Shown here one piece after another: positions 1-64,000 of a DNA stretch of 64,000 nt; position 1 is the first letter of the stretch, and each line of letters starts with the position of its first letter. The position numbers and the translations under genes were made by a program. The notes under the pieces are model-generated. The model was not told where the DNA came from, did not search any database, and worked only from the letters and a program-made list of their open reading frames with translations. The DNA lies in contig NZ_JAKVPE010000001.1 of the NCBI RefSeq assembly GCF_022482365.1, positions 62,001-126,000 of the forward strand, given 5' to 3'. This DNA is from Limosilactobacillus sp. Lineage in GTDB: Bacteria; Bacillota; Bacilli; Lactobacillales; Lactobacillaceae.

Positions 1-3000
1 AACTCTGAAGGCAACGTTGAGTCTACGCACAGCTTGTCACCACAAACCGTCACGATCGTACGGACTACCGACTTGGTAACTGGCACGTCGACTTACGACA
101 CGCCGGATAGCACGAAGGGTGAGAACACGATCGCTGAACGGATTGCTCCAGATGTACCTGGATACACCATCAGCGACTCTAAGAACAACGGTGCAATTAC
201 CATCACCTGGGATAACAGTAAGATCGGCCAGACGATCACTGAGCAGACTGCAACGTTCACTTACAAGCCAGGTCAGCACGAAGTAGTTGTTAACGCAAAA
301 GATGCAGCTACTGGAGCGACACTGGCGAGTAGAACGATAACAGGGGTTACCAACCAAGTTATCGATCCAGTTGCCACCGCGAAGTCAATCGTCCCAAGTG
401 GGTACATTGCGGCTTTGCAAGCTGATTACGCAGACGATTACCAGTTAAACACAGAATTCACTAGCCACTGGGCAAACGGCTATCGGTTGCTTGCTGAGGG
501 GAACGCCACCGAGTTCAATTACTACGTCCAACAAGGGATGGTCAACAGTACTGAAACCAGGACGATCACGCGGACGATCAACGTCACGCTGCCTGGCAGC
601 ACCATGACCTCGACGGTTCAATCCGTCACCTTCACGCGGACGGTCACGGTTAACGCCGTCACTCACGAAAGCACATCAGCAACCAAATGGACGGCTACCA
701 GCACGACCTGGCCAGCCTACACTGTCCAGACGGTCACCGGCTACACGCCATCGATTACTACTGATGGCGCAACCGCAACCGATGTTCCAGCAGTCGGCGT
801 TACGCCTGAAACTAAGGACTCTGTCGTCGACATCACCTACGAGGCGAATGCTGAATCAGCAACCATTGAATATGTCGATGATGACAACAATGGCAGCTTA
901 GTTGGATCAACCATTATCAGAGGGTCTTACAGCACCTCAGCAAGTACCGGGGTCACCACTTACGTTAGTGGCTTGACTGGATATAAGGGCTTGAAGGATG
1001 CTTGGAAACAAGTCGGTACGTCACCAAGCACCTACACCTTCACGGATGATGCTAACCAGACGATTACGGTTCACCTGAAGCACAATACTACCAGTCGGAC
1101 TACTAGTGGGACGTACGTACGTCAATGGAGAGCTTATAAGGCGGATCAGAACGGTATTAAGGAAAGCAGCAACTCGATTGCTTCTGAATCGCAAAAAGCA
1201 ATCATCACTGTTACTGGTAGCGTTGACCGGGTAACTGGGTCAGTAACTCACTCAACGACCATCGTTTACAATGGTCAGTCAGTTGACGAAATTCCATCAT
1301 TGGGCAAGATAAGCACGAATAAGTCTCTTCAAGAAGCCTTAGGTGGGACTTTGAAGGAATACACGTACTCAGACGGTAGCAGCAACTCTATGACGACTAC
1401 CGATGGTGACTACAACACATCTATTTCTTACGATTCATCATTCGATCAGGCAGTTACCCCGGATAACACTGTTCAGTACAAGACAGATGATGATTGGCGG
1501 GACCTTATCCTTGGCACTGATGGGTTGAACATGAATAACATTTTCTATGATGTAATTTGCAGACCACACCAATACAACAACACTGTGAAGATTGTTGATA
1601 AGAGCGGTAATGTCTTGGCAACAATTACTGACGACAACTTCTACAATACGAATGTTGCTGGAAATGTTAACTATGCAAACGATCCGAACCCGTACAACAA
1701 ACACACAGCGGTTATTGTTAAAGGTAACGAGGAATTCCAAGACAAGAACGGTGTCACTGGTTTCTACAACCAGAATGTCAACCTTACGAATGCGCAAAGC
1801 GAGCTGACCAAGCTGCTTAACAGTGGCTGGAAGTTCGACCACGCCGACAATGGCATGACCGTCACGAACGGCACCATCCAGGCAATTACTCAGCCAAGTG
1901 GCGACCAGACGTGGACGATCACGCTGGACTCCAACCTGATGATTGGTTCTGAAAACAAGACCTACGAGCGGACGATCAACTACTTCACGCCACGTGAAGA
2001 CGGGACGATTCCAACCTCGACTGCTCACACGGCAACGCAATACCAGTACTACACTCGGACTACTACTAAGAACGATGTCACTGGCAGCATGAGCTATGGT
2101 CCTTGGACTCTCAGATCTGGCTACACGAATGGCTGGATTGGCAAAGTTGACGGCGACGATCCAGTCTTGGCTGCTAACGCCGTTGAAGGGTACACTGAGT
2201 ACGTTGATCCGAAGGTTGCTAATGAATGGTATGCAGACTTCTCGAAGCCAGTTCAGATTAACCCAGAGACGACGACGCAGACTGACTACACCGTCAATAT
2301 CTACTACAAGGCCAAAAACTACACCGATACCGTCAAGTTCGTTGACGCAAATGGCAAGAGCCTGAACGATGACGTCACATTCAACGCCGATTACCGGACT
2401 GACATTAGCCAGACCGAGACGACGAATGCGGATGTCAAGGCGGCGATTACAGCCGTTAAGGCCAAGGGCTACGACATTTCCGTTGATCCATTCACGACCG
2501 GCTTGAAGCAGCCAGCTGGCAACCAGACCTATACGATTGTCTTCAAGGGTACTGACTCGCCAATCACTGACCTGACGAAGCTGCGGCAGACTGTCACCCG
2601 GACCATCAATACTACCAACCCTGATGGCACGACCAATAGTATGGTTCAGAGCGTTGTCTTCGGCCGGACCGGGACGCACAACCCGACGACTGGTGACACC
2701 TATACGCCATGGCACGTCTACACTGATGCCTCTGCTACTGGCACTGACACTGGTGAGACGACTGGTCGCTGGGATGCATATCCAGTTCCGCAACAGACCG
2801 GCTACACCTCTCAAGTCAAGACCGAGGGGACTTCCGGCGAAGCTTCGAATGCTACCAGCATTGATGCCAACAACAACGTCACGGCCGACACCGATAATGT
2901 CGTAGTCGACGTGACCTACGCGGCAAATGCTCAGACGGTTCAATACCAGTTCGAGGATGCCTTCAAGTACGATAACGACGCTCACAACGTCCACATCGAC

Positions 3001-6000
3001 TACAGCACCAACCCGAAGAAGGTCGGCGATGCGATGACAGTCGCTGGTAAGACTGGTCAGACGGTCAACACTGGTCTGACGGTTCCAGCCGGCTACATCC
3101 TGGCTGATGGACAGACGCTGCCAACCACCTACACCTTCAAGGCCAGCGGCAACGATCCAATCGTGATCAAGCTGACCCACAATGTTGCCACCTCTAAGGA
3201 TTCATCATCCTCTGTTCGGACGCTGAAGTTCTACAACGAAGACGGCACTCAGGCCTCCGCAGATGTTCACCAATTTGCCGGACAAGCAGTTACGAATGAT
3301 CCACAACTCGTGAAGGAACAACATCCTGACAACACCAACGCAATCGGTTTCGACTACACTGGTGAGGACGACCTGACAACTGGCAAGATCCTGTGGCGTG
3401 ACTACACGCCAGCCAGCGGGACTTGGGACTCATACGCTATTCCGCAAAAGGCCGGCTACATCACGGTTGACCTTGCACCTGCTGACGTTGCTTCCGCACT
3501 TGCCGGTGGCAACATCAAGCAGAACATTGTCACGAGCATTCCTGCAAAGACTGACGTCCAGCATGATGAGTCTGAATCCGACACGACTACGTACATCACT
3601 TACCTGAAGTATGAAAACAGTACGTCGACCAGCCAGATCACGCGGACGATCAACGTTCACAACCCAGTGGATGGCACGACTACAACCACGAACCAGAGTG
3701 TTCAGGTTCAAAAGAACGTTAAGGTCATTCAGCTGAAGGGTGGCGTCACGATTGATATTCCTGACGACGACTGGACACTGAGCGACTCCACGAAGAACAG
3801 CTGGGCAAGCTTCACGGCACCTGACTTCGACGGCTACAAGCCGAGTCAGGACACCGTTGCTAGCCAAGTCGTATATCCAAACGAGACGACTAACACGACG
3901 GTCGACATCACCTACACGGCGGATGCTGCTTACAACCAGTACACTGCCAACATCAAGTACGTTGATGACGACAACAACGAAGCCCAGGTTGGCAACGAAA
4001 CAACCATCAAGGGCCGCGCTGGACAAACTATCCCAATTACCATCAAGGTTCCGGACAGTCGTTACGAACTGGCAACTAGTGAGACGAACCTGCCAACAAG
4101 CTACACCTTCGAGACGAGCGGCAATAAAGACATTACTATCCACTTGAAGCACAAGAAGATTAGTACTTCGACTGCTATCAACCTCAGTCGGGCCTTTGTT
4201 CCAGCAATCACCAAGACTGGTGAAACTGGCAATCTGAATGATGATGATATTAAGTGGAACATGCAATGGGATAAGCAAACCGATACGGCAACGCTCTACT
4301 ATGACCAAGATATGGTAACCAGTCTGATTACTGGTACCGATGTTGATCTGAAGAGTGGGATCACGGCACTCAATCCAGATGATGTTCTCAGTGCTGCACC
4401 AACCATTGCTGGGTACGAGATCAACCCAGGCTATGGCACTGTCAAGGGATGGGCTCAGTCTGAACAAGACAACTACGCTAAGAACCCAACGCTTGATAAC
4501 AACACTTTCTCTGCCTACACTAAGGCACAAGTGCTTGAAGCTATCAATAAGGAACACTTGACGTCGATGACAACAGACTTCACGTACACCAAGTTCGTTC
4601 CGTATGTTCCATACACGACGCAAGCAGATACCCATACGGCAACGCGGATGATTGAGCTGCACCTGCCATCTGGCAACACGACATATGTTCCACAAAAGGT
4701 TGAATTCACACGGAACATCAACGTTTTGTCTGGCACGACTCAAAAGCTGAATGATGGCAAGGAGACTGCATGGACGGTTGCTAGCGGTTCTGCTACTAAC
4801 TGGCCAGAATACACGCCAGAAAACGTGGACGGCTACGCACCAAACCCGGCAACGGTGGCTAAACAAGATGTCACGGCTAATACCGATGACACGGTGGTTG
4901 ATGTCTACTACAACCAGACGACCCAAAAGGCCACGGTCAGCTTCGTTGATGACGACAATAACGGCGCTACTGTAGGCAACTCATACAGCATCAAAGGAAC
5001 TTACGGTGAGGTTAAGAGTACCAACATCAGCAGCAACATCCCGACTAACTACGTCCTGAGTTCGACGCAGCCGGATGCTAACTACGGCAACACCTGGACG
5101 GTCGGCAAGAGTGATGTTTCGATCACCGTTCACTTAAAGCACGCAACTCAGGTCATCAATAGTCAGACGAAGAACGTGGTTCGGTCGATCTACCGGCAGT
5201 TCAAGGATGCCAACGACAAGGCTGAAAAGCTCGTGAACACCCAGACGGTTACCTTCGTCCAGAACACGACGAAGGACCTGGTAACTGGCAAGACAACGAC
5301 CAGTGACTGGAAGAGTGACAACCCAGTTTGGGATGCCCAAACTGCTACCGACATTCCGGGCTACACGCTGGAAACTGATCACAGTTCAGCTCCAAAGGTA
5401 ACGGTTACTTCTGATACCGCAGATGCCAAGGTAGTCTTCATCTACGACAGCAACTCGGGCAAATTGCCAGTTCAGTTCGTGGATGACGACAACAACCAGG
5501 CAGTAGTTCTGCAGTACGACGTTCCTGTCAAGACTGGTCTGACGGTCAAGACTGGGAAGCCGGCAACTGACGGGGCAGAGCCAACGACCTACTACACTGA
5601 CGAGATTCCAGCAGGCTACACGCTGGTACCAAACCAGAATCTGAACTCAACCTTCACCTGGAACGGGACTGACACGCTCAGCCCAATGGTTGTCCACCTG
5701 ACTCATGGGACGGCGACGAACAGCACGACTGAGTCCTTCACGCGGTACATCTACATTCAGCTTGGGTCCAACCCGTCGACGGTGCTGACCAGTCAAACGG
5801 TCACCCTGACGAAGACGACCACGGCTGATGCTGCAACTGGGACAGTCAAGTCGACCACCTGGTCCACTGGCTACTTCGCTCCGGTAGATGCACCAACTGA
5901 AAAAGGCTACACGCTGGCTAGCGATAGTCCGAAGTCGGCTGCCTTCACTACGATTGGCGGCTCTTCCACAACGCCAACCAACCCAGCGGACGTCACCTTC

Positions 6001-9000
6001 AAGTACAATGCCAACGAGACCGTCAAGATTATCTATGTTGATACTGGTCTGATGAACGGTGCCATCATCTTGAGCGGCAGCAATAGCACCCTCAGCAGCA
6101 CCTCCCTGAGTGGGGTTGCGGATGGGAAGAGTGTCGCTACCAGCATTCAGGCTCCGAGTGACAAGTACGTCATCAGCAGCGTTCAGCAAGACGGTAAGGA
6201 CTTGACCAATTACGCTAACTACACCTTTAAGGACGGCACTAATGGCGACATTACTGTCTACCTGAAGCATGCGGTCAAAGATTTCAAGATGCCGGTTCAA
6301 TTCAAGCGGGAACTCATTCCACAAACGCAGAAGCTTGAAAACAACCAGCTGAAAGATAATTACCAAGAAGATGATGCACTTTCGGAAACCGTCACAGGTT
6401 CTGCCAATATGGAGACTGACCTGACAAATAACAAGAACTACGTTGTCAATTTGGACTCCAGTACTTTCAAGAGCCTTGATGAGCTGACTGTAGACCAGAT
6501 GCCAAAATACGATGGCTTTAGCTTGCCAGAAGGTCAGACATTAGCTCAGATTATCGATAGTCAGTTCCCAGTCAGAATACCCGGTGACGTTGAAAACAGT
6601 GCCTACACTGTTGCGTTAAGTGGTTCGCAGATTGAAAAGATTATAGAAGAGCTTGGTGTGACGCCGGGCAATGAGATCTCTAGTGATGTTATTAAGGGTT
6701 CGACGGACACCGGTCAGTATATCGGTGAGGAAATTGCCGCAACTATTAAGTACAACAACAAGACGTACCCTGAAACGTTCCAGTTCATCGATAGCACGAC
6801 TAATAAGGAAATTACCGATGCCGTTTACACGGACGATAAGGGCAGTACCTCGACGCTGCCGGGTGAACAGTCAATGTCTGTTCAGTATCTGCACCCTTAT
6901 GGCAGTTCTTCCGGTGCTTACGGCATCACTGATCTGATTCAGAAGTATCAATCGCTTGGCTACACGGTTGTCAAGAATGGCTATGCGGATAATGTCAACA
7001 CTCGTCAGGATCTGAGCAGCCACACCTACCAGATCGTTCTGGTCAAGAGCAGCATGCAGGATAGTCATACCGCCACGCGGAAGATTACGGTCAACAATGT
7101 CGATGGTACGTCGACGGTAACGTCGCAAGTGGCCAAGGTCACGCGGAGCGCCGTCTGGAACCAGGCAACCCAGCAGTATGATTATGGCGATTGGAACACC
7201 GGCACTTGGGAATCCGTCACGCCAGCTGCTGTTACCGGCTACACGCCAGTGATCCTGGTCGATGGCAATAGTGCCAACAGCATTCAAACTGTCACGGTCA
7301 CTAACAAGACGCAGGATTCCAACGTTGTAGTCAGCTACACGCCAACGGAGTACGATGACTCAGTGGTCATTGAAGATCAGGACGTCAAGGATGCCGATGG
7401 CAACAACAAGGTCTTAGACACGCTGACGATTCCTGGGACGTATAACAAGACGATCGATACGACGGATGTCAATACCCAGCTGAATAATTATGAGGTAGGA
7501 GGCTATGAGGTTGTCAGAAACGAATTAGCCAACCCAACTACTCAGCCGGCTGAAGCCCATACCTACACGATCATCTTGAAGCACAAGACCCTGGATGTTA
7601 CTGACAGCGCAGCCCCAACACGGACGATCACGGTTAACACGCCTGTAACGGTTGATGGCTCAACTTCAATTTCAGCGTCAACAGTTACTCAAACAGTGAA
7701 ATTCACCCGGACGGGGACTAAAGACTTAGTAACGAAGGACACTAATTGGAATGCTTGGTCGGTTGCTACCGATTCACCAGCTCAGAATTGGGCTGAATAC
7801 GATGCACCAACTATTGAGGGCTACACGGCAAAGCCAGCAAGCGTAGGTGCATTGGTTGTCAAGGCCACAACGGCAAACGCAACTGCTACGATTGACTACA
7901 CGGGCAATGATCAAAGCATCAACATTACTTACGTTGATGATGACGAAAATGGCGCTCAAGTTGGCAATGTCCAACCTTTGACTGGTAAAACTGGTGAGAC
8001 TGTTCCGATGAACATTGCAACGCTGGATGACTACAACATCAGCAGTGTCCAGCAGGGGGACAAGACGTTGACCAGTTATGCAACGTACACGTTCCTGCCA
8101 AGCGGCAACCAGAATGTTACGGTTCACTTGACGCATAAAGTCCAGACCGTAGCGGTTTCACTGACGTACACTCGGGATTATGAGACCAATTTAATGAATC
8201 CAGACTTTAAGACTGTAAAGGAAGAGTCCGGAAATAAATATAGTGCTCAAAACTATACGGGGACAGCCCATGTGAAAGTTGATCAAGTTACTAAGACGAA
8301 GACACTGGTTGACTATGAGATCAATAATCAGCAATCAATTCCGGCTGTTGATACATCAAAATTCCCTAAGATCGATGGGTACTCAAATTCTGCTTGGATT
8401 CAGGGTCAACTTATCTCGGATGCAAAACAATCTGATTATAACAATATTCAGCTGATGGCCATCCCAGCATCGATGCTGAAAACAGCCCTAGAAAATCAAA
8501 TTGCTTCTGCAAGTGATCTTACGGCAGGATTAGAGTTTAGTAATGACGCTCAGGTTCGCTACTATCCAACTCTGTATGCAGACACGATTACCTTCAATGA
8601 TACTAGTGGCAACAGTTTGACCGGTTCCCTCAGTCTTGGAAAGACTTACAATTGGCAGGATCAAGAATATCATAGTCACGTCGAATCAGGCGGAATTGCC
8701 TACACCGATACAATTACCAGTGCTGACAAGAAGAGCGTCACCGACGAGATTGCTGCTCTGGAAGCGCAAGGCTACCAGCTTCAGCAGGACGACCAATACA
8801 CGAAGTTCACTTCGCTGACGACGCAGCCAGCTGAAAAGGTAACGATCAACCTGACCTTTGCCAAGGTTTACAACGACACGGTTAACTTTGTTGATGCGGA
8901 TGCTAACAACAAGTCAATCAATGATTCCGTAACGCTTTCAAACTTGAAGGCGGGGGATACCCTTGATTTGACGAACGTCAACACTATAATTGCTGCCTTA

Positions 9001-10233
9001 AAGGCAAAGCACTATGTATTGCAGACCAATGAGCTTGATGGTGTAACGACTCAGCCAGCCGCAAACAAGACCTACACGATCAGCTTCACTGAAGGCAGGG
9101 ACTATGTGGCAGTGCCAGATAAGACCTTTACCTACAAGCTGGTACGGGTGCAGGAAAATGCTGATGGGACGACAACTTCCGAGACATTAGTCAACTCAAC
9201 GGCTACGGTTTCCGGTAAGCAGTTTACCAACCTAATCACTGGCGAGACATTGGGCGATCCAATCTACACAACGACTAACCCGACTTCAATCGGCGGTGGA
9301 AACCTTGCCACGCGGTTAGCTGGCAAGACCACTGGTGATCAGGGTCAGTACCATGCACCAGCAGGTTGGGACTACGTAGACAAGGGTTCCATTAAGTCCT
9401 ATGGTCTTGATGCGGACGGCAACGTCACTAAATGGTATGTTCCGGTACTGACTGAAAGCCAGATGACGGCTTTAGCTGACAAGGGTACCTTTAGCTACAC
9501 TGATACGGTTTACTGCAAGCCATACTACACAAACAGTTATAACTTTGAGGATGCCGACACCGGCGCCAGCCTACATGCTTCGATGACGACGACGACCACC
9601 TACCAGGCGACCGTCAACTTGACCGACGTTAACCAGGTCATCTCCGATCTGGAGAGCCAAGGCTACACTGTTAAGAGCAATCCGCTGACGACGGGGATGA
9701 CCCAGGTCGCAAATGGTAAGACCTACACGATCACCTTCCAGAAGGCTTCTGGCACGACCTACGTCAGCGTCGCCCGTGCGTTTGCTCCGTACAAGACGAC
9801 TGACGGGACAATCCCAGAAAGCTTAAAGACGAGTGATCCGAGCTACCTTACCAGCCAGTCCTGGGGTGTCCAGCGGGCAACCGTCAAGGTTCAGTGGTCG
9901 CTGAATACCGCCACTGGCTCAAACTCCATCGTCAGTGTGGCCTGGGCTGACAGCGGCAACACGCTGAGCAGCCGGGACGCCAACACTGTTCTGTCCGAGG
10001 CACCGTCCATTGACGGCTACGTCATGATGCCTGGCGAAGCCCAGACGCTGCAAAGCAACTACGACACTGCAAAGGCTACGGCACCATCTGATGTCAATAC
10101 CTATGCACAGGACGTCTTTGGTGACGTGCCACTGAACGAAGTGGAAGCCTTCCTGAAGTTCTACGGCTGGAAGACGACTGGAACCGCGGCTAGTCCGCAG
10201 GTAACGGACCCGATGATTACCGCTATTCCGTAG
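1..10233 (+). CDS. Giant Mub/MucBP-repeat mucus-binding adhesin, 5' end outside the window
   Basis: The frame is open from base 1, so the start codon, signal peptide and N-terminus lie upstream; the TTG at 34 is not a credible start. About 3,410 residues are encoded before a TAG at 10231. The protein is built from alternating modules. One is a Mub B2-like unit (RTI...Q.V.F.RT...W...GYT...VDITY), for example at about 2590-2930, 4630-4910, 5160-5450 and 7605-7900. Another is a MucBP-like unit starting YVDDDNNG and ending HLKH, for example at 860-1090, 3930-4155, 4920-5140 and 7910-8140. A third is a FVDADG-type unit, for example at 2329-2550, 8865-9090 and 9530-9740. Longer modules of about 130-160 residues sit between them (1110-1800, 4165-4600, 6280-6760, 8150-8570, 9755-10230). 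Such proteins are wall-exposed adhesins binding mucin or host glycans; the ligand here is inferred. The frame continues beyond the TAG into the next entry. Confidence 0.9.
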   Translation, partial: NSEGNVESTHSLSPQTVTIVRTTDLVTGTSTYDTPDSTKGENTIAERIAPDVPGYTISDSKNNGAITITWDNSKIGQTITEQTATFTYKPGQHEVVVNAKDAATGATLASRTITGVTNQVIDPVATAKSIVPSGYIAALQADYADDYQLNTEFTSHWANGYRLLAEGNATEFNYYVQQGMVNSTETRTITRTINVTLPGSTMTSTVQSVTFTRTVTVNAVTHESTSATKWTATSTTWPAYTVQTVTGYTPSITTDGATATDVPAVGVTPETKDSVVDITYEANAESATIEYVDDDNNGSLVGSTIIRGSYSTSASTGVTTYVSGLTGYKGLKDAWKQVGTSPSTYTFTDDANQTITVHLKHNTTSRTTSGTYVRQWRAYKADQNGIKESSNSIASESQKAIITVTGSVDRVTGSVTHSTTIVYNGQSVDEIPSLGKISTNKSLQEALGGTLKEYTYSDGSSNSMTTTDGDYNTSISYDSSFDQAVTPDNTVQYKTDDDWRDLILGTDGLNMNNIFYDVICRPHQYNNTVKIVDKSGNVLATITDDNFYNTNVAGNVNYANDPNPYNKHTAVIVKGNEEFQDKNGVTGFYNQNVNLTNAQSELTKLLNSGWKFDHADNGMTVTNGTIQAITQPSGDQTWTITLDSNLMIGSENKTYERTINYFTPREDGTIPTSTAHTATQYQYYTRTTTKNDVTGSMSYGPWTLRSGYTNGWIGKVDGDDPVLAANAVEGYTEYVDPKVANEWYADFSKPVQINPETTTQTDYTVNIYYKAKNYTDTVKFVDANGKSLNDDVTFNADYRTDISQTETTNADVKAAITAVKAKGYDISVDPFTTGLKQPAGNQTYTIVFKGTDSPITDLTKLRQTVTRTINTTNPDGTTNSMVQSVVFGRTGTHNPTTGDTYTPWHVYTDASATGTDTGETTGRWDAYPVPQQTGYTSQVKTEGTSGEASNATSIDANNNVTADTDNVVVDVTYAANAQTVQYQFEDAFKYDNDAHNVHIDYSTNPKKVGDAMTVAGKTGQTVNTGLTVPAGYILADGQTLPTTYTFKASGNDPIVIKLTHNVATSKDSSSSVRTLKFYNEDGTQASADVHQFAGQAVTNDPQLVKEQHPDNTNAIGFDYTGEDDLTTGKILWRDYTPASGTWDSYAIPQKAGYITVDLAPADVASALAGGNIKQNIVTSIPAKTDVQHDESESDTTTYITYLKYENSTSTSQITRTINVHNPVDGTTTTTNQSVQVQKNVKVIQLKGGVTIDIPDDDWTLSDSTKNSWASFTAPDFDGYKPSQDTVASQVVYPNETTNTTVDITYTADAAYNQYTANIKYVDDDNNEAQVGNETTIKGRAGQTIPITIKVPDSRYELATSETNLPTSYTFETSGNKDITIHLKHKKISTSTAINLSRAFVPAITKTGETGNLNDDDIKWNMQWDKQTDTATLYYDQDMVTSLITGTDVDLKSGITALNPDDVLSAAPTIAGYEINPGYGTVKGWAQSEQDNYAKNPTLDNNTFSAYTKAQVLEAINKEHLTSMTTDFTYTKFVPYVPYTTQADTHTATRMIELHLPSGNTTYVPQKVEFTRNINVLSGTTQKLNDGKETAWTVASGSATNWPEYTPENVDGYAPNPATVAKQDVTANTDDTVVDVYYNQTTQKATVSFVDDDNNGATVGNSYSIKGTYGEVKSTNISSNIPTNYVLSSTQPDANYGNTWTVGKSDVSITVHLKHATQVINSQTKNVVRSIYRQFKDANDKAEKLVNTQTVTFVQNTTKDLVTGKTTTSDWKSDNPVWDAQTATDIPGYTLETDHSSAPKVTVTSDTADAKVVFIYDSNSGKLPVQFVDDDNNQAVVLQYDVPVKTGLTVKTGKPATDGAEPTTYYTDEIPAGYTLVPNQNLNSTFTWNGTDTLSPMVVHLTHGTATNSTTESFTRYIYIQLGSNPSTVLTSQTVTLTKTTTADAATGTVKSTTWSTGYFAPVDAPTEKGYTLASDSPKSAAFTTIGGSSTTPTNPADVTFKYNANETVKIIYVDTGLMNGAIILSGSNSTLSSTSLSGVADGKSVATSIQAPSDKYVISSVQQDGKDLTNYANYTFKDGTNGDITVYLKHAVKDFKMPVQFKRELIPQTQKLENNQLKDNYQEDDALSETVTGSANMETDLTNNKNYVVNLDSSTFKSLDELTVDQMPKYDGFSLPEGQTLAQIIDSQFPVRIPGDVENSAYTVALSGSQIEKIIEELGVTPGNEISSDVIKGSTDTGQYIGEEIAATIKYNNKTYPETFQFIDSTTNKEITDAVYTDDKGSTSTLPGEQSMSVQYLHPYGSSSGAYGITDLIQKYQSLGYTVVKNGYADNVNTRQDLSSHTYQIVLVKSSMQDSHTATRKITVNNVDGTSTVTSQVAKVTRSAVWNQATQQYDYGDWNTGTWESVTPAAVTGYTPVILVDGNSANSIQTVTVTNKTQDSNVVVSYTPTEYDDSVVIEDQDVKDADGNNKVLDTLTIPGTYNKTIDTTDVNTQLNNYEVGGYEVVRNELANPTTQPAEAHTYTIILKHKTLDVTDSAAPTRTITVNTPVTVDGSTSISASTVTQTVKFTRTGTKDLVTKDTNWNAWSVATDSPAQNWAEYDAPTIEGYTAKPASVGALVVKATTANATATIDYTGNDQSINITYVDDDENGAQVGNVQPLTGKTGETVPMNIATLDDYNISSVQQGDKTLTSYATYTFLPSGNQNVTVHLTHKVQTVAVSLTYTRDYETNLMNPDFKTVKEESGNKYSAQNYTGTAHVKVDQVTKTKTLVDYEINNQQSIPAVDTSKFPKIDGYSNSAWIQGQLISDAKQSDYNNIQLMAIPASMLKTALENQIASASDLTAGLEFSNDAQVRYYPTLYADTITFNDTSGNSLTGSLSLGKTYNWQDQEYHSHVESGGIAYTDTITSADKKSVTDEIAALEAQGYQLQQDDQYTKFTSLTTQPAEKVTINLTFAKVYNDTVNFVDADANNKSINDSVTLSNLKAGDTLDLTNVNTIIAALKAKHYVLQTNELDGVTTQPAANKTYTISFTEGRDYVAVPDKTFTYKLVRVQENADGTTTSETLVNSTATVSGKQFTNLITGETLGDPIYTTTNPTSIGGGNLATRLAGKTTGDQGQYHAPAGWDYVDKGSIKSYGLDADGNVTKWYVPVLTESQMTALADKGTFSYTDTVYCKPYYTNSYNFEDADTGASLHASMTTTTTYQATVNLTDVNQVISDLESQGYTVKSNPLTTGMTQVANGKTYTITFQKASGTTYVSVARAFAPYKTTDGTIPESLKTSDPSYLTSQSWGVQRATVKVQWSLNTATGSNSIVSVAWADSGNTLSSRDANTVLSEAPSIDGYVMMPGEAQTLQSNYDTAKATAPSDVNTYAQDVFGDVPLNEVEAFLKFYGWKTTGTAASPQVTDPMITAIP
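10231..10233 (+). other. In-frame TAG splitting the adhesin gene
   Basis: The codons on both sides of this TAG are in one reading frame. The next open stretch begins with the following codon, ATC, and continues the same module architecture to 12213. A single C-to-T change from CAG (Gln) would explain it. The first plausible re-initiation codon is a GTG at 10249 with no good Shine-Dalgarno sequence, so the downstream part is probably not made as a separate protein. Confidence 0.85.
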
Positions 10234-10248
10234 ATCCCAACTAGCCAT

Positions 10249-12213
10249 GTGGCAACGAAGACGGTACCAAGGAATGTTACCGAAACTATTAACTATCAGT
10301 ATGAGGATGGCACCACGGCTTCTCCGTCAGTCACCAAGACAGTAACCTTCAATAAGACTATAACCTACGATCCAACGGTTACCGGCTCAGAGAAGGTTTG
10401 GTCGGAATCCGATTGGGACGCGGCAAGCAGGACGTTTGACGATGTAGCCTCGCCAGAGATTGCGGGTTACACTGCTGATCAGACGACGGTCACGGGTGCC
10501 ACGGTTACACCAACGTCTACTAACATCACCAAGACGGTGACCTATAAGGCGAACGCGTGTAGCTTAACGTTAGAGATTGTCGACGCCGATGATAGCAACA
10601 AAGTTCTAGACTCGATGATCATTAACGGCAACACGAGCACGACCATGAGCAAGGAGAACCTGAACAACAACTATCAGACGACCCTGCAAAAGATTGCTCA
10701 CTATGAGAATCTGAGCATTGACTCGGCTTCACAGACAGAGTTGGACAAAGGCTACACCTTTAGTGCCGATTCGAATCAAACTGTGAAGGTTCTTGTTCAC
10801 CATAAGACGATGACTCAGCACCCAACACAGCAAGCAGCACGGCATGTGTTCAATTCGTTGGAGGGTCAATCCGGGTCGACGCTGCAAATCAACCAGCCGT
10901 ATAAGTTCCATTATGATGAAACTTATGATCTATTTACCAACAAGCCCGTCAAGGATACCAACTTTATTTATGACACGAAGATCGATTCGGTTACGGCTAA
11001 GGCCTATGATGGCTATACGGTCACTAACCCTGATGCCGCCCCAGCACTCACCTTGGAGCAGCTGGTCACGGTTAAGGATGGTCTGGCGAATAACAAACAA
11101 CCTGCCGATGTTACCTTCAAGTATGTGCTGAATTCCTACACGAACTCCTACAAGTTTGTGGATGCTGACGGAACGGCCATCCATGCCGAGCTGGCAGGGA
11201 AGCTGACTAAGTACACCCAGTCAGTTGATCTGACAGACGTCAACAAGGTGATTGATGATCTGGTAGCCAGTGGCTACAAGGTTACGTCCAATCCGTTGAC
11301 GACTGGGATGGCCCAAGTGCTGAATGGTAAGACTTATACGATTAAGTTTGATCACCAGACTTCGACCAGTGTTGAAACTGCAACGGCGACCTTAAAGGTT
11401 CACTACACCGGTGCAGGAGATAAGACATTATTAGATAGCGTTGAGGATGTTAACATTTCCCGGACGCACACAATTGATGAAGTTACTAAGACAGATACCA
11501 GCACAGCATGGGTACCTGCCAAGAGCACCTATAATACGGTTTACAATCCGGTGGTTTCTGGCTATGTAATCACGAATGTTGACAATAACGGCAGCACGGA
11601 CGGCGGCAAGACCGTTTCCGGCGTTGCCGTGGGCGATAAGAGCAAGACAATCACGGTCACCTACCAGGCGGTTGGTAAGTACGTGCCAGTGATGCAGCTT
11701 AATGGACTGCCGGTCTATGGTTACGAACAAGCCCAGGGACTTACTAGTGCAACTGATCATAGCTGGAGTTATACCAATGACCCGACTGATCCAACGAAGG
11801 TCACAGCTTCTCCAATTGCCCCAACGATTGATGGTTGGACGCAAGTGTCTGCGTTACCGACTACAATTACTAACCCAACTGAGGATACGAATGTTAGCTA
11901 CAGCCAGAACACCATTAATGATAAGATTATCTACACGTTAAATGGTACCCAATTCAGTACTGCAAACGTTCCTGTGCAGTATCTTACACAACTCAAGGAT
12001 CTTGCAAGCGACGCTAATGTTCAAAGTAATGCCCCATCGGGCTATGAGGTGGCTACTATTGATAAGTCAAACCTTCCTAGCGATGGGCTTCAGGGTACAA
12101 AGCCGTTGACCATTACTGCTACCCTTGTGCCAGTAAGTGGAACTGCTAGTTTTGTAGCATTAGCTTCCTCGACAAGAGCAACTACTAATCAAACCAACTC
12201 ATCTGTTGATTAA
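10249..12213 (+). pseudogene. 3' part of the giant Mub adhesin, downstream of the in-frame TAG
   Basis: About 654 codons continue the adhesin in the same frame. A B2-like module (10255-10545) and a FVDAD-type module (10555-10810) come first. A longer module (about 10815-11130) and another FVDADG module (11130-11360) follow; the latter closely resembles the one at 9530-9740, sharing SNPLTTGM. A B2-like module (11375-11670) and a final unit of roughly 170 residues end the protein. The C-terminus ends in NSSVD: there is no LPXTG motif, hydrophobic segment or basic tail, and a terminator follows within 30 bases. The fragment lacks a signal peptide, so even if translated from the GTG it would not be exported by the usual route. 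It is best read as one gene with the upstream part, either decayed or depending on readthrough. Confidence 0.8.
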
Positions 12214-12237
12214 CAATCGCTTCAGATTGCGATAGCA

Positions 12238-12288
12238 AAAACGAAGGCGTGAATTATCGATTTCGATAGTTCACGTCTTTTCGTTTGC
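12238..12288 (+). terminator. Rho-independent terminator of the adhesin gene
   Basis: A long inverted repeat (AACGAAGGCGTGAATTATCG pairing with CGATAGTTCACGTC and TTTTCGTT) begins about 25 bases after the adhesin stop codon and ends in a T-rich tract. A smaller CAATC/GATTG hairpin precedes it. Confidence 0.75.
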
Positions 12289-12337
12289 CCTGCGACGGGC
12301 GATGAAAATTGAATTGAAAACGGCGGCGGGCGGCAGT

Positions 12338-12361
12338 GAAAAATTTCCCGGGAAATTTTTC
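12338..12361. repeat. 24-bp perfect palindrome
   Basis: The half-site GAAAAATTTCCC is followed directly by its exact reverse complement, with no spacer. It sits in a non-coding stretch just upstream of a promoter-like sequence and the IS66 insertion point. It could be an operator or the end of a small mobile repeat; no function can be assigned from sequence. Confidence 0.7.
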
Positions 12362-12367
12362 GTGAGT

Positions 12368-12401
12368 TTGGCGATTTCTTCCGTACTTATATATTAGGAG
12401 G
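12368..12401 (+). promoter_or_regulatory. Promoter-like sequence cut off from the Rpn gene by IS66
   Basis: TTGGCG and TATATT are separated by 16 bases, followed by AGGAGG. Before the IS66 insertion this sequence lay about 50 bases upstream of the start codon now at 16148, so it is a candidate original promoter of the Rpn-family gene. The match to consensus is moderate. Confidence 0.4.
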
Positions 12402-12417
12402 TGCAATAACCTTCGAA

Positions 12418-12425
12418 TATGAAGT
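12418..12425. repeat. IS66 target-site duplication, left copy
   Basis: TATGAAGT here is repeated exactly at 16127-16134 on the other side of the element. Eight bases is the usual duplication length for the IS66 family. Confidence 0.9.
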
Positions 12426-12628
12426 GTAAGCACCCAATAACGATACGTATTGAAAAAGATAAGGCTTGAGCCACCAAAATCAGTGGCCCAAGCCTTTTTG
12501 CCTTAGATATGACACTCCTGTTGTACTGTAAGCACCCAATAACGACACGCATTGAAAAAATTAAGGCTTGAGCCACCAAAATTAGTGGCCCAAGCCTTTT
12601 TCCTTAGATATGACATTCCTGTTGTACT
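12426..12628. repeat. Tandem duplication of the IS66 left end
   Basis: Two diverged copies of about 102 bp (12426-12527 and 12528-12628) lie head to tail. Each carries the terminal GTAAGC repeat, a hairpin (AAGGCTTGAGCCACC...GTGGCCCAAGCCTT) and the last codons of tnpC (QECHI and stop). They differ at several positions, including one single-base deletion, so the duplication is not recent. The target duplication lies outside the outer copy. Confidence 0.85.
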
Positions 12629-13298
12629 TGCTCTGCCCATGGTAAATAAGCCTCAATGGCTTCCCCATTGCGGTTAGGTAAATAATCGAACAGATACTGA
12701 AAGTATTTGTAGATGTTTAAATGATTTTGTTTCGCTGTGCTTACGATTGTGTAGTAAATTGCGCTTGCTTTGGCACCGCGAATGCTTTTCGCAAACAAGC
12801 TATTCTTGCGAATCAAGGTTGATGGTCGAATAGCTTGTTCAACCGGATTATTGGTTAGCGGTACTTCGCCATTTTCAAAAATTCGGTAAACTCGTGACCG
12901 CAAGTTGATGGCATTTTGGATGGCGTTCCGTAATTTTCCTATCGGGCTGATTACGTGACTGATATAGTCATAAAACTTATCCATCAGTGGCCGCATTTTC
13001 TCTTGACGCTGCTTCAGTTTTTCATCAGGGTTCTGATATTCAAGCTGATTTTCCGTATGGAAAATCGGTCGTAATAAATTTACTGCCTGTTGAGCTACTG
13101 AATGCTTAGCTTTCTTTAGTTCGAGCGTCTTAATGATATTAGTGAATTCCCGCCGGATATGAACCAAGCAAGTACCGAAGTTAGCGGTTGGGTAGAGCTT
13201 ATCACTATAACCGCCATAGCCGTCACAGACGATTATTCCTTCGTAGTCACTTCCCATGATTTCGCCAATCGCTTTTCCAGAACGAGTATTAAAATAAT
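12604..13298 (-). pseudogene. tnpC: IS66 transposase tnpC, C-terminal part (split by IS30)
   Basis: This is the C-terminal half of an IS66 TnpC transposase (DDE_Tnp_IS66 type), with conserved stretches such as VCDGYGGYSDKLY, CLVHIRREF, NNPVEQAIRP and FAKSIRGAKASA. The segment is open back to the IS30 border at 13298; the ATG at 13257 is internal to the original gene. Removing IS30 and one copy of its 13-bp duplication joins it in frame with 14591-15437, giving a 1,542-nt gene of 513 codons plus stop, a normal TnpC length. The protein is inactive as it stands. Confidence 0.9.
13286..13298. repeat. IS30 copy 1 target duplication, left
   Basis: GTATTAAAATAAT, 13 bp, is repeated exactly at 14578-14590 on the far side of the IS30 element, inside the IS66 tnpC gene. 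Confidence 0.9.
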
Positions 13299-14577
13299 CC
13301 TAAATTTCAAGAATAAGTTAGCCACTGGACTCAAATAAATAATACTGACCAATTGATTATTGGTTGATGGAGCTGTGATATCTCTTGGTAGAAGGCCTTA
13401 CGATAGATATCCATTGACGAATGTCCATTAAACATAGCTCGTGGATAGTGATTCATCCAATCATTAGTCGCTATGATCTGAGCACTACTATAGTTATTTA
13501 TAGCTTCACCTTTGGTAATCTCCTTGCGGAGAAACCGGTTATTGATCTCATTGGATCCACGTTCCCAAGGGGAATACGGATCAGCATAGAAAACATGATC
13601 GTGAACTTGTGTTAACTCACTAAATTCTGAACCGTTGTCAGAGGTTATTGTCTTAAAAATGCGATAGTAAGCATCTGTGCCCATTTTCTGGCGCAAATTT
13701 ATAAAGAACTGATTTACTGCATGCGCAGTTTTACCAGCAATTTTACTCGTGATATTAACTCGTGAAAGGCGATCAGTCATTACTAGTACAACACTGTCAT
13801 TACCGTTTTTCTGTCCCTGAACTGTATCCAGTTCCCAATGGCCAATTTCGGACCGTTGGTCCGCAGTTTGAGGTCGTTGAGCAATATTAGGCCCTAAGCA
13901 CCTTTTAGCTTGCGGATGAGTTTGATGATGCTTACGTTTAGGTTTTTCAAAGAGGTCTAAATTGGACGTACGAAGCACACCCTCATTAATCCATTGATAT
14001 AAAGTTACAACCGACTTTGGGATCAGGGTGCCATCATTCATTAAATCTCGAGCCTTATAAATAACCGCTTGTGGGGAGTAATGGTGGTCGTCAAACTCAC
14101 CAAGCATTAGCTGATCAGCTAATCGTAAAAATTGCTTTGAAGAATAATATAAGCGACGACGACCAGAATGGCGGTGATGTTCAAGATATGTGGCCTGACC
14201 AGCTTCATAACTATAGATGTAGTAAGAATATTCGTAAATCTTACCATTAGATTTTTGACGACGAAGTTGGCGGACCGTACCACGGTTGAGCTCGTTATTA
14301 ATTGTTTGATGATTAACTCCTAATTGGCGACCAATTGCGCGATTGGAAAGTCCTTGCGACTTTAAAGTCGCAATCATCACACGTTCTTCTTTAGTAAGAT
14401 GAGCATTCTTTTTATGAGTAGTCAATAAAATAGTAGACATGGTATCATTTAAGTGCGTCATTTGACGGACATCCTTTCATATAGGTTTGGTTCACTTAAT
14501 ATGATACCTGATGTCACGCCGAATGGCGTTTTTTATTTACCACCAACTGGGTGGCTAACTTCATTCTATAATCTACC
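13299..14577 (-). mobile_element. IS30-family insertion sequence, copy 1
   Basis: This 1,279-bp element has borders fixed by comparison with the copy at 61690-62968 and by flanking 13-bp duplications. The imperfect terminal inverted repeats share GTTAGCCAC about 18 bases in from each end. It holds one transposase gene on the minus strand and is inserted in IS66 tnpC. Confidence 0.95.
13331..14461 (-). CDS. IS30-family transposase, copy 1
   Basis: The 376-residue transposase has an N-terminal helix-turn-helix region (LTKEERVMIATLKSQGLSNR and onward, residues about 22-60) typical of the family. A DDE integrase core follows: D212 in HWELDTV, D275 in TSDNGSEF and E305 in RGSNE. The protein catalyses cut-and-paste or circle-mediated movement of its own element. 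The sequence is identical to the copy at 61722-62852 and looks intact. A second in-frame ATG (MSTILL) eight codons on is an alternative start. Confidence 0.93.
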   Translation of the reverse strand: MTHLNDTMSTILLTTHKKNAHLTKEERVMIATLKSQGLSNRAIGRQLGVNHQTINNELNRGTVRQLRRQKSNGKIYEYSYYIYSYEAGQATYLEHHRHSGRRRLYYSSKQFLRLADQLMLGEFDDHHYSPQAVIYKARDLMNDGTLIPKSVVTLYQWINEGVLRTSNLDLFEKPKRKHHQTHPQAKRCLGPNIAQRPQTADQRSEIGHWELDTVQGQKNGNDSVVLVMTDRLSRVNITSKIAGKTAHAVNQFFINLRQKMGTDAYYRIFKTITSDNGSEFSELTQVHDHVFYADPYSPWERGSNEINNRFLRKEITKGEAINNYSSAQIIATNDWMNHYPRAMFNGHSSMDIYRKAFYQEISQLHQPIINWSVLFI

Positions 14578-14590
14578 GTATTAAAATAAT
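14578..14590. repeat. IS30 copy 1 target duplication, right
   Basis: This is an exact second copy of the 13-bp sequence at 13286-13298. Confidence 0.9.
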
Positions 14591-15437
14591 GGAAAACTGT
14601 CAGGTGATGGCGACTAAATTCCTTAACGGTGCGGGTCGCCCAAAAATAACAGTTAGTTTTATGCTCCTCCAGTACCGAAATCGGAGTTTCATCCATGTGA
14701 ATAACCCTTTCGGTCCGCATTAATTCGATTAATTTTTCATAGAGTGGTTGTAAATAAACCTCACTGACTTTAATCACATTGTTCGCAATTAACTTATCGT
14801 CAACCGGGAACCCCAACTCAGTCCAAAGCTTCAACTGACGATGAAAGGGCAATGCTAAGTTAAATTTGAGCTCACACACTTTAGCCAGAATACTACTTGA
14901 AAAATAGCTATGTGGCAGAAGCGTTCGGGGAGCTTCACTATTAACCAAGACATCTTTGCCTTCTGGATGACATTGTAAACATTTGTATGTTTCCTGAAAA
15001 AGATTTCGACAATATAATTCCGCAGGCTTCAATGTTGCCTCACGACTATAAAGACGCTGACTGATCTTATGCATCTCTTTGTGGCAGTACGGACACCGTT
15101 TGTCCGCAAGCGGTAAGACTTCGTTTACTTGTGGTAAATTATCCAAAAAAGCGGCACGCTTCCCGCTAACCTTTGGTTTGCGGTGACGTACCACTTGCTT
15201 TCGGTCAACAGTAATAACCTCAGTAACGCTCTGACCTTGGCCTTGCATTGCTGAAAGCTGTTCTTCATTAAATAATGATTGCTGACCCTTCGTTATTGTT
15301 TCAAAAACTTCAGTTTTTTTCCCATATAATTGGTTTTGCTGCAGTTTGATGATTGCAGTCAATTTTGCAATCTTTTGATTGGCCGCTTGCAGTTGCTTCT
15401 CAAGCTCCGCAATCCGTTCATCAGCTGAAGTCGTCAT
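14578..15437 (-). pseudogene. tnpC: IS66 transposase tnpC, N-terminal part (split by IS30)
   Basis: This is the N-terminal part of IS66 TnpC. It has a leucine-zipper-like coiled coil at residues about 5-45 (AELEKQLQAANQKIAKL), a zinc-ribbon-like CPYCHKEM segment and an HMDETP motif carrying the first catalytic Asp. The ATG at 15437 follows a good AGGAGG. The open frame runs past 14578 into IS30 and stops at 14514; those last codons are IS30 sequence, not transposase. The rest of the gene lies at 12604-13298. Confidence 0.9.
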
Positions 15438-15505
15438 AGTACGTCACCTCCTTTTGACCAATAATTCTTTATTATTATATCAAAAGAACAACGTTTTAAA
15501 CAGTA

Positions 15506-15871
15506 CTAATATAGGCTCCCCGGTTGAGCTTGATGGACACCCGGAGTTGGAAATGGATTAAGTCCTTTCAGTAATCGCCTTAGCTGTTTAGTGGAAAGTA
15601 ATCGGGCTTCTGAGCTTACTCGTGGCCATTTCAAGCGACCATTTTCGAAACGCTTATAGAGCAGAATAAATCCTTCACCGTCCCAGAAGAGTGCTTTGAA
15701 ACGATCATTACGTGAACCGCAAAATAGAAATAGGGAATTACTATAAAGTTCGATTCCATAATTTTCGGCAATCACCATTGCCAAGCCATCAATGCCTTTT
15801 CTTAAATCAGTTTTTCCGCAAACAATATAGACATGATCGGGATCATACCAATTAACGAGCATAACGGACAA
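15506..15871 (-). CDS. tnpB: IS66 accessory protein TnpB
   Basis: The 121-residue protein has the classic IS66 Orf2 pattern: VYIVCGKTDLRKGIDGLA near the N-terminus, LFLFCGSRNDRFKALFWDGEGF in the middle and KRFENGRLKWP after it. IS66 elements need TnpB with TnpA and TnpC for efficient transposition, though its biochemical role is unclear. The start overlaps the end of tnpA by 20 bases, suggesting translational coupling. The gene appears intact. Confidence 0.93.
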   Translation of the reverse strand: MSVMLVNWYDPDHVYIVCGKTDLRKGIDGLAMVIAENYGIELYSNSLFLFCGSRNDRFKALFWDGEGFILLYKRFENGRLKWPRVSSEARLLSTKQLRRLLKGLNPFPTPGVHQAQPGSLY

Positions 15872-16043
15872 TCACTTTAGCTAGTTCCACCGCTAGGTTG
15901 GAACTGGCTCCCTTAAAGACAGTTAATTTAACACCATTGCTTTCAATCTGAGCTGCCAAACGTGTTCGAAAAGGGTGTGCTTGTGGGGAAGCAGTGGTTT
16001 TAGTAGTAAATTTTGGCGTTATGATTTCATGCTTTTCTTCCAT
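15852..16043 (-). CDS. tnpA: IS66 accessory protein TnpA
   Basis: This 63-residue protein is the first gene of the IS66 operon. It begins 83 bases inside the right inverted repeat with an AGGAGG ribosome binding site. The segment RTRLAAQIESNGVKLTVFKGASSNLAVELAKVI matches the short IS66 TnpA/InsA-like proteins that precede tnpB. It overlaps tnpB by 20 bases. Confidence 0.8.
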   Translation of the reverse strand: MEEKHEIITPKFTTKTTASPQAHPFRTRLAAQIESNGVKLTVFKGASSNLAVELAKVIVRYAR

Positions 16044-16126
16044 AGATAAAGGACCTCCTTACTGAACAACTTCAGTATACGGGGTCCCAAAGACAAATTA
16101 TAGGCGTGTGGTTATAGTATGCTTAC

Positions 16127-16134
16127 TATGAAGT
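16127..16134. repeat. IS66 target-site duplication, right copy
   Basis: TATGAAGT matches 12418-12425 exactly. It lies 13 bases before the start codon of the Rpn-family gene. Confidence 0.9.
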
Positions 16135-16147
16135 TGGGGGGACTGTC

Positions 16148-17023
16148 ATGAGCAATCGAGAACAGGAGATGCAGGCCGCCGCGGCCAAATGGGAGCGGCT
16201 GACGCTGGCGGATGACCGGATGTTTGGGATGGTCATGGAGGACGAACAGATTTGCCTGGAAGTGCTGCAGCGGATTTCCCCGGAGCTGAAGATCAAGCAA
16301 GTTCAGCAAGTGGCGACGCAGAAACAGGTTAACACTTCGCTGGATGTCAAGTCGCCGCGCTTTGATGTCTTTGTGCGCGACGATCAGGGACGCATTTATA
16401 TTCTGGAAATGCAGGTGAAGAATAATCATAACTTGCCTTTCCGGGTGCAGTACTATCTGGATCACGCGGATGTGCTTAAGCCAGGTGATGAATATGACGA
16501 GGAACACGTGAACCCGATTTATATAGTCTTCTTTTGTGATTTTGATTATTACGAAAGGGGGAAAATGTGTTATCGTTTTAGCTTGAAAGAAGATGATGAA
16601 CCCGACTTATTAGCTGGGGTCGGTTTGCGGTTAGTGGTGTTTAACGCTAAGGCAAAAGACTTTCGTGGTAAAATAAAGCTAGCAGGATTCTTGCGGCTGA
16701 TGCACAACGAGCGGACGCCGGAGGATGAATTAGCGGAACGGATTTACCAGAAGATGGAACGAATTAAGCACGATCCGGAAAGGCGGGAGAGCTTTATGAA
16801 ATACGAATTGGATTTGATGGATGCGCGGAAAGAAGGCCGCGACGAAGGCCAAGCGATCGGCTTGAAGAATGGTGAGGCAATTGGCCTTAAGAAAGGAATT
16901 ACTGGAACAACCAAAGTCCTAATCGGCCTCAAGCTAGATGACGAAACGGTTGTTCATAAATTGATGGATACGTACAATCTTTCTTCTAAGGAAGCATGGA
17001 ATTATCTAGAGCAAGCACGATAG
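16148..17023 (+). CDS. Rpn-family PD-(D/E)XK nuclease / putative transposase
   Basis: The 291-residue protein matches the Rpn/YhgA-like, PD-(D/E)XK transposase-like group (PF12784 type). The nuclease core is visible: D73 in RFDVFV and E87-x-Q89 in ILEMQVK, with the usual ExQ variant, followed by YYLDHADVLKPGDEY and IVFFCDFDYY. The C-terminal part is charged and ends in repeated GLKNGEAIGLKKG segments, common in this family. Relatives are DNA endonucleases that promote RecA-independent recombination; some are linked to phage defence. The ATG follows a G-rich ribosome binding site. IS66 sits 13 bases upstream, so the native promoter has probably been displaced. A decayed second copy lies downstream. 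Confidence 0.85.
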   Translation: MSNREQEMQAAAAKWERLTLADDRMFGMVMEDEQICLEVLQRISPELKIKQVQQVATQKQVNTSLDVKSPRFDVFVRDDQGRIYILEMQVKNNHNLPFRVQYYLDHADVLKPGDEYDEEHVNPIYIVFFCDFDYYERGKMCYRFSLKEDDEPDLLAGVGLRLVVFNAKAKDFRGKIKLAGFLRLMHNERTPEDELAERIYQKMERIKHDPERRESFMKYELDLMDARKEGRDEGQAIGLKNGEAIGLKKGITGTTKVLIGLKLDDETVVHKLMDTYNLSSKEAWNYLEQAR

Positions 17024-17032
17024 TATGGCGGG

Positions 17033-17068
17033 AGGCAGCTGTGAGACTTGATCTCATAGTTGCCTTTT
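17033..17068 (+). terminator. Terminator of the Rpn-family gene
   Basis: AGGCAGCTGTGAG pairs with CTCATAGTTGCCT around a short loop and is followed by TTTT. It starts 10 bases after the stop codon. Confidence 0.7.
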
Positions 17069-17080
17069 CATTTTATAAAA

Positions 17081-17150
17081 GGCTTTCATGATAAAATGAG
17101 GTTAGCAGGATTCCTGCGGCTGATGCACAGCCAGGGCATCATTTAGGCAA
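17081..17150 (+). pseudogene. Remnant of a second Rpn-family gene
   Basis: This stretch is nearly identical to part of the intact Rpn gene (about 16662-16735). It repeats the block TTAGCAGGATTCCTGCGGCT and the following GATGCACA with few changes. Only about 70 bases survive, with no open frame of useful length. It suggests the locus once carried two related genes, or a tandem duplication that later decayed. Confidence 0.65.
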
Positions 17151-17192
17151 AATAACGTGGTACTTACCATAATCGATATAGATAGTAAATTA

Positions 17193-17221
17193 TTGAATTT
17201 TGTTGATAGTTATAGTACATT
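17193..17221 (+). promoter_or_regulatory. Promoter-like sequence before the 34-bp repeats
   Basis: TTGAAT and TACATT are spaced by 17 bases. Initiation would fall near 17228, a few bases before the first repeat. Confidence 0.45.
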
Positions 17222-17234
17222 TTGTATGCAGGAT

Positions 17235-17336
17235 AAGGTCACAGAACCTACCAAAACTGTTTTATATAAAGGTTAGGGAGCCTATCAAAACCCTTTTATA
17301 TAGAGGCCACAGGACCTATCAAAACTGTATTACTGC
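17235..17336 (+). repeat. Three tandem 34-bp repeats
   Basis: The units are 17235-17268, 17269-17302 and 17303-17336, with an exact 34-bp period and no spacers. Units 1 and 2 agree at 27 of 34 positions, and units 1 and 3 at 25 of 34. The invariant core is CCTA-Y-CAAAAC. Units 1 and 3 have ACAG/CTGT arms, while unit 2 has AGGG/CCCT at the same positions. Confidence 0.85.
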
Positions 17337-17346
17337 AATATTGGCT

Positions 17347-17375
17347 TGGCTGGTGCAATTAACCAGCTTTTTTTA
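17347..17375 (+). terminator. Terminator between the 34-bp repeats and the ATPase gene
   Basis: GCTGGT (17349-17354) pairs with ACCAGC (17362-17367) and is followed directly by a run of seven T. Confidence 0.75.
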
Positions 17376-17407
17376 TTTGCCTGTAAATTCGTAAAGATTC
17401 ATTTTGC

Positions 17408-17474
17408 AGATATAAAGAGATATAAAAATTGAAAGAAGATATAAAAAGATATAAAATAGAATCAAAGATATAAA
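17408..17474 (+). repeat. Five phased AGATATAAA motifs upstream of the ATPase start
   Basis: Exact copies of AGATATAAA start at 17408, 17418, 17437, 17447 and 17466, so the spacings are 10, 19, 10 and 19. That is two doublets one helical turn apart, repeated with a 29-bp period. The last copy adjoins the AAGGAG ribosome binding site. The phasing suggests repeated binding of one protein to one face of the DNA, or a regulatory element in the leader. Confidence 0.8.
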
Positions 17475-17488
17475 AAGGAGTGAGGATA

Positions 17489-18583
17489 ATGGACAATCCT
17501 TTTAATCCGAGCTTTGGGATGCAACCGACCGTTCTTTTAAATCGTGACCAAATTTTAAGTAGTTTGGTTGAGGACATTAAGCGCCTTACCACCCCGTACC
17601 GAACGACGCTGATTTATGGAGCACGGGGAGTTGGAAAGACGGTCTTCATGAACGCAGTCGGCAGTCGGATTGACCAGGACCCACAGTGGACGACGGTTCA
17701 TTTGATTATCGGTGAAAATATGGTTGGCCGGCTAACCGAAATGCTATATCAGCAGACCACTGGTAAATTGCAGAAGCTCTTTCGCGAGATTGCAGGGGTT
17801 AACCTCAACTTTGGCGGGGTGGGTGTTAAATTTGATATTAAGGATGCTCAAACGGCCAACTATCAGTATCTGCTAAGCCAGATGTTAAAAATCATGCAGC
17901 AACACCAGCAGAAGCTTCTAGTAATGATTGATGAGGCCCAGGATGTTCCGGGGATGGTGGAACTCGCTTCCGTGTATCAAGTCATGATTAGCCAGGGCTT
18001 GCCAATCTCGATCATCATGACCGGCCTGCCTAAAAACGTCCAAGAGCTGCAGAATAACCATGTGTTAACTTTTCTTTTGCGAAGTGGGCGCATTAATCTT
18101 TCACCTTTGGACTACTATGACATTCGTGCCCAGTATCAGCGGGAATTAAGCAAACGTGATCCCGAGATTGATCCGATGGTGGTGCGACGAATTGCGCAGT
18201 TAGCAGACGGGTATGCCTATGCCTTCCAGCTGCTCGGCTACTTAATTTGGCGAAGCCCTGACAAACGGATTACAGTGCAGACGATCAATGCGGTGCTGCC
18301 GGAGTATCAGGCGCAATTGAGCCGAAACGCTTATAGCAAAATGCTGGAGGAGCTGTCGCCGGTTGATCAGCAGTTTGTGATTGTAATGGCGAAGGCGCCA
18401 ACAGACCCCGTTTCGGCTGCCTACCTCGGTGCTAAGCTCAACAAGAAGCCAGGCTACGTGGGGGTATACCGGCGGCGGTTAATTGACAGTCAAATCATCG
18501 TGCCGGCGGGCTATGGAATGGTTAAATTCGCTCTACCACTATTTAAGGAATTCCTGATTGATGATGGGCAATATTTGATATAA
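17489..18583 (+). CDS. AAA-family ATPase of unknown role
   Basis: The 364-residue protein has a P-loop ATPase core. Walker A is GARGVGKT at residues 44-51 and Walker B is LLVMIDEAQD at 143-152. A sensor-like segment (ISIIMTGLPKNV) and an arginine-containing loop (FLLRSGRINLSPL) follow. The C-terminal third looks like a winged-helix region (SPVDQQFVIVMA...VGVYRRRLIDSQIIV). This architecture is common to AAA ATPases of the ExeA/Orc-like kind found in mobile or defence loci; the substrate is unknown. The ATG at 17489 is preferred over an in-frame GTG at 17480 because AAGGAG at 17475-17480 is correctly spaced for it. The gene is AT-richer than the chromosomal core and stands behind two repeat families. 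Confidence 0.75.
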   Translation: MDNPFNPSFGMQPTVLLNRDQILSSLVEDIKRLTTPYRTTLIYGARGVGKTVFMNAVGSRIDQDPQWTTVHLIIGENMVGRLTEMLYQQTTGKLQKLFREIAGVNLNFGGVGVKFDIKDAQTANYQYLLSQMLKIMQQHQQKLLVMIDEAQDVPGMVELASVYQVMISQGLPISIIMTGLPKNVQELQNNHVLTFLLRSGRINLSPLDYYDIRAQYQRELSKRDPEIDPMVVRRIAQLADGYAYAFQLLGYLIWRSPDKRITVQTINAVLPEYQAQLSRNAYSKMLEELSPVDQQFVIVMAKAPTDPVSAAYLGAKLNKKPGYVGVYRRRLIDSQIIVPAGYGMVKFALPLFKEFLIDDGQYLI

Positions 18584-18648
18584 TTTTTTCGTATAATTTT
18601 GTTTCTTTTCCGTATTTACTAGTCAGCAAATAAAAAGAGGTGATCTTG

Positions 18649-19095
18649 GTGGATGCATTTACTGTGGACAAAGAATTGGACCAGCTTAATAAGCGCTGGG
18701 CAAAGTGGGGAAGCGAACAAACAGAGTTTAAGCGAGTGGACGGCCATACAATTCAGGTTCTTACTCCATTTACGGACGCCTTTGACGATGGCATCTTGTT
18801 TGAGATTGTTTCCGATGATCACGGAACATATTCTGTTACTGACAAGGGCTATACTATTTGGAATCTCGAGACCAATGGGATCAACGTTTCCCGGCAGGAA
18901 TCGAATCGTTACCAGCTTCTGAATTCAATTGTCAGAGCCCATCAATGTTCGATTACAGATACTAAAGAAATCAAAAGGGATGATTTGAAGTTAGCGGATT
19001 TACCCCAAGCAATCACGGATTTTATTCAAGTTTTGATTAATGTATCCGGCATTGCTTTCCTAAATAGCGGGGATCCCCAATCTGACCCCCGATAA
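18649..19095 (+). CDS. DUF1828-like protein, probably C-terminally truncated
   Basis: The product of about 148 residues has a GHTIQVLTPFTDAFDDGILFEI...YSVTDKGYTIWNLETNGI pattern, as in DUF1828 proteins, which are found near phage and mobile genes and have no established function. Full-length relatives usually carry a further C-terminal domain (DUF1829). Here the frame ends soon after VSGIAFLNSG, and the stop codon lies inside a perfect 11-bp hairpin, as if the 3' part had been lost. The GTG at 18649 fits the AAAGAGG site best; GTG 18640 and TTG 18646 are alternatives. It follows the ATPase gene by 65 bases and may be cotranscribed with it. Confidence 0.55.
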   Translation: MDAFTVDKELDQLNKRWAKWGSEQTEFKRVDGHTIQVLTPFTDAFDDGILFEIVSDDHGTYSVTDKGYTIWNLETNGINVSRQESNRYQLLNSIVRAHQCSITDTKEIKRDDLKLADLPQAITDFIQVLINVSGIAFLNSGDPQSDPR

Positions 19096-19115
19096 ATCCA
19101 CAGATTTATCGGGTC
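19084..19115. repeat. Perfect hairpin covering the DUF1828 stop codon
   Basis: CCCGATAAATC pairs with GATTTATCGGG around the loop CACA, with no T-run on either side. It may be the end of a lost mobile element or a scar of a deletion. Confidence 0.6.
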
Positions 19116-19136
19116 CCAAATGCTATATTTTAAAAA

Positions 19137-19180
19137 TCAAAACGGGTGTTCACGAGAATTTCTCATGAGCACCCGTTGCT
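19137..19180 (-). terminator. Terminator of the lactonase gene
   Basis: AACGGGTGTTCACGAGA pairs with TCTCATGAGCACCCGTT, a 17-bp stem with one position that becomes a G-U pair in the minus-strand transcript. A T-run follows on that strand. Confidence 0.75.
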
Positions 19181-19194
19181 TTTAACTTAAATGA

Positions 19195-20223
19195 TTACTT
19201 CCACAGCTGAACGCAAACCGGCTCTGGGCAGGCAACGTCCTTTTGAAGCATGGTCAGCTTACCAGTGGCGCTGTCCCGCTTGTAGAGGGTCAGGTTGTCG
19301 CTGTTCTGGTTGGAGGCCAGCAGGTAGGCGTCGTCGTGGCTGAGGTTGAAGTCCCGTGGGAAGTCACCCTCAGTGGAGATCGATTGGATGTGCTTGACGG
19401 TGAAGTCCGGTTGAACTGCGAAGACGGCGATCGTGTTCTCGCCCCGGTTGGAGGTGTAGATGAACTTGCCGTCACGGGAGAAGCGGATGGCAGCAGCACC
19501 GTTGTGGGCGGTCCAGTCGGCCGGGATGGTCTTGATCGTCTGGACGTGGGTGAAGCTGGCATCGGCGGCGTTGTACTTCAGGACCTCGAGCTTGCTGCTG
19601 AGTTCACCCAGCACGTAGGCGTACTTGCCATTCGGGTGGAAGGCAATGTGACGGGTTCCGAAGCCGTCCTCGCACTTGTAGCGGGAAACGGCAGTCAGCT
19701 TGCCGTCAGCGGAAACGTCGTAAACCACCAGCAGGTCCATCCCCAGGTCGCAGACGACCAGGCGCTTGTCCGGCGTCAGGTCGGCGTAGTGAACGTGCGG
19801 TGCTTCCTGTTCCGGCCGCGGACCGGTGGCACCCTGGTGGGTTACGGAATCCGTCTGGGTCAGGGTCCCGTCGGCGTTGATCTTGAAGACGTCAACCTTG
19901 GCCGTGTGGTAGTTGGCACTGTAGAGCAGTTGGCGGTCACGGTCCAAGCCAACGTATGCCGGTGGGGCACCCGCTGCCAGGACCTTGGAGAGCATCTTGG
20001 CGTTGTCGTCCTTCAGTGAGTAGGAGGCCACGCCACCCTGGTCGTCGATCTGCTTGATGGCAAAGACAAGGTCATCATCACCAACCTGCAGGTAGGCCGG
20101 CTTCTGTGATGGGATCGCCAGCTTGACGTCGGTCAGCTTGCCGGCCGCATCGTCCAGGGTGACGGCGTAGACACCCTTGCTATCCTTTTTCGTATACGTT
20201 CCAATTAGAAATTTCTCTTCCAC
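19195..20223 (-). CDS. Lactonase-family seven-bladed beta-propeller protein
   Basis: The 342-residue cytoplasmic protein belongs to the lactonase family (PF10282; YbhE/YkgB type). The family signature segments are present: FLIGTYTKKDSKGVYAV at the start, GATGPRPEQEAPHVHYADLTPD, and FTSNRGENT-like (IYTSNRGENTIAVF). Characterised relatives hydrolyse 6-phosphogluconolactone in the oxidative pentose phosphate pathway, which suits a heterofermentative lactobacillus, but the substrate is inferred. The length is normal. The gene is single, divergent from rlmA, with its own terminator. Confidence 0.85.
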   Translation of the reverse strand: MEEKFLIGTYTKKDSKGVYAVTLDDAAGKLTDVKLAIPSQKPAYLQVGDDDLVFAIKQIDDQGGVASYSLKDDNAKMLSKVLAAGAPPAYVGLDRDRQLLYSANYHTAKVDVFKINADGTLTQTDSVTHQGATGPRPEQEAPHVHYADLTPDKRLVVCDLGMDLLVVYDVSADGKLTAVSRYKCEDGFGTRHIAFHPNGKYAYVLGELSSKLEVLKYNAADASFTHVQTIKTIPADWTAHNGAAAIRFSRDGKFIYTSNRGENTIAVFAVQPDFTVKHIQSISTEGDFPRDFNLSHDDAYLLASNQNSDNLTLYKRDSATGKLTMLQKDVACPEPVCVQLWK

Positions 20224-20315
20224 TATGGAATCCCCCTTTGAAAATGCTTACTTATATAATAGCAAAATTCTCGTTGTGGTAAACTATAAAATATTAAAAC
20301 AAAGGAAGAATTAAC

Positions 20316-21173
20316 GTGAAAAAAGTAGAAAAGAAACGGCAACTGGTCGCCGCCCACCGCGACCTCTATCGCTGCCCGGTCTGCCACCGGCTGATCCAGA
20401 CAGTCGATCAATCCGGGATCGTCTGTGAAAACGGGCACCGGATTGATTTCAACAAACACGGCTACCTGCATTTCCTGAATGGGGCGGCCGACACCGAGTA
20501 CGGGCGGGAAATGTTCGTTGCCCGCCGGCAATTATTGTCCGCGGGGCTTTTCTTGCCAATCGTCCGGGCGATGGCGGCCCACCTGCCGGCCCGCCCGCAG
20601 CGGATTCTGGACGTCGGCACGGGGGAGGGGACGCCCCTGCTTCAACTGGCCCAGCAGCGGCCGGGGCAGGATGACTGCCTGGTCGGCTTTGACATCTCTA
20701 AGGCCGGGATCACCCTGGCGACCCAGCTCGACCTGGCCGCCTTCTTCTGCGTGGCCGACCTGCGCCAGCTGCCCTTTAACGACGACAGCTTCGACGTGGT
20801 GATGGAGCTCTTCTCGCCGTCGGACTATGCCGAGTTCAACCGGGTCCTGGCCCCCGGTGGGACGCTGCTCAAGGTGATCCCCAACAGCGACTACCTGATT
20901 GAGCTGCGCCACCTTCTCTATGGCACCGCGGACAACCACTCCCACTACGACAATTCGCGGGTCCGGGAGCTCTTCTTCAAGCACTACCCGCAGGCGAGCC
21001 TGGAGCGGGTCCGCTACCAGTTCACAATCCCGGACGGTCTCCAGCAGGCCCTGGTGGAGATGACGCCCCTGCACTGGGGAAAGGGCGCTAAACGCCTGTC
21101 GGACGGGGACTTAGCCGCCCTGCATTCCGTGACGGTCGACGTCAGTTTGTTGGTTGCCCAAAAAAATTCGTAA
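20316..21173 (+). CDS. rlmA: 23S rRNA (guanine-N1)-methyltransferase RlmA
   Basis: The 285-residue protein has an N-terminal zinc-binding site (C20-PV-C23...C37...H41), followed by HGYLHFL. A SAM-dependent methyltransferase fold then has motif I LDVGTGEGTP and motif II-like VGFDISKAG. Members methylate N1 of a guanine in helix 35 of 23S rRNA (G745 or G748), in the cytoplasm on nascent ribosomes; the Gram-positive form (TlrB type) can affect macrolide sensitivity. The GTG start at 20316 follows AAGGAAG. It is divergent from the lactonase gene, with overlapping AT-rich promoter regions. Confidence 0.88.
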   Translation: MKKVEKKRQLVAAHRDLYRCPVCHRLIQTVDQSGIVCENGHRIDFNKHGYLHFLNGAADTEYGREMFVARRQLLSAGLFLPIVRAMAAHLPARPQRILDVGTGEGTPLLQLAQQRPGQDDCLVGFDISKAGITLATQLDLAAFFCVADLRQLPFNDDSFDVVMELFSPSDYAEFNRVLAPGGTLLKVIPNSDYLIELRHLLYGTADNHSHYDNSRVRELFFKHYPQASLERVRYQFTIPDGLQQALVEMTPLHWGKGAKRLSDGDLAALHSVTVDVSLLVAQKNS

Positions 21174-21179
21174 AATTGT

Positions 21180-21208
21180 TTGCACAAACGACGAAATGGT
21201 GCTAAAGT
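21180..21208 (+). promoter_or_regulatory. Promoter of the trmL leader
   Basis: TTGCAC and TAAAGT are spaced by 17 bases just after the rlmA stop codon. Initiation would be near 21215. Confidence 0.55.
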
Positions 21209-21213
21209 ACTAT

Positions 21214-21322
21214 CAGAAATCGTTTAGCAATTGACATCGAACAGATTCGTTGGTAGTTGCTAAGGAGTACTTCATTAAAGCAGCGTTTCGCCGTGCCCAC
21301 ACCGAGACCCTGCTTTTTTTAT
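21214..21322 (+). ncRNA. Structured leader with terminator upstream of trmL
   Basis: A predicted RNA of about 105 nt begins at the promoter and ends in a rho-independent terminator (AAAGCAG-C-GTTTCG pairing with CGAGAC-C-CTGCTTT, then T7; 21277-21320). Upstream, TTAGCAA (21224-21230) pairs with TTGCTAA (21257-21263), enclosing a CGAA/TTCG hairpin. The terminator stands between a dedicated promoter and trmL, so it could be an attenuator or riboswitch, or it could end a separate small RNA. It does not match the T-box, lysine, or other leader classes recognisable by eye. Confidence 0.5.
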
Positions 21323-21341
21323 TTGTGAGGAGAAATTGAGA

Positions 21342-21851
21342 ATGACTAATCACATCGTACTATTTGAACCGCTCTTCCCAGCTAACACGGGCAACATCGC
21401 CCGGACCTGCGCGGGGACGAACACCGAGCTCCACCTGATCAAACCGCTGGGCTTTTCGACCGACGACAAGCACATGAAGCGGGCGGGACTGGACTACTGG
21501 GACAAGGTCAAGATCACCTACCACGACGACCTCCAGGAATTCGTGGCCAGCGTGCCGGACATCAATAAGCTCTACCTGGTCTCCAAGTTCGCCAGCCGCG
21601 ACTACACCGACGTCGACTACACGACCCCGGGGGATCACTACTTCCTCTTTGGCAAGGAGACGACCGGCCTGCCGGAGCAGTTCATGCGGCGCTACCCGGA
21701 CAACGCCATCCGAATCCCGCAAAACGATGACAACATCCGGGCACTGAACCTCTCCAACAGCGCGGCCATCGTGATCTACGAGGCCCTGCGGCAACAGAGC
21801 TTCCCCAACCTGGCCCGGGTTCACACCTACCATTTTGACAAGCTGAAGTAG
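21342..21851 (+). CDS. trmL: tRNA (cytidine(34)-2'-O)-methyltransferase TrmL
   Basis: The 169-residue SPOUT-family methyltransferase has the knotted-fold signatures PLFPANTGNIARTCAGT at the N-terminus, LFGKETTGLPEQ in the middle and RALNLSNSAAIVIYEALRQ at the end. It methylates the ribose of the wobble nucleotide in certain leucine tRNAs, acting as a dimer in the cytoplasm. The ATG at 21342 with GAGGAG upstream is preferred to a TTG six bases earlier. It lies behind a structured leader and immediately ahead of ftsK. Confidence 0.9.
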   Translation: MTNHIVLFEPLFPANTGNIARTCAGTNTELHLIKPLGFSTDDKHMKRAGLDYWDKVKITYHDDLQEFVASVPDINKLYLVSKFASRDYTDVDYTTPGDHYFLFGKETTGLPEQFMRRYPDNAIRIPQNDDNIRALNLSNSAAIVIYEALRQQSFPNLARVHTYHFDKLK

Positions 21852-21866
21852 GGGAGGGTGGTCTGC

Positions 21867-24206
21867 ATGGCACAACGAAAACGTAAATCGAAACGGCGTC
21901 GGCAGACCAGCCGTTCGCCGAAGAGCCAGCACCGCCTGGTTGACAACCTGGTCGGGATCATCGTGGTCCTCCTGATGCTGGTCGGCCTCTGCAACCTGGG
22001 GGCCCTGGGTGCCGTCATCGCCGGGATCTTCAAGCTCCTGGTGGGGGCCAGCTACCCGATTTTGATGCTGATCGTCCTGCTCTACGGGGCCGGCTTTGCC
22101 CTCTACGCCCGCTGGCTGCACTTCAGCCCGCGGCGGATCGTCGGCGTCATCGTCGGCTACCTGGGCCTCTTGATCTGGCTGCACGTCCTCTTCGTCGACC
22201 AGCTCAACGTCCACGCTAAGATCCCGGTGGTGACCTGGAGCAACCTCAGCAAGGCCCTCTTGAACGGGGACACGACCCTGCCGATCGGTGGGGGGATGCT
22301 CGGGGCCTACCTCTTCTCGGCCTGCGACGCCCTGGTCGACCAGGTGGGGACCGCCGTCTTTGCCTGGATCCTGATGATCTGCGGGGTCATCATCTTCTTT
22401 GCCCTGCCGTGGCGCGACTTCCTGAAGCTCTGCGGTCGGCTCCTCCAGAAGCTGGGGATCATGAGCAAGGAGGCCGGTGAGCGGCTGAAGGAAAAGGCGG
22501 CCCAGCCCGGGGTGACAATGCCACCCCTGTCCAGCGCGGCGGCCCACGCGACTGCCGCGAAGAAGACGGTGACCGACTTCTTCGCGGGCCAGGACGAGGG
22601 TGACGATTCCGCCGCCGTCCAGTCCGAAGAACCGGCGCCACAGCCGGCACCAGCCCGGCCGGTGGAGCCGAAGATCACGGTGGCCTCCAACCACCACGAG
22701 GAACCGGCGGACGCGACCGAGCATGAGGACGAGCCGCCCCTGGCAATGACGGGTGGTTCCGCCAAGGCCGACGAAGACTACCAGCTGCCGCCCCTGGACC
22801 TGCTGAGTGAGGTCCAGGCCACCGACCAGCAGGCCGATCTGAAGAACATCAAGAAGAACACCAAGATTCTCCAAGAAACCCTTCAGTCCTTCAACGTCCA
22901 GGCGACGGTGGAGAACGTCAGCCTAGGGCCGTCAGTAACTAAGTACGAGTTGCGGCCCGCGGTGGGGGTCAAGGTGAGCCGGATCACCCACCTGGCGGAC
23001 GACCTGGCATTGGCCCTGGCCGCCAAGGACATCCGGATCGAGGCCCCGATCCCCGGCAAGTCGCTGATCGGGATCGAAGTGCCGAACCAGCAGGTGGCCA
23101 CGGTTGGCTTCCGTGACATGTTCGAGGCGGCGCCCAAGGACGACAACCCAATGGACGTGCCGCTTGGGCGGACGGTCACCGGGGATGTCGAGATGGCCGA
23201 TCTGACGAAGATGCCCCACCTCCTGATTGCCGGGGCGACCGGAAGCGGGAAGTCGGTGGCAATCAACGTCATTCTGACCAGCATTCTCCTCAAGGCCAAG
23301 CCCCACCAGGTTAAGATGCTCCTGATCGACCCGAAGAAGGTCGAGCTCAGCGTCTACAACGACATTCCCCACCTGCTCAGCCCGGTCGTCTCGGAGCCGA
23401 AGAAGGCAGCCCGGGCGCTGGGCAAGGTGGTTGCGGAGATGGAGCGGCGCTATGAGCTCTTCGCCAAGTTTGGCGTCCGCAACCTCAAGGGCTATAACCA
23501 ACTGGTGCAAAAGCAAAACGCGGCCCACCCGGACGACCAGCAGCCGGCCCTGCCGCTGGTCCTGGTCGTGGTCGACGAACTGGCCGACCTGATGATGACC
23601 GTCTCCAGCGACGTCGAGGACGCCATCGTGCGGATTGCCCAGATGGGGCGGGCCGCCGGGATCCACATGATCCTGGCTACCCAGCGGCCGTCGGTGGACG
23701 TCATCACCGGGCTGATCAAGGCCAACGTCCCGTCCCGGATTGCCTTCGCGGTTTCCAGCGGGGTCGATTCGCGGACGATCATCGACACGAACGGGGCGGA
23801 AAAGCTGCTCGGCCGCGGGGACATGCTCTTTGAACCGATCGACCAGAACAAGCCGGTCCGGGTCCAGGGGGCCTTCATCTCCGACCAGGATGTTGAAGCC
23901 GTGGTTTCCTTCATCAAGGATGAGCGGCAGCCCGAGTACGATTCACAGATGGTCGTGAGCGACGCCGAACTGGCCCAGGAAGAGGAGCAGGAGGACGAAG
24001 ACGAGCTCTTCCCCCAGGCCCTCGAATTCGTGGCCCAGGAACAGCGGGCCTCGACCTCGATGATCCAGCGGCGCTTTCGGATTGGCTACAACCGGGCGGC
24101 GCGGATCATCGACGACCTGGAGCAGCGGGGCTACATCAGCCCGGCCAATGGCTCCAAGCCGCGCGAGGTCTACAAGAAGCCGGACCAACCATCGTCAGAA
24201 GAATAA
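21867..24206 (+). CDS. ftsK: DNA translocase FtsK/SpoIIIE
   Basis: The 779-residue protein has several N-terminal transmembrane helices (about residues 20-170), an acidic, proline-rich linker (about 220-300) and a motor domain with Walker A GATGSGKS near residue 457 and Walker B LVLVVVDELADLMM. A C-terminal winged-helix gamma domain (IQRRFRIGYNRAARIIDDLEQRGYISP) reads polar KOPS/SRS-like sequences. It sits at the septum and pumps chromosome ends, coordinating segregation with division. The ATG at 21867 fits the GGGGAGGG site; the GTG at 21858 lies inside it. It is 15 bases from trmL and probably cotranscribed. Confidence 0.95.
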   Translation: MAQRKRKSKRRRQTSRSPKSQHRLVDNLVGIIVVLLMLVGLCNLGALGAVIAGIFKLLVGASYPILMLIVLLYGAGFALYARWLHFSPRRIVGVIVGYLGLLIWLHVLFVDQLNVHAKIPVVTWSNLSKALLNGDTTLPIGGGMLGAYLFSACDALVDQVGTAVFAWILMICGVIIFFALPWRDFLKLCGRLLQKLGIMSKEAGERLKEKAAQPGVTMPPLSSAAAHATAAKKTVTDFFAGQDEGDDSAAVQSEEPAPQPAPARPVEPKITVASNHHEEPADATEHEDEPPLAMTGGSAKADEDYQLPPLDLLSEVQATDQQADLKNIKKNTKILQETLQSFNVQATVENVSLGPSVTKYELRPAVGVKVSRITHLADDLALALAAKDIRIEAPIPGKSLIGIEVPNQQVATVGFRDMFEAAPKDDNPMDVPLGRTVTGDVEMADLTKMPHLLIAGATGSGKSVAINVILTSILLKAKPHQVKMLLIDPKKVELSVYNDIPHLLSPVVSEPKKAARALGKVVAEMERRYELFAKFGVRNLKGYNQLVQKQNAAHPDDQQPALPLVLVVVDELADLMMTVSSDVEDAIVRIAQMGRAAGIHMILATQRPSVDVITGLIKANVPSRIAFAVSSGVDSRTIIDTNGAEKLLGRGDMLFEPIDQNKPVRVQGAFISDQDVEAVVSFIKDERQPEYDSQMVVSDAELAQEEEQEDEDELFPQALEFVAQEQRASTSMIQRRFRIGYNRAARIIDDLEQRGYISPANGSKPREVYKKPDQPSSEE

Positions 24207-24207
24207 T

Positions 24208-24242
24208 AAAAGGGGACTGGCGAATTGCCAGTCCCCTTTTTG
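24208..24242 (+). terminator. Terminator of ftsK
   Basis: AAAAGGGGACTGGC pairs with GCCAGTCCCCTTTT around GAATT. The symmetric T/A-runs mean it may also serve the convergent small gene. Confidence 0.85.
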
Positions 24243-24256
24243 GATACAAAATAAAC

Positions 24257-24376
24257 TTAAATCAGATTCAGTGATGCGACGGCACCGAAGATTAAAGACC
24301 CCAGCATGGCAATCAGCATCAGCCAAATTGCGACCATCGTAATTTTTTGGAAACGTGTTTTCTTTTTCCGTTGCAT
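24257..24376 (-). CDS. Small single-pass membrane protein, DUF4044-like
   Basis: This 39-residue frame reads MQRKKKTRFQKITMVAIWLM and continues LIAMLGSLIFGAVASLNLI. A basic N-terminus followed by one long hydrophobic helix (residues about 13-35) matches the short DUF4044 proteins of lactobacilli, whose role is unknown. AAAGGCGG stands nine bases before the ATG. It is convergent to ftsK and shares the terminator region. Its shortness, ribosome binding site and family-like pattern support a real gene. Confidence 0.75.
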   Translation of the reverse strand: MQRKKKTRFQKITMVAIWLMLIAMLGSLIFGAVASLNLI

Positions 24377-24506
24377 TAACTTAACCGCCTTTCACGATCA
24401 TGAACTTCTAGTAGTGTAACGCATTTACTGGTTGTTTTTCAAACGTCAGGCCCAACTTATGGTAAAATTCTAGCAGGAAATGACTAGGCATAAAAGGGGT
24501 AGCGCG

Positions 24507-24851
24507 ATGTTGATTGATTTTCGCCAATTATTAATTGAACTGTTAATTGTGATCATTTTGTGGGTGCTGACCGTCCTCTGGCGCCGCCTGTCCAGGCGTC
24601 GGCGCTGGCTGCGGGTGGTCTGGACGCTCGTGCTCTGGCTCCTAATCCTCTGGAACCTGGACGTTTACTGGGTGGCCTACCCGATCGCCCTCTGGATGAT
24701 TTGGGCCCTGGCCCTGATCGCCCTCCAGTCGGTGCACAATCACGAGTTCCTTTATCGCCGTTACTGGCCGGTCTTCTGGCGCCTTTCCCTTTTTTACGCG
24801 CTGGTCGTTTTTGCCGGCTCGCTCTTTTGCAACGGCTTGCCGCTGGTGTGA
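24507..24851 (+). CDS. DUF3397 membrane protein
   Basis: The 114-residue integral membrane protein has about four hydrophobic segments (LLIELLIVIILWVLTVLW; VWTLVLWLLILWNL; VAYPIALWMIWALALIAL; LSLFYALVVFAGSLF). It matches DUF3397 proteins, which in lactobacilli lie just upstream of mraZ; the function is unknown. The ATG at 24507 has AAAGGGG upstream; an earlier in-frame codon at 24480 lacks a site. A terminator separates it from mraZ, so it is probably its own transcript. Confidence 0.75.
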   Translation: MLIDFRQLLIELLIVIILWVLTVLWRRLSRRRRWLRVVWTLVLWLLILWNLDVYWVAYPIALWMIWALALIALQSVHNHEFLYRRYWPVFWRLSLFYALVVFAGSLFCNGLPLV

Positions 24852-24888
24852 GACGTTTATACCATTAATCGTCTAATAAATGAATTGA

Positions 24889-24927
24889 CGGGTGGTCCCG
24901 AATTGTTTTGGGAACGCCCGTTTTTGT
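24889..24927 (+). terminator. Terminator between DUF3397 and mraZ
   Basis: ACGGGTGGTCCC pairs with GGGAACGCCCGT (11 of 12 positions including one G-U) and is followed by T5. Confidence 0.8.
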
Positions 24928-24950
24928 GTCTAAAAAAGTTTGGAAATACC

Positions 24951-24980
24951 GTGGTGAGAAGTGGGGGATTGTGGTAGACT
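24951..24980 (+). promoter_or_regulatory. MraZ operator repeats and -10 of the dcw promoter
   Basis: GTGGT, GTGGG and GTGGT start at 24951, 24961 and 24971, exactly 10 bp apart. This is the known arrangement of MraZ-binding repeats. The last overlaps a -10-like TAGACT at 24975. Autorepression of the cluster by MraZ is expected from the family. Confidence 0.75.
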
Positions 24981-25014
24981 GGTCCTATGAAGTGGCAAGG
25001 GGAGGCGTCAGCAC

Positions 25015-25443
25015 TTGTTAATGGGGGAATTTCAACATTCACTGGATTCCAAGCGCCGACTGATTATCCCCGCCAAGTTTCGCGACCAGCTGGGTGCCGA
25101 GTTTGTTTTGACCCGGGGCCTGGATGGCTGTTTGTTTGGCTACCCGCAGGACGAGTGGGAGCGCCTCAACGAAAAGCTGCAGTCGCTGCCACTGACGAAG
25201 CGGGACGCGCGGGCCTTTGTCCGCTTCCTGTATTCGGCGGCCAGCGCCTGCTCCTTTGATCGCCAGGGCCGGGTCAACATCCCGGATCCCCTCTGCACCT
25301 ACGCCCATTTGAGCAAGAAGTGCATGATCATCGGGGTGGCCAACCGCCTGGAAATTTGGGACGCCGACCGGTGGAACGAATACAACAGCGATACCGCCGC
25401 CAACTTTGACGAGATCGCCGAGGAGCTAAACATTGATTTTTAG
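25015..25443 (+). CDS. mraZ: Transcriptional regulator MraZ
   Basis: The 142-residue protein has two SpoVT/AbrB-like halves, each with a DxxxR DNA-binding motif (DSKRRLIIPAKFR and DRQGRVNIPDPL). MraZ forms ring-shaped oligomers that bind spaced GTGGG-type repeats in its own promoter and represses the division/wall cluster. The start is a TTG at 25015 giving MLMGEF, the usual N-terminus, correctly spaced from AGGGGAGG; the ATG at 25021 is possible. It is the first gene of the dcw operon, with matching operator repeats 40-65 bases upstream. Confidence 0.93.
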   Translation: MLMGEFQHSLDSKRRLIIPAKFRDQLGAEFVLTRGLDGCLFGYPQDEWERLNEKLQSLPLTKRDARAFVRFLYSAASACSFDRQGRVNIPDPLCTYAHLSKKCMIIGVANRLEIWDADRWNEYNSDTAANFDEIAEELNIDF

Positions 25444-25461
25444 GAAAAGGAGTGCAAGTCG

Positions 25462-26409
25462 ATGGCAGAGTTTAACCACGTAACGGTACTGTTGAAGGAA
25501 GCCGTAGCGGGCTTAAATGTGCAACCAACTGGCACTTATGTCGATGCAACCCTGGGTGGTGGCGGTCATTCTGGTGAGATTTTGCAGCAGCTGACTAGCG
25601 GCCACCTTTATTCGTTTGACCAGGACCAGACCGCCATCAAGTACAATCAGGAGCACCTGCACGCTGCCCTGGAGGCGGGCAAATTAACCCTGGTCGAGGA
25701 CAACTTCCGCCACCTAAAGACCGCCCTGGCGAACCAGGGGGTTAGAAAAATCGACGGGATCGTCTACGACCTCGGCGTTTCCTCGCCCCAGTTTGACGAT
25801 GCGGCCCGGGGCTTTAGCTACAAGCTCGACGCCCCGTTGGACATGCGGATGAACCAGGATCAGGAACTGTCGGCCATGGAGGTCGTCAACGACTGGTCCT
25901 ACGAGCAGCTGGTACGGATCCTCTACCGTTACGGTGAGGAGCACTTTGCCAAGCAGATCGCCCGCAAGATCGAGCAACGGCGCGCCCGGCGGCCAATTAG
26001 GACCACCTTCGAGCTGGTCGACGTCATCAAGGAGGCCATCCCGGCGGCGGCCCGTCGCCACGGTGGCCACCCCGCCAAGAAGAGCTTCCAGGCAATCCGG
26101 ATCGCCGTCAATGACGAGCTGGGGGCCCTGGAGGAGTCACTCGAGCAGGCCTTTGAGCTCTTAAACGTCGGCGGCCGGATCAGCGTGATCACCTTCCAGT
26201 CCTTGGAAGACCGACTGGTGAAGACGATGTTTAAGGAACAGTCTTCCATCAGCGCCGACCTGCCCCAGGGGCTGCCGGTCATTCCGGCGGGGATGGAGCC
26301 CCACTTTAAGTTAATCAATAAGAAGCCAATTCTTCCTAGTGCTCAGGAATTAGCCAACAATCACCGGGCACACAGCGCTAAACTGCGCATCATCGAAAAA
26401 GTCAAGTAA
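25462..26409 (+). CDS. rsmH: 16S rRNA (cytosine(1402)-N4)-methyltransferase RsmH
   Basis: The 315-residue protein begins [12 protein letters not shown], with SAM-binding [11 protein letters not shown], followed by [23 protein letters not shown] and [18 protein letters not shown], all RsmH (MraW) signatures. It methylates N4 of C1402 in the decoding centre of 16S rRNA. It is the second gene of the cluster, 18 bases after mraZ with an AAAGGAG site, as in most Firmicutes. Confidence 0.96.
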
Positions 26410-26416
26410 GGAAAGA

Positions 26417-26785
26417 GTGAGTAAAGTGGTTTCAAACACTGCACGAGAGTTAAAAGAGCAACCGGAAATAAAGCAAACACCAGTCCAGCGGCCCGCGGCC
26501 AATCCCCGCGCGGTCGGCTGGTCGCCTTTTGAGCGGCTGCTCGTCACTGTCGGCGGGGTTGTGACCCTCTGCCTCGTGATCGCCTTGCTTTCGACCAAGG
26601 TTGCCATCAACAACCAGCAGCACCACTTGCAGGACCTGCAGAGCCAGATCAGCAAGGTCAAAAATGCGAATACGAGCTCACAACAAGAAATCGCAGAATT
26701 GACAAGCCAGTCGCACTTGAAGGCGGCCGCTCACAAATATGGCTTGTCGGATCGAAATTCAAACGTAAGGAACATTAATCAATAA
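26417..26785 (+). CDS. ftsL: Cell division protein FtsL
   Basis: The 122-residue bitopic membrane protein has a cytoplasmic N-terminus of about 38 residues and one transmembrane helix (LLVTVGGVVTLCLVIALLS). A short extracellular coiled coil (INNQQHHLQDLQSQISKVKN) follows. FtsL joins DivIB/FtsQ and DivIC to activate septal peptidoglycan synthesis. The start is GTG at 26417, eight bases after AAGGAA. The stop overlaps the next start (TAATG), giving translational coupling to the septal transpeptidase. Confidence 0.88.
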   Translation: MSKVVSNTARELKEQPEIKQTPVQRPAANPRAVGWSPFERLLVTVGGVVTLCLVIALLSTKVAINNQQHHLQDLQSQISKVKNANTSSQQEIAELTSQSHLKAAAHKYGLSDRNSNVRNINQ

Positions 26786-28932
26786 TGAATAAAGAGCCAG
26801 AGCGAGCGAGAAACAAGAGGAATAATAGGAACCAGGGAACCTTTGGTAAATGGCTGTTCCTGATCACGGTTAGCCTATTCGCCTTGTTTATCGTTCGTTT
26901 TGCGTATATTGCAATCAACAAGGATGTCCAGCACGTTAACCTGCGCTCCAAGGCCGAACAGACCTACACCCAGCGCCAGGTCATTCAGGCCCGCCGGGGG
27001 ACGATCTACGACAGCGAGGGGAACAAGCTGGCGACCGACACCAGCCGTTATACGCTTTACGCCATCGTCGACCATCACCAGCGGTCCAACTCCGGGAAGC
27101 CGCTCTACGTCACCAACAAGAAGAAGACTGCCAGGATTCTGGCCCGCTACATTGACGAGCCGGCCAGCAAGATTAAAAAAACGCTGACGACCGATGGGCA
27201 GACCTACCAGGTTGAATTTGGCACGGCGGGGAGCAACCTGTCCGTGGCCACCATGCAGAAGATCAAGAGCTACCACCTCCCGGGGATCAACTTCGTGGCG
27301 ACCCCGGCCCGGCAGTATCCGGAGGGCGAATTTGCCTCCCAGCTGATCGGGATGGCCAACCCAAAGACCGAGGATAACGGGACAACCAAGCTGGTGGGTC
27401 AGCTCGGCCTGGAGGGCTACTTCAACAAGCAATTGACCGGGACCAACGGGATTCGCCAGGATAAGCAGGACGTCTACGGCTACCGCCTGGCCAATTCCAA
27501 GGGAACGGTCAAGCCGGCGGTCAACGGTGACGACGTCCACACCACAATTGACCCCCAGACCCAGCACTTGATCGAGACCAAGGTCAACAAGGTCTTCAAG
27601 GCTTCCAAGGCCAACGCGATGACGGCGGTGGTCATGGAGGCCAAGACCGGGAAGATCATCGCGGCCACCCAACGGCCGACCCTGCGTTCCAAGAAGAACC
27701 CGGTCTGGCGAAACATGCTGGCTCAGGACGCCTACGAACCCGGCTCGACGATGAAGGTTCTGGCCCTGAGTGCGGCCATCGACTCCGGCCATTTCAACCC
27801 GAACGACACCTTTAACTCGGGGACCTGGTCGCTGGGCGGCGGCAAGATCACCGACTGGTCGTCCAGCGGTTGGGGTGCGATTACCTACAAGGACGCCTTT
27901 GACCTCTCCAGTAACGTCGGTTTTGCCCACGTCGAGCAGAACATGGGGGCCGACACCTGGTACAAGTACATCAAGCGCTTCGGCCTCCTCAAGAAGGTCA
28001 ACGTCGACGGGATGGGCAGCGAGGTTAACGGCTACACCCAGTTCAAGGGAGCCCTGGAGCAGGCCAACACCGCCTTTGGTCAGGGGATTACCGTCAACGA
28101 ACTGCAGATGATGCAGGCCTTTAGTGCCGTCGCCAATCGCGGTAAAATGATGAAGCCCTACTTCGTCTCCAAGGTTGTCAACAGCAAGGGCAAGACCGTG
28201 AAGAGCAACCACCCCAAGCAGGTCGGCAAGCCGATCAAGGCCAAGACGGCCAAACAGGTCCTCGGCTACATGGAGGGGGTTGTTTACGACGAAAAGGGCC
28301 TCGGCCACATGTACCAGATCAAGGGGCACCGGATCGCCGCCAAGACCGGGACCGCCCAGATCGGTGGGGCCAACGGTTACAGCAAGGGCGACACCAACTA
28401 CCTCTACTCGATGGTGGGGATGGCGCCGGCCAAGCACCCACGCTACATCATCTACATCACCCTGCGCCAGCCGCAAAACATCAGCACGCCGGCCGCTAAC
28501 CAAATCGCCGAGGTCTTCAACCCGACGATGAAGATGCTGCTCAACCGCCAGAGCACGACCAAGTCTGCCAAGCACAGCATGGTCAATGTGCCGAACCTGG
28601 TGGGCCAAAGCAGCCAGCAGGCGACGACCAAGCTGGGCCAAAAGCACCTGCAGGCCGTCGTACTCGGCAGCGGCAAGACGATTCGCAAGCAGTCGATTCC
28701 AGCCGGTCAGCAGGCCCTGATCAACCAACGGGTCATCCTGACGACCGGGGGGACCGTCCAGCTGCCGGACATGAGCGGCTGGAGCTCGGCGGACGTGGAG
28801 CAGCTAGCAGCCATGCTGCACCTGAAATTGAAAGAAGAGGGGAGCGGCTACCTGGTTTCCCAGAGCATTGCCGCCAACACCCAGGTGAAGGCCCAGACAA
28901 CCTTGACCGTTAAATACAAACCAAAGGAGTAA
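26785..28932 (+). CDS. Septal penicillin-binding protein (PBP2B/FtsI class) with PASTA domains
   Basis: The 715-residue class B PBP has one N-terminal transmembrane helix (about 23-45), a dimerisation domain starting QRGTIYDSEGN-like (ARRGTIYDSEGNKLA) and a transpeptidase domain. The active-site motifs are STMK (Ser about 322), SSN (about 374) and KTGTAQ (about 519). Two C-terminal PASTA repeats follow (NVPNLVGQSSQQA; QLPDMSGWSSADV). It cross-links septal peptidoglycan outside the membrane and is a beta-lactam target. Its position after ftsL is that of pbpB in Bacillus-type clusters. Confidence 0.94.
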   Translation: MNKEPERARNKRNNRNQGTFGKWLFLITVSLFALFIVRFAYIAINKDVQHVNLRSKAEQTYTQRQVIQARRGTIYDSEGNKLATDTSRYTLYAIVDHHQRSNSGKPLYVTNKKKTARILARYIDEPASKIKKTLTTDGQTYQVEFGTAGSNLSVATMQKIKSYHLPGINFVATPARQYPEGEFASQLIGMANPKTEDNGTTKLVGQLGLEGYFNKQLTGTNGIRQDKQDVYGYRLANSKGTVKPAVNGDDVHTTIDPQTQHLIETKVNKVFKASKANAMTAVVMEAKTGKIIAATQRPTLRSKKNPVWRNMLAQDAYEPGSTMKVLALSAAIDSGHFNPNDTFNSGTWSLGGGKITDWSSSGWGAITYKDAFDLSSNVGFAHVEQNMGADTWYKYIKRFGLLKKVNVDGMGSEVNGYTQFKGALEQANTAFGQGITVNELQMMQAFSAVANRGKMMKPYFVSKVVNSKGKTVKSNHPKQVGKPIKAKTAKQVLGYMEGVVYDEKGLGHMYQIKGHRIAAKTGTAQIGGANGYSKGDTNYLYSMVGMAPAKHPRYIIYITLRQPQNISTPAANQIAEVFNPTMKMLLNRQSTTKSAKHSMVNVPNLVGQSSQQATTKLGQKHLQAVVLGSGKTIRKQSIPAGQQALINQRVILTTGGTVQLPDMSGWSSADVEQLAAMLHLKLKEEGSGYLVSQSIAANTQVKAQTTLTVKYKPKE

Positions 28933-28941
28933 GAGAATACC

Positions 28942-29913
28942 ATGAACATATTGACCGCTATCTTGACGGTGATCAGTGCATTCCTGATCACCTTCCTGTT
29001 GATGCCATACTTGATTCGCTACTTTCGCGCCAAGAAAGAAGGCCAGCAGATCCGCAAGGAAGGACCGACCTGGCACGCCAAAAAGGCCGGGACGCCGACC
29101 ATGGGGGGCTTGCTCTTCATCTTCTCAGCCGTCGTCACCATTCTCTGGGTGGCAGCCTGGCGGGGATTGATTTCCAACACCCTGTGGGCACTGCTCTTCA
29201 TCCTGGTGGTCTACGGCCTGATCGGGATGTGGGATGACAGCATCAAGATCTTCCACCACCAAAACGAGGGTTTCAAGGCCTGGCAAAAGGCCCTGGCCCA
29301 GGTGATCGCGGCGATGGTCTTCACCGCCATCTACCAGCACGAGGGCTTCCAGATGGGCTTTGGGACCACTCAGGCCGGCTGGTGGTACGGCCTCTTCATC
29401 ATCTTCTGGATGGTCGGTTTCTCCAACGCGGTAAACCTGACGGATGGTCTGGACGGCCTGGTCAGCGGTCTGTCAATCATTTCCTTTATCGCCTACCTGA
29501 TCGTGGCCCTGGTGAACATCAGCCAGCCGGGCTACGCCGAGATCGCCCTCTTCTGTCTGGCAATGATCGGGACTCTGATCGGCTTTTTCCCTTACAACCA
29601 CAAGCCGGCCAAGATCTTCATGGGGGACATGGGCTCGCTGGCCATCGGGGCATCGCTGGCGGCGGTTTCGCTCCTGCTCCACCACGAATGGTCGCTTTTA
29701 GTTGTCGGGATCGTCTACGTTTGCGAGACGGCCAGCGTCATCTTGCAGGTGGCCTCGTTTAAGCTGACCGGGAAGCGAATCTTCAAGATGACGCCGATTC
29801 ACCACCACTTCGAAATGTGTGGCTGGAGCGAATGGAAGATCGACATTGTCTTCTGGATCGTCGGCCTGATCGGTGCCGTGATCGCCGTCAGTTGGATTTT
29901 GTTGGTTGGTTAA
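28942..29913 (+). CDS. mraY: Phospho-N-acetylmuramoyl-pentapeptide transferase MraY
   Basis: The 323-residue polytopic membrane enzyme (about ten helices) carries the family signatures [28 protein letters not shown] (magnesium-binding aspartates), [14 protein letters not shown] and TPIHHHFE. It transfers phospho-MurNAc-pentapeptide from UDP to undecaprenyl phosphate, making lipid I at the inner membrane face. It is 9 bases from the PBP gene, within the dcw operon. Confidence 0.97.
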
Positions 29914-29940
29914 AAATCATAAAGTGAGGAAGCAAGAATT

Positions 29941-31317
29941 ATGAAGCAGATTGATACGTACCAGGGCAAAAAGGCACTGGTGATTGGTTTCGGGATCAGC
30001 GGCCTGAACGCCGCCCATCTCCTGGTGAAGCTGGGGGCCCAGGTGACCGCCAACGATATGAAGACGCCAAAGGACCCGGCCGTCGTCCAGGACTTAGAGA
30101 ACGATGGAATCAAGGTCATCACGGGTTCCAACCCGCTGAGCCTGGCCGACGAAGGCTTTGACGTCGTCGTCAAGAACCCGGGGATTCCCTACGATAACCC
30201 GCTGGTTGCCAAGTTTGTGGCCCAAAAGACGCCGATCATCACCGAAGCGGAACTGGGGGCCGAGATCTTTGACGGCCACCTGGTCAGCGTGACCGGGAGC
30301 AACGGCAAGACCACCACGACGACTTTGACCCAGCTGATGCTGGCCAAGGGGTCAACTCACCAGGTCAAGTACGCCGGCAACATCGGGGTGTCCTTCACCA
30401 AGGTTGCCGAGGGCCTCGGCGCCGATGATACCCTGGTGACCGAATTATCCAGCTTCCAGCTCCTGGGCTGCCCGACAATTCATCCTCACATTGCGATCAT
30501 CACCAACATCTTCTCGAACCACCTGGACTACCACAAGACCCGGGAAAACTACATCAATGCCAAACTCAACATCACCCGCAACCAGACGCCGGATGATTAC
30601 CTGATCATGAACTGGGACAAGGAGGAGTGGCAAGAGATCGCCCGGCGCTCCCGGGCCACGATCGTCCCGTTCTCCCGCCTGGGCAAGAGCCATGACGGGG
30701 CCTACGAGGAAGACGGCCAGATTTACTGGCGCGGTGAGCAGATCATGGCGGCTAAGGATATCCGCCTGATCGGCCCCCAGAACGTCGAAAACGCCCTGGC
30801 GGCCATCGCGGCGGCTAAGCTGAGCGGAGTGGACAATGACGCCATCGTCAGCGTCCTGACGACCTTCAGCGGGGTTCGTCACCGTCTGCAGTACGTCATG
30901 GACTACCAGGGGCGGCGTTTCTACAACGACTCGAAGTCGACCGACATCGAGGCGACCGAGGTGGCGTTGGCGGGCTTCACCCAGCCGGTAATCCTGCTGG
31001 CTGGGGGCCTGGACCGGGGCTACACCTTTGAGCGCCTGGTACCGTACTTCAAGAAGCACGTCAAGGCGATCATCGTCTTTGGCCAGTGCAAGGACAAGAT
31101 GAAGGATGCGGCCCAGCAGGCCGGGATCCCGATGATCATCGAAAGTGAAAATGCCATTACGGCCGTTCCGGAGGCCTGGAAGGTCAGCGCGCCGGGGGAC
31201 GTCATCCTCCTGTCGCCGGCCAACGCCAGCTGGGACCAATTCCCAAGCTTCGAGGTCCGGGGCGACAAGTTCATTGAAGCGGTTGAAAAGCTAACTGGAC
31301 AAAAGGAAGGGAATTAA
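29941..31317 (+). CDS. murD: UDP-N-acetylmuramoyl-L-alanine--D-glutamate ligase MurD
   Basis: The 458-residue Mur ligase has an N-terminal Rossmann-like UDP-binding domain ([15 protein letters not shown]), a central ATPase domain with P-loop [12 protein letters not shown], and a C-terminal domain with [11 protein letters not shown] and [13 protein letters not shown]. It adds D-glutamate to UDP-MurNAc-L-Ala in the cytoplasm. Its TAA is immediately followed by the murG start codon. Confidence 0.97.
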
Positions 31318-32421
31318 ATGCGGTTATTAGTATCTGGTGGCGGTACCGGGGGACACATCTACCCGGCACTGGCCCTCATCGAACGACTCAAGCAGGTTGA
31401 ACCGGACACCGAGGTTCTCTACGTCGGCACGACCCGGGGACTGGAAAACAAGATCGTGCCGGACGCCGGCATTAAATTAGAGACCATGCACATGCAGGGC
31501 TTTAAGCGTTCCCTGTCCCTGGACAATCTGAAGACGATCTACCTCTTCTTGAATTCGGTCCACCACGCCAAGAAGATTATCCGGGACTTCAAGCCGGATG
31601 TCGTCCTCGGTACCGGGGGCTATGTCTCCGGTGCGGTCCTGTACGCGGCGGCCAAGCACCACGTCCCAACGGTGATCCACGAACAGAACAGCGTGGTCGG
31701 GGTGACGAACAAGTTCTTAAGCCGCTACGTTGACCAAATTGCGATCGCCTTTGAGGCGGCCCGCAGCCAGTTTCCGGCCGAGAAGGTTACCATGGTTGGC
31801 AATCCGCGGGCCCAGCAGGTGGCGGCCCAGGCCAACAGTGATTTCTCCTGGACCAGCTACGGCCTGAAGGATGACGTGCCGACGATGATGATTTTCGGCG
31901 GCAGCCAGGGGGCACCGAAGATCAATAAGACGGTCGTTGACGCGATCCCCGAATTCAACAAGCGTCCCTACCAAGTCATCTTTGCGACCGGTCAGAAGCG
32001 TTACGCAGCGGTGCAAAAGCAGCTGAAAGGCGTCAAGATCGGTGCCAACGTGAAGGTGGTTCCGTACATCAAAGACATGCCCGCCAAGATGCCGCGGGTG
32101 GCGGCGCTGGTCTCCCGGGCCGGTGCCACCACGATCGCGGAGGTGACCGCGCTCGGGGTACCGACGATCCTGATCCCGAGTCCGTACGTGACGGCCAACC
32201 ACCAGGTGAAGAACGCCCAGGCGCTGGTCAAGAACAACGCCGCGGCGATGATCACCGAGGATCAATTGGACGCCCGGTCGCTGCTCTTGCAGGCGGACCG
32301 GATCATGGAAAACGATGACCTGCGGGCCGAAATGTCGGCGGCCTCCAAGAAGATGGGCCGGCCGGACGCGGCGGATCGCTTGATCAAGGTGCTCCACAAG
32401 GCCATCGACGAACACCACTAA
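31318..32421 (+). CDS. murG: UDP-GlcNAc:lipid I GlcNAc transferase MurG
   Basis: The 367-residue GT28 glycosyltransferase starts [20 protein letters not shown] and has [27 protein letters not shown] and the acceptor/donor motif [15 protein letters not shown]. It converts lipid I to lipid II on the cytoplasmic face of the membrane. There is no gap after murD, so the two are very likely translationally coupled (AAGGAAGGG lies inside the end of murD). Confidence 0.97.
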
Positions 32422-32444
32422 GCACGAGAAGGGGGCGAGAATGA

Positions 32445-33296
32445 ATGGCGCGCGATCGCTACGTTTCAGAACATCAACAGTATGCCCAGCGCTTGGCTGA
32501 CCTTGAGAAGCGTAGCGCCCAGGCCCGGCAGAAGGCCCAGAAGAGTGCGGCCGACCGGAGCCAGCACATCTCGCACCGCCTGCCTAAATTGCGTTGGCAC
32601 CACTACAAGACCAACGGCGAGCGGGTTCTCAAGCTCGTGGCCTTTTTTGGGCTGGTGCTGCTATTGATGATCTACATTATTTCTCCCCTCAGCAAGGTCA
32701 AAACCGTCACCGTGACCGGCAACAAGCAGCTGCCGGTCTCCCAGGTCGAGCGCGCCACCAGCGTTCACCCCGGCCGCTTTATCTGGGGAGTCTGGCTGCA
32801 CCAGCGCAGCATTTGTCGCACGGCCCGCTTCAAGCAGCCGCGGATCGCCAGCATTCGGATTAGGGTGACCGGTCCGCAGAGCGTTCGATTGACCATCAAG
32901 GAAAACGCCCTGCTGGGGACCACCACCCTGGGCAAGCAGCGTTACGCCGTCCTGGCCAACGGGCATCTTCAGGCAAGTGCCAACCCGGCTGGTGGGATCA
33001 GCTACCAGGGCTTTAACAAGCACCGGGCGCTGCTCAAGGAGGTCGCCCGCCAGACCGGCAAGCTGAAGCCGGCGGTGCGCGACGGGATCTCGACGGTCAC
33101 CTACAGTCCGACGAAGCAGATGCCAAATCGGGTGGTGCTCTACATGCGCGACGGCAACACCGTTCTGGCAAACGCGCACACGGTTGGCAAGAAGATGGCC
33201 TACTATCCGGCCATCGTCGCCAACATGAAGAATAGTGGCGTGATTGATCTCCAAGTGGGCGCATACTCGTACGATTATGGCTCACAAGATAAATAA
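32445..33296 (+). CDS. ftsQ: Cell division protein DivIB/FtsQ
   Basis: The 283-residue protein has a basic cytoplasmic N-terminus of about 65 residues, one membrane helix (LKLVAFFGLVLLLMIYIISPL) and an extracellular POTRA domain (KVKTVTVTGNKQLPVSQVERAT) followed by the beta domain. It binds FtsL and DivIC at the septum and controls septal PBP activity. It is the last gene of the wall-precursor run before ftsA; 123 bases separate the two. Confidence 0.9.
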   Translation: MARDRYVSEHQQYAQRLADLEKRSAQARQKAQKSAADRSQHISHRLPKLRWHHYKTNGERVLKLVAFFGLVLLLMIYIISPLSKVKTVTVTGNKQLPVSQVERATSVHPGRFIWGVWLHQRSICRTARFKQPRIASIRIRVTGPQSVRLTIKENALLGTTTLGKQRYAVLANGHLQASANPAGGISYQGFNKHRALLKEVARQTGKLKPAVRDGISTVTYSPTKQMPNRVVLYMRDGNTVLANAHTVGKKMAYYPAIVANMKNSGVIDLQVGAYSYDYGSQDK

Positions 33297-33419
33297 TATT
33301 TTGCAAAAGCTTACAGGAACCCTTTTTCGAGGGTGTTTAACTGTGGTAAAATCTTTAAGAGGCAAATTTTCAATTACGAAAAAACTTATTTTAAATAGTT
33401 TTAGGAGGGTTCCGACCAG

Positions 33420-34778
33420 ATGAATAATTCAGAAACTTATGTTGGATTAGATATTGGAACCACCTCGATCAAAGCAATGGTCTGTGAAAATGTAAAAGGG
33501 CAGTTGAAAGTCATTGGCGTAGGCGTTGTCTCCTCAGCCGGTTTAAGTCGTGGCATTATTGTTGATATTGACAAGACCGCTCGTGCGATTTCTCAAGCTG
33601 TCAAGCGTGCCGAGGAAAAGTCCAATATCGATATTAAAGATGTGATCGTTGGCCTGCCAGCCAACTATCTCCAGATGCAGCGCGTCCACGGCTCCGTGAC
33701 GATTGCGTCGCAGAACCAGTCCCGCGAGATTACCGACCGAGACGTGATCGACGTTGCCAGGGAGACCCTGACCCAGAACATCGCTCCGGAGCGTGAGATC
33801 ATGGACCTCGTGCCGACCGAATTTACCGTTGATGGCTTCAACGGCATCAAGGATCCGCGGGGGATGGTCGGGGTGCGTCTCGAGATGAAGGGGACCCTTT
33901 ACACCGGACCTAAGACTATTATTCACAATACCAAAAAGGCCGTTTCTCAGGCGGGCTATGGCATTCGCGACCTCGTGATTGCCCCGATCGCCACCGACTT
34001 TAACCTCTTAAACGACGGCGAGCAGGACTTCGGGACCGTGGTAATTGACCTCGGTGGTGGCCAGACGACGACCAGCATCGTCCACGACCACCAGTTGAAG
34101 TACACCTTCGTCGATCCCGAGGGTGGCCAGTTCGTGACCCGCGACATCTCGACGGTCCTAAACACCTCACTGAAGAACGCCGAGCAGCTGAAGCTTGACC
34201 ACGGCTATGCCATGAGCTCACTCGCCCATGCGGACGCCCAGGTTGATGTTCCCGTCGTTGGCAAGAACACACCGGTTCAGTTTGCCGAAACCTACCTGGC
34301 CGAGATCATCGAAGCCCGGATGCGGCAGATCTTCCAGCGCAGTCGCGATCGGCTGCGGGCCATCCACGCGCCCAAACTGCCGGGTGGGGTCGTCCTGATC
34401 GGTGGGACGGCCGCCCTGCCAGGGGTAGCGGAGCTCGCGGGCCAGTACTTCAGTGGCAACGTCAAGGTGAACTACTCTAATCAGATGGGGGTTCGCCACC
34501 CGAGCTACTCGCTGGCAATCGCCCTGGCCACCTACGAGAGCCGCCTGACGGACGTTGACCGGCTCGTCAAGCAGACCCTGCAGCAGACCGACATCATCAG
34601 CCGGCCACAGGAAAGCCAGCAGGCCAGCAGTCAGCCACGGGTCACCCAGTGGAGCCAGCCGGAACAGCGGGAGACCAAGAGCCGCCCGGCACCGGCCAAG
34701 CGCTCACGGCCTAAGAAGACCAGTGAACACTCAATCGGCAATCGCTTCAGAAGCATGCTGAATAATTTATTCGACTAA
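33420..34778 (+). CDS. ftsA: Cell division protein FtsA
   Basis: The 452-residue actin-like ATPase has phosphate-binding loops YVGLDIGTTSIKAMVCE and VVIDLGGGQTTTSI, and adenosine-binding GGVVLIGGTAALPGV. After a variable Q/S/P-rich linker it ends in the amphipathic membrane-targeting helix GNRFRSMLNNLFD. It tethers FtsZ filaments to the membrane. AGGAGGG precedes the ATG, and a TAAAAT sequence with TGTG before it (33347) may be an internal promoter in the 123-base gap. Confidence 0.95.
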   Translation: MNNSETYVGLDIGTTSIKAMVCENVKGQLKVIGVGVVSSAGLSRGIIVDIDKTARAISQAVKRAEEKSNIDIKDVIVGLPANYLQMQRVHGSVTIASQNQSREITDRDVIDVARETLTQNIAPEREIMDLVPTEFTVDGFNGIKDPRGMVGVRLEMKGTLYTGPKTIIHNTKKAVSQAGYGIRDLVIAPIATDFNLLNDGEQDFGTVVIDLGGGQTTTSIVHDHQLKYTFVDPEGGQFVTRDISTVLNTSLKNAEQLKLDHGYAMSSLAHADAQVDVPVVGKNTPVQFAETYLAEIIEARMRQIFQRSRDRLRAIHAPKLPGGVVLIGGTAALPGVAELAGQYFSGNVKVNYSNQMGVRHPSYSLAIALATYESRLTDVDRLVKQTLQQTDIISRPQESQQASSQPRVTQWSQPEQRETKSRPAPAKRSRPKKTSEHSIGNRFRSMLNNLFD

Positions 34779-34799
34779 TTTTCACGGAGGAACAGCTGT

Positions 34800-36056
34800 A
34801 TGGACAATGAAACACAAACAATGGAAAATGAATTCGCTGGCGCGCGCATCAAGGTAATCGGCGTCGGTGGCGGTGGTGGCAACGCCGTCAACCGGATGAT
34901 TACCGAGAAGGTGCAGGGGGTTGACTTTATCGTTGCCAACACCGACCTCCAGGCACTGAACGCTTCCCAGGCACCAACGAAGATTCAATTAGGCCCTAAG
35001 CTGACCAAGGGACTGGGCGCGGGTTCCAATCCGGAAGTCGGCAACAAGGCGGCCGAAGAAAGCGAAGAGCAGATCCAAAAGGCCTTAGAGGGTGCGGACA
35101 TGGTCTTCATCACCGCCGGCATGGGTGGTGGTACCGGGACCGGTGCCGCTCCGGTAATTGCCAAGATTGCCAAGGATAGCGGTGCCCTGACCGTCGGTGT
35201 CGTTACCCGGCCGTTCTCCTTTGAGGGTCCCCGGCGTTCCAAGTACGCCACCGAGGGTCTGGACAACCTGAAGGCCAACGTGGACACCTTGATCATCGTT
35301 GCCAACAACCGCCTGCTGGAAATGATTGACAAGAAGACGCCGATGATGGAAGCCTTCAAGGAGGCCGACAACGTTCTGCGCCAGGGTGTTCAGGGGATTT
35401 CCGACCTGATCGTGACCCCAGGTTACATCAACCTGGACTTTGCCGACATCAAGACCCTGATGTCCAACCAGGGTGCCGCCCTGATGGGTGTCGGTTCCGC
35501 TACCGGCGAAAACCGGGCCACGGAGGCCACCAAGAAGGCCATCTCCTCACCACTGCTGGAAGTTTCCATTAACGGGGCTCAGCACGTTCTGATGGACATC
35601 ACCGGTGGCAAGGACCTGTCGATGTTTGAAGCCCAGGAGGCCTCGGACGTTATTCGTCAGGCTGCCGGCACGGACGTCGACATTGCCTTTGGGATGTCTC
35701 TGAACGAGAAGATGGGTGACGGCGTTCGGGTTACCGTAATCGCCACCGGAATCGACAAGACCAAGGCCAACAACCCGGCCCCAGCCCGGCAGGCTGCACC
35801 TCAGGCCCAACAGACCCAGCCAGCAGCTCAACCATCGGCCGCTGAATCACAAAAGCCAGCGGATCCGTTTGACGGCTGGAACGACCCGACTGCTGACACC
35901 ACGGACGACAAGGCCGGTGCGGCAGATCACAACCAATTTTCACACGTCGACAAGCCGGAATTTAACGTCTTCAACGATGATACGGCTAATTCCGACGACG
36001 GTGATGATGACACGAACCTGTCAACGCCACCGTTCTTCAAGAACCGGCGTAAATAA
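34800..36056 (+). CDS. ftsZ: Cell division protein FtsZ
   Basis: The 418-residue tubulin homologue has [17 protein letters not shown] and the GTP-binding tubulin signature [13 protein letters not shown]. The T7-loop segment [11 protein letters not shown] and a long Q/P/A-rich C-terminal linker follow. The linker ends in the conserved peptide [11 protein letters not shown], which binds FtsA and SepF. It polymerises into the Z-ring at mid-cell. It is 21 bases from ftsA, and a hairpin terminator follows. Confidence 0.97.
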
Positions 36057-36065
36057 TGAAATCGT

Positions 36066-36102
36066 GGGGCGGTTTAATGGATGTTAAACGACGCCCTTTT
36101 TC
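36066..36102 (+). terminator. Hairpin after ftsZ
   Basis: GGGCG-GTTTAA pairs with TTAAAC-GACGCCC around TGGATG and is followed by T5. It may only partly stop transcription, since sepF follows within 30 bases. Confidence 0.65.
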
Positions 36103-36132
36103 GTATATTTTGCAGTAGAAGGAGGAATCATA

Positions 36133-36552
36133 ATGGCAGGTATTTTTAAGAGCCTCTTCGGTGACGACACCGCCGCCGACGAGTACTACCAAGAGGACCA
36201 GGCAAGTGAACCGAGTCGTGACGACAACGTGGTTTCCTTTAGCCAGGCCAAGCGGGCTCGGGGCGACCGGATGAGCCGGATCGCCCTCTATGAACCGCGT
36301 CTCTATGCCGACGTCAAGCAGATTGCCACCCAGCTTTTGAAGGGCCAGGCGGTCATCGTCAACTTTACCCAGATGGACGACCGCAACGCCAAGCGGGTGG
36401 TGGACTTCTTGAACGGGGCCACCTTCGCAATCGACGGGGACATCAAGCGGATCGGCAAGGAGATTTTCCTGTGCACGCCGAAGAATTACGAGGTGTCTGG
36501 TGATCTCAGTGCCGGGCTGAAGATGGACGGCACGAGCCTGACCAACAACTAG
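36133..36552 (+). CDS. sepF: Cell division protein SepF
   Basis: The 139-residue protein has an N-terminal amphipathic membrane-binding helix ([10 protein letters not shown]), an acidic linker and a C-terminal SepF core ([21 protein letters not shown] and onward; [21 protein letters not shown]). SepF rings bundle FtsZ filaments and anchor them to the membrane. AAGGAGG precedes the ATG. It occupies the usual place after ftsZ. Confidence 0.94.
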
Positions 36553-36562
36553 GGGGATCGCG

Positions 36563-36823
36563 ATGCTTGGATACATTATCTGGTGCCTGGACTGGCTGAT
36601 CAACGCCTACATCATGGTGATCGTCGTCTGGTGCCTCTTATCATGGTTCCCCAATGCCCGGGGGACCCGGCTGGGCGAAATTGTTGACCGCCTGGTAGAA
36701 CCCTACATGCGCTGGTTTGACTTCATTCCACCGCTGGGCGGGATCAGCTTTTCACCCGTTGTTGCAATTATCGTTTTATATTTGGTTCAGGACGGCCTGA
36801 CCTTCTTGAGCCGTCTCTTGTAA
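36563..36823 (+). CDS. YggT-family membrane protein
   Basis: The 86-residue protein has two hydrophobic helices (LINAYIMVIVVWCLLSWF and FSPVVAIIVLYLVQDGLTFL) flanking the family motif EPYMRWFDFIPPLGGISFSPV. YggT/YlmG proteins sit between sepF and ylmH in Firmicutes and are linked to division or membrane organisation; the exact function is unknown. It is 10 bases after sepF. Confidence 0.9.
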   Translation: MLGYIIWCLDWLINAYIMVIVVWCLLSWFPNARGTRLGEIVDRLVEPYMRWFDFIPPLGGISFSPVVAIIVLYLVQDGLTFLSRLL

Positions 36824-36830
36824 GCGAGTA

Positions 36831-37616
36831 ATGACTATGGATGATCAAAACATTAAACAGCATTTCCGGCCGGATGAGGCGCCGCTGATTGACCAGATCA
36901 ACGACTGGATTGCCACGGCGACGGCCCAGTACCGGCCGGTCTTAACGTCATTTTTGAATCCCCGGCAACGCTACATTGCCCAGACCCTGGCCAACCGGTC
37001 GGATGAGATCAAGGCTGCCAGTGACGGGGGCTGGCCGGGAGCCGAGATGCAGCGGCTGCTCTTTTATCCCAACTACTACCAACCCCAGCCGGCGGACTTT
37101 GACCTGCAGGTGCTAGCGGTTGACTACCCGACCAAGTTTGCCGAACTCCACCACCGGCAGATCATGGGGACCCTCTTGGGCGAAGGAATGGCCCGGGAGG
37201 CCTTTGGCGATATTTTAACCGACGGCACGCACTGGCAGGTGGTGGTGACCAGCGAGATGGCCCGCTTCCTGCATCAGAACGTCAACCACGTCGGTAAGGT
37301 CAAGGTCAAGTGGCTGGCGGTTGATCAGGCACTGACCCCGGTCGAGGACTGGGAGGAGCTGACGACGACCGTGACGTCAATGCGCCTCGACAGCGTGGTG
37401 GCGGCCGGCTTCAACTATTCACGCAACCGGGCCAAGCAGTTGATCGAACGTGGTCTGGTACGGCTGAATTGGGAAGAAACGACCCGGCCGGACTACCCGA
37501 TTGTCGAACACGACCTGCTCTCGGTCCGGCACGCCGGTAGATTGCGGATCGACGCGGTTGGTGGCAAAACGCGCAAACAGAAAAACATGGTGAAGATGTC
37601 CGTCGTGCGGGCATAG
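36831..37616 (+). CDS. YlmH-family S4 RNA-binding protein
   Basis: The 261-residue protein has an N-terminal region with FLNPRQRYIAQTLAN and a C-terminal S4 domain (RLDSVVAAGFNYSRNRAKQLIERGLVRLNWE). YlmH-type proteins bind RNA, and recent work on Bacillus links them to ribosome-associated quality control. The genomic place between yggT and divIVA is conserved. The start overlaps an AGCGAGTA region seven bases after yggT; an ATG six bases downstream is also in frame. Confidence 0.88.
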   Translation: MTMDDQNIKQHFRPDEAPLIDQINDWIATATAQYRPVLTSFLNPRQRYIAQTLANRSDEIKAASDGGWPGAEMQRLLFYPNYYQPQPADFDLQVLAVDYPTKFAELHHRQIMGTLLGEGMAREAFGDILTDGTHWQVVVTSEMARFLHQNVNHVGKVKVKWLAVDQALTPVEDWEELTTTVTSMRLDSVVAAGFNYSRNRAKQLIERGLVRLNWEETTRPDYPIVEHDLLSVRHAGRLRIDAVGGKTRKQKNMVKMSVVRA

Positions 37617-37638
37617 GATTTAATTGGAGGAAGACACA

Positions 37639-38415
37639 ATGGGATTAACAATCGAGCAAATCAATAATCAGGAATTCTCAACGAAGATGCGGGGCTACAA
37701 TCAGGACGAGGTCCGCAAGTTCATCCAGGAGGTTTCCCAGACCGTTCAGGAACTGACTGAGGAAAACCACGCCCTGAAGGAAAACATCAAGGCCGACGAG
37801 GGCAAGCTGAAGTACTTCACCGAGCTGAAGGACTCCTTGAACAAGTCCATCCTGGTAGCCCAGGAGGCCGCCGACAAGGTCAAGACCAACGCCAAGCGCG
37901 AGGCCGACATCATGATCCGCGAGGCCCAGAAGCAGGCCACCGACATCGTCTCCGAGGCCAACGAGAAGTCCAACCAGGTGATCGAAACGAGCGCCGAGGA
38001 CACCCGGAAGCTGACCACCGAGACCAACGACCTGAAGAAGCAGACCCGGATCTTCCGTCAGCGCCTGCAAGTGATGCTCGAATCCCAGCTGGAAGTTGTC
38101 AAGAGTGACGAATGGGACAAGCTGCTGGCCACCGACAGCAGCGACAAGTACGACGAAATCCAAAAGATCCTGGGAGCAAGGGTTGACAACCATTCGAATG
38201 ACAGTGTAGAATCATCATCAATCACTTCAGATGGTGACTTCAGTGCTGCGGCCCAGAATGCCGCTGGTCCCGACCAGCCGGCAGTCGAGATGCCCGCTTC
38301 GGAGCCGGCTGATTCCACGACGCCAGGCTCCGTGGAACCGGCAGTGGATCCGTCCAACGCCGACTCCGGGCAGACGGTCGTTGTCTTCCCAGACGACGAT
38401 TCCAACAACAACTAA
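37639..38415 (+). CDS. divIVA: DivIVA-family septum/pole protein
   Basis: The 258-residue protein has the conserved N-terminal membrane-binding domain (GLTIEQINNQEFSTKMRGYN and QDEVRKFIQEV), then long coiled coils (residues about 30-165) and a low-complexity Asp/Ser/Pro-rich tail of about 80 residues. DivIVA senses negative membrane curvature and recruits partners to septa and poles. The ATG at 37639 follows GGAGGA; an upstream TTG would give a non-conserved extension. A strong promoter-like sequence lies inside its 3' part (38183-38212). Confidence 0.93.
   Translation: MGLTIEQINNQEFSTKMRGYNQDEVRKFIQEVSQTVQELTEENHALKENIKADEGKLKYFTELKDSLNKSILVAQEAADKVKTNAKREADIMIREAQKQATDIVSEANEKSNQVIETSAEDTRKLTTETNDLKKQTRIFRQRLQVMLESQLEVVKSDEWDKLLATDSSDKYDEIQKILGARVDNHSNDSVESSSITSDGDFSAAAQNAAGPDQPAVEMPASEPADSTTPGSVEPAVDPSNADSGQTVVVFPDDDSNNN
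38183..38212 (+). promoter_or_regulatory. Promoter-like sequence inside divIVA
   Basis: A perfect TTGACA is followed after 18 bases by TAGAAT, about 240 bases upstream of the ileS T-box. It could supply a separate ileS transcript. Confidence 0.4.
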
Positions 38416-38447
38416 GTCCAGATCTGAACTATAGTGCTCTAATAAAA

Positions 38448-38672
38448 CGTTGAGGAGAATTGAGAAGGTCCTAATGATTCAGCGAGCCGGCAGGTGGTGT
38501 GAGGCCGGCATTCAGGGATCTTCTCTGATCGGCTCCGAGTGACCAGCTTAAATTCAGTAGGCTGGTTCGGTTCATTACCGTTAACCAATGCCTGAGGAGG
38601 TCTTTTGGACCTTGAATTTGGGTGGTACCACGAATAGCTTCGTCCCATGCGGGATGGGGCTTTTTTTATTGG
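38448..38672 (+). promoter_or_regulatory. T-box leader controlling ileS
   Basis: This is a tRNA-sensing T-box. Stem I is formed by GAGAAGGTCC (38462-38471) and GGATCTTCTC, with the GCCGG/CCGGC hairpin carrying the loop motif. The conserved bulge appears as TGGGTGGTACCACG (38619-38632) and an intrinsic terminator follows. Unacylated isoleucine tRNA should stabilise the antiterminator and allow ileS transcription. Candidate isoleucine specifiers are ATT at 38510 or ATC at 38518; I could not decide between them by eye. Confidence 0.92.
38636..38669 (+). terminator. T-box terminator of ileS
   Basis: AGCTTCGTCCC pairs with GGGATGGGGCT around ATGC and is followed by T7. It competes with the antiterminator that uses the T-box bulge. 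Confidence 0.9.
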
Positions 38673-38707
38673 AGCAAGTAGATGCATAACTGAAAGGGGT
38701 AATTGTG

Positions 38708-41503
38708 ATGCGGGTTAAAGACACGCTTAACATCGGTCGGACCAAGTTCCCCATGCGTGGGAAGCTGCCGGTCACCGAGGCCCAACGCGAACAGCTTTGG
38801 GAAGAAAACAAGGTTTATCAACTGCGACAAAAATTAAATGAGGGCAAGCCAACCTTCGTGCTCCACGATGGCCCTCCGTACGCCAACGGGAACATTCACA
38901 TTGGCCACGCCATGAACAAGATTTCCAAGGACTTCATCGTCCGCTACAAGTCGATGACCGGCTACCGGGCACCGTACGTTCCGGGCTGGGATACCCATGG
39001 TCTGCCGATTGAACACCAGCTGACCAAGGCCGGCTACGACCGCAAGAAGATGTCGACCAGTGAGTTCCGTGACCTCTGCCGCAAGTACGCCTTGGAACAG
39101 GTTGACAAGCAGCGGACCGACTTCAAGCGCCTTGGGGTCAGCGGTGACTGGGACCACCCGTACCTGACGCTGGCCAAGGAATTTGAAGCCGCCCAGATCC
39201 GAGTCTTCGGCGAATTTGCCAAGAAGGGGCTGCTCTACCAGGCCAAGAAGCCAGTTTACTGGTCATGGTCCTCCGAATCCGCCCTGGCCGAAGCCGAGGT
39301 TGAATACCACGACGTCGTTGCCAAGACGGCCTTCTTCGCCGAACAGATCAAGGACGGCAAGGGGATCTTGGACGACAACACCTACCTGGTTGCCTGGACC
39401 ACCACCCCATGGACCGTTCCGGCTTCCGAGGCCGTGGCGGTCAACGCCAAGTTTGATTACTCCGTGGTCAAGCCAGCCGGTGATGACCGGAAGTTTGTCC
39501 TGGCAACCGACCTGCTCGAATCCGTTGCCGAAAAGTTCGGCTGGGAAGACTACGAGGTTGTTTCCCACCTGAGCGGGGCCGACATGGAAGGCATGACCAC
39601 CAAGCACCCGTACCTGGACCGCGACATCCTCGTCGGGACGGCCGACTACGTTACTGCCGATGCCGGTACCGGGATGGTCCACACCGCCCCGGGCTATGGT
39701 GACGACGACTACCACTTTGGGATCAAGTACCACCTGCCAATCTTGGCACCAATTACCGCCCAGGGGGTCCTGACCAAGGAAAACGGCCCCGACTTCGATG
39801 GCGTCTTCTACCAGGATGCCGATGACATCTCCTTGAAGAAGCTGGAAGAATCCGGTGCGCTCCTCCTGCAGGAACCGCTGAAGCACTCCTATCCATTTGA
39901 CTGGCGGACCAAGAAGCCGATCATCTTCCGGGCCACCGACCAGTGGTTCGTTTCCATCGAAAAGATGCGCCAGGACATCCTGGACGCCCTGGAAAAGGTT
40001 GAATACCACCCATCATGGGGGAAGGTTCGCCTGCGCAACATGATCAAGGACCGTGGCGACTGGGTTATCTCCCGTCAGCGGGTCTGGGGCGTGCCGCTGC
40101 CGATCTTCTACGCCGAAGATGGCACCCCGATCATGGAGGAAGAAACGATCAACCACGTCGCCGATCTCTTCGCCAAGTACGGCTCCAACGTCTGGTTCGA
40201 CCGTGACGCTAAGGATCTCCTGCCGGAAGGCTACACCAACGAGCATTCACCTCACGGCAAGTTCACCAAGGAAACCGACATCATGGACGTCTGGTTCGAC
40301 TCCGGTTCTTCCCACCAGGGTGTCTTAGCCGAGCGGGACTACCTGACCTACCCGGCCGACATGTACCTGGAAGGGTCCGACCAGTACCGTGGCTGGTTCA
40401 ACTCCAGTCTGATCACCAGCGTGGTCTGCTCCGGCCAGGCTCCTTACAAGGCCGTCATTTCCCAAGGATTTACCCTGGATAAGCACGGCAAGAAGATGAG
40501 TAAGTCGATGGGGAACGTCATCGACCCGAACAAGGTGGTTAAGCAGATGGGGGCCGAAATCATTCGGCTCTGGGTCATGAGTGCCGACACCTCCGCCGAC
40601 GTCCGTGTTTCGATGGGGACCTTCCAGCAGATCTCCGAGGCCTACCGGAAGCTGCGGAACACCTTCCGCTTCCTGCTGGCCAACACCAGCGACTTCAACG
40701 CCGCTGAGGACACCGTTTCCTACGAGAAGCTCGAGGCCGTCGACCAGTACATGCTGGTCAACTTCAACCGCTTCTTGAAGCAGATGCGGACGGACTTCGA
40801 CCAGTACGACTTCCTGGACGCTTACAAGCTCCTGATCAACTTCGTCAACAACGACCTGTCCGCCTTCTACATGAACGTGGCCAAGGACGTCCTCTACATC
40901 GAACCGGCCGACTCCCACGTTCGCCGCTCGATGCAGACGGTCTTCTACCAGATCCTGGTCAGCCTGGTTAAGCTCCTGACGCCAATTCTGCCGCACACGA
41001 CGGAAGAGGTTTGGGGCTACATGAATGAACCAGAAGAATTCGTTCAGCTGACCGACATTCCGGAGGCCCGCGACTACGATGGGGCCGCCGACCTGCTCGA
41101 CAAGTGGACGGGCTTCATGGAAGTTCGCTCCCACGTCCTGAAGGGCTTGGAAGAGGCCCGGAACGCCAAGCTGCTCAGCAAGGCTTCCCAGGCCCAGATC
41201 GACCTCTACTTAAACGACGCTCAGACCCGGCTGCTTGACAGCCTGGACGCAGACATCGCCCTGTTGCTCGGCGTTCCCGCCCTGCACATTCACCCGTTGG
41301 ACGAAGCACCGGACAGTGCCGACAAGTACGACGATGGCGTTGCCGTAACCGTTACGGCCGCACCGGGCGAGACCTGTGCACGGTGCCGGATGGTCAAGGA
41401 AGACGTCGGCAGCGACTCGGCATACTCAACCCTGTGTGCGCGTTGTGCCCAGATCGTGCGGACTAACTTCCCGGAGACGGTTGCCGAAGGTCTTGAAAAA
41501 TAG
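38708..41503 (+). CDS. ileS: Isoleucine--tRNA ligase
   Basis: The 931-residue class I synthetase has HIGH in [11 protein letters not shown], an editing (CP1) domain with [14 protein letters not shown], the KMSKS loop as [10 protein letters not shown] and a C-terminal zinc-binding segment with two CARC-type pairs (ETCARCRMV and LCARCAQIV). It charges tRNA-Ile and edits valine. The ATG at 38708 follows GAAAGGGGT; a GTG one codon earlier is possible. It is regulated by the T-box just upstream. Confidence 0.97.
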
Positions 41504-41561
41504 TTAAGAAGACGCCGGGGATGAGTCATTTCATGACAATTGATCCCTAGCGGTGTAAAAT

Positions 41562-41602
41562 GTGGCTGGAAGAAAACTTTTGTTTTCTCCCAGCCACTTT
41601 CG
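41562..41602 (+). terminator. Terminator of ileS
   Basis: GTGGCTGG followed by GAAAAC pairs with GTTTTC and CCAGCCAC, followed by TTTC. Confidence 0.8.
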
Positions 41603-41631
41603 CATTCTTAAATATTAATTAAAAAGATAAC

Positions 41632-41742
41632 GTGGAAAATAACCGTGGGGCTAGTGTCTAGCTACGGACGAAAGCCGACGCCTCCAGCGCCGACTCCCGC
41701 CCTAGGCTAGCCATACGCCCCACTTTGCTGGTTATTTCCCAC
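41632..41742 (+). other. Long structured element upstream of the cold-shock gene
   Basis: GTGGAAAATAACC pairs with GGTTATTTCCCAC (12 of 13), and directly inside it GTGGGGC pairs with GCCCCAC (41645-41651 with 41717-41723). The roughly 65-nt apical part is GC-rich and partly self-complementary. It ends 22 bases before the csp start codon, so it could be a temperature-responsive leader or a dispersed intergenic repeat. Confidence 0.6.
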
Positions 41743-41764
41743 TCACAAATAAGTAGGTGAACAC

Positions 41765-41968
41765 ATGCTAACAGGCAAAGTAAAAAGTTTTGATGAACAG
41801 AAGGGCTGGGGCTTTATCCAGGTGCCCAACGAGGGTGAGATCTTCGTCCACTACCACGGAATCGAAGGAACCCACCGGCGGGTGCTGACGGCCGGTCAGG
41901 ACGTTTCCCTGGTGATTGTGCAGGGTAAGCGGGGACCCCAGGCCGCCCATGTCCGGGTCCTAGATTAA
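41765..41968 (+). CDS. Cold-shock domain protein
   Basis: The 67-residue single-domain CSD protein begins MLTGKVKSFDEQKGWGFIQV, with RNP1-like KGWGFIQV and RNP2-like IFVHYHGI. These are recognisable but diverge from the usual KGFGFI and VFVHFSAI, and RRVLTAGQDVSLVI replaces the common glutamate-rich segment. Such proteins bind single-stranded nucleic acid and melt RNA structure. A structured element lies just upstream, and the nudix gene follows 12 bases after the stop. Confidence 0.88.
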   Translation: MLTGKVKSFDEQKGWGFIQVPNEGEIFVHYHGIEGTHRRVLTAGQDVSLVIVQGKRGPQAAHVRVLD

Positions 41969-41980
41969 GGAGGCGCGCTG

Positions 41981-42532
41981 ATGGAATTTGAAGAAAAACC
42001 GCTGGAAAGCAAGACCGTCTTTCACGGTCATTTGATCGATGTTGAGGTCCAACAGGTCAAGACGCCGACTGGGATCGTCGCCCAGCGTGAAATCGTCCAC
42101 CATGCCCCGGCCATCGCCATCTTGGCCTTGACCGCTGACAACAAAATGATCCTGGAAAAGCAGTGGCGGGCCCCGATCGCCAAGACCACCCTGGAGATTC
42201 CGGCCGGCAAGCTCGACAGCCGGGACCAGGACGACGCCGTTCACGCCGCCAAGCGGGAACTCAACGAGGAAACCCGCTACCAGGCACGGGAATTAAAGAA
42301 GCTCTCGTCCTTCTACACCTCGGTGGGCTGTATGGACGAGTACATGACCCTCTACCTGGCGACCGGGCTGACTCCGGTGGAGAACGCTCTGCCCCAGGAC
42401 GCCGACGAACAGCTGGCCCTGATGACGGTCAGCCTCGACCAGGCCCTGGCGATGATCGAGCGCGGTGAGATCGAGGACGCCAAGACCGTCATGGCGATCT
42501 ACTACTGGCGGGGGATGCAGAACAATGGCTGA
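41981..42532 (+). CDS. Nudix hydrolase, ADP-ribose pyrophosphatase type
   Basis: The 183-residue protein begins EEKPLESKTVFHGHLIDVEV, as in NudF-like ADP-ribose pyrophosphatases. The Nudix helix is recognisable as AAKRELNEET after GKLDSRDQDD, with Asp where the first Glu of the consensus is usual. It probably hydrolyses ADP-ribose to AMP and ribose 5-phosphate in the cytoplasm. Its stop codon overlaps the next gene by 8 bases, indicating coupling. Confidence 0.88.
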   Translation: MEFEEKPLESKTVFHGHLIDVEVQQVKTPTGIVAQREIVHHAPAIAILALTADNKMILEKQWRAPIAKTTLEIPAGKLDSRDQDDAVHAAKRELNEETRYQARELKKLSSFYTSVGCMDEYMTLYLATGLTPVENALPQDADEQLALMTVSLDQALAMIERGEIEDAKTVMAIYYWRGMQNNG

Positions 42533-42854
42533 GCAATCGACCACGCCTCGTCATGACGACGGGGGGCAGCCAAGCGAATTCGTCTCGCGCCAGCAGTATC
42601 GTCAGCAGCAGGCTGCCGCGGCCAAAGCGGCCAAGCAGCAGGAGGCCCAGCGCCGGCGGGCGGCCGCTGAAAATGAACCGGAAGCGGACCCGGCGGATGA
42701 GGCCACGATGCGCCGCCACGACTGGGCCGCGGATGTGAAGGAACAGGATCAAGAAGAAAAAACGCAACGCCTGAAGAAGCGGTTGAATATCGCGATCGTG
42801 GCCCTAATTGCGGCCATCATCGTCGTGTATTTGATCCTCTTTTACGTTGGATAG
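42525..42854 (+). CDS. Small membrane-anchored protein of unknown function
   Basis: The 109-residue protein has a polar, Gln/Ala/Arg-rich N-terminal region (residues 1-75), probably helical, and one C-terminal membrane helix (LNIAIVALIAAIIVVYLILFYV). The topology would be tail-anchored with a cytoplasmic domain. The ATG at 42525 overlaps the nudix gene by 8 bases; earlier in-frame codons lie inside that gene and encode nudix shadow sequence. It precedes mtnN by 14 bases. No family is recognised with confidence. Confidence 0.7.
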   Translation: MAEQSTTPRHDDGGQPSEFVSRQQYRQQQAAAAKAAKQQEAQRRRAAAENEPEADPADEATMRRHDWAADVKEQDQEEKTQRLKKRLNIAIVALIAAIIVVYLILFYVG

Positions 42855-42868
42855 GAGAAATTACAATT

Positions 42869-43564
42869 ATGAAATTTGGGATTATTTGTGCAATGCCGGA
42901 AGAAATCAAGGAGCTGACCGCCAGTCTGTCCGACAAGCAGGTCGAAACGGTCGGTGGCAAGGACTACCTGTCCGGTAAGATTTCTGACCAGGACGTCGTC
43001 TTAGTGGAGTCCGGAATCGGTAAGGTTGAGGCCGGAATTACGGCGGAACACCTGATTACCGACTTCCAGGTGGACGTGGTGATCAACTCCGGTTCCGCCG
43101 GGGGAATCGGCCAGGGCCTGCACGTCGGGGATGTCGTCATCTCCAGTGAGACGGCCTACCACGACGTCGATGCCCGGGCCTTTGACTACGTTTACGGTCA
43201 ATTGCCGGGCAAGCAGCCGCGCTTTAAGGCCTCCGAGAAGTGGGGGAAGGCCTTGGAAGCTGCCGGTGAGAAGACCGGCTTGAACATCAAGCGCGGCCTG
43301 ATCGTCTCCGGGGACCAGTTCATTGCCAGTCAAGAGGCGATCGACCGGATTCTCCACTACTTCCCGGACGCCCTCTCCAGTGAAATGGAAGGGGCCGCGG
43401 TGGGTCAAGTGGCAACCGACCACGACGTCCCGTACGTGGTGGTTCGGGCCATGTCCGACACCGGAAACGAAGACGCCGGGGTCAGCTTTGACGAGTTCAT
43501 TATCGACGCCGGGAAGCGTTCCGCCAAGATGCTGCTGCAGCTCTTTGCGGACCTGAATAACTAA
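42869..43564 (+). CDS. mtnN: 5'-methylthioadenosine/S-adenosylhomocysteine nucleosidase
   Basis: The 231-residue protein starts MKFGIICAMPEEIKELTASL and has GIGKVEAGITAEHLI, INSGSAGGIGQGLHVGDVVIS and SSEMEGAAVGQVA, with the substrate-binding ME and SD (MSDTGNED) segments of MtnN/Pfs. It removes adenine from MTA and SAH, recycling methyltransferase by-products and supplying the precursor of autoinducer-2. It abuts the cysteine desulfurase gene. Confidence 0.95.
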   Translation: MKFGIICAMPEEIKELTASLSDKQVETVGGKDYLSGKISDQDVVLVESGIGKVEAGITAEHLITDFQVDVVINSGSAGGIGQGLHVGDVVISSETAYHDVDARAFDYVYGQLPGKQPRFKASEKWGKALEAAGEKTGLNIKRGLIVSGDQFIASQEAIDRILHYFPDALSSEMEGAAVGQVATDHDVPYVVVRAMSDTGNEDAGVSFDEFIIDAGKRSAKMLLQLFADLNN

Positions 43565-43582
43565 TTGGAAGGAAGAATATTC

Positions 43583-44752
43583 GTGAGTGAGATTTATTTA
43601 GACAACGCGGCCACCACGCCGATGGCCCCCGAGGTACTAGAGACGATGACCCGGGAGATGAAGGATTCCTGGGGTAATGCCTCGACGGGTTATTCCTATG
43701 GACGGCATTCCAAGCTGGTGATGGAAAACAGCCGGCACGTGATCGCCCAGAGCATCAACGCCGATGACAACGAGATCATCTTTACCAGCGGGGGCACGGA
43801 GAGCGACAACACCGCCATCATCCAGACGGCCCTGACCCGGCAAAATCTCGGCAAGCACATCATCACCACGGCCATCGAGCACGAGGCGGTCTTAAAGCCG
43901 CTTCACTTCCTGGAGGAGCGGGGCTTTGAGGTTACCTACCTGCCGGTCAACGAGTACGGTGAAATCTCCCTCGATGACTTTAAGAAAGCTTTGCGTGACG
44001 ACACGATCCTGGTCACGATCATGATGGGCAACAACGAGGTCGGCAGCCGGATGCCGATCCACGAGATTGGTGAAATCTTAAAGGACCACCAGGCCTGGTT
44101 CCACACCGATGCCGTCCAAACCTATGGCCTGCTGCCGATCGACGTCAAGCGCGACCACATCGACATGCTGTCGACCTCGGCCCACAAGCTCAACGGACCG
44201 AAGATGATGGGCTTCTTGTACCGGCGTGATGGGATCAGCTTCCCGAGCTTCATCAAGGGCGGCGACCAGGAGACCAAGCGCCGGGCCGGGACCGAAAACG
44301 TGCCGGCAATCGCGGCCTTTGCCAAGGCAGTCGAATTGGACAGCCCGGAGGAAAAGCAGCGCCGGCAGGAACGCTACTACCACTTCAAGCAGAAGATCGT
44401 GACCGCCCTGCGCGATCACGGGGTCGACTTTGAGGTCAACGGCCGGATTGATCCAAACGGGCTCAACCACGTCCTCAGCCTCTGGTTCAAGGGAATTTCG
44501 ACCTACGTCATGCAGACCGACCTCGACCTGGCCGGGATTGCCGTCTCCGGTGGGTCGGCATGTACCGCCGGCAGCATCGAGCCGTCCCACGTTCTGACTG
44601 CCATGTACGGCGCTGACAGCCCCCGGATCAGCGAGTCGATCCGGATCAGCTTCGGGGCGATGAACACCGAAGAGGACATCGACAAGCTGATCGCTGCCAT
44701 GATCAAGATCGTCGACAAGCTGAAGACAATTGATCAGCAAAAGGAGGACTAA
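43583..44752 (+). CDS. Cysteine desulfurase (IscS/NifS family)
   Basis: The 389-residue PLP enzyme begins MSEIYLDNAATTPMAPEVLE. It has the PLP lysine in STSAHKLNGPKMMGFLYRR and the catalytic cysteine in SGGSACTAGSIEPSHVL. It takes sulfur from cysteine as persulfide; with mnmA two genes downstream, it most likely feeds tRNA 2-thiouridine synthesis. The GTG at 43583 follows GGAAGGA at the right distance; a TTG at 43565 is less likely. Confidence 0.93.
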   Translation: MSEIYLDNAATTPMAPEVLETMTREMKDSWGNASTGYSYGRHSKLVMENSRHVIAQSINADDNEIIFTSGGTESDNTAIIQTALTRQNLGKHIITTAIEHEAVLKPLHFLEERGFEVTYLPVNEYGEISLDDFKKALRDDTILVTIMMGNNEVGSRMPIHEIGEILKDHQAWFHTDAVQTYGLLPIDVKRDHIDMLSTSAHKLNGPKMMGFLYRRDGISFPSFIKGGDQETKRRAGTENVPAIAAFAKAVELDSPEEKQRRQERYYHFKQKIVTALRDHGVDFEVNGRIDPNGLNHVLSLWFKGISTYVMQTDLDLAGIAVSGGSACTAGSIEPSHVLTAMYGADSPRISESIRISFGAMNTEEDIDKLIAAMIKIVDKLKTIDQQKED

Positions 44753-44754
44753 GG

Positions 44755-45099
44755 ATGGAATTTGCAAAGAGCGTCCGGATTCCTGGCGACACGGTGACCT
44801 ATTCGATCAGCCCGGACATCAAGAAGTACGCCCTCTTGGATCTGGGCTTTGAGGAGACCAAGCGGGGCAACTTTGAATACAAGGGCAGCCTGGATACCGA
44901 CAACCCCTTTAAGCCGGTGGCCCGGCTGCGGATCCTGATTAATGCCGACCTGACCGGTTTTAAGATGGAGACGATTTCGGGCAACGGGATGCGCAAGGTC
45001 AACATCTTCAAGCACGCCCGCGCCAAGGAATTCGTTGAGCAGTACCACTACATCCTGGCCGACATGCTCAAGCGCCAGGTTTTGACGGCGCCAAATTAA
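44755..45099 (+). CDS. DUF1831 protein
   Basis: The 114-residue protein (EFAKSVRIPGDTVTYSISP and onward; FEYKGSLDTDNPF) matches DUF1831, a family found in lactobacilli between the cysteine desulfurase and mnmA. Its constant position suggests a part in sulfur transfer or tRNA thiolation, but its biochemical role is unknown. It begins 2 bases after the desulfurase stop, with AAGGAGG inside that gene's end. Confidence 0.8.
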   Translation: MEFAKSVRIPGDTVTYSISPDIKKYALLDLGFEETKRGNFEYKGSLDTDNPFKPVARLRILINADLTGFKMETISGNGMRKVNIFKHARAKEFVEQYHYILADMLKRQVLTAPN

Positions 45100-45102
45100 T
45101 TC

Positions 45103-45132
45103 TGTGCAGGCGGCCTGATCCTTTGGTACAAT
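45103..45132 (+). promoter_or_regulatory. Promoter upstream of mnmA
   Basis: TGTGCA and TACAAT are spaced by 18 bases, with TTGG just before the -10. It lies just after the DUF1831 stop codon. Confidence 0.5.
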
Positions 45133-45138
45133 GGTTGA

Positions 45139-46341
<1,203 letters not shown>

Positions 46342-46349
46342 TTAAAATT

Positions 46350-46379
46350 AAAGGTTGAGGGAGTTCCTCAGCCTTTTTT
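46350..46379 (+). terminator. Terminator of mnmA
   Basis: AAGGTTGAGG pairs with CCTCAGCCTT around GAGTT and is followed by T-rich sequence. Confidence 0.85.
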
Positions 46380-46389
46380 GTATATCGGA

Positions 46390-46418
46390 TGAACATTCAC
46401 CGTTTAATTTGGTAGAAT
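46390..46418 (+). promoter_or_regulatory. Promoter of the phosphatase-recD2 genes
   Basis: TGAACA and TAGAAT are spaced by 17 bases, between the mnmA terminator and the next start codon. Confidence 0.5.
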
Positions 46419-46452
46419 ATTAGTAAATTAGAAAAAAGGTCTGCGATAGAAA

Positions 46453-47109
46453 TTGACAAAAGTATATTTGATTCGTCATGGAAAAACCGAATGGAACCTT
46501 CAGTCCCGCTACCAGGGTGCTCACGGGGACTCACCGCTGCTGGAATCCAGCTACCACGAGATTGAACAACTTGCCGAATCCCTGCGGCCGGTGCCGATTG
46601 CCCACGTCTACGCCAGCCCGTTGAAGCGGGCACGGGTGACGGCCCAGCGCCTGATCGACAACATCAACAGGCCGATCCCGCTGACGCTCGATAGCCGCCT
46701 GGCGGAGTTTAACCTCGGCAAGATGGAGGGGATGCACTTCGACGAGGTGGCGGCAAAGTGGCCGGCAGCGCTGGACAATTTCCGTCACCATCCCGACAAG
46801 TACGACGCCCAGCTGATCGAGAGCGAGAGCTTCCAGGAGGTCATCGCCCGGGTGGGCACGGCGATCAAGGAATTTTGCCGGAACCACTCGAACGACAACA
46901 TCGTGGTGGTATCCCACGGGGCGGCCCTGAATGCGACCATCAATGCGCTGATTGGGACTCCACTGGCGCATTTGAAGGACCGCGGGGGATTATCCAACAC
47001 TTCCACCACGATTCTTCAAACCAGTGATGCCGAGCATTTTGAACTCGAAAAGTGGAACGACACGTCCTACCTTCACAAGACGAAGGTTGATCCAACCGAC
47101 ACGATTTAA
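46453..47109 (+). CDS. Histidine phosphatase family protein (phosphoglycerate mutase-like)
   Basis: The 218-residue protein has the catalytic LIRHGKTEWN motif at residues 6-15, YASPLKRARVTAQ, EFNLGKMEG and a second catalytic histidine in VVVSHGAALNA. Family members are phosphatases or cofactor-dependent mutases; the substrate cannot be read from sequence. The start is a TTG at 46453, since the conserved strand begins three residues later. It is 12 bases ahead of the TPR gene and probably in one operon with it and recD2. Confidence 0.88.
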   Translation: MTKVYLIRHGKTEWNLQSRYQGAHGDSPLLESSYHEIEQLAESLRPVPIAHVYASPLKRARVTAQRLIDNINRPIPLTLDSRLAEFNLGKMEGMHFDEVAAKWPAALDNFRHHPDKYDAQLIESESFQEVIARVGTAIKEFCRNHSNDNIVVVSHGAALNATINALIGTPLAHLKDRGGLSNTSTTILQTSDAEHFELEKWNDTSYLHKTKVDPTDTI

Positions 47110-47121
47110 GAGGTGAATGAG

Positions 47122-47802
47122 ATGACAGAAAAGAAGGATTTTCGCGACAGCGAGAAGAAACAAACTGAAAAGCTGGTTCACAAGCTGATCCAGGCGATCG
47201 ACGAGCACCCGGACAAGGTCAACAATTACTACGACCTGGGTTCACTGCTGACCCGGCTGAATGACTATCAGCAGGCCGAGGAGCTCTTCATGAAGGCCCT
47301 CGGGATCTTCGAGGCCAAGAACGACCAGGAGGCCCAGGATCTGCTGAACTACGGCCTCGGCAACCTCTACTACGAGGTGGGCAAGGTCGATCGGGCCATC
47401 GAGCTCTACAACAAGATCAAGGATGACAAGCGCAAGGCCGATTCCTACCTGATGCTGGCCCAGAGCTACATGAAGAAGGGGCAGCACAAGCAGGCGGTCG
47501 CTTACGGCCTGACCGCCCACGAGTTGCGCCAGGAGGACCCGGCCATCAACCAGGTCATCGGTGACTCGCTCCTCGCCCTGGGTGAATTTAAGCAGGCCAA
47601 GCAATACTACGACGCGATCTTGAAGCGCCACCCCGGCCGGGCCGACACCCAGTTCAACCGGGGACTGGTCGCCATGGTCTTAGGCGAGCCCTACCAGGAC
47701 TACCTGACCCAGGCCAAGCAGCTGGACCCAGTTTACTATCAAAAGAGCGAACAGCGGTTGAACGACATTGAAAAGACCCTGCGGACGACCCAGGGTGATT
47801 AA
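47122..47802 (+). CDS. Tetratricopeptide-repeat protein
   Basis: The 226-residue soluble protein is made of TPR units (NNYYDLGSLLTRLNDYQQAEEL; DLLNYGLGNLYYEVGKVDRAIEL; ADSYLMLAQSYMKKGQHKQAV; QVIGDSLLALGEFKQAKQYY). Such repeats form protein-binding scaffolds, and this type lies upstream of recD2 in many lactobacilli. The partner is unknown. The ATG at 47122 is well spaced from AAGAGGTG; the GTG at 47113 overlaps that site. Confidence 0.85.
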   Translation: MTEKKDFRDSEKKQTEKLVHKLIQAIDEHPDKVNNYYDLGSLLTRLNDYQQAEELFMKALGIFEAKNDQEAQDLLNYGLGNLYYEVGKVDRAIELYNKIKDDKRKADSYLMLAQSYMKKGQHKQAVAYGLTAHELRQEDPAINQVIGDSLLALGEFKQAKQYYDAILKRHPGRADTQFNRGLVAMVLGEPYQDYLTQAKQLDPVYYQKSEQRLNDIEKTLRTTQGD

Positions 47803-47831
47803 CATTAACCAGACACGAAAGGATGACTTCA

Positions 47832-50315
47832 ATGGCTGATGAAATCGACTTATTTAAGACGCCCACGGAGCCGTCTTTTTTTATTGGCCAGGTGCAGTCG
47901 GAGATCTTCACCAGCCCCGATTCCTTCTACAAGGTGCTGATCGTCTCGGTGGAGGACGCCAACTTTGATTGGAACGAGACCGAGATCACGGTTACCGGGA
48001 GCTTCGGGGAGCTCAGCGACGACCAGACCTACCGCTTTGAGGGTCAGCTGGTCGACCATCCCCGCTACGGTCGCCAGTTTCAGGCCCAGTCCTACCACGT
48101 CAACCGGCCGACCAGCCGGGAGGGGCTGATCGAATTCCTCGCTAGCAAGCAGTTCAGCGGAATTGGCAAGAAGACGGCCGAAAAGATCGTCGATACCCTG
48201 GGGACCAACGCCATCGAAAAGATCACCAACGATCCCCACGTCCTGGACGCCCTGAACCTGCGCCACGGCATCAAGCAGACCCTGGTGGAGAACCTCAACG
48301 CCAGCCAGGGGATGGACCAGATCATCATTGGCTTAAACGACCTGGGCTTTGGCAGTAACCTCAGCAGCGCCATCTTTGACAAGTACGGCGACGAGACCCT
48401 CCACATCATCCACGAGAACCCATACCGCTTGGCGACGGATATTGACGGGATCAGCTTTAAGCGGGCCGATCAGGTGGCAGCCCACCTGAAACTGCCGGCC
48501 GACGATCCGCGGCGGATTGGTGCGGCCATTTTTCAGAGTCTCGACGACCTGACGATGGAAACCGGCGACACCTACACGACCACCCAGCCGCTCCTCCAAC
48601 AGGCCGTTTCCCTGCTGAACGCGGACGAGCGGGGGATGGTGAGCGTCGATGCGGTGGCCGATCAGATCGTGGCCCTTGAGAAGCATAATGCCATCAGCTA
48701 CGAGGAGCAGCGGATCTACCCGGCGGCACTTTTTAAGGCGGAATGGCAGATTGCCGAAAACCTCCACCGGATTTTTACCGCCCCTGGCGAACGGGTTGAC
48801 CCGGATACCGTCGACCAGGTGGTGGCCAAGACGAGCACCCAGGCCGGCATCAAGTACGATCCGGTCCAGACTAAGGCGATCAAGCAAGCCCTCACGCACA
48901 AGGTCCTCCTGCTGACGGGGGGACCCGGAACGGGCAAGACGACCATCATTAAGGGAATTGTGGCGGCCTACGCCGAACTGCACCAGATTTCTTTAGACCT
49001 CGGCGAATACAAGGACAACGCCTTCCCAGTCCTGCTGGCGGCACCGACGGGACGGGCGGCTAAGCGGATGAGTGAGGCGACCGACTTGCCGGCCAGCACC
49101 ATTCACCGGATGCTGGGCCTCAATGGCCGGGAGGTGCCGACGGACATGAACGCCCGTGACATCAAGGGGTCGCTCTTGATCATTGACGAGATGTCGATGG
49201 TCGACACCTTCCTCTTTAAGACCCTGGTTCAGGCGATTCCGACCTCGATGCACGTCGTCTTAGTTGGTGATAAGGACCAGCTGCCCTCAGTCAGCCCCGG
49301 CCAGGTTTTCCACGACCTCTTGGCCTTTGGTGACCTGCCCCAGGTGGAACTGACCAATATTCACCGCCAGTCGGCCGACTCAACGATTATCCCGCTGGCC
49401 CACGCCATCAAGGAGGGCCACGTGCCCGCCAACCTCACCAACCGGATGGCTGACCGGTCCTTCATCAAGTGCCACGCTCCCCAGGTGCCAAGCATCGTCC
49501 ACCAGATCATTGATCTCGCGGCCAAACGGGGATATTCGGCCGACGATGTCCAAATCCTGGCACCGATGTACCGGGGCCAGGCCGGGGTCGACAACCTCAA
49601 CCAGCTGGCCCAGGCGGCCTACAATCCGCCGACCAAGGACAAGCAGGAGATCGAGTTCCGCGGCCAGACCTTCCGGGTGGGGGACAAGGTCCTGCAGCTG
49701 GTCAACAGCCCGGAGAACAACGTCTTTAACGGTGACATCGGGCGGATCACTGCAATTGAGGCCCGGGGAAAGAAGGGGACCAAGAGGACGGCCACGATCA
49801 CGATCGACTTCGACGGCAACGAGGTCACTTACGGTCGTCAGGAATGGAACCAGATCCGCCTGGCCTACTGCATCTCGATTCACAAGTCCCAGGGAAGCCA
49901 GTTTAAGATGGTGCTTCTGCCCCTGGTGGCCCAGTTTAACCGGATGCTGCAGCGCAACCTGGTCTACACGGCGATCACCCGGGCGGCTGAGAAGCTGGTG
50001 CTGATTGGTGAACCGGCGGCCCTGGTGACGGCCACCCGCAACACGGGGGTCAACCGGCAGACAACTCTCCGGCAGCGATTGCAGACCGTTTGGCAGCGCC
50101 ATGACGACCTGAAGTCACCGCTGGATTCACCGGCCAACGAGGGAGCGGGTGTTGCCAAGTCATCGCCTTCAGCAACCCAGCCTCAGCAAACAACGGTCCC
50201 TGACCCGGCGCCAATTGATCCGGCCGCGCCGCACGTTCTGACGGCCCAGCTGATCGACCAGGAGGCGGTCGATCCCCTGATCGGGATGAACGGCATTCGG
50301 CCCCAGGACTGTTAG
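47832..50315 (+). CDS. recD2: ATP-dependent helicase RecD2
   Basis: The 827-residue SF1B helicase has the long N-terminal region of RecD2, with helix-hairpin-helix-like segments (FSGIGKKTAEKIVDTLG; GISFKRADQVAA). The motor has Walker A LLTGGPGTGKTTIIKG, Walker B LLIIDEMSMVD, motif III VGDKDQLPSVSPGQ and C-terminal YCISIHKSQGSQFKMV. It unwinds DNA 5' to 3' without RecBC and acts in DNA repair. The ATG at 47832 is preferred because an ATG at 47823 is too close to the AAAGG site. A non-conserved tail of about 80 residues follows the motor. Confidence 0.93.
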   Translation: MADEIDLFKTPTEPSFFIGQVQSEIFTSPDSFYKVLIVSVEDANFDWNETEITVTGSFGELSDDQTYRFEGQLVDHPRYGRQFQAQSYHVNRPTSREGLIEFLASKQFSGIGKKTAEKIVDTLGTNAIEKITNDPHVLDALNLRHGIKQTLVENLNASQGMDQIIIGLNDLGFGSNLSSAIFDKYGDETLHIIHENPYRLATDIDGISFKRADQVAAHLKLPADDPRRIGAAIFQSLDDLTMETGDTYTTTQPLLQQAVSLLNADERGMVSVDAVADQIVALEKHNAISYEEQRIYPAALFKAEWQIAENLHRIFTAPGERVDPDTVDQVVAKTSTQAGIKYDPVQTKAIKQALTHKVLLLTGGPGTGKTTIIKGIVAAYAELHQISLDLGEYKDNAFPVLLAAPTGRAAKRMSEATDLPASTIHRMLGLNGREVPTDMNARDIKGSLLIIDEMSMVDTFLFKTLVQAIPTSMHVVLVGDKDQLPSVSPGQVFHDLLAFGDLPQVELTNIHRQSADSTIIPLAHAIKEGHVPANLTNRMADRSFIKCHAPQVPSIVHQIIDLAAKRGYSADDVQILAPMYRGQAGVDNLNQLAQAAYNPPTKDKQEIEFRGQTFRVGDKVLQLVNSPENNVFNGDIGRITAIEARGKKGTKRTATITIDFDGNEVTYGRQEWNQIRLAYCISIHKSQGSQFKMVLLPLVAQFNRMLQRNLVYTAITRAAEKLVLIGEPAALVTATRNTGVNRQTTLRQRLQTVWQRHDDLKSPLDSPANEGAGVAKSSPSATQPQQTTVPDPAPIDPAAPHVLTAQLIDQEAVDPLIGMNGIRPQDC

Positions 50316-50328
50316 GCGAGATTTTGAC

Positions 50329-50357
50329 TTGATTGCCCGCGGATTTGTTGCGATAAT
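50329..50357 (+). promoter_or_regulatory. Promoter of prs
   Basis: TTGATT and GATAAT are spaced by 17 bases, 40 bases before the prs start codon. Confidence 0.55.
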
Positions 50358-50396
50358 GAAAGTGAATTTTTTGCATAGAACAAAAGGAGCACAAAG

Positions 50397-51374
50397 ATGA
50401 CCCAGATTAAGAATGCTAAGAACGTCCGCCTGTTTGCCTTAAACTCGAACCGGCCACTAGCCGAGGCCATTGCTGAACGGATTGGTTTACCGCTGAGCAA
50501 GGCCTCGATCAGCCACTTCGCCGATGGGGAGATTAAGATTACCATCGACGAGAGCGTGCGGGGCTGCGAGGTTTACGTGGTTCAGTCCGTTTCCGACCCG
50601 GTCAACACCAACCTGATGGAATTATTGATCATGGTCGATGCCCTGCGGCGGGCGAGTGCTGCTAAGATCAACGTCGTGATGCCTTACTACGGGTACGCAC
50701 GGCAGGATCGGAAGGCCCGCAGCCGGGAACCAATCACCGCTAAGCTGATTGCCAACCTGCTGGAGATGGACCAGATCGACCGCCTGGTAACGATTGATCT
50801 CCACGCTGCCCAGGTTCAGGGCTTCTTTGACATTCCGGTGGACCACCTCCAGGCCACCAGCCTGCTGGCCAAGTACTGTGAACAGCAGGGCCTGACCGGC
50901 GACAACGCCGTGGTGGTTTCGCCCGACCATGCCGGGGTCAGCCTGGCGCGGAAGTTTGCGGAACGAATCAAGGCCCCAATCGCGATTGTCGACAACCGGG
51001 CAGATGAGGTTCGGGAGCGGGACAACCAGGAGGTGCCTGAATACGTCATCGGGGACGTCAAGGACCGCAACGCCATCATCGTCGACGACATCGTAGACAC
51101 CGGCGTGCGGATGAAACTGTCGGCGGCGGCATTGCAGAAGTTCGGCGCCAAGAAGATCTACGGGGTGGCTACCCACGCCGTCCTGTCCGGGGATGCGGTC
51201 AACACCCTGGAAGGCTCCGGCCTGGAGGAAATGATCGTGACCGACACGATCAACCTGCCGGAGGAGAAGTGCTTTAAGAAGCTGGTTCGGTTGTCGGTTG
51301 CCGACCTGCTGGCCGAGGCGCTCGTCCGGATCCACAACCACCAGTCTATCGACACGCTCTTCAATCACAATTAA
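50397..51374 (+). CDS. prs: Ribose-phosphate pyrophosphokinase
   Basis: The 325-residue enzyme has ISHFADGEIKITIDESVRG, PYYGYARQDRKARSREPITAK, DLHAAQVQGFFDIPVDHL, VVSPDHAGVSLARKFA and the PRPP-binding loop AIIVDDIVDTGVRM. It makes PRPP from ribose 5-phosphate and ATP for nucleotide, histidine and NAD synthesis, as a cytoplasmic hexamer. AAAGGAG precedes the ATG. It forms a single-gene unit with its own promoter and terminator. Confidence 0.96.
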   Translation: MTQIKNAKNVRLFALNSNRPLAEAIAERIGLPLSKASISHFADGEIKITIDESVRGCEVYVVQSVSDPVNTNLMELLIMVDALRRASAAKINVVMPYYGYARQDRKARSREPITAKLIANLLEMDQIDRLVTIDLHAAQVQGFFDIPVDHLQATSLLAKYCEQQGLTGDNAVVVSPDHAGVSLARKFAERIKAPIAIVDNRADEVRERDNQEVPEYVIGDVKDRNAIIVDDIVDTGVRMKLSAAALQKFGAKKIYGVATHAVLSGDAVNTLEGSGLEEMIVTDTINLPEEKCFKKLVRLSVADLLAEALVRIHNHQSIDTLFNHN

Positions 51375-51380
51375 AAAATA

Positions 51381-51418
51381 AAGTGTTGGACCACGTAAAA
51401 CCGGTTCAACACTTTTTT
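51381..51418 (+). terminator. Terminator of prs
   Basis: AGTGTTG-ACC pairs with GGT-CAACACT and is followed by T6. Confidence 0.85.
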
Positions 51419-51442
51419 GCATTTTGAAAAGGGGAAGGAAAA

Positions 51443-52195
51443 TTGCTGCAGCTGCTTTCGTTAATCTTAATTGGCTTTCTCGTCGGAATCTTTGTGATCT
51501 CGCTCGGCGGGGGTGGGGGAGCGATCTACCTCGGCGTCTTGACCGGGATCTTTCGCCTCGCTCCTGCCGCGGCGGCAGCGACCTCAATTGTGACGGCGCT
51601 ACCGGCCCTGGTGATCGGTGCCTGGTCCTACTACCGGAAGGGCCTGATCGATTTTAAACTGGGGAGTCGGATGATGTTGGCAGCCATCCCAAGCATTTTC
51701 GTCGGCTTTTTCATCTCGCCCCTCATCCCACAGCAGATCTATAAGGTCGTGATCGGGCTGATCCTGGTCGCTCTGGGCCTGCAGATCATTTATCAGCTCT
51801 ACCACAACCGTCCCAGCAAGCACCGTCACCTGTCGCCAAGGCTGGCCAGCGTCCTCTATGGGATCCTCGGTGGCCTGATGGTCGGCATCGCGGGCCTGAG
51901 CGGCGGGGGACCAATCACGGCCGGGCTGCTGATCCTTGGCGTGCCGATGAAGAACGCCTCGGCGACCTCGTCCTACGTGCTGGTCGGCATGTCGATCGTC
52001 GGCGCCCTGCTGCACCTCACCGGGGGCAACGTTGACTGGCAGGCGGCCGGTGGGCTGATTGCGGGTTCCCTGGCCGGGGCCGTGCTCGCCCCAACCGTGA
52101 TCATCTGGCTGACCAACAAGCCGTCCCGGGCCTTTCTGGTCAAGCTCTTCATGGGGATCTTCGTTGCTACCATGGGGATAGTTTCAATGCGATAA
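51443..52195 (+). CDS. TauE/SafE-family (TSUP) membrane transporter
   Basis: The 250-residue integral membrane protein has about seven to eight helices. It carries the duplicated glycine-rich TSUP signatures: VISLGGGGGAIYLGVL...PAAAAATSIVTALPA in the first half, and GIAGLSGGGPITAGLLILGVPMKNASATSSYVLVG in the second. Family members export sulfite, sulfoacetate or other small organic anions; the substrate is unknown here. The start is TTG at 51443 after GGGAAGG. It is convergent with dapF across a shared terminator. Confidence 0.88.
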   Translation: MLQLLSLILIGFLVGIFVISLGGGGGAIYLGVLTGIFRLAPAAAAATSIVTALPALVIGAWSYYRKGLIDFKLGSRMMLAAIPSIFVGFFISPLIPQQIYKVVIGLILVALGLQIIYQLYHNRPSKHRHLSPRLASVLYGILGGLMVGIAGLSGGGPITAGLLILGVPMKNASATSSYVLVGMSIVGALLHLTGGNVDWQAAGGLIAGSLAGAVLAPTVIIWLTNKPSRAFLVKLFMGIFVATMGIVSMR

Positions 52196-52202
52196 ATTAA
52201 TA

Positions 52203-52243
52203 AAGCCACCGAAACACGCAAAATGCGGTTTCGATGACTTTTT
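52203..52243 (-). terminator. Terminator shared by dapF and the TSUP gene
   Basis: AAGCCACCGAAAC pairs with GTTTCGATGACTT. The two C-A mismatches on the plus strand become G-U pairs in the minus transcript, so it fits dapF better, though T5 also follows on the plus side. Confidence 0.75.
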
Positions 52244-52268
52244 GAATACCATTGAGATTGATGAAGAA

Positions 52269-53270
52269 CTAATCGACCAGGTCAAAGTGGGGGAGCTGGT
52301 TGACGAAATTCTGGTAGGCGGCCTGTTCACCGGTGCTTTCGATCTGGACCTGTGCTGGCTTGACGTTTGCCTGGTGCAAGCTGGCCTCGTCCACCGTGAT
52401 CCTTTCCGTGAAGGTGGCGTTGCCGATCAGCTCGATCCAGTAGTGCTGATCTTCGTAGTGGATGATGGTGCGGACCTTGCCGCCCGGATTGAAGACGTCG
52501 ATCGGCTGGTCGAAGCTGGCCTGGTCGGGATGAAGGAGGACGAAGGCCAGGCTGGTGGCCGACATCCCGGTCCCGCAGGCGTTGGTAAAGCCGACGCCCC
52601 GTTCATAGGTCCGGACGAATAATTGGTTCTGCCCCAGGATGTGGGCAAAGTTGACGTTGACCCCGTCGGTGAAGTAGGGGTTCGTCCCGTTGAGCCGTTT
52701 CCCAATCACGCCGAGAACGTCATCCTGCAGGGCGGGCCGGTCGACAAAGGAGATCAGGTGCGGGTTCGGCACCGCGATGGCGGAGAAGGTCAGCTGGGGC
52801 CAGATTTCGGGAACCGGGGTGCCAAGCAGGCGGTCGTGACCAAGCTTTTCATACGGCAGGGCCTCCCGGTTGAAGCGGACCGGCGAGATCTCGACGGCAA
52901 AGGCGGGCACGCCGGTGGCCAGGTCGGGCTGGCGGCGCACCTGGAGACTGGCGTCCAGGGTGTCGACGGCAAAGTGCTCCAGGCCGTCCCGTTCCGCCAC
53001 GTAACGGGCCACGGTCCGCAGTCCGTTCCCGCACATCGTGGCCTCGCTCCCGTCGGCGTTGATGACCCGCATCTGGGCCTGTGAACCGGGGCGGGTCGGC
53101 TTATTGACGACCAGCAGCCCATCGGCACCGCCGAGGAGGCCCTCCTGGGGATCGGTGAGCTGCTGTGCCAGGGCGGCGAGCTCGGCGTCGGTCAGGGGCT
53201 GTTTTAAGGTGGTTTGGTCGAGGATGAAGAATTGGTTGGCTGAACCATGGACTTTCAATAGGGTTGGCAT
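52269..53270 (-). CDS. dapF: Diaminopimelate epimerase
   Basis: The 333-residue enzyme starts LLKVHGSANQFFILDQ and has the two active-site cysteines in EATMCGNGLRTVARYVAE and GFTNACGTGMSATSLAFVL. It interconverts LL- and meso-diaminopimelate, the substrate of LysA, without a cofactor. It is the downstream partner of lysC (13 bases apart), transcribed leftward. Confidence 0.94.
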   Translation of the reverse strand: MPTLLKVHGSANQFFILDQTTLKQPLTDAELAALAQQLTDPQEGLLGGADGLLVVNKPTRPGSQAQMRVINADGSEATMCGNGLRTVARYVAERDGLEHFAVDTLDASLQVRRQPDLATGVPAFAVEISPVRFNREALPYEKLGHDRLLGTPVPEIWPQLTFSAIAVPNPHLISFVDRPALQDDVLGVIGKRLNGTNPYFTDGVNVNFAHILGQNQLFVRTYERGVGFTNACGTGMSATSLAFVLLHPDQASFDQPIDVFNPGGKVRTIIHYEDQHYWIELIGNATFTERITVDEASLHQANVKPAQVQIESTGEQAAYQNFVNQLPHFDLVD

Positions 53271-53283
53271 AGAAAATTCCTCC

Positions 53284-54642
53284 TTAGTTGGCGAAGAAAC
53301 GGTGGTAGATGGCGCGGACGGCGTTATCGGCGTCCTTGTCGAAGGTCCCGATCATGATTGAGATCCGGGAGGCCCCCTGGTTGATCATCGGCACGGCGAT
53401 GTGGTTCTTGGCCAGCGGCTCCAGAATATCATTGATGACCCCGACCCGGTTGCGCATGCCCTCGCCGACGACCATCGTGATCGCGTAGTTGTCGATCCAT
53501 TCGAGGTGGTCGGGGTTGACGGTTTCCTGGATCTCGTTGCTGACTTCGTCGATCAGCTGATCATTGATTTGGTCACGGTCGAGGATGATCGTGATGTCAT
53601 CGATCCCGGACGGCATGTGTTCGTAGGAGATGCCGTGCTTGGCCAGGATTTGTAGGATCCGCAGGGTGAAACCGATCTGCTTGTTCAACAGGTACTTGTG
53701 CAGGTAAAGGGCGGCGAAGTGCTTGCCGCTGACGATCCCGGTGACGATGTCGCGGGGTTGGAAGTTCTTGTCCGGCACGATCAGCGTTCCCGGCTTTTCC
53801 GGGTGCTGGGTGTTCTTGACGTTGATCGGCACGTTGCCTTGAATGGCTGGAATCAGGGCCTCGTCGTGGAAGACGGAGAAGCCTGCGTAGGAGAGCTCCC
53901 GCATCTCACGGTAGGTCATCTTGGCGATCGGCTCAGGGTCGTCGATGACGTTTGGGTTGGCCGAGTAGATGGCGTCGACGTCAGTGAAGTTTTCGTAGAG
54001 GTCGGCGTGGAGCCCGCGGGCCAGGATTGCCCCGGTGATGTCGGAGCCGCCGCGGGAGAAGGTGGCGATGTGTCCGGCCAGGGTGATCCCGTAGAAGCCG
54101 GGGAAGACGAGCAGTTCGCTTTGCTTGGCCGTGAAGTGGTCCAGCAGGCTGTAGGTTTCGGGGATGACGTTGGCGTTATTGGGCGTCCCGGTAACCCGGA
54201 TCCCGGCCTCGGTCGGCGTCACGAAGCGGGCCTCGTAGCCAAGGTGGTTCAAGACGGCCGCCATCAGCATGGCGTTGGACCGCTCCCCATGGGCCTTGAA
54301 GGCGGCCATCAGGTAGTGGTTGTTCGGGTACTTGCCGGCGGGTAGGTCGTGGAGGCGTTGGATCAGGTCGGCTAGTTTTTCAGTGGGCAGGTTGAAATAC
54401 TTGGCGATCGCCTGATAACGGCTGATGATTTGGGTGAGAACGTCGTCGTAGGGCTGCTTGTTGATGACCCGGTGGGCGTATTCGATCAGCAGGTCGGTCA
54501 CCTTGATGTCATCGGGGGTCCGCTTGCCGGGGGCGGAGGTGACGATCACCCGTCGTTCGGGATCGGCCGTGATGATTTTGATTGCCTGGGCAAAGGTCTC
54601 CCCGTCGGCCAGGGAGCTGCCACCGAATTTTACTACTTTCAT
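53284..54642 (-). CDS. lysC: Aspartate kinase
   Basis: The 452-residue protein begins MKVVKFGGSSLADGETFAQA and has FSRGGSDITGAILARGL, with two C-terminal ACT-type regulatory segments (about 300-370 and 375-445). It phosphorylates aspartate, the first step to lysine and threonine/methionine. Its placement with dapF and opposite lysA suggests a lysine-linked isozyme; feedback by lysine is inferred. No riboswitch is visible on its own side. Confidence 0.95.
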   Translation of the reverse strand: MKVVKFGGSSLADGETFAQAIKIITADPERRVIVTSAPGKRTPDDIKVTDLLIEYAHRVINKQPYDDVLTQIISRYQAIAKYFNLPTEKLADLIQRLHDLPAGKYPNNHYLMAAFKAHGERSNAMLMAAVLNHLGYEARFVTPTEAGIRVTGTPNNANVIPETYSLLDHFTAKQSELLVFPGFYGITLAGHIATFSRGGSDITGAILARGLHADLYENFTDVDAIYSANPNVIDDPEPIAKMTYREMRELSYAGFSVFHDEALIPAIQGNVPINVKNTQHPEKPGTLIVPDKNFQPRDIVTGIVSGKHFAALYLHKYLLNKQIGFTLRILQILAKHGISYEHMPSGIDDITIILDRDQINDQLIDEVSNEIQETVNPDHLEWIDNYAITMVVGEGMRNRVGVINDILEPLAKNHIAVPMINQGASRISIMIGTFDKDADNAVRAIYHRFFAN

Positions 54643-54854
54643 TGCTAAGGACTCCTTGCGAGCGATAATTAGACTTACTAATTATTGCTAAATTATTTTA
54701 ACCGAATTTTAACATGGAACTTAAAATAAGCAAGCCGTTTTATTTCATCAACCCGATAGAATAACGTTTTACTTCATATAAGCAACTCATTTAATTTGTG
54801 AAAAATTAATTTACCCGCTTGACTTTCTCATTATTTGGTATAAGCTATAAACAT
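54643..54854. promoter_or_regulatory. AT-rich intergenic region between lysC and the lysA riboswitch
   Basis: The lysC side carries an AAGGAGT ribosome binding site and a TAATTAG/CTAATTA inverted repeat (54666-54684). Several TTAAAA and TAAAAT sequences near 54690-54730 could be its promoter on the minus strand. On the lysA side TTGACT (54819) and TATAAG/TATAAA (54839-54851) are present with non-ideal spacing. Nothing coding is visible. Confidence 0.5.
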
Positions 54855-54856
54855 AA

Positions 54857-55022
54857 ATCGAAGAGGCGCAGCCAACACTAGTAAGCAATCGGAGCCAGCC
54901 ACGCAAGGATGATTGCCGAACAGGGCGGCTGCCGAAGCGCTTAGTCTGGCAGGGCTAGGTTGGCTGGGGCGTGGCCTAATAAGTCACGGACTGTCGCAGG
55001 ACACATAATCAGCCTGCGTTGC
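54857..55022 (+). promoter_or_regulatory. Lysine riboswitch (L box)
   Basis: The conserved blocks of the lysine riboswitch are present in order: AAGAGGCGC at the start, AGTAA, GGAGCC, GGATGATTGCCGAA, GGCTGCCGAAGC, CTGGCAGGGCTAGG, TTGGCTGGGGCGTGG and GGACTGTCGCAGGA. Lysine binding should favour the terminator at 55052-55090, shutting off lysA-dapH-dapL-dapA-dapB. Confidence 0.92.
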
Positions 55023-55051
55023 GCTATCGACAAATTAAATGGATAATTAAC

Positions 55052-55091
55052 AATCCACTGTTTGTTTGCGCAGACAGTGGATCTTTTTTTA
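55052..55091 (+). terminator. Terminator of the lysine riboswitch
   Basis: ATCCACTGTTTG pairs with CAGACAGTGGAT and is followed by T7, about 40 bases before the lysA start. Confidence 0.9.
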
Positions 55092-55130
55092 CAGTCGATT
55101 CCCCACGCAAAGCAATGGAGGGAATAGCAG

Positions 55131-56444
55131 ATGAATGAGCAGATTAGTGAGCAAGAGATTAATGCGGCCGGGCATCTGACGGTCGGGGGCTGTGACACGA
55201 TTGAGTTGGCTAAGCAATATGGGACGCCGCTGGTGGTCTACGATGTTGCCAAGATTCGTGATCAGATCCGCCGTTTCCGCAAGGTCTTTGAAAAAAATGA
55301 TGTTGACTACGCGGTCAGCTACGCCAGCAAGGCCTTCGCGGCGGTCGCCATCTACCAGGTGGCGGCAGCAGAGGGCGCCCACGTGGACGTCGTTTCGGCC
55401 GGGGAACTCTACACGGCGATCAAGGCCGGCTTCCCGATGGAGCGGGTCAGCTTCCACGGCAATAACAAGTCGAGAGAAGAGCTTGCGATGGCGATCCGCC
55501 ACCATGTCGGTGTGATCATGCTGGACAATTTCCACGAGATCGACCTGCTGGCGGACCTCCTGGAAGAGGCGGACGCCAAGATCAAGGTGATGTTGCGGAT
55601 CACGCCCGGAATTTCCGCCCACACGAACAAGTACATCCAGACCGGTCAGGTGGACAGCAAGTTTGGCTTTGACCTCGCATCAGGCCAAGCCGACCTGGCC
55701 CTGGAAAAGGTGCTGGCCAACCCGCGGATGGAAATGGAAGGGCTCCATGCCCACATCGGTTCGCAGATCTTTGAACTGGCCGGCTTTGAAGGGGTGGCCA
55801 ACAAGCTGGTCGAAGTTGCCAGCCACTGGCAAGAAAAGTATGGTTATCAAGCGCGGGTAATCAATGTCGGCGGGGGCTTCGGGATCCGCTACGTCAGCGG
55901 CGATCACCCACTGATGCCGGAAGACTTCGTGGACGCGATCATCAAGGCCATCAAGCAGGCGATTGCTTCGACCGACCTGGCGATGCCGGCCATCTGGATT
56001 GAACCGGGTCGCTCGATCGTCGGCCCGGCCGGCTACAACCTCTACACGGTTGGTTCCCGCAAGGACGTGCCGGGGCTCAAGCCGTACGTGACCGTTGACG
56101 GTGGGATGGGCGACAACATTCGTCCCGCCCTCTACCAGGCCGAGTACGAAACGGTCCTCGCCAGCGATCCCCACGCCCCGATCAAGGAGCACGTTCGCCT
56201 GGCCGGCAAGTACTGCGAATCCGGCGACATCCTGAGTCAGGATCAGGGCCTGCCGGCAACCAAGCCCGGGGATGTCCTGGCAATGCTCGACACCGGGGCC
56301 TACGGTTATTCAATGGCCTCCAACTACAATCGCAATCCGCGGCCGGCGGTGGTCTTTGCCGAAAACGGTCAATCCCAGGTTGTGATCGAACGGGAAAGCC
56401 TGGATGACCTGGTTCACCTCGACCGTCCCTATCGCGCCCAGTAA
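55131..56444 (+). CDS. lysA: Diaminopimelate decarboxylase
   Basis: The 437-residue fold III PLP enzyme has the PLP lysine in VSYASKAFAAVAI, the conserved SFHGNNKSREEL, HAHIGSQIFEL, NVGGGFGIRY and EPGRSIVGPAGYNLYTVG. The second active-site segment is KYCESGDIL. It converts meso-DAP to lysine. It is the first gene of the riboswitch-controlled operon, with GGAGGG before its ATG. Confidence 0.96.
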   Translation: MNEQISEQEINAAGHLTVGGCDTIELAKQYGTPLVVYDVAKIRDQIRRFRKVFEKNDVDYAVSYASKAFAAVAIYQVAAAEGAHVDVVSAGELYTAIKAGFPMERVSFHGNNKSREELAMAIRHHVGVIMLDNFHEIDLLADLLEEADAKIKVMLRITPGISAHTNKYIQTGQVDSKFGFDLASGQADLALEKVLANPRMEMEGLHAHIGSQIFELAGFEGVANKLVEVASHWQEKYGYQARVINVGGGFGIRYVSGDHPLMPEDFVDAIIKAIKQAIASTDLAMPAIWIEPGRSIVGPAGYNLYTVGSRKDVPGLKPYVTVDGGMGDNIRPALYQAEYETVLASDPHAPIKEHVRLAGKYCESGDILSQDQGLPATKPGDVLAMLDTGAYGYSMASNYNRNPRPAVVFAENGQSQVVIERESLDDLVHLDRPYRAQ

Positions 56445-56482
56445 TTTGTAATCCTATTAATATGTAGAAAGAAGTTTTGATT

Positions 56483-57193
56483 ATGGCAGAATTAGACGCA
56501 CAAGCAATTATCAACTACATCGGCAACGCCCCGAAGAAGACCCCGGTTAAGGTTTACCTGAAGGGGGACTTGGCAGGTCTGACCTTCCCGGATCAAATCG
56601 ATGACTTTACCGAAGCACACAGCGGGGTCATCTTTGGCGACTGGGCGGACGTCAAGCCCTTCCTCGACCAGCACCAGGACGTGATTGACAACTACCGGAT
56701 TGAAAACAGCGCCCGCAATTCTGCCGTGCCATTGCTTGATCTGAAGGGGATTAATGCCCGGATCGAACCTGGCGCCATCATCCGTGACAAGGTTCTGATC
56801 GGTGACAATGCCGTCATCATGATGGGGGCGACGATCAACATTGGTGCCGAGATCGGTGCGGACTCGATGATCGACATGGGCGCCATCCTCGGTGGCCGGG
56901 CAATCGTCGGCAAGCACTGTCACATCGGTGCCGGAACCGTCCTGGCCGGGGTGGTAGAACCCGCTTCCGCTCAGCCGGTCCGGATTGACGACAACGTCCT
57001 GATCGGGGCCAACGCGGTCGTGATCGAGGGCGTCCACGTCGGCGAGGGTGCCGTCGTGGCGGCCGGGGCAATCGTCACCCAGGACGTCGCTCCCCACACG
57101 ATGGTGGCCGGGGTTCCCGCCAAGTTCATCAAGAACGTCGACGATCAGACCAAGAGCAAGACCGGCCTGGAAGATGACCTGCGCAAGCTCTAA
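56483..57193 (+). CDS. dapH: Tetrahydrodipicolinate N-acetyltransferase
   Basis: The 236-residue protein has an N-terminal region ([20 protein letters not shown]) and a left-handed beta-helix of hexapeptide repeats (about 85-205; [25 protein letters not shown]-like). This marks DapH (also called DapD) of the acetylated lysine branch, which transfers acetyl from acetyl-CoA to tetrahydrodipicolinate. The ATG at 56483 is preferred to the TTG at 56477. Confidence 0.93.
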
Positions 57194-57205
57194 GGAGGGA
57201 CGGTC

Positions 57206-58354
57206 ATGCTGACTGAAGAACAACTAATCCAGGTCCGGCGCCACCTGCACGAGATTCCCGAGCTGGCCCTGCATGAGTTTCAAACCCATGACTACCTATT
57301 AAAAGTTATTCACGGATTTAATCAGGACCGCCTGGAAATCCTGGTGCCGGAAAAGCTGCCAACCGCGATCCTGGTCCTGGTTCACGGGAGCGCCCCGCAA
57401 CGAACGATCGGCTACCGGACCGACATCGATGCCCTGCCGGTGGAGGAACAGACCGGGCTGCCCTATGCCTCTCACCATCCGGGCGTCATGCACGCCTGTG
57501 GGCACGACATCCACATGACCGTCGCCCTGGGGGTGCTGAGCTACTTTAGCGACCACCAGCCCAAGGACAACCTGCTCTTCTTCTTCCAGCCGGCGGAGGA
57601 GAGCGACTACGGCGGCAAGCGGGCCTATGAGGACGGCGTCTTTACCGGCAAGTGGCGCCCGGACGAATTCTACGGCCTGCACGATAACCCCGACTTGCCA
57701 GCCGGAGCGATCGGCTGCCGAATGGGAACGCTCTTTGCCGGGACTACCGAGGTCAACATCGACCTCGAGGGGAAGGGCGGGCACGCCGCCTACCCGCAGG
57801 ACGCCAACGATACGGTGGTGGCGGCCGCCAGCCTGATCATGCAGGTCCAAACCGTCATCTCGCGGAGTATTGACCCGATCCAGAGCGGGGTGATCACCCT
57901 CGGCAAGATCCAGGGTGGCAGCATTCGCAACGTCATTGCCGGCCACACCCGGATTGAGGGGACGATCCGCGGGCTGACCCAGACGATGATTCAAAAAATT
58001 GACCACCGCTTAGAGGAGATCTGTAAGGGGATCGGCGCCAGCTTTAACATGGAGGTCAAACTAGAGCTCAATCAGGGTGGCTACTGGCCGGTGGAAAACA
58101 ACCCGGCCCTGACGAAGAACTTCATTGACTACATGCAGCAGGCTCCGGACGTGAACTTTATTGAGACCGCGTCGGCGATGACCGGTGAGGACTTCGGCTT
58201 CCTGTTGGCCCAGTTCCCGGGGACGATGTTCTGGCTGGGGGTTGACGACGACTCCCAGTTGCACTCCGCCACCTTGACGCCCAAGGAGAGTGCCATTCAG
58301 AAGGGCGTCGACGCCATCACCGGCTTTTTGACCCATCGGATGCAAGAGAATTAA
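57206..58354 (+). CDS. dapL: N-acetyldiaminopimelate deacetylase
   Basis: The 382-residue M20-family metallopeptidase has RRHLHEIPELALHE at the start, MHACGHDIHMTVALGV with the metal-binding His/Asp, FFFQPAEESDYGG with the catalytic Glu region, and GKGGHAAYPQDANDTVVAA. It removes acetate from N-acetyl-LL-DAP. It is 12 bases after dapH, consistent with the acetylase branch. The symbol dapL is used by some annotators for an aminotransferase, so the product name should be relied on. Confidence 0.9.
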   Translation: MLTEEQLIQVRRHLHEIPELALHEFQTHDYLLKVIHGFNQDRLEILVPEKLPTAILVLVHGSAPQRTIGYRTDIDALPVEEQTGLPYASHHPGVMHACGHDIHMTVALGVLSYFSDHQPKDNLLFFFQPAEESDYGGKRAYEDGVFTGKWRPDEFYGLHDNPDLPAGAIGCRMGTLFAGTTEVNIDLEGKGGHAAYPQDANDTVVAAASLIMQVQTVISRSIDPIQSGVITLGKIQGGSIRNVIAGHTRIEGTIRGLTQTMIQKIDHRLEEICKGIGASFNMEVKLELNQGGYWPVENNPALTKNFIDYMQQAPDVNFIETASAMTGEDFGFLLAQFPGTMFWLGVDDDSQLHSATLTPKESAIQKGVDAITGFLTHRMQEN

Positions 58355-58370
58355 TTGGAGGAATTAAATT

Positions 58371-59288
58371 ATGACAAGCTTACAAAATGCTGATTTACTG
58401 ACCGCAATCGTGACCCCATTTAATGACCAGAACGAACTCGACTTCGCCAGCCTGGAGAAGCTGACCAACCACCTGATCGCCCAGGGGAGCAACGGTTTCG
58501 TCATCGGTGGGACCACCGGTGAGACGCCAACTTTGTCCCACGACGAAAAGCTGGAACTCTACCGTCACTTCGGCCAGATCATTGACGGCCGCTTCCCGGT
58601 GATTGCCGGGACCGGGAGCAACAACACCCAGGAGACGATCGATTTCACCAACGAGGTGGCTCAGATTGACGGGGTGGACTACGCCCTGGTCGTTGTGCCG
58701 CCATACAACAAGCCGAACCAGCGGGGGATGATCGCCCACTTCACCGCCGTTGCCGACCAGGTCAACATCCCAATTATCATCTATAACATCCCGGGCCGGA
58801 CCGGGGTCAAGATGGATGCCGCAACCGTGGTCGAATTGTCACACAACCCAAACATCGCCGGGGTTAAGCAGTGTGCCTCCCTGGAGGAAATGGAATACAT
58901 CATTGAACACGCCGCCGATGATTTCGCCATCTTCAGTGGTGAGGATGCTCAGGCTCTGACCGCCCGGGTTCTCGGTGCCAACGGGGTCATCTCCGTGGCC
59001 TCCCACTGCTACGCCCAGGAAATGCGCCAGATGTACGACCAACTGTACTCCGGCAACTACCAGAAGGCGGCCCAGCTGCAGCGCCTGCTGACGCCAAAGA
59101 TGGCGGCTCTCTTCATGTATCCGTCACCGTCACCAGTCAAGGCGGTCCTGAATGCCCAGGGCTACGCGGTTGGTGGCTGCCGGCTGCCAATCCTGTCCTT
59201 AAACGATGAGGAAAAGGGCGCCCTGGAGACGGCCCTGGAGCTGCCGACTGGTTCGCTGAATGCCCAGGACCTGCCGGACAACCTGTAA
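58371..59288 (+). CDS. dapA: 4-hydroxy-tetrahydrodipicolinate synthase
   Basis: The 305-residue TIM-barrel lyase has [54 protein letters not shown] and the Schiff-base lysine in [13 protein letters not shown]. It condenses pyruvate with aspartate semialdehyde. AGGAGG lies upstream. The neighbours dapL and dapB make one tight operon. Confidence 0.95.
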
Positions 59289-59301
59289 GGAGGCCAGCAA
59301 G

Positions 59302-60081
59302 ATGCAAAAAGTATTAATTGCCGGTGCGGCCGGTGCGATGGGGCAAAAGGCGGTGGCCCTGGTCAACTCACTGGCCGACTTCGAGCTCACCGCCGTCCTG
59401 GCCCCCCACCTGGCGGACGAAGAAAAGCAACAGTATCAGCTGGGTGCGGCGGTCAAGGTCTACCACCAGCTGGCTGAGATTGAGGACGGCGTGGCCGACA
59501 TCTGGGTGGACTTCACCCTGCCGGATGCCGTTTACCCGAACGTCAAGTTTGCCCTCCAGCACGGCTTTGCCCCGATCGTCGGCACGACCGGCCTGACCGA
59601 CGTCCAGGAGGCCGAGCTGATTCAGCTGAGCAAGGAGAAGCAGCTTGGCGGCTTGATCGCCCCGAACTTTGGGATGTCAGCGGTCCTCTTGATGAAGTTT
59701 GCCAAGGAAGCCGCGGCCTACTTCCCGGATGTCGAGGTGATCGAAATGCACCACGCCGACAAGAAGGATGCACCATCGGGCACGGCGCTGAGTACGGCCA
59801 AGCTGATTGCTGAAGTGCGGGAAGATCACGAGACTAATCCGGATGAAACGGAGAGCCTGGATGGCGTGCGCGGTGGTGACTACCACGGGATCAAGATCCA
59901 TTCCGTCCGCCTGCCGGGCTACATCGCCCACGAGCAGGTGCTCTTCGGGGGTGCTGGGGAGGCGCTGACGATTCGTCAGGACTCCTTTGACCGTCAGTCC
60001 TTCATGAGCGGGGTCAAGGTGGCTCTGGAAAAGGTTGGCAACCTGAACGAATTAGTGGTTGGCTTGGAAAATATTCTTTAA
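59302..60081 (+). CDS. dapB: 4-hydroxy-tetrahydrodipicolinate reductase
   Basis: The 259-residue protein has the dinucleotide-binding LIAGAAGAMGQKAV, TTGLTDVQEAEL, APNFGMSAVLLM and the catalytic block EMHHADKKDAPSGTALS. It reduces the DapA product with NAD(P)H. The ATG at 59302 follows AAGGAGG; longer in-frame starts lie inside dapA. It is the last gene of the operon, with a terminator after it. Confidence 0.95.
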   Translation: MQKVLIAGAAGAMGQKAVALVNSLADFELTAVLAPHLADEEKQQYQLGAAVKVYHQLAEIEDGVADIWVDFTLPDAVYPNVKFALQHGFAPIVGTTGLTDVQEAELIQLSKEKQLGGLIAPNFGMSAVLLMKFAKEAAAYFPDVEVIEMHHADKKDAPSGTALSTAKLIAEVREDHETNPDETESLDGVRGGDYHGIKIHSVRLPGYIAHEQVLFGGAGEALTIRQDSFDRQSFMSGVKVALEKVGNLNELVVGLENIL

Positions 60082-60089
60082 CAATCAAC

Positions 60090-60137
60090 AAAAAAGCGGG
60101 AAGTCCGGCGTCAGTGCCATGAATTTCCCGCTTATTT
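60090..60137 (+). terminator. Terminator of the lysA-dapB operon
   Basis: AAGCGGGAA pairs with TTCCCGCTT around a 21-base loop and is followed by ATTTGTT. Confidence 0.75.
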
Positions 60138-60259
60138 GTTAGCAAAAACCATACGTTCGCTATACTAGTTTATTAAAAAATGGTAAAGTTAATACTGTAT
60201 ACTTAACTATTGATGTAATTGATGTATAAGAATTTTAATTTTGAAGGGAAGTCTTGCGG

Positions 60260-61681
60260 ATGGTTAAACGTGTGCACCATCGATCTGTGGCCCGTCATCT
60301 TCTGGCGGGAACGTTAGGGACAGTGGGGGCGCTAGCCGTTTCAACCCAGATCGCCAGTGCCAACAGTGTCCTCGTGAAGGCGGGCGACACTGTTTGGAAG
60401 ATCGCTCAGGAGAATAAGACAACCGTTAAGGCAGTGGAAGATGCCAACGGTGGAGCAATTAAGAAGGCCAGCAACAGTGTTGACCTGATCTATGCGGGTC
60501 AGCGCCTGCAGCTGCCGGGCAATGATTCGACCGCCTCGACGATGGCTGATGCGGATGCCAGCGGCTACTACACCGTTGCGCCGGGCGACACCCTCAGCAA
60601 GATTGCCGAACACTTTAACATTTCCGTCAGCACGCTGAAGGCATTGAATGGCCTGACGAGCGACCAGCTCTACATCGGTCAGCGGCTGCTGGTTGATGGT
60701 TCCCAGGCGACGGCCGTTCTGACAACGCCAAGCGCCCAGCAGGCAACGACGACCACCCCAACGAGCACGGTTAGCCAGCCGGTCGAAACCGCGCCGGTGA
60801 CCAGCACGACGCAGACAGCGGTTTCCAGTGCTCCCGTCAACAGTGCCACGCCTTCTTCTGATCCAAGCACCCAGATGAGCACCGCTGCCGCCGTTAACAC
60901 CACCGCTACGGTCAATGCACCGAGCGCCAACAACGTGACAACGAGCAGCGTGTCTACCGTTGCCAGCCAGGCTAGTTCGAGCGCCGTCGCAACGAGCACG
61001 CAGCCAAGCCAGACCAGTGCGGCTGCATCAACCGCCCAGCCACAAAGCGCCGCCTACCAGTCCCAGACTGCACAAGTTTCCGCGGTCGCTTCTACGGCAA
61101 ACGTGACGACCAATTACCAGGGAACGAGCGCTGCTACGGCTAACGGCGCGGTGGCTGCCTCATCTAGTCAGCAACAGACGGCCGCTGCCAATAGCCAGAC
61201 GCAGTCAAACCAAGCTAGCGGTCAGGCACAGACGAGCACCACAAGTCAGGCTCAATCCCAAGCACCAGCAACGACGAACGCTAGCCAGACGCAGAGTACG
61301 ACGAACAGCAATCTGCAATCTGGTTCAGTGGTTAGCCTGGCCACGAAGATTGCCAACAGCAACAGCGTTCCGTACGTCTGGGGTGGATCCTCACTGAGCG
61401 GGATGGATTGCTCCGGCTTGGTCGATTATGTCTACAAGAACGCCGAAGGCAAGCAGCTGCCGCACAACACGGTGGCACTGGAGAGCTGCGTTAACCAGCA
61501 CTCCGTCAGCCAGGCCCAGGCCGGGGACATTCTCTTCTGGGGCCAGCATGGTGCTACCTACCACTCCGCAATTTACATTGGCAATAATCAATACGTTGCG
61601 GCTGCTAAGCCAGGGACGAACGTTTCGACCTACACGATCAGCAGCTACTTCATGCCAAGCTTTGCCGGTACGGTTAAATAA
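60260..61681 (+). CDS. Secreted LysM-NlpC/P60 peptidoglycan hydrolase
   Basis: The 473-residue protein has a basic signal peptide ending near SANS (residues 1-35). Two LysM domains follow (about 37-85, [16 protein letters not shown]; about 103-148, [16 protein letters not shown]), then a low-complexity Ser/Thr/Gln/Ala linker of about 210 residues. The C-terminal C40 (NlpC/P60) domain has the catalytic Cys in [12 protein letters not shown] and histidine in [12 protein letters not shown]. It binds glycan through LysM and cleaves stem peptides, probably for cell separation or growth. The ATG at 60260 follows GAAGGGAAG; the TTG at 60254 is too close. IS30 copy 2 lies 8 bases after the stop codon. 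Confidence 0.93.
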
Positions 61682-61689
61682 ATTAAAGA
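61676..61689. repeat. IS30 copy 2 target duplication, left
   Basis: AAATAAATTAAAGA, 14 bp, includes the stop codon of the LysM gene and is repeated exactly at 62969-62982. Confidence 0.9.
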
Positions 61690-62968
61690 CCTAAATTTCA
61701 AGAATAAGTTAGCCACTGGACTCAAATAAATAATACTGACCAATTGATTATTGGTTGATGGAGCTGTGATATCTCTTGGTAGAAGGCCTTACGATAGATA
61801 TCCATTGACGAATGTCCATTAAACATAGCTCGTGGATAGTGATTCATCCAATCATTAGTCGCTATGATCTGAGCACTACTATAGTTATTTATAGCTTCAC
61901 CTTTGGTAATCTCCTTGCGGAGAAACCGGTTATTGATCTCATTGGATCCACGTTCCCAAGGGGAATACGGATCAGCATAGAAAACATGATCGTGAACTTG
62001 TGTTAACTCACTAAATTCTGAACCGTTGTCAGAGGTTATTGTCTTAAAAATGCGATAGTAAGCATCTGTGCCCATTTTCTGGCGCAAATTTATAAAGAAC
62101 TGATTTACTGCATGCGCAGTTTTACCAGCAATTTTACTCGTGATATTAACTCGTGAAAGGCGATCAGTCATTACTAGTACAACACTGTCATTACCGTTTT
62201 TCTGTCCCTGAACTGTATCCAGTTCCCAATGGCCAATTTCGGACCGTTGGTCCGCAGTTTGAGGTCGTTGAGCAATATTAGGCCCTAAGCACCTTTTAGC
62301 TTGCGGATGAGTTTGATGATGCTTACGTTTAGGTTTTTCAAAGAGGTCTAAATTGGACGTACGAAGCACACCCTCATTAATCCATTGATATAAAGTTACA
62401 ACCGACTTTGGGATCAGGGTGCCATCATTCATTAAATCTCGAGCCTTATAAATAACCGCTTGTGGGGAGTAATGGTGGTCGTCAAACTCACCAAGCATTA
62501 GCTGATCAGCTAATCGTAAAAATTGCTTTGAAGAATAATATAAGCGACGACGACCAGAATGGCGGTGATGTTCAAGATATGTGGCCTGACCAGCTTCATA
62601 ACTATAGATGTAGTAAGAATATTCGTAAATCTTACCATTAGATTTTTGACGACGAAGTTGGCGGACCGTACCACGGTTGAGCTCGTTATTAATTGTTTGA
62701 TGATTAACTCCTAATTGGCGACCAATTGCGCGATTGGAAAGTCCTTGCGACTTTAAAGTCGCAATCATCACACGTTCTTCTTTAGTAAGATGAGCATTCT
62801 TTTTATGAGTAGTCAATAAAATAGTAGACATGGTATCATTTAAGTGCGTCATTTGACGGACATCCTTTCATATAGGTTTGGTTCACTTAATATGATACCT
62901 GATGTCACGCCGAATGGCGTTTTTTATTTACCACCAACTGGGTGGCTAACTTCATTCTATAATCTACC
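61690..62968 (-). mobile_element. IS30-family insertion sequence, copy 2
   Basis: This 1,279-bp element is the same length as copy 1, with matching ends (CCTAAATTTC...ATCTACC) and an identical encoded transposase. Its target duplication is different (14 bp), so it is a separate insertion. It sits between the LysM gene and the terminator at 62986. Confidence 0.95.
61722..62852 (-). CDS. IS30-family transposase, copy 2
   Basis: The 376-residue transposase is identical in sequence to that at 13331-14461. It has the N-terminal helix-turn-helix region and the D212, D275 and E305 catalytic residues, and it is intact. Identity between two copies at distant sites suggests recent movement within this genome. 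Confidence 0.93.
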   Translation of the reverse strand: MTHLNDTMSTILLTTHKKNAHLTKEERVMIATLKSQGLSNRAIGRQLGVNHQTINNELNRGTVRQLRRQKSNGKIYEYSYYIYSYEAGQATYLEHHRHSGRRRLYYSSKQFLRLADQLMLGEFDDHHYSPQAVIYKARDLMNDGTLIPKSVVTLYQWINEGVLRTSNLDLFEKPKRKHHQTHPQAKRCLGPNIAQRPQTADQRSEIGHWELDTVQGQKNGNDSVVLVMTDRLSRVNITSKIAGKTAHAVNQFFINLRQKMGTDAYYRIFKTITSDNGSEFSELTQVHDHVFYADPYSPWERGSNEINNRFLRKEITKGEAINNYSSAQIIATNDWMNHYPRAMFNGHSSMDIYRKAFYQEISQLHQPIINWSVLFI

Positions 62969-62982
62969 AAATAAATTAAAGA
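62969..62982. repeat. IS30 copy 2 target duplication, right
   Basis: This is an exact copy of 61676-61689. Confidence 0.9.
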
Positions 62983-62985
62983 TTG

Positions 62986-63036
62986 AAAATCAAAAAAGAC
63001 TGATGAACGAAATGCTCATCAGTCTTTTTGATTTTC
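62986..63036. terminator. Bidirectional terminator between the LysM and kinase genes
   Basis: AAAATC-AAAAAGACTGATGA pairs with TCATCAGTCTTTTTGATTTT, an almost perfect 20-bp stem with T/A-runs on both sides. It overlaps the last codons of the kinase gene. IS30 copy 2 now separates it from the LysM gene. Confidence 0.85.
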
Positions 63037-63984
63037 AGTTAGTGATTGCTGGCGGAAGGGGTAGGTGGCCGTTGACATGGTGAGGTCCATGAACTGGTTG
63101 CCCATCTCCTCGCCGTCGACCTGGCCAAACTCGAGCGAGGTGGTCGTCACGTGGAAGCGACGGCCGTGGTAGTGATTGGCCAGGCGCGAGTCCATCAATT
63201 TCCCGTGCGCGAGCTGGATCAGTTGCCAGAAGGTGGTTGGCCAGCTGCGGCGCTCGGCGATCACGAGGTCGAGGCCGTCCTGATCGAGGCTGGCAGTGGG
63301 AGCAATTTGAAAGCCGCCACCGATGTAGGGATGGTTGGTGACCACAGCGATGTAGGCCTTCTCGAAGAACTCCCGGCCGTGCTCACCCTGGGCCATCAAG
63401 GAGAAGGGGGCCTGGTTGTAGAGTACCGCCAGGGCCTGGGAGGCATAGGCAAAGTGGCCCAGCTGGTGATGGCGGTTTAGCTTCCGCTTGGCCTTAGAAG
63501 AATTGGTCCGACTGACGATGGCGGCATCGAAGCCGATCCCAACGTTGTTCAGGAAGTAATGATCCGTCTTCTTGATGGCGTCGCGGTAGTGGCCGATGTT
63601 GATGGTCCGCGTCTGGTCGGCATCCATAATTTGACGCAGGGCCGTGCGCGGGTCCAGGGAGATCCCGTAGGCGCGGGCAAAGTCGTTGCCGGTGCCAGCC
63701 GGGATGTAGGCGAGGGGCAGCGGCCGGTTCGGTGCTCCCTTGATCAGGCCGTTTAGGACCTCGTGGAGGGTGCCATCACCACCCATGGCGATCACGACCG
63801 TTGTTTCCTGAGACATTTGGGATTGGGCCAGCTTGGTGGCGAGGTAGGTAGCGTGGCCGGCGTACTTGGTAAATTGGTGGTGGTAGTCCACCTGAGAACT
63901 GTCGAGCTCATGTTGAATGGCCGGCCAAGCCTCCTTGGCATAGCCGTTTCCCGCGGTTGGATTAATGATTATTGAATAATGCAT
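63019..63984 (-). CDS. Diacylglycerol kinase / YegS-like lipid kinase
   Basis: The 321-residue protein starts MHYSIIINPTAGNGYAKE and has the nucleotide-binding AMGGDGTLHEVLNGL motif, IPAGTGNDFARAYGI and GFDAAIV, typical of the DagK/YegS catalytic domain. It probably phosphorylates diacylglycerol released during lipoteichoic acid synthesis, returning it to phospholipid synthesis at the membrane. AAAGGAAG stands before the ATG. The last codons lie in the terminator stem. Confidence 0.9.
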   Translation of the reverse strand: MHYSIIINPTAGNGYAKEAWPAIQHELDSSQVDYHHQFTKYAGHATYLATKLAQSQMSQETTVVIAMGGDGTLHEVLNGLIKGAPNRPLPLAYIPAGTGNDFARAYGISLDPRTALRQIMDADQTRTINIGHYRDAIKKTDHYFLNNVGIGFDAAIVSRTNSSKAKRKLNRHHQLGHFAYASQALAVLYNQAPFSLMAQGEHGREFFEKAYIAVVTNHPYIGGGFQIAPTASLDQDGLDLVIAERRSWPTTFWQLIQLAHGKLMDSRLANHYHGRRFHVTTTSLEFGQVDGEEMGNQFMDLTMSTATYPFRQQSLTENQKD

Positions 63985-64000
63985 CGTTATTCTTCCTTTG

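What the first reader, a model, noticed from the sequence alone, without database searches (positions are those of the whole stretch)
17193..17375. Three tandem 34-nt repeats with covarying stems, arranged like a type III antitoxin RNA
Three spacer-free repeats have an exact 34-bp period. Positions 7-10 and 23-26 of each unit are complementary: ACAG with CTGU in units 1 and 3, AGGG with CCCU in unit 2. Two pairs therefore changed together (C-G to G-C, and A-U to G-C), which points to selection on RNA pairing. A conserved AGG (2-4) can pair with CCU (13-15) across that stem, making an H-type pseudoknot per repeat. A promoter-like sequence precedes and a rho-independent terminator follows, then a protein gene. 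That is the layout of ToxIN/AbiQ-type loci. The downstream gene is an AAA ATPase, not a ToxN-like RNase, so this would be a new pairing or a different kind of repeat RNA.
Basis: partly seen in the sequence, partly recalled or inferred. Interest (0 to 1): 0.8.

Follow-up and report, generated by a model that had tools for sequence, protein, structure and literature searches.

The report
Antitoxin RNA that lost its toxin
A Lactobacillus-type bacterium carries the RNA "antidote" half of a known toxin-antidote system, three folded repeats in a row, but the toxin gene that should follow it is missing, so the RNA is either a leftover or a stand-alone antidote against toxins brought in by mobile DNA.

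Summary
Confirmed: three spacer-free 34-nt repeats at 17235-17336, each able to form an H-type pseudoknot. In 15 distinct units from seven loci the second stem pairs in 60 of 60 cells, and 3 of its 4 pairs show double changes. Homologs settle what it is. In Lactobacillus kefiranofaciens the same three repeats and terminator (140 of 156 aligned columns identical to the window) are followed by a ToxN gene (PF13958, 1.7e-33). Five further loci with this array type carry toxN. The window is therefore a type III (ToxIN-family) antitoxin RNA gene whose toxN is missing: homology ends just after the terminator, and no ToxN was found in the genome. The downstream ATPase is not its partner: the array model has no hit in 29 fetched loci of ATPase homologs. 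A second toxin-less array lies in another genome of the same family (L079). Whether the orphan is a decaying remnant or a retained antidote against incoming ToxN is open: 23 of 24 stem pairs are intact, but the promoter match is weak and transcription is untested. New variant of a known kind; the new-pairing idea is rejected.

The parts
17193..17221 (+). promoter-like sequence: TTGAAT (17193-17198), 17-nt spacer, TACATT (17216-17221); 6 nt before the GCAGGATA start of the array
   Evidence: 8 of 12 consensus matches; the best-scoring match in L075 and L079, and a TATAAT in L074, also lie 6 nt before G(C/T)AGGATA. Weak: 39% of shuffles reach 8 with free spacing, 2.3% at fixed spacing; not listed by the scan
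17228..17231 (+). 5' strand (GCAG) of a possible closing helix P0 that brackets the array
   Evidence: pairs with CTGC 17333-17336; relatives GCAGG/CCTGC (L074, L079) and GTAGG/CCTAC (L075, both sides changed); by hand
17235..17268 (+). repeat unit 1; stem 1 17236-17239/17246-17249, stem 2 17241-17244/17257-17260 (ACAG/CTGT)
17269..17302 (+). repeat unit 2; stem 1 17270-17273/17280-17283, stem 2 17275-17278/17291-17294 (AGGG/CCCT, two pairs changed on both sides against unit 1)
17303..17336 (+). repeat unit 3; stem 1 17304-17307/17314-17317 (its innermost pair, 17307 with 17314, is C-A and does not pair), stem 2 17309-17312/17325-17328 (ACAG/CTGT)
17333..17336 (+). 3' strand (CTGC) of the possible closing helix P0
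17348..17368 (+). intrinsic terminator of the antitoxin RNA, T-run to 17374
   Evidence: the same hairpin in L074 upstream of toxN
17377..17407 (+). position where toxN starts in the relatives; here the sequence is no longer similar to L074 (junction)
   Evidence: homology to L074 ends at 17376; no ToxN found in the genome (also 35, 45, which had no positive control)
17408..17475 (+). AGATATAAA direct-repeat ladder (pairs 10 bp apart, 29-bp period) that goes with the ATPase gene, not with the antitoxin
17489..18583 (+). AAA ATPase gene (364 aa); unrelated neighbour, not the partner

Best explanation
The feature is an orphan antitoxin RNA gene of the type III (ToxIN-family) toxin-antitoxin kind. 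A promoter (inferred) should drive a short RNA of about 145 nt that starts near 17228 and ends at the terminator (17348-17374). The RNA folds into three H-type pseudoknots, one per 34-nt unit (supported by covariation), perhaps bracketed by a short closing helix. In complete relatives, readthrough of the terminator expresses ToxN, an RNase that cuts this precursor into single units and is then held inactive by them (established for ToxIN, PMC5086642; inferred here). In the window the toxN gene is gone and the sequence joins an unrelated ATPase gene. If still transcribed, the RNA would stay unprocessed and idle, and would bind and neutralise a matching ToxN arriving on a plasmid, integrative element or phage. 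That last step is inferred, not shown.
For: Same array plus same terminator followed by ToxN in L. kefiranofaciens, 140 of 156 aligned columns identical (PF13958 1.7e-33). The same array type is followed by ToxN in L075 (1.1e-23), L062 (1.1e-35), L082 and L083 (2e-34) and L084 (2.1e-15 for the part on the contig). The covariance model built from four arrays, L062 not among them, finds L062 at 8.6e-14, and L082/L083 in a second family of the order at 1.6e-15 and 7.2e-15 (E-values rough). Stem 2 pairs in all 15 distinct units and 3 of its 4 pairs have double changes; covariation score 0.333 against 0.204 shuffled, 0 of 500. No ToxN in the window's genome by PF13958 (with positive genomes in the same searches); two ToxN proteins of relatives also found nothing (no positive control in those). 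A second toxin-less array is in G266/L079.
Against: Transcription is not shown and the promoter match is weak. The window has one unpaired stem cell in unit 3 and a G-A mismatch in the closing helix, and unit 1 of the other orphan (L079) has lost most of the conserved second loop, so slow decay is possible. Loop lengths differ from the solved ToxI RNAs, so the assignment rests on homology to arrays beside ToxN, not on fold identity. The TenpIN toxin model was not run and the CptIN search had no positive anywhere. The genome check covers one strain only.
Confidence: 0.88

Rival explanations
1. Decaying remnant: the array is simply what is left after a recombination removed toxN. It is not selected and perhaps not transcribed. 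A toxin can be lost harmlessly while its antitoxin cannot, so orphan antitoxins are expected as passing stages.
For: Toxin loss must come before antitoxin loss (reasoning). In L075 the toxN frame has no ATG/GTG/TTG at the start position, which looks like an earlier step on the same road. The window has one broken stem pair and a weaker closing helix. In L079 unit 1 the conserved CCUA and A-rich loop have turned into a run of U. A relic of the upstream nuclease gene lies at about 17078-17137 (read by eye), a sign of local rearrangement.
Against: 23 of 24 stem pairs are intact in the window, the same as in one complete locus (G506/L083, whose unit 2 has one unpaired cell). The terminator is intact. 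In L079 both stems of unit 1 still pair, with a G-C to A-U double change in stem 1.
Confidence: 0.6
2. Retained anti-addiction or counter-ToxN RNA: the array is kept because it protects the cell, or a resident element, from ToxN carried by mobile elements.
For: Stem pairing is kept in two separate toxin-less arrays. ToxIN of this subtype lies near a partial MobL-type relaxase in L075 (PF18555 3.2e-11 over 48 residues). Precedent: expanded pseudo-ToxI repeats of phage PhiTE suppress ToxIN-mediated abortive infection (PMC3475682, passages read).
Against: Only two orphan loci. No expression data. Too few stem substitutions to test selection. In the PhiTE paper's overexpression rescue assay a single pseudo-ToxI repeat and two of three whole loci did not act as antitoxins, so ToxI-like repeats need not work.
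Confidence: 0.25
3. New type III-like pair with the AAA ATPase as toxin or effector.
For: Adjacency and the order repeats-terminator-gene only.
Against: No array-model hit in 29 fetched loci of ATPase homologs. Five of six close homologs instead share an AGATATAAA ladder directly upstream, and a 10-of-12 promoter match lies in the window's ladder (although promoter hits there are at chance number). Homologous arrays elsewhere precede ToxN.
Confidence: 0.03
4. Chance tandem repeat or a repetitive DNA element without RNA function.
For: Rfam has no match, but Rfam also gives nothing above its thresholds on the complete arrays tested, so this says little.
Against: Homology to arrays beside ToxN and covariation on both stems.
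Confidence: 0.01

Closest known systems
ToxIN of Lactobacillus kefiranofaciens ATCC 43761 (L074; found here, PF13958)
   Same: Three repeats in the same order of stem-2 types (ACAG, AGGG, ACAG), same terminator, 140 of 156 aligned columns identical
   Different: Has a full toxN directly after the terminator; the window has none. Its unit 2 has a 3-nt insertion
ToxIN of Bacillus thuringiensis (ToxI_Bt) and AbiQ/antiQ (host Lactococcus recalled) (PMC5086642, its section 3 read)
   Same: Repeat length and number: 34 nt x 2.9 and 35 nt x 2.8 against 34 nt x 3 here; both belong to the ToxIN family
   Different: Toxin present; repeat sequences not compared here
ToxI of E. coli (PMC8860590, the two structure sections read)
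   Same: H-type pseudoknot with a 25-nt core, a 4-bp stem 1 with two middle G-C pairs, adenines in the second loop
   Different: The G5/A6 loop and the U:U:G triplet described there are not seen in this unit; loop 1 is 1 nt here (by hand)
CptI of Eubacterium rectale (PMC4627078, passages read)
   Same: One-base loop 1 and an A-rich long loop 2
   Different: 45-nt units and a CptN toxin; the toxins of this array type match ToxN in Pfam and no NCBIfam model, CptIN included
Pseudo-ToxI repeats of phage PhiTE (PMC3475682, passages read)
   Same: Toxin-less ToxI-like repeats; expanded copies suppress ToxIN-mediated abortive infection
   Different: Phage-borne, 1.5 repeats in the wild type; ours is chromosomal with three full units. 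[quoted passage not shown]

Membership tests
Type III TA locus (definition in PMC5086642, its section 7) | tandem array of nucleotide repeats | tested here: met
   3 x 34 nt
Type III TA locus (definition in PMC5086642, its section 7) | Rho-independent terminator after the repeats | tested here: met
   17348-17368; same hairpin in L074
Type III TA locus (definition in PMC5086642, its section 7) | ToxN-type toxin gene after the terminator | tested here: not met
   Homology to L074 ends just after the T-run. No PF13958 match in G000 (other genomes positive). No match with two ToxN proteins of relatives (no positive control). CptIN model: 0 of 201 genomes and no control positive. TenpIN model not run
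Type III TA locus (definition in PMC5086642, its section 7) | promoter upstream of the repeats | tested here: inconclusive
   8 of 12; not listed
ToxIN-family antitoxin RNA (the RNA alone) | homology to arrays that precede a ToxN gene | tested here: met
   six loci with toxN: L074, L075, L062, L082, L083, L084
ToxIN-family antitoxin RNA (the RNA alone) | each unit forms an H-type pseudoknot | tested here: met
   covariation on both stems; permutation control, (computational only)
ToxIN-family antitoxin RNA (the RNA alone) | U:U:G triplet and G5/A6 loop of the solved ToxI (E. coli) | tested here: not met
   not in the unit sequence when compared by hand with PMC8860590
ToxIN-family antitoxin RNA (the RNA alone) | processed into monomers by ToxN and inhibits it | not testable with these tools
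   needs RNA and growth assays
CptI antitoxin | paired with a CptN toxin | tested here: inconclusive
   toxins of four relatives match no NCBIfam model at E<=1, CptIN included, and the CptIN model rang nowhere, so there is no positive control; the toxins do match PF13958 ToxN

The most novel reading that the evidence does not exclude
Toxin-less ToxI arrays are a recurring, maintained class of bacterial immunity RNA: chromosomal pseudoknot arrays that disarm ToxN carried by plasmids, integrative elements or phages, invisible to toxin-led surveys. The window and L079 would be the first two chromosomal examples that I know of.
Probability: 0.22. Interest if true: 0.72.

Novelty: new variant of a known kind. 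Interest (0 to 1): 0.48.

Why it matters
The published surveys of type III systems that a review describes start from the toxin protein (PMC5086642, its section 7), so an antitoxin RNA without its toxin cannot be found that way. Here searches that started from the RNA found two such arrays among eight with a readable downstream region. If they are active, they are a simple form of resistance to a defence and addiction system, testable with one plasmid pair. The unit alignment and covariance model also describe a ToxI subtype with a one-base first loop that the Rfam searches run here did not recognise.

Tried and rejected
Rejected: the ATPase as partner. Rfam as an arbiter: silent on the window array, and on seven loci, six of them with a ToxN beside the array, only four matches far below their thresholds. 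Nested MFE folding as a test (z -0.41). The L080 hit (24 nt, no repeats around it) and the L085 hit (single unit, 8.4 bits, inside an open frame) are chance. Of 22 viral stretches only L062 holds real units, and of 10 genome contigs stretches only L074 and L075 do; both judged by eye from the letters around each match. Alignment A1 misplaces L079 unit 2, and A4 misplaces both units with insertions (L074 unit 2, L079 unit 2). I dropped these two of 21 units for the count; one search kept both, among 15 units before L082/L083 were found, with the same outcome (98.2% paired). A test of selection on the window array was not made, as there are too few stem changes. BLASTN of the array against plasmids and phages gave nothing. 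Protein searches with the L074 toxin found only distant ToxN (below 60% identity) in six plasmids and nothing in phages or viral contigs. With the L062 toxin, 55 plasmids and 2 phages matched, also below 60%; I did not look at the arrays there. Of nine loci from the ToxN search that were given to the array model, only L033 matched; where one search found repeats beside the others, they have 35-36-nt periods and other sequences. Literature: seven full-text searches of the held PMC library (in one search one term matched 'toxin' at large). None of the listed titles and abstract beginnings showed a chromosomal orphan type III antitoxin RNA; (orphan, type III, ToxI, toxin-antitoxin, antitoxin RNA together) returned 0 papers. 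Subscription papers are mostly not held.

Full report
The observation. The window holds three head-to-tail 34-nt units at 17235-17268, 17269-17302 and 17303-17336. A fourth stem-1 pair, 5 with 12, pairs in units 1 and 2 and not in unit 3 (C-A). So 23 of 24 stem cells pair. In 1000 permutations of the alignment columns, searching every placement of two 4-bp stems with loops of 1-3, 0-2 and 4-9 nt, none reached 23 and the best was 22. A terminator-like hairpin follows at 17348-17368. The promoter is the weak point. TTGAAT-N17-TACATT has 8 of 12 matches, which 39% of shuffles reach with free spacing and 2.3% at the one geometry seen in relatives. The scan does not list it, and that scan's promoter hits (2, against 2.4 in shuffles) are at chance level.

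What it is. I searched for the tandem unit while leaving the second stem open. In viral contigs one of 22 stretches, L062, has three 33-nt units with stem 2 as ACGG/CCGU, a terminator-like hairpin, and then a ToxN protein (PF13958, 1.1e-35). In the collection of 84,980 species genomes the pattern gave 10 stretches, of which two are real. L074 is Lactobacillus kefiranofaciens: same three units in the same order, same terminator, 140 of 156 aligned columns identical to the window, then ToxN (1.7e-33). L075 is Limosilactobacillus portuensis: same array, with a ToxN frame (1.1e-23) that has no ATG, GTG or TTG where the toxin should start.

Distribution. A covariance model of four arrays (R1) was run on 397 genomes of the family (2 matches: the window's genome and G266), 395 of the order (5 matches) and 200 of the class (1 match, the window's own); these sets overlap, and the stricter filters used there can lose weak matches. 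New loci are G533 (L082) and G506 (L083), both with an intact ToxN frame (2e-34), and G627 (L084), a related subtype with the start of a ToxN at the contig end (2.1e-15). The model also finds L062 (8.6e-14) and, weakly, an array in L033 that runs into the contig end. Of nine loci with this array type, eight have a readable downstream region: six carry toxN (L074, L075, L062, L082, L083, L084), and two do not (window, L079). Four of the nine (window, L074, L075, L079) built the model.

The toxin is missing. Homology to L074 ends at 17376, just after the terminator's T-run. PF13958 finds nothing in the window's genome (with other genomes positive in both searches). Two ToxN proteins of relatives also find nothing at E<=10, but those searches had no positive control. 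In L079 (G266) the array is followed by a broken short frame that looks HicB-like to me (by eye; recalled label), and no ToxN is found in that genome. G266 is a draft of about 120 contigs, 99% complete.

Covariation. I aligned 21 units from seven loci and dropped two with insertions (L074 unit 2, L079 unit 2). The remaining 19 units are 15 distinct sequences. Of 120 cells, 98.3% pair against 91.8% in shuffles (0 of 500). Four of eight pairs have a change on both sides (1 of 500 shuffles reaches this). The covariation score is 0.333 against 0.204 (0 of 500), and slid controls give 0.160 or less. Two measures do not stand out: the number of further pair types (9 against 8.9), and the count of pairs with double changes in the control slid by -1, which is also 4, although with 4 cells instead of 8 and 32.5% paired. 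The tool warns that related sequences can exceed shuffles without structure. The strongest point is plain: stem 2 occurs as ACAG/CUGU, AGGG/CCCU, ACGG/CCGU and ACAA/UUGU, each time with the matching partner.

The ATPase. Its homologs occur in 37 of 50 genomes of the genus, the window's own included. The array model has no hit in the 29 other loci fetched from that search, L003-L031. These are the best match of each of 29 further genomes, not every match listed; L018 has no upstream sequence, and L015 and L017 have only about 230 nt of it. Among the six close homologs, L003, L005, L006 and L030, and with one pair L007, share a ladder of AGATATAAA repeats upstream, which the window also has at 17408-17475; L004 lacks it. 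The best promoter match of the region (10 of 12) lies in that ladder. The ATPase is an independent neighbour.

How it most likely works. Shown here: homology to ToxI arrays, pairing by covariation, terminator-like hairpin, no ToxN found. Inferred: transcription from the weak promoter into an RNA of about 145 nt, pseudoknot folding, and binding of a matching ToxN from outside. Established elsewhere: ToxN cuts its antitoxin into units and is held by them, and the terminator between them keeps toxin expression low (PMC5086642, its section 2 read). Antitoxins are specific for their toxins (its section 4.3). Expanded ToxI-like repeats of a phage suppress ToxIN-mediated abortive infection, although a single repeat and two of three whole phage loci failed in an overexpression rescue assay (PMC3475682, passages). 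Remnant or kept antidote cannot be decided here. Against a kept function, L079 unit 1 has lost most of the conserved second loop; for it, both stems of that unit still pair. I give 0.6 to remnant and 0.25 to a kept function; these two are rivals only about why it is there, not about what it is.

A structural remark. By the loop lengths, this subtype has a one-base first loop and a seven-base A-rich second loop. The E. coli ToxI structure has a longer first loop with conserved G5 and A6 and a U:U:G triplet (PMC8860590, two sections read), which this unit lacks. CptI has a one-base first loop (PMC4627078, passages), but the toxins here are ToxN by Pfam; they match no NCBIfam model at E<=1, and the CptIN model had no positive control. 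A short closing helix around the array (GCAG/CUGC here, GCAGG/CCUGC in L074 and L079, GUAGG/CCUAC in L075) is suggestive on four sequences only.

Novelty. The published definition of a type III locus demands the toxin, and the surveys described in the review start from it (PMC5086642, its section 7). A marine survey counts 26 orphan type III toxins, and the passages I read name no type III orphan antitoxin (PMC12654330, passages). I found no paper on chromosomal orphan type III antitoxin RNAs in the listings of seven searches of the held library. I rate the array a new variant of a known kind, and the interest moderate because decay is the simplest explanation.

Noticed in passing
window 17408-17475; L003, L005, L006, L007, L030; L008-L010: The AAA ATPase family often has a ladder of direct repeats right upstream (AGATATAAA, pairs 10 bp apart with a 29-bp period; L004 lacks it). 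More distant homologs show similar ladders with other letters (AGATCTAAA in L008, AGTATAAA in L009 and L010, by eye). It looks like a self-operator that changes together with the protein.
   Followed up: partly
window 18640-19095: Gene after the ATPase encodes a DUF1828 protein (PF08861 5.8e-13) that matches the PADLOC candidate defence model PDC-M24B (3.6e-18).
   Followed up: no
window 17078-17137: Stretch that looks like a relic of the Rpn-type PD-(D/E)XK nuclease gene at 16148-17023, seen by eye; hints at a rearrangement just before the array.
   Followed up: no
window 12604-15871: An IS30-type transposase gene (13331-14461) lies between the two parts of an IS66 transposase gene. The stretch 13331-16043 matches plasmid records of Limosilactobacillus only (14 of 14; the 8 listed rows are the IS30 part), which suggests the genus of the window.
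   Followed up: partly
L075 toxN (minus strand, frame 5789-6172 and upstream): ToxN frame of Limosilactobacillus portuensis is open through its N-terminal part but has no ATG, GTG or TTG at the start position; possibly silenced or weakly translated.
   Followed up: partly
L033 2632-2787: Array of a related subtype (GAGUU units, 34 nt) that reaches the contig end, on the strand opposite to the ToxN gene of the same contig.
   Followed up: partly
window 21220-21321, 38441-38650, 54853-55035: Rfam matches over the gathering score: 23S-methyl motif, T-box leader, lysine riboswitch.
   Followed up: no
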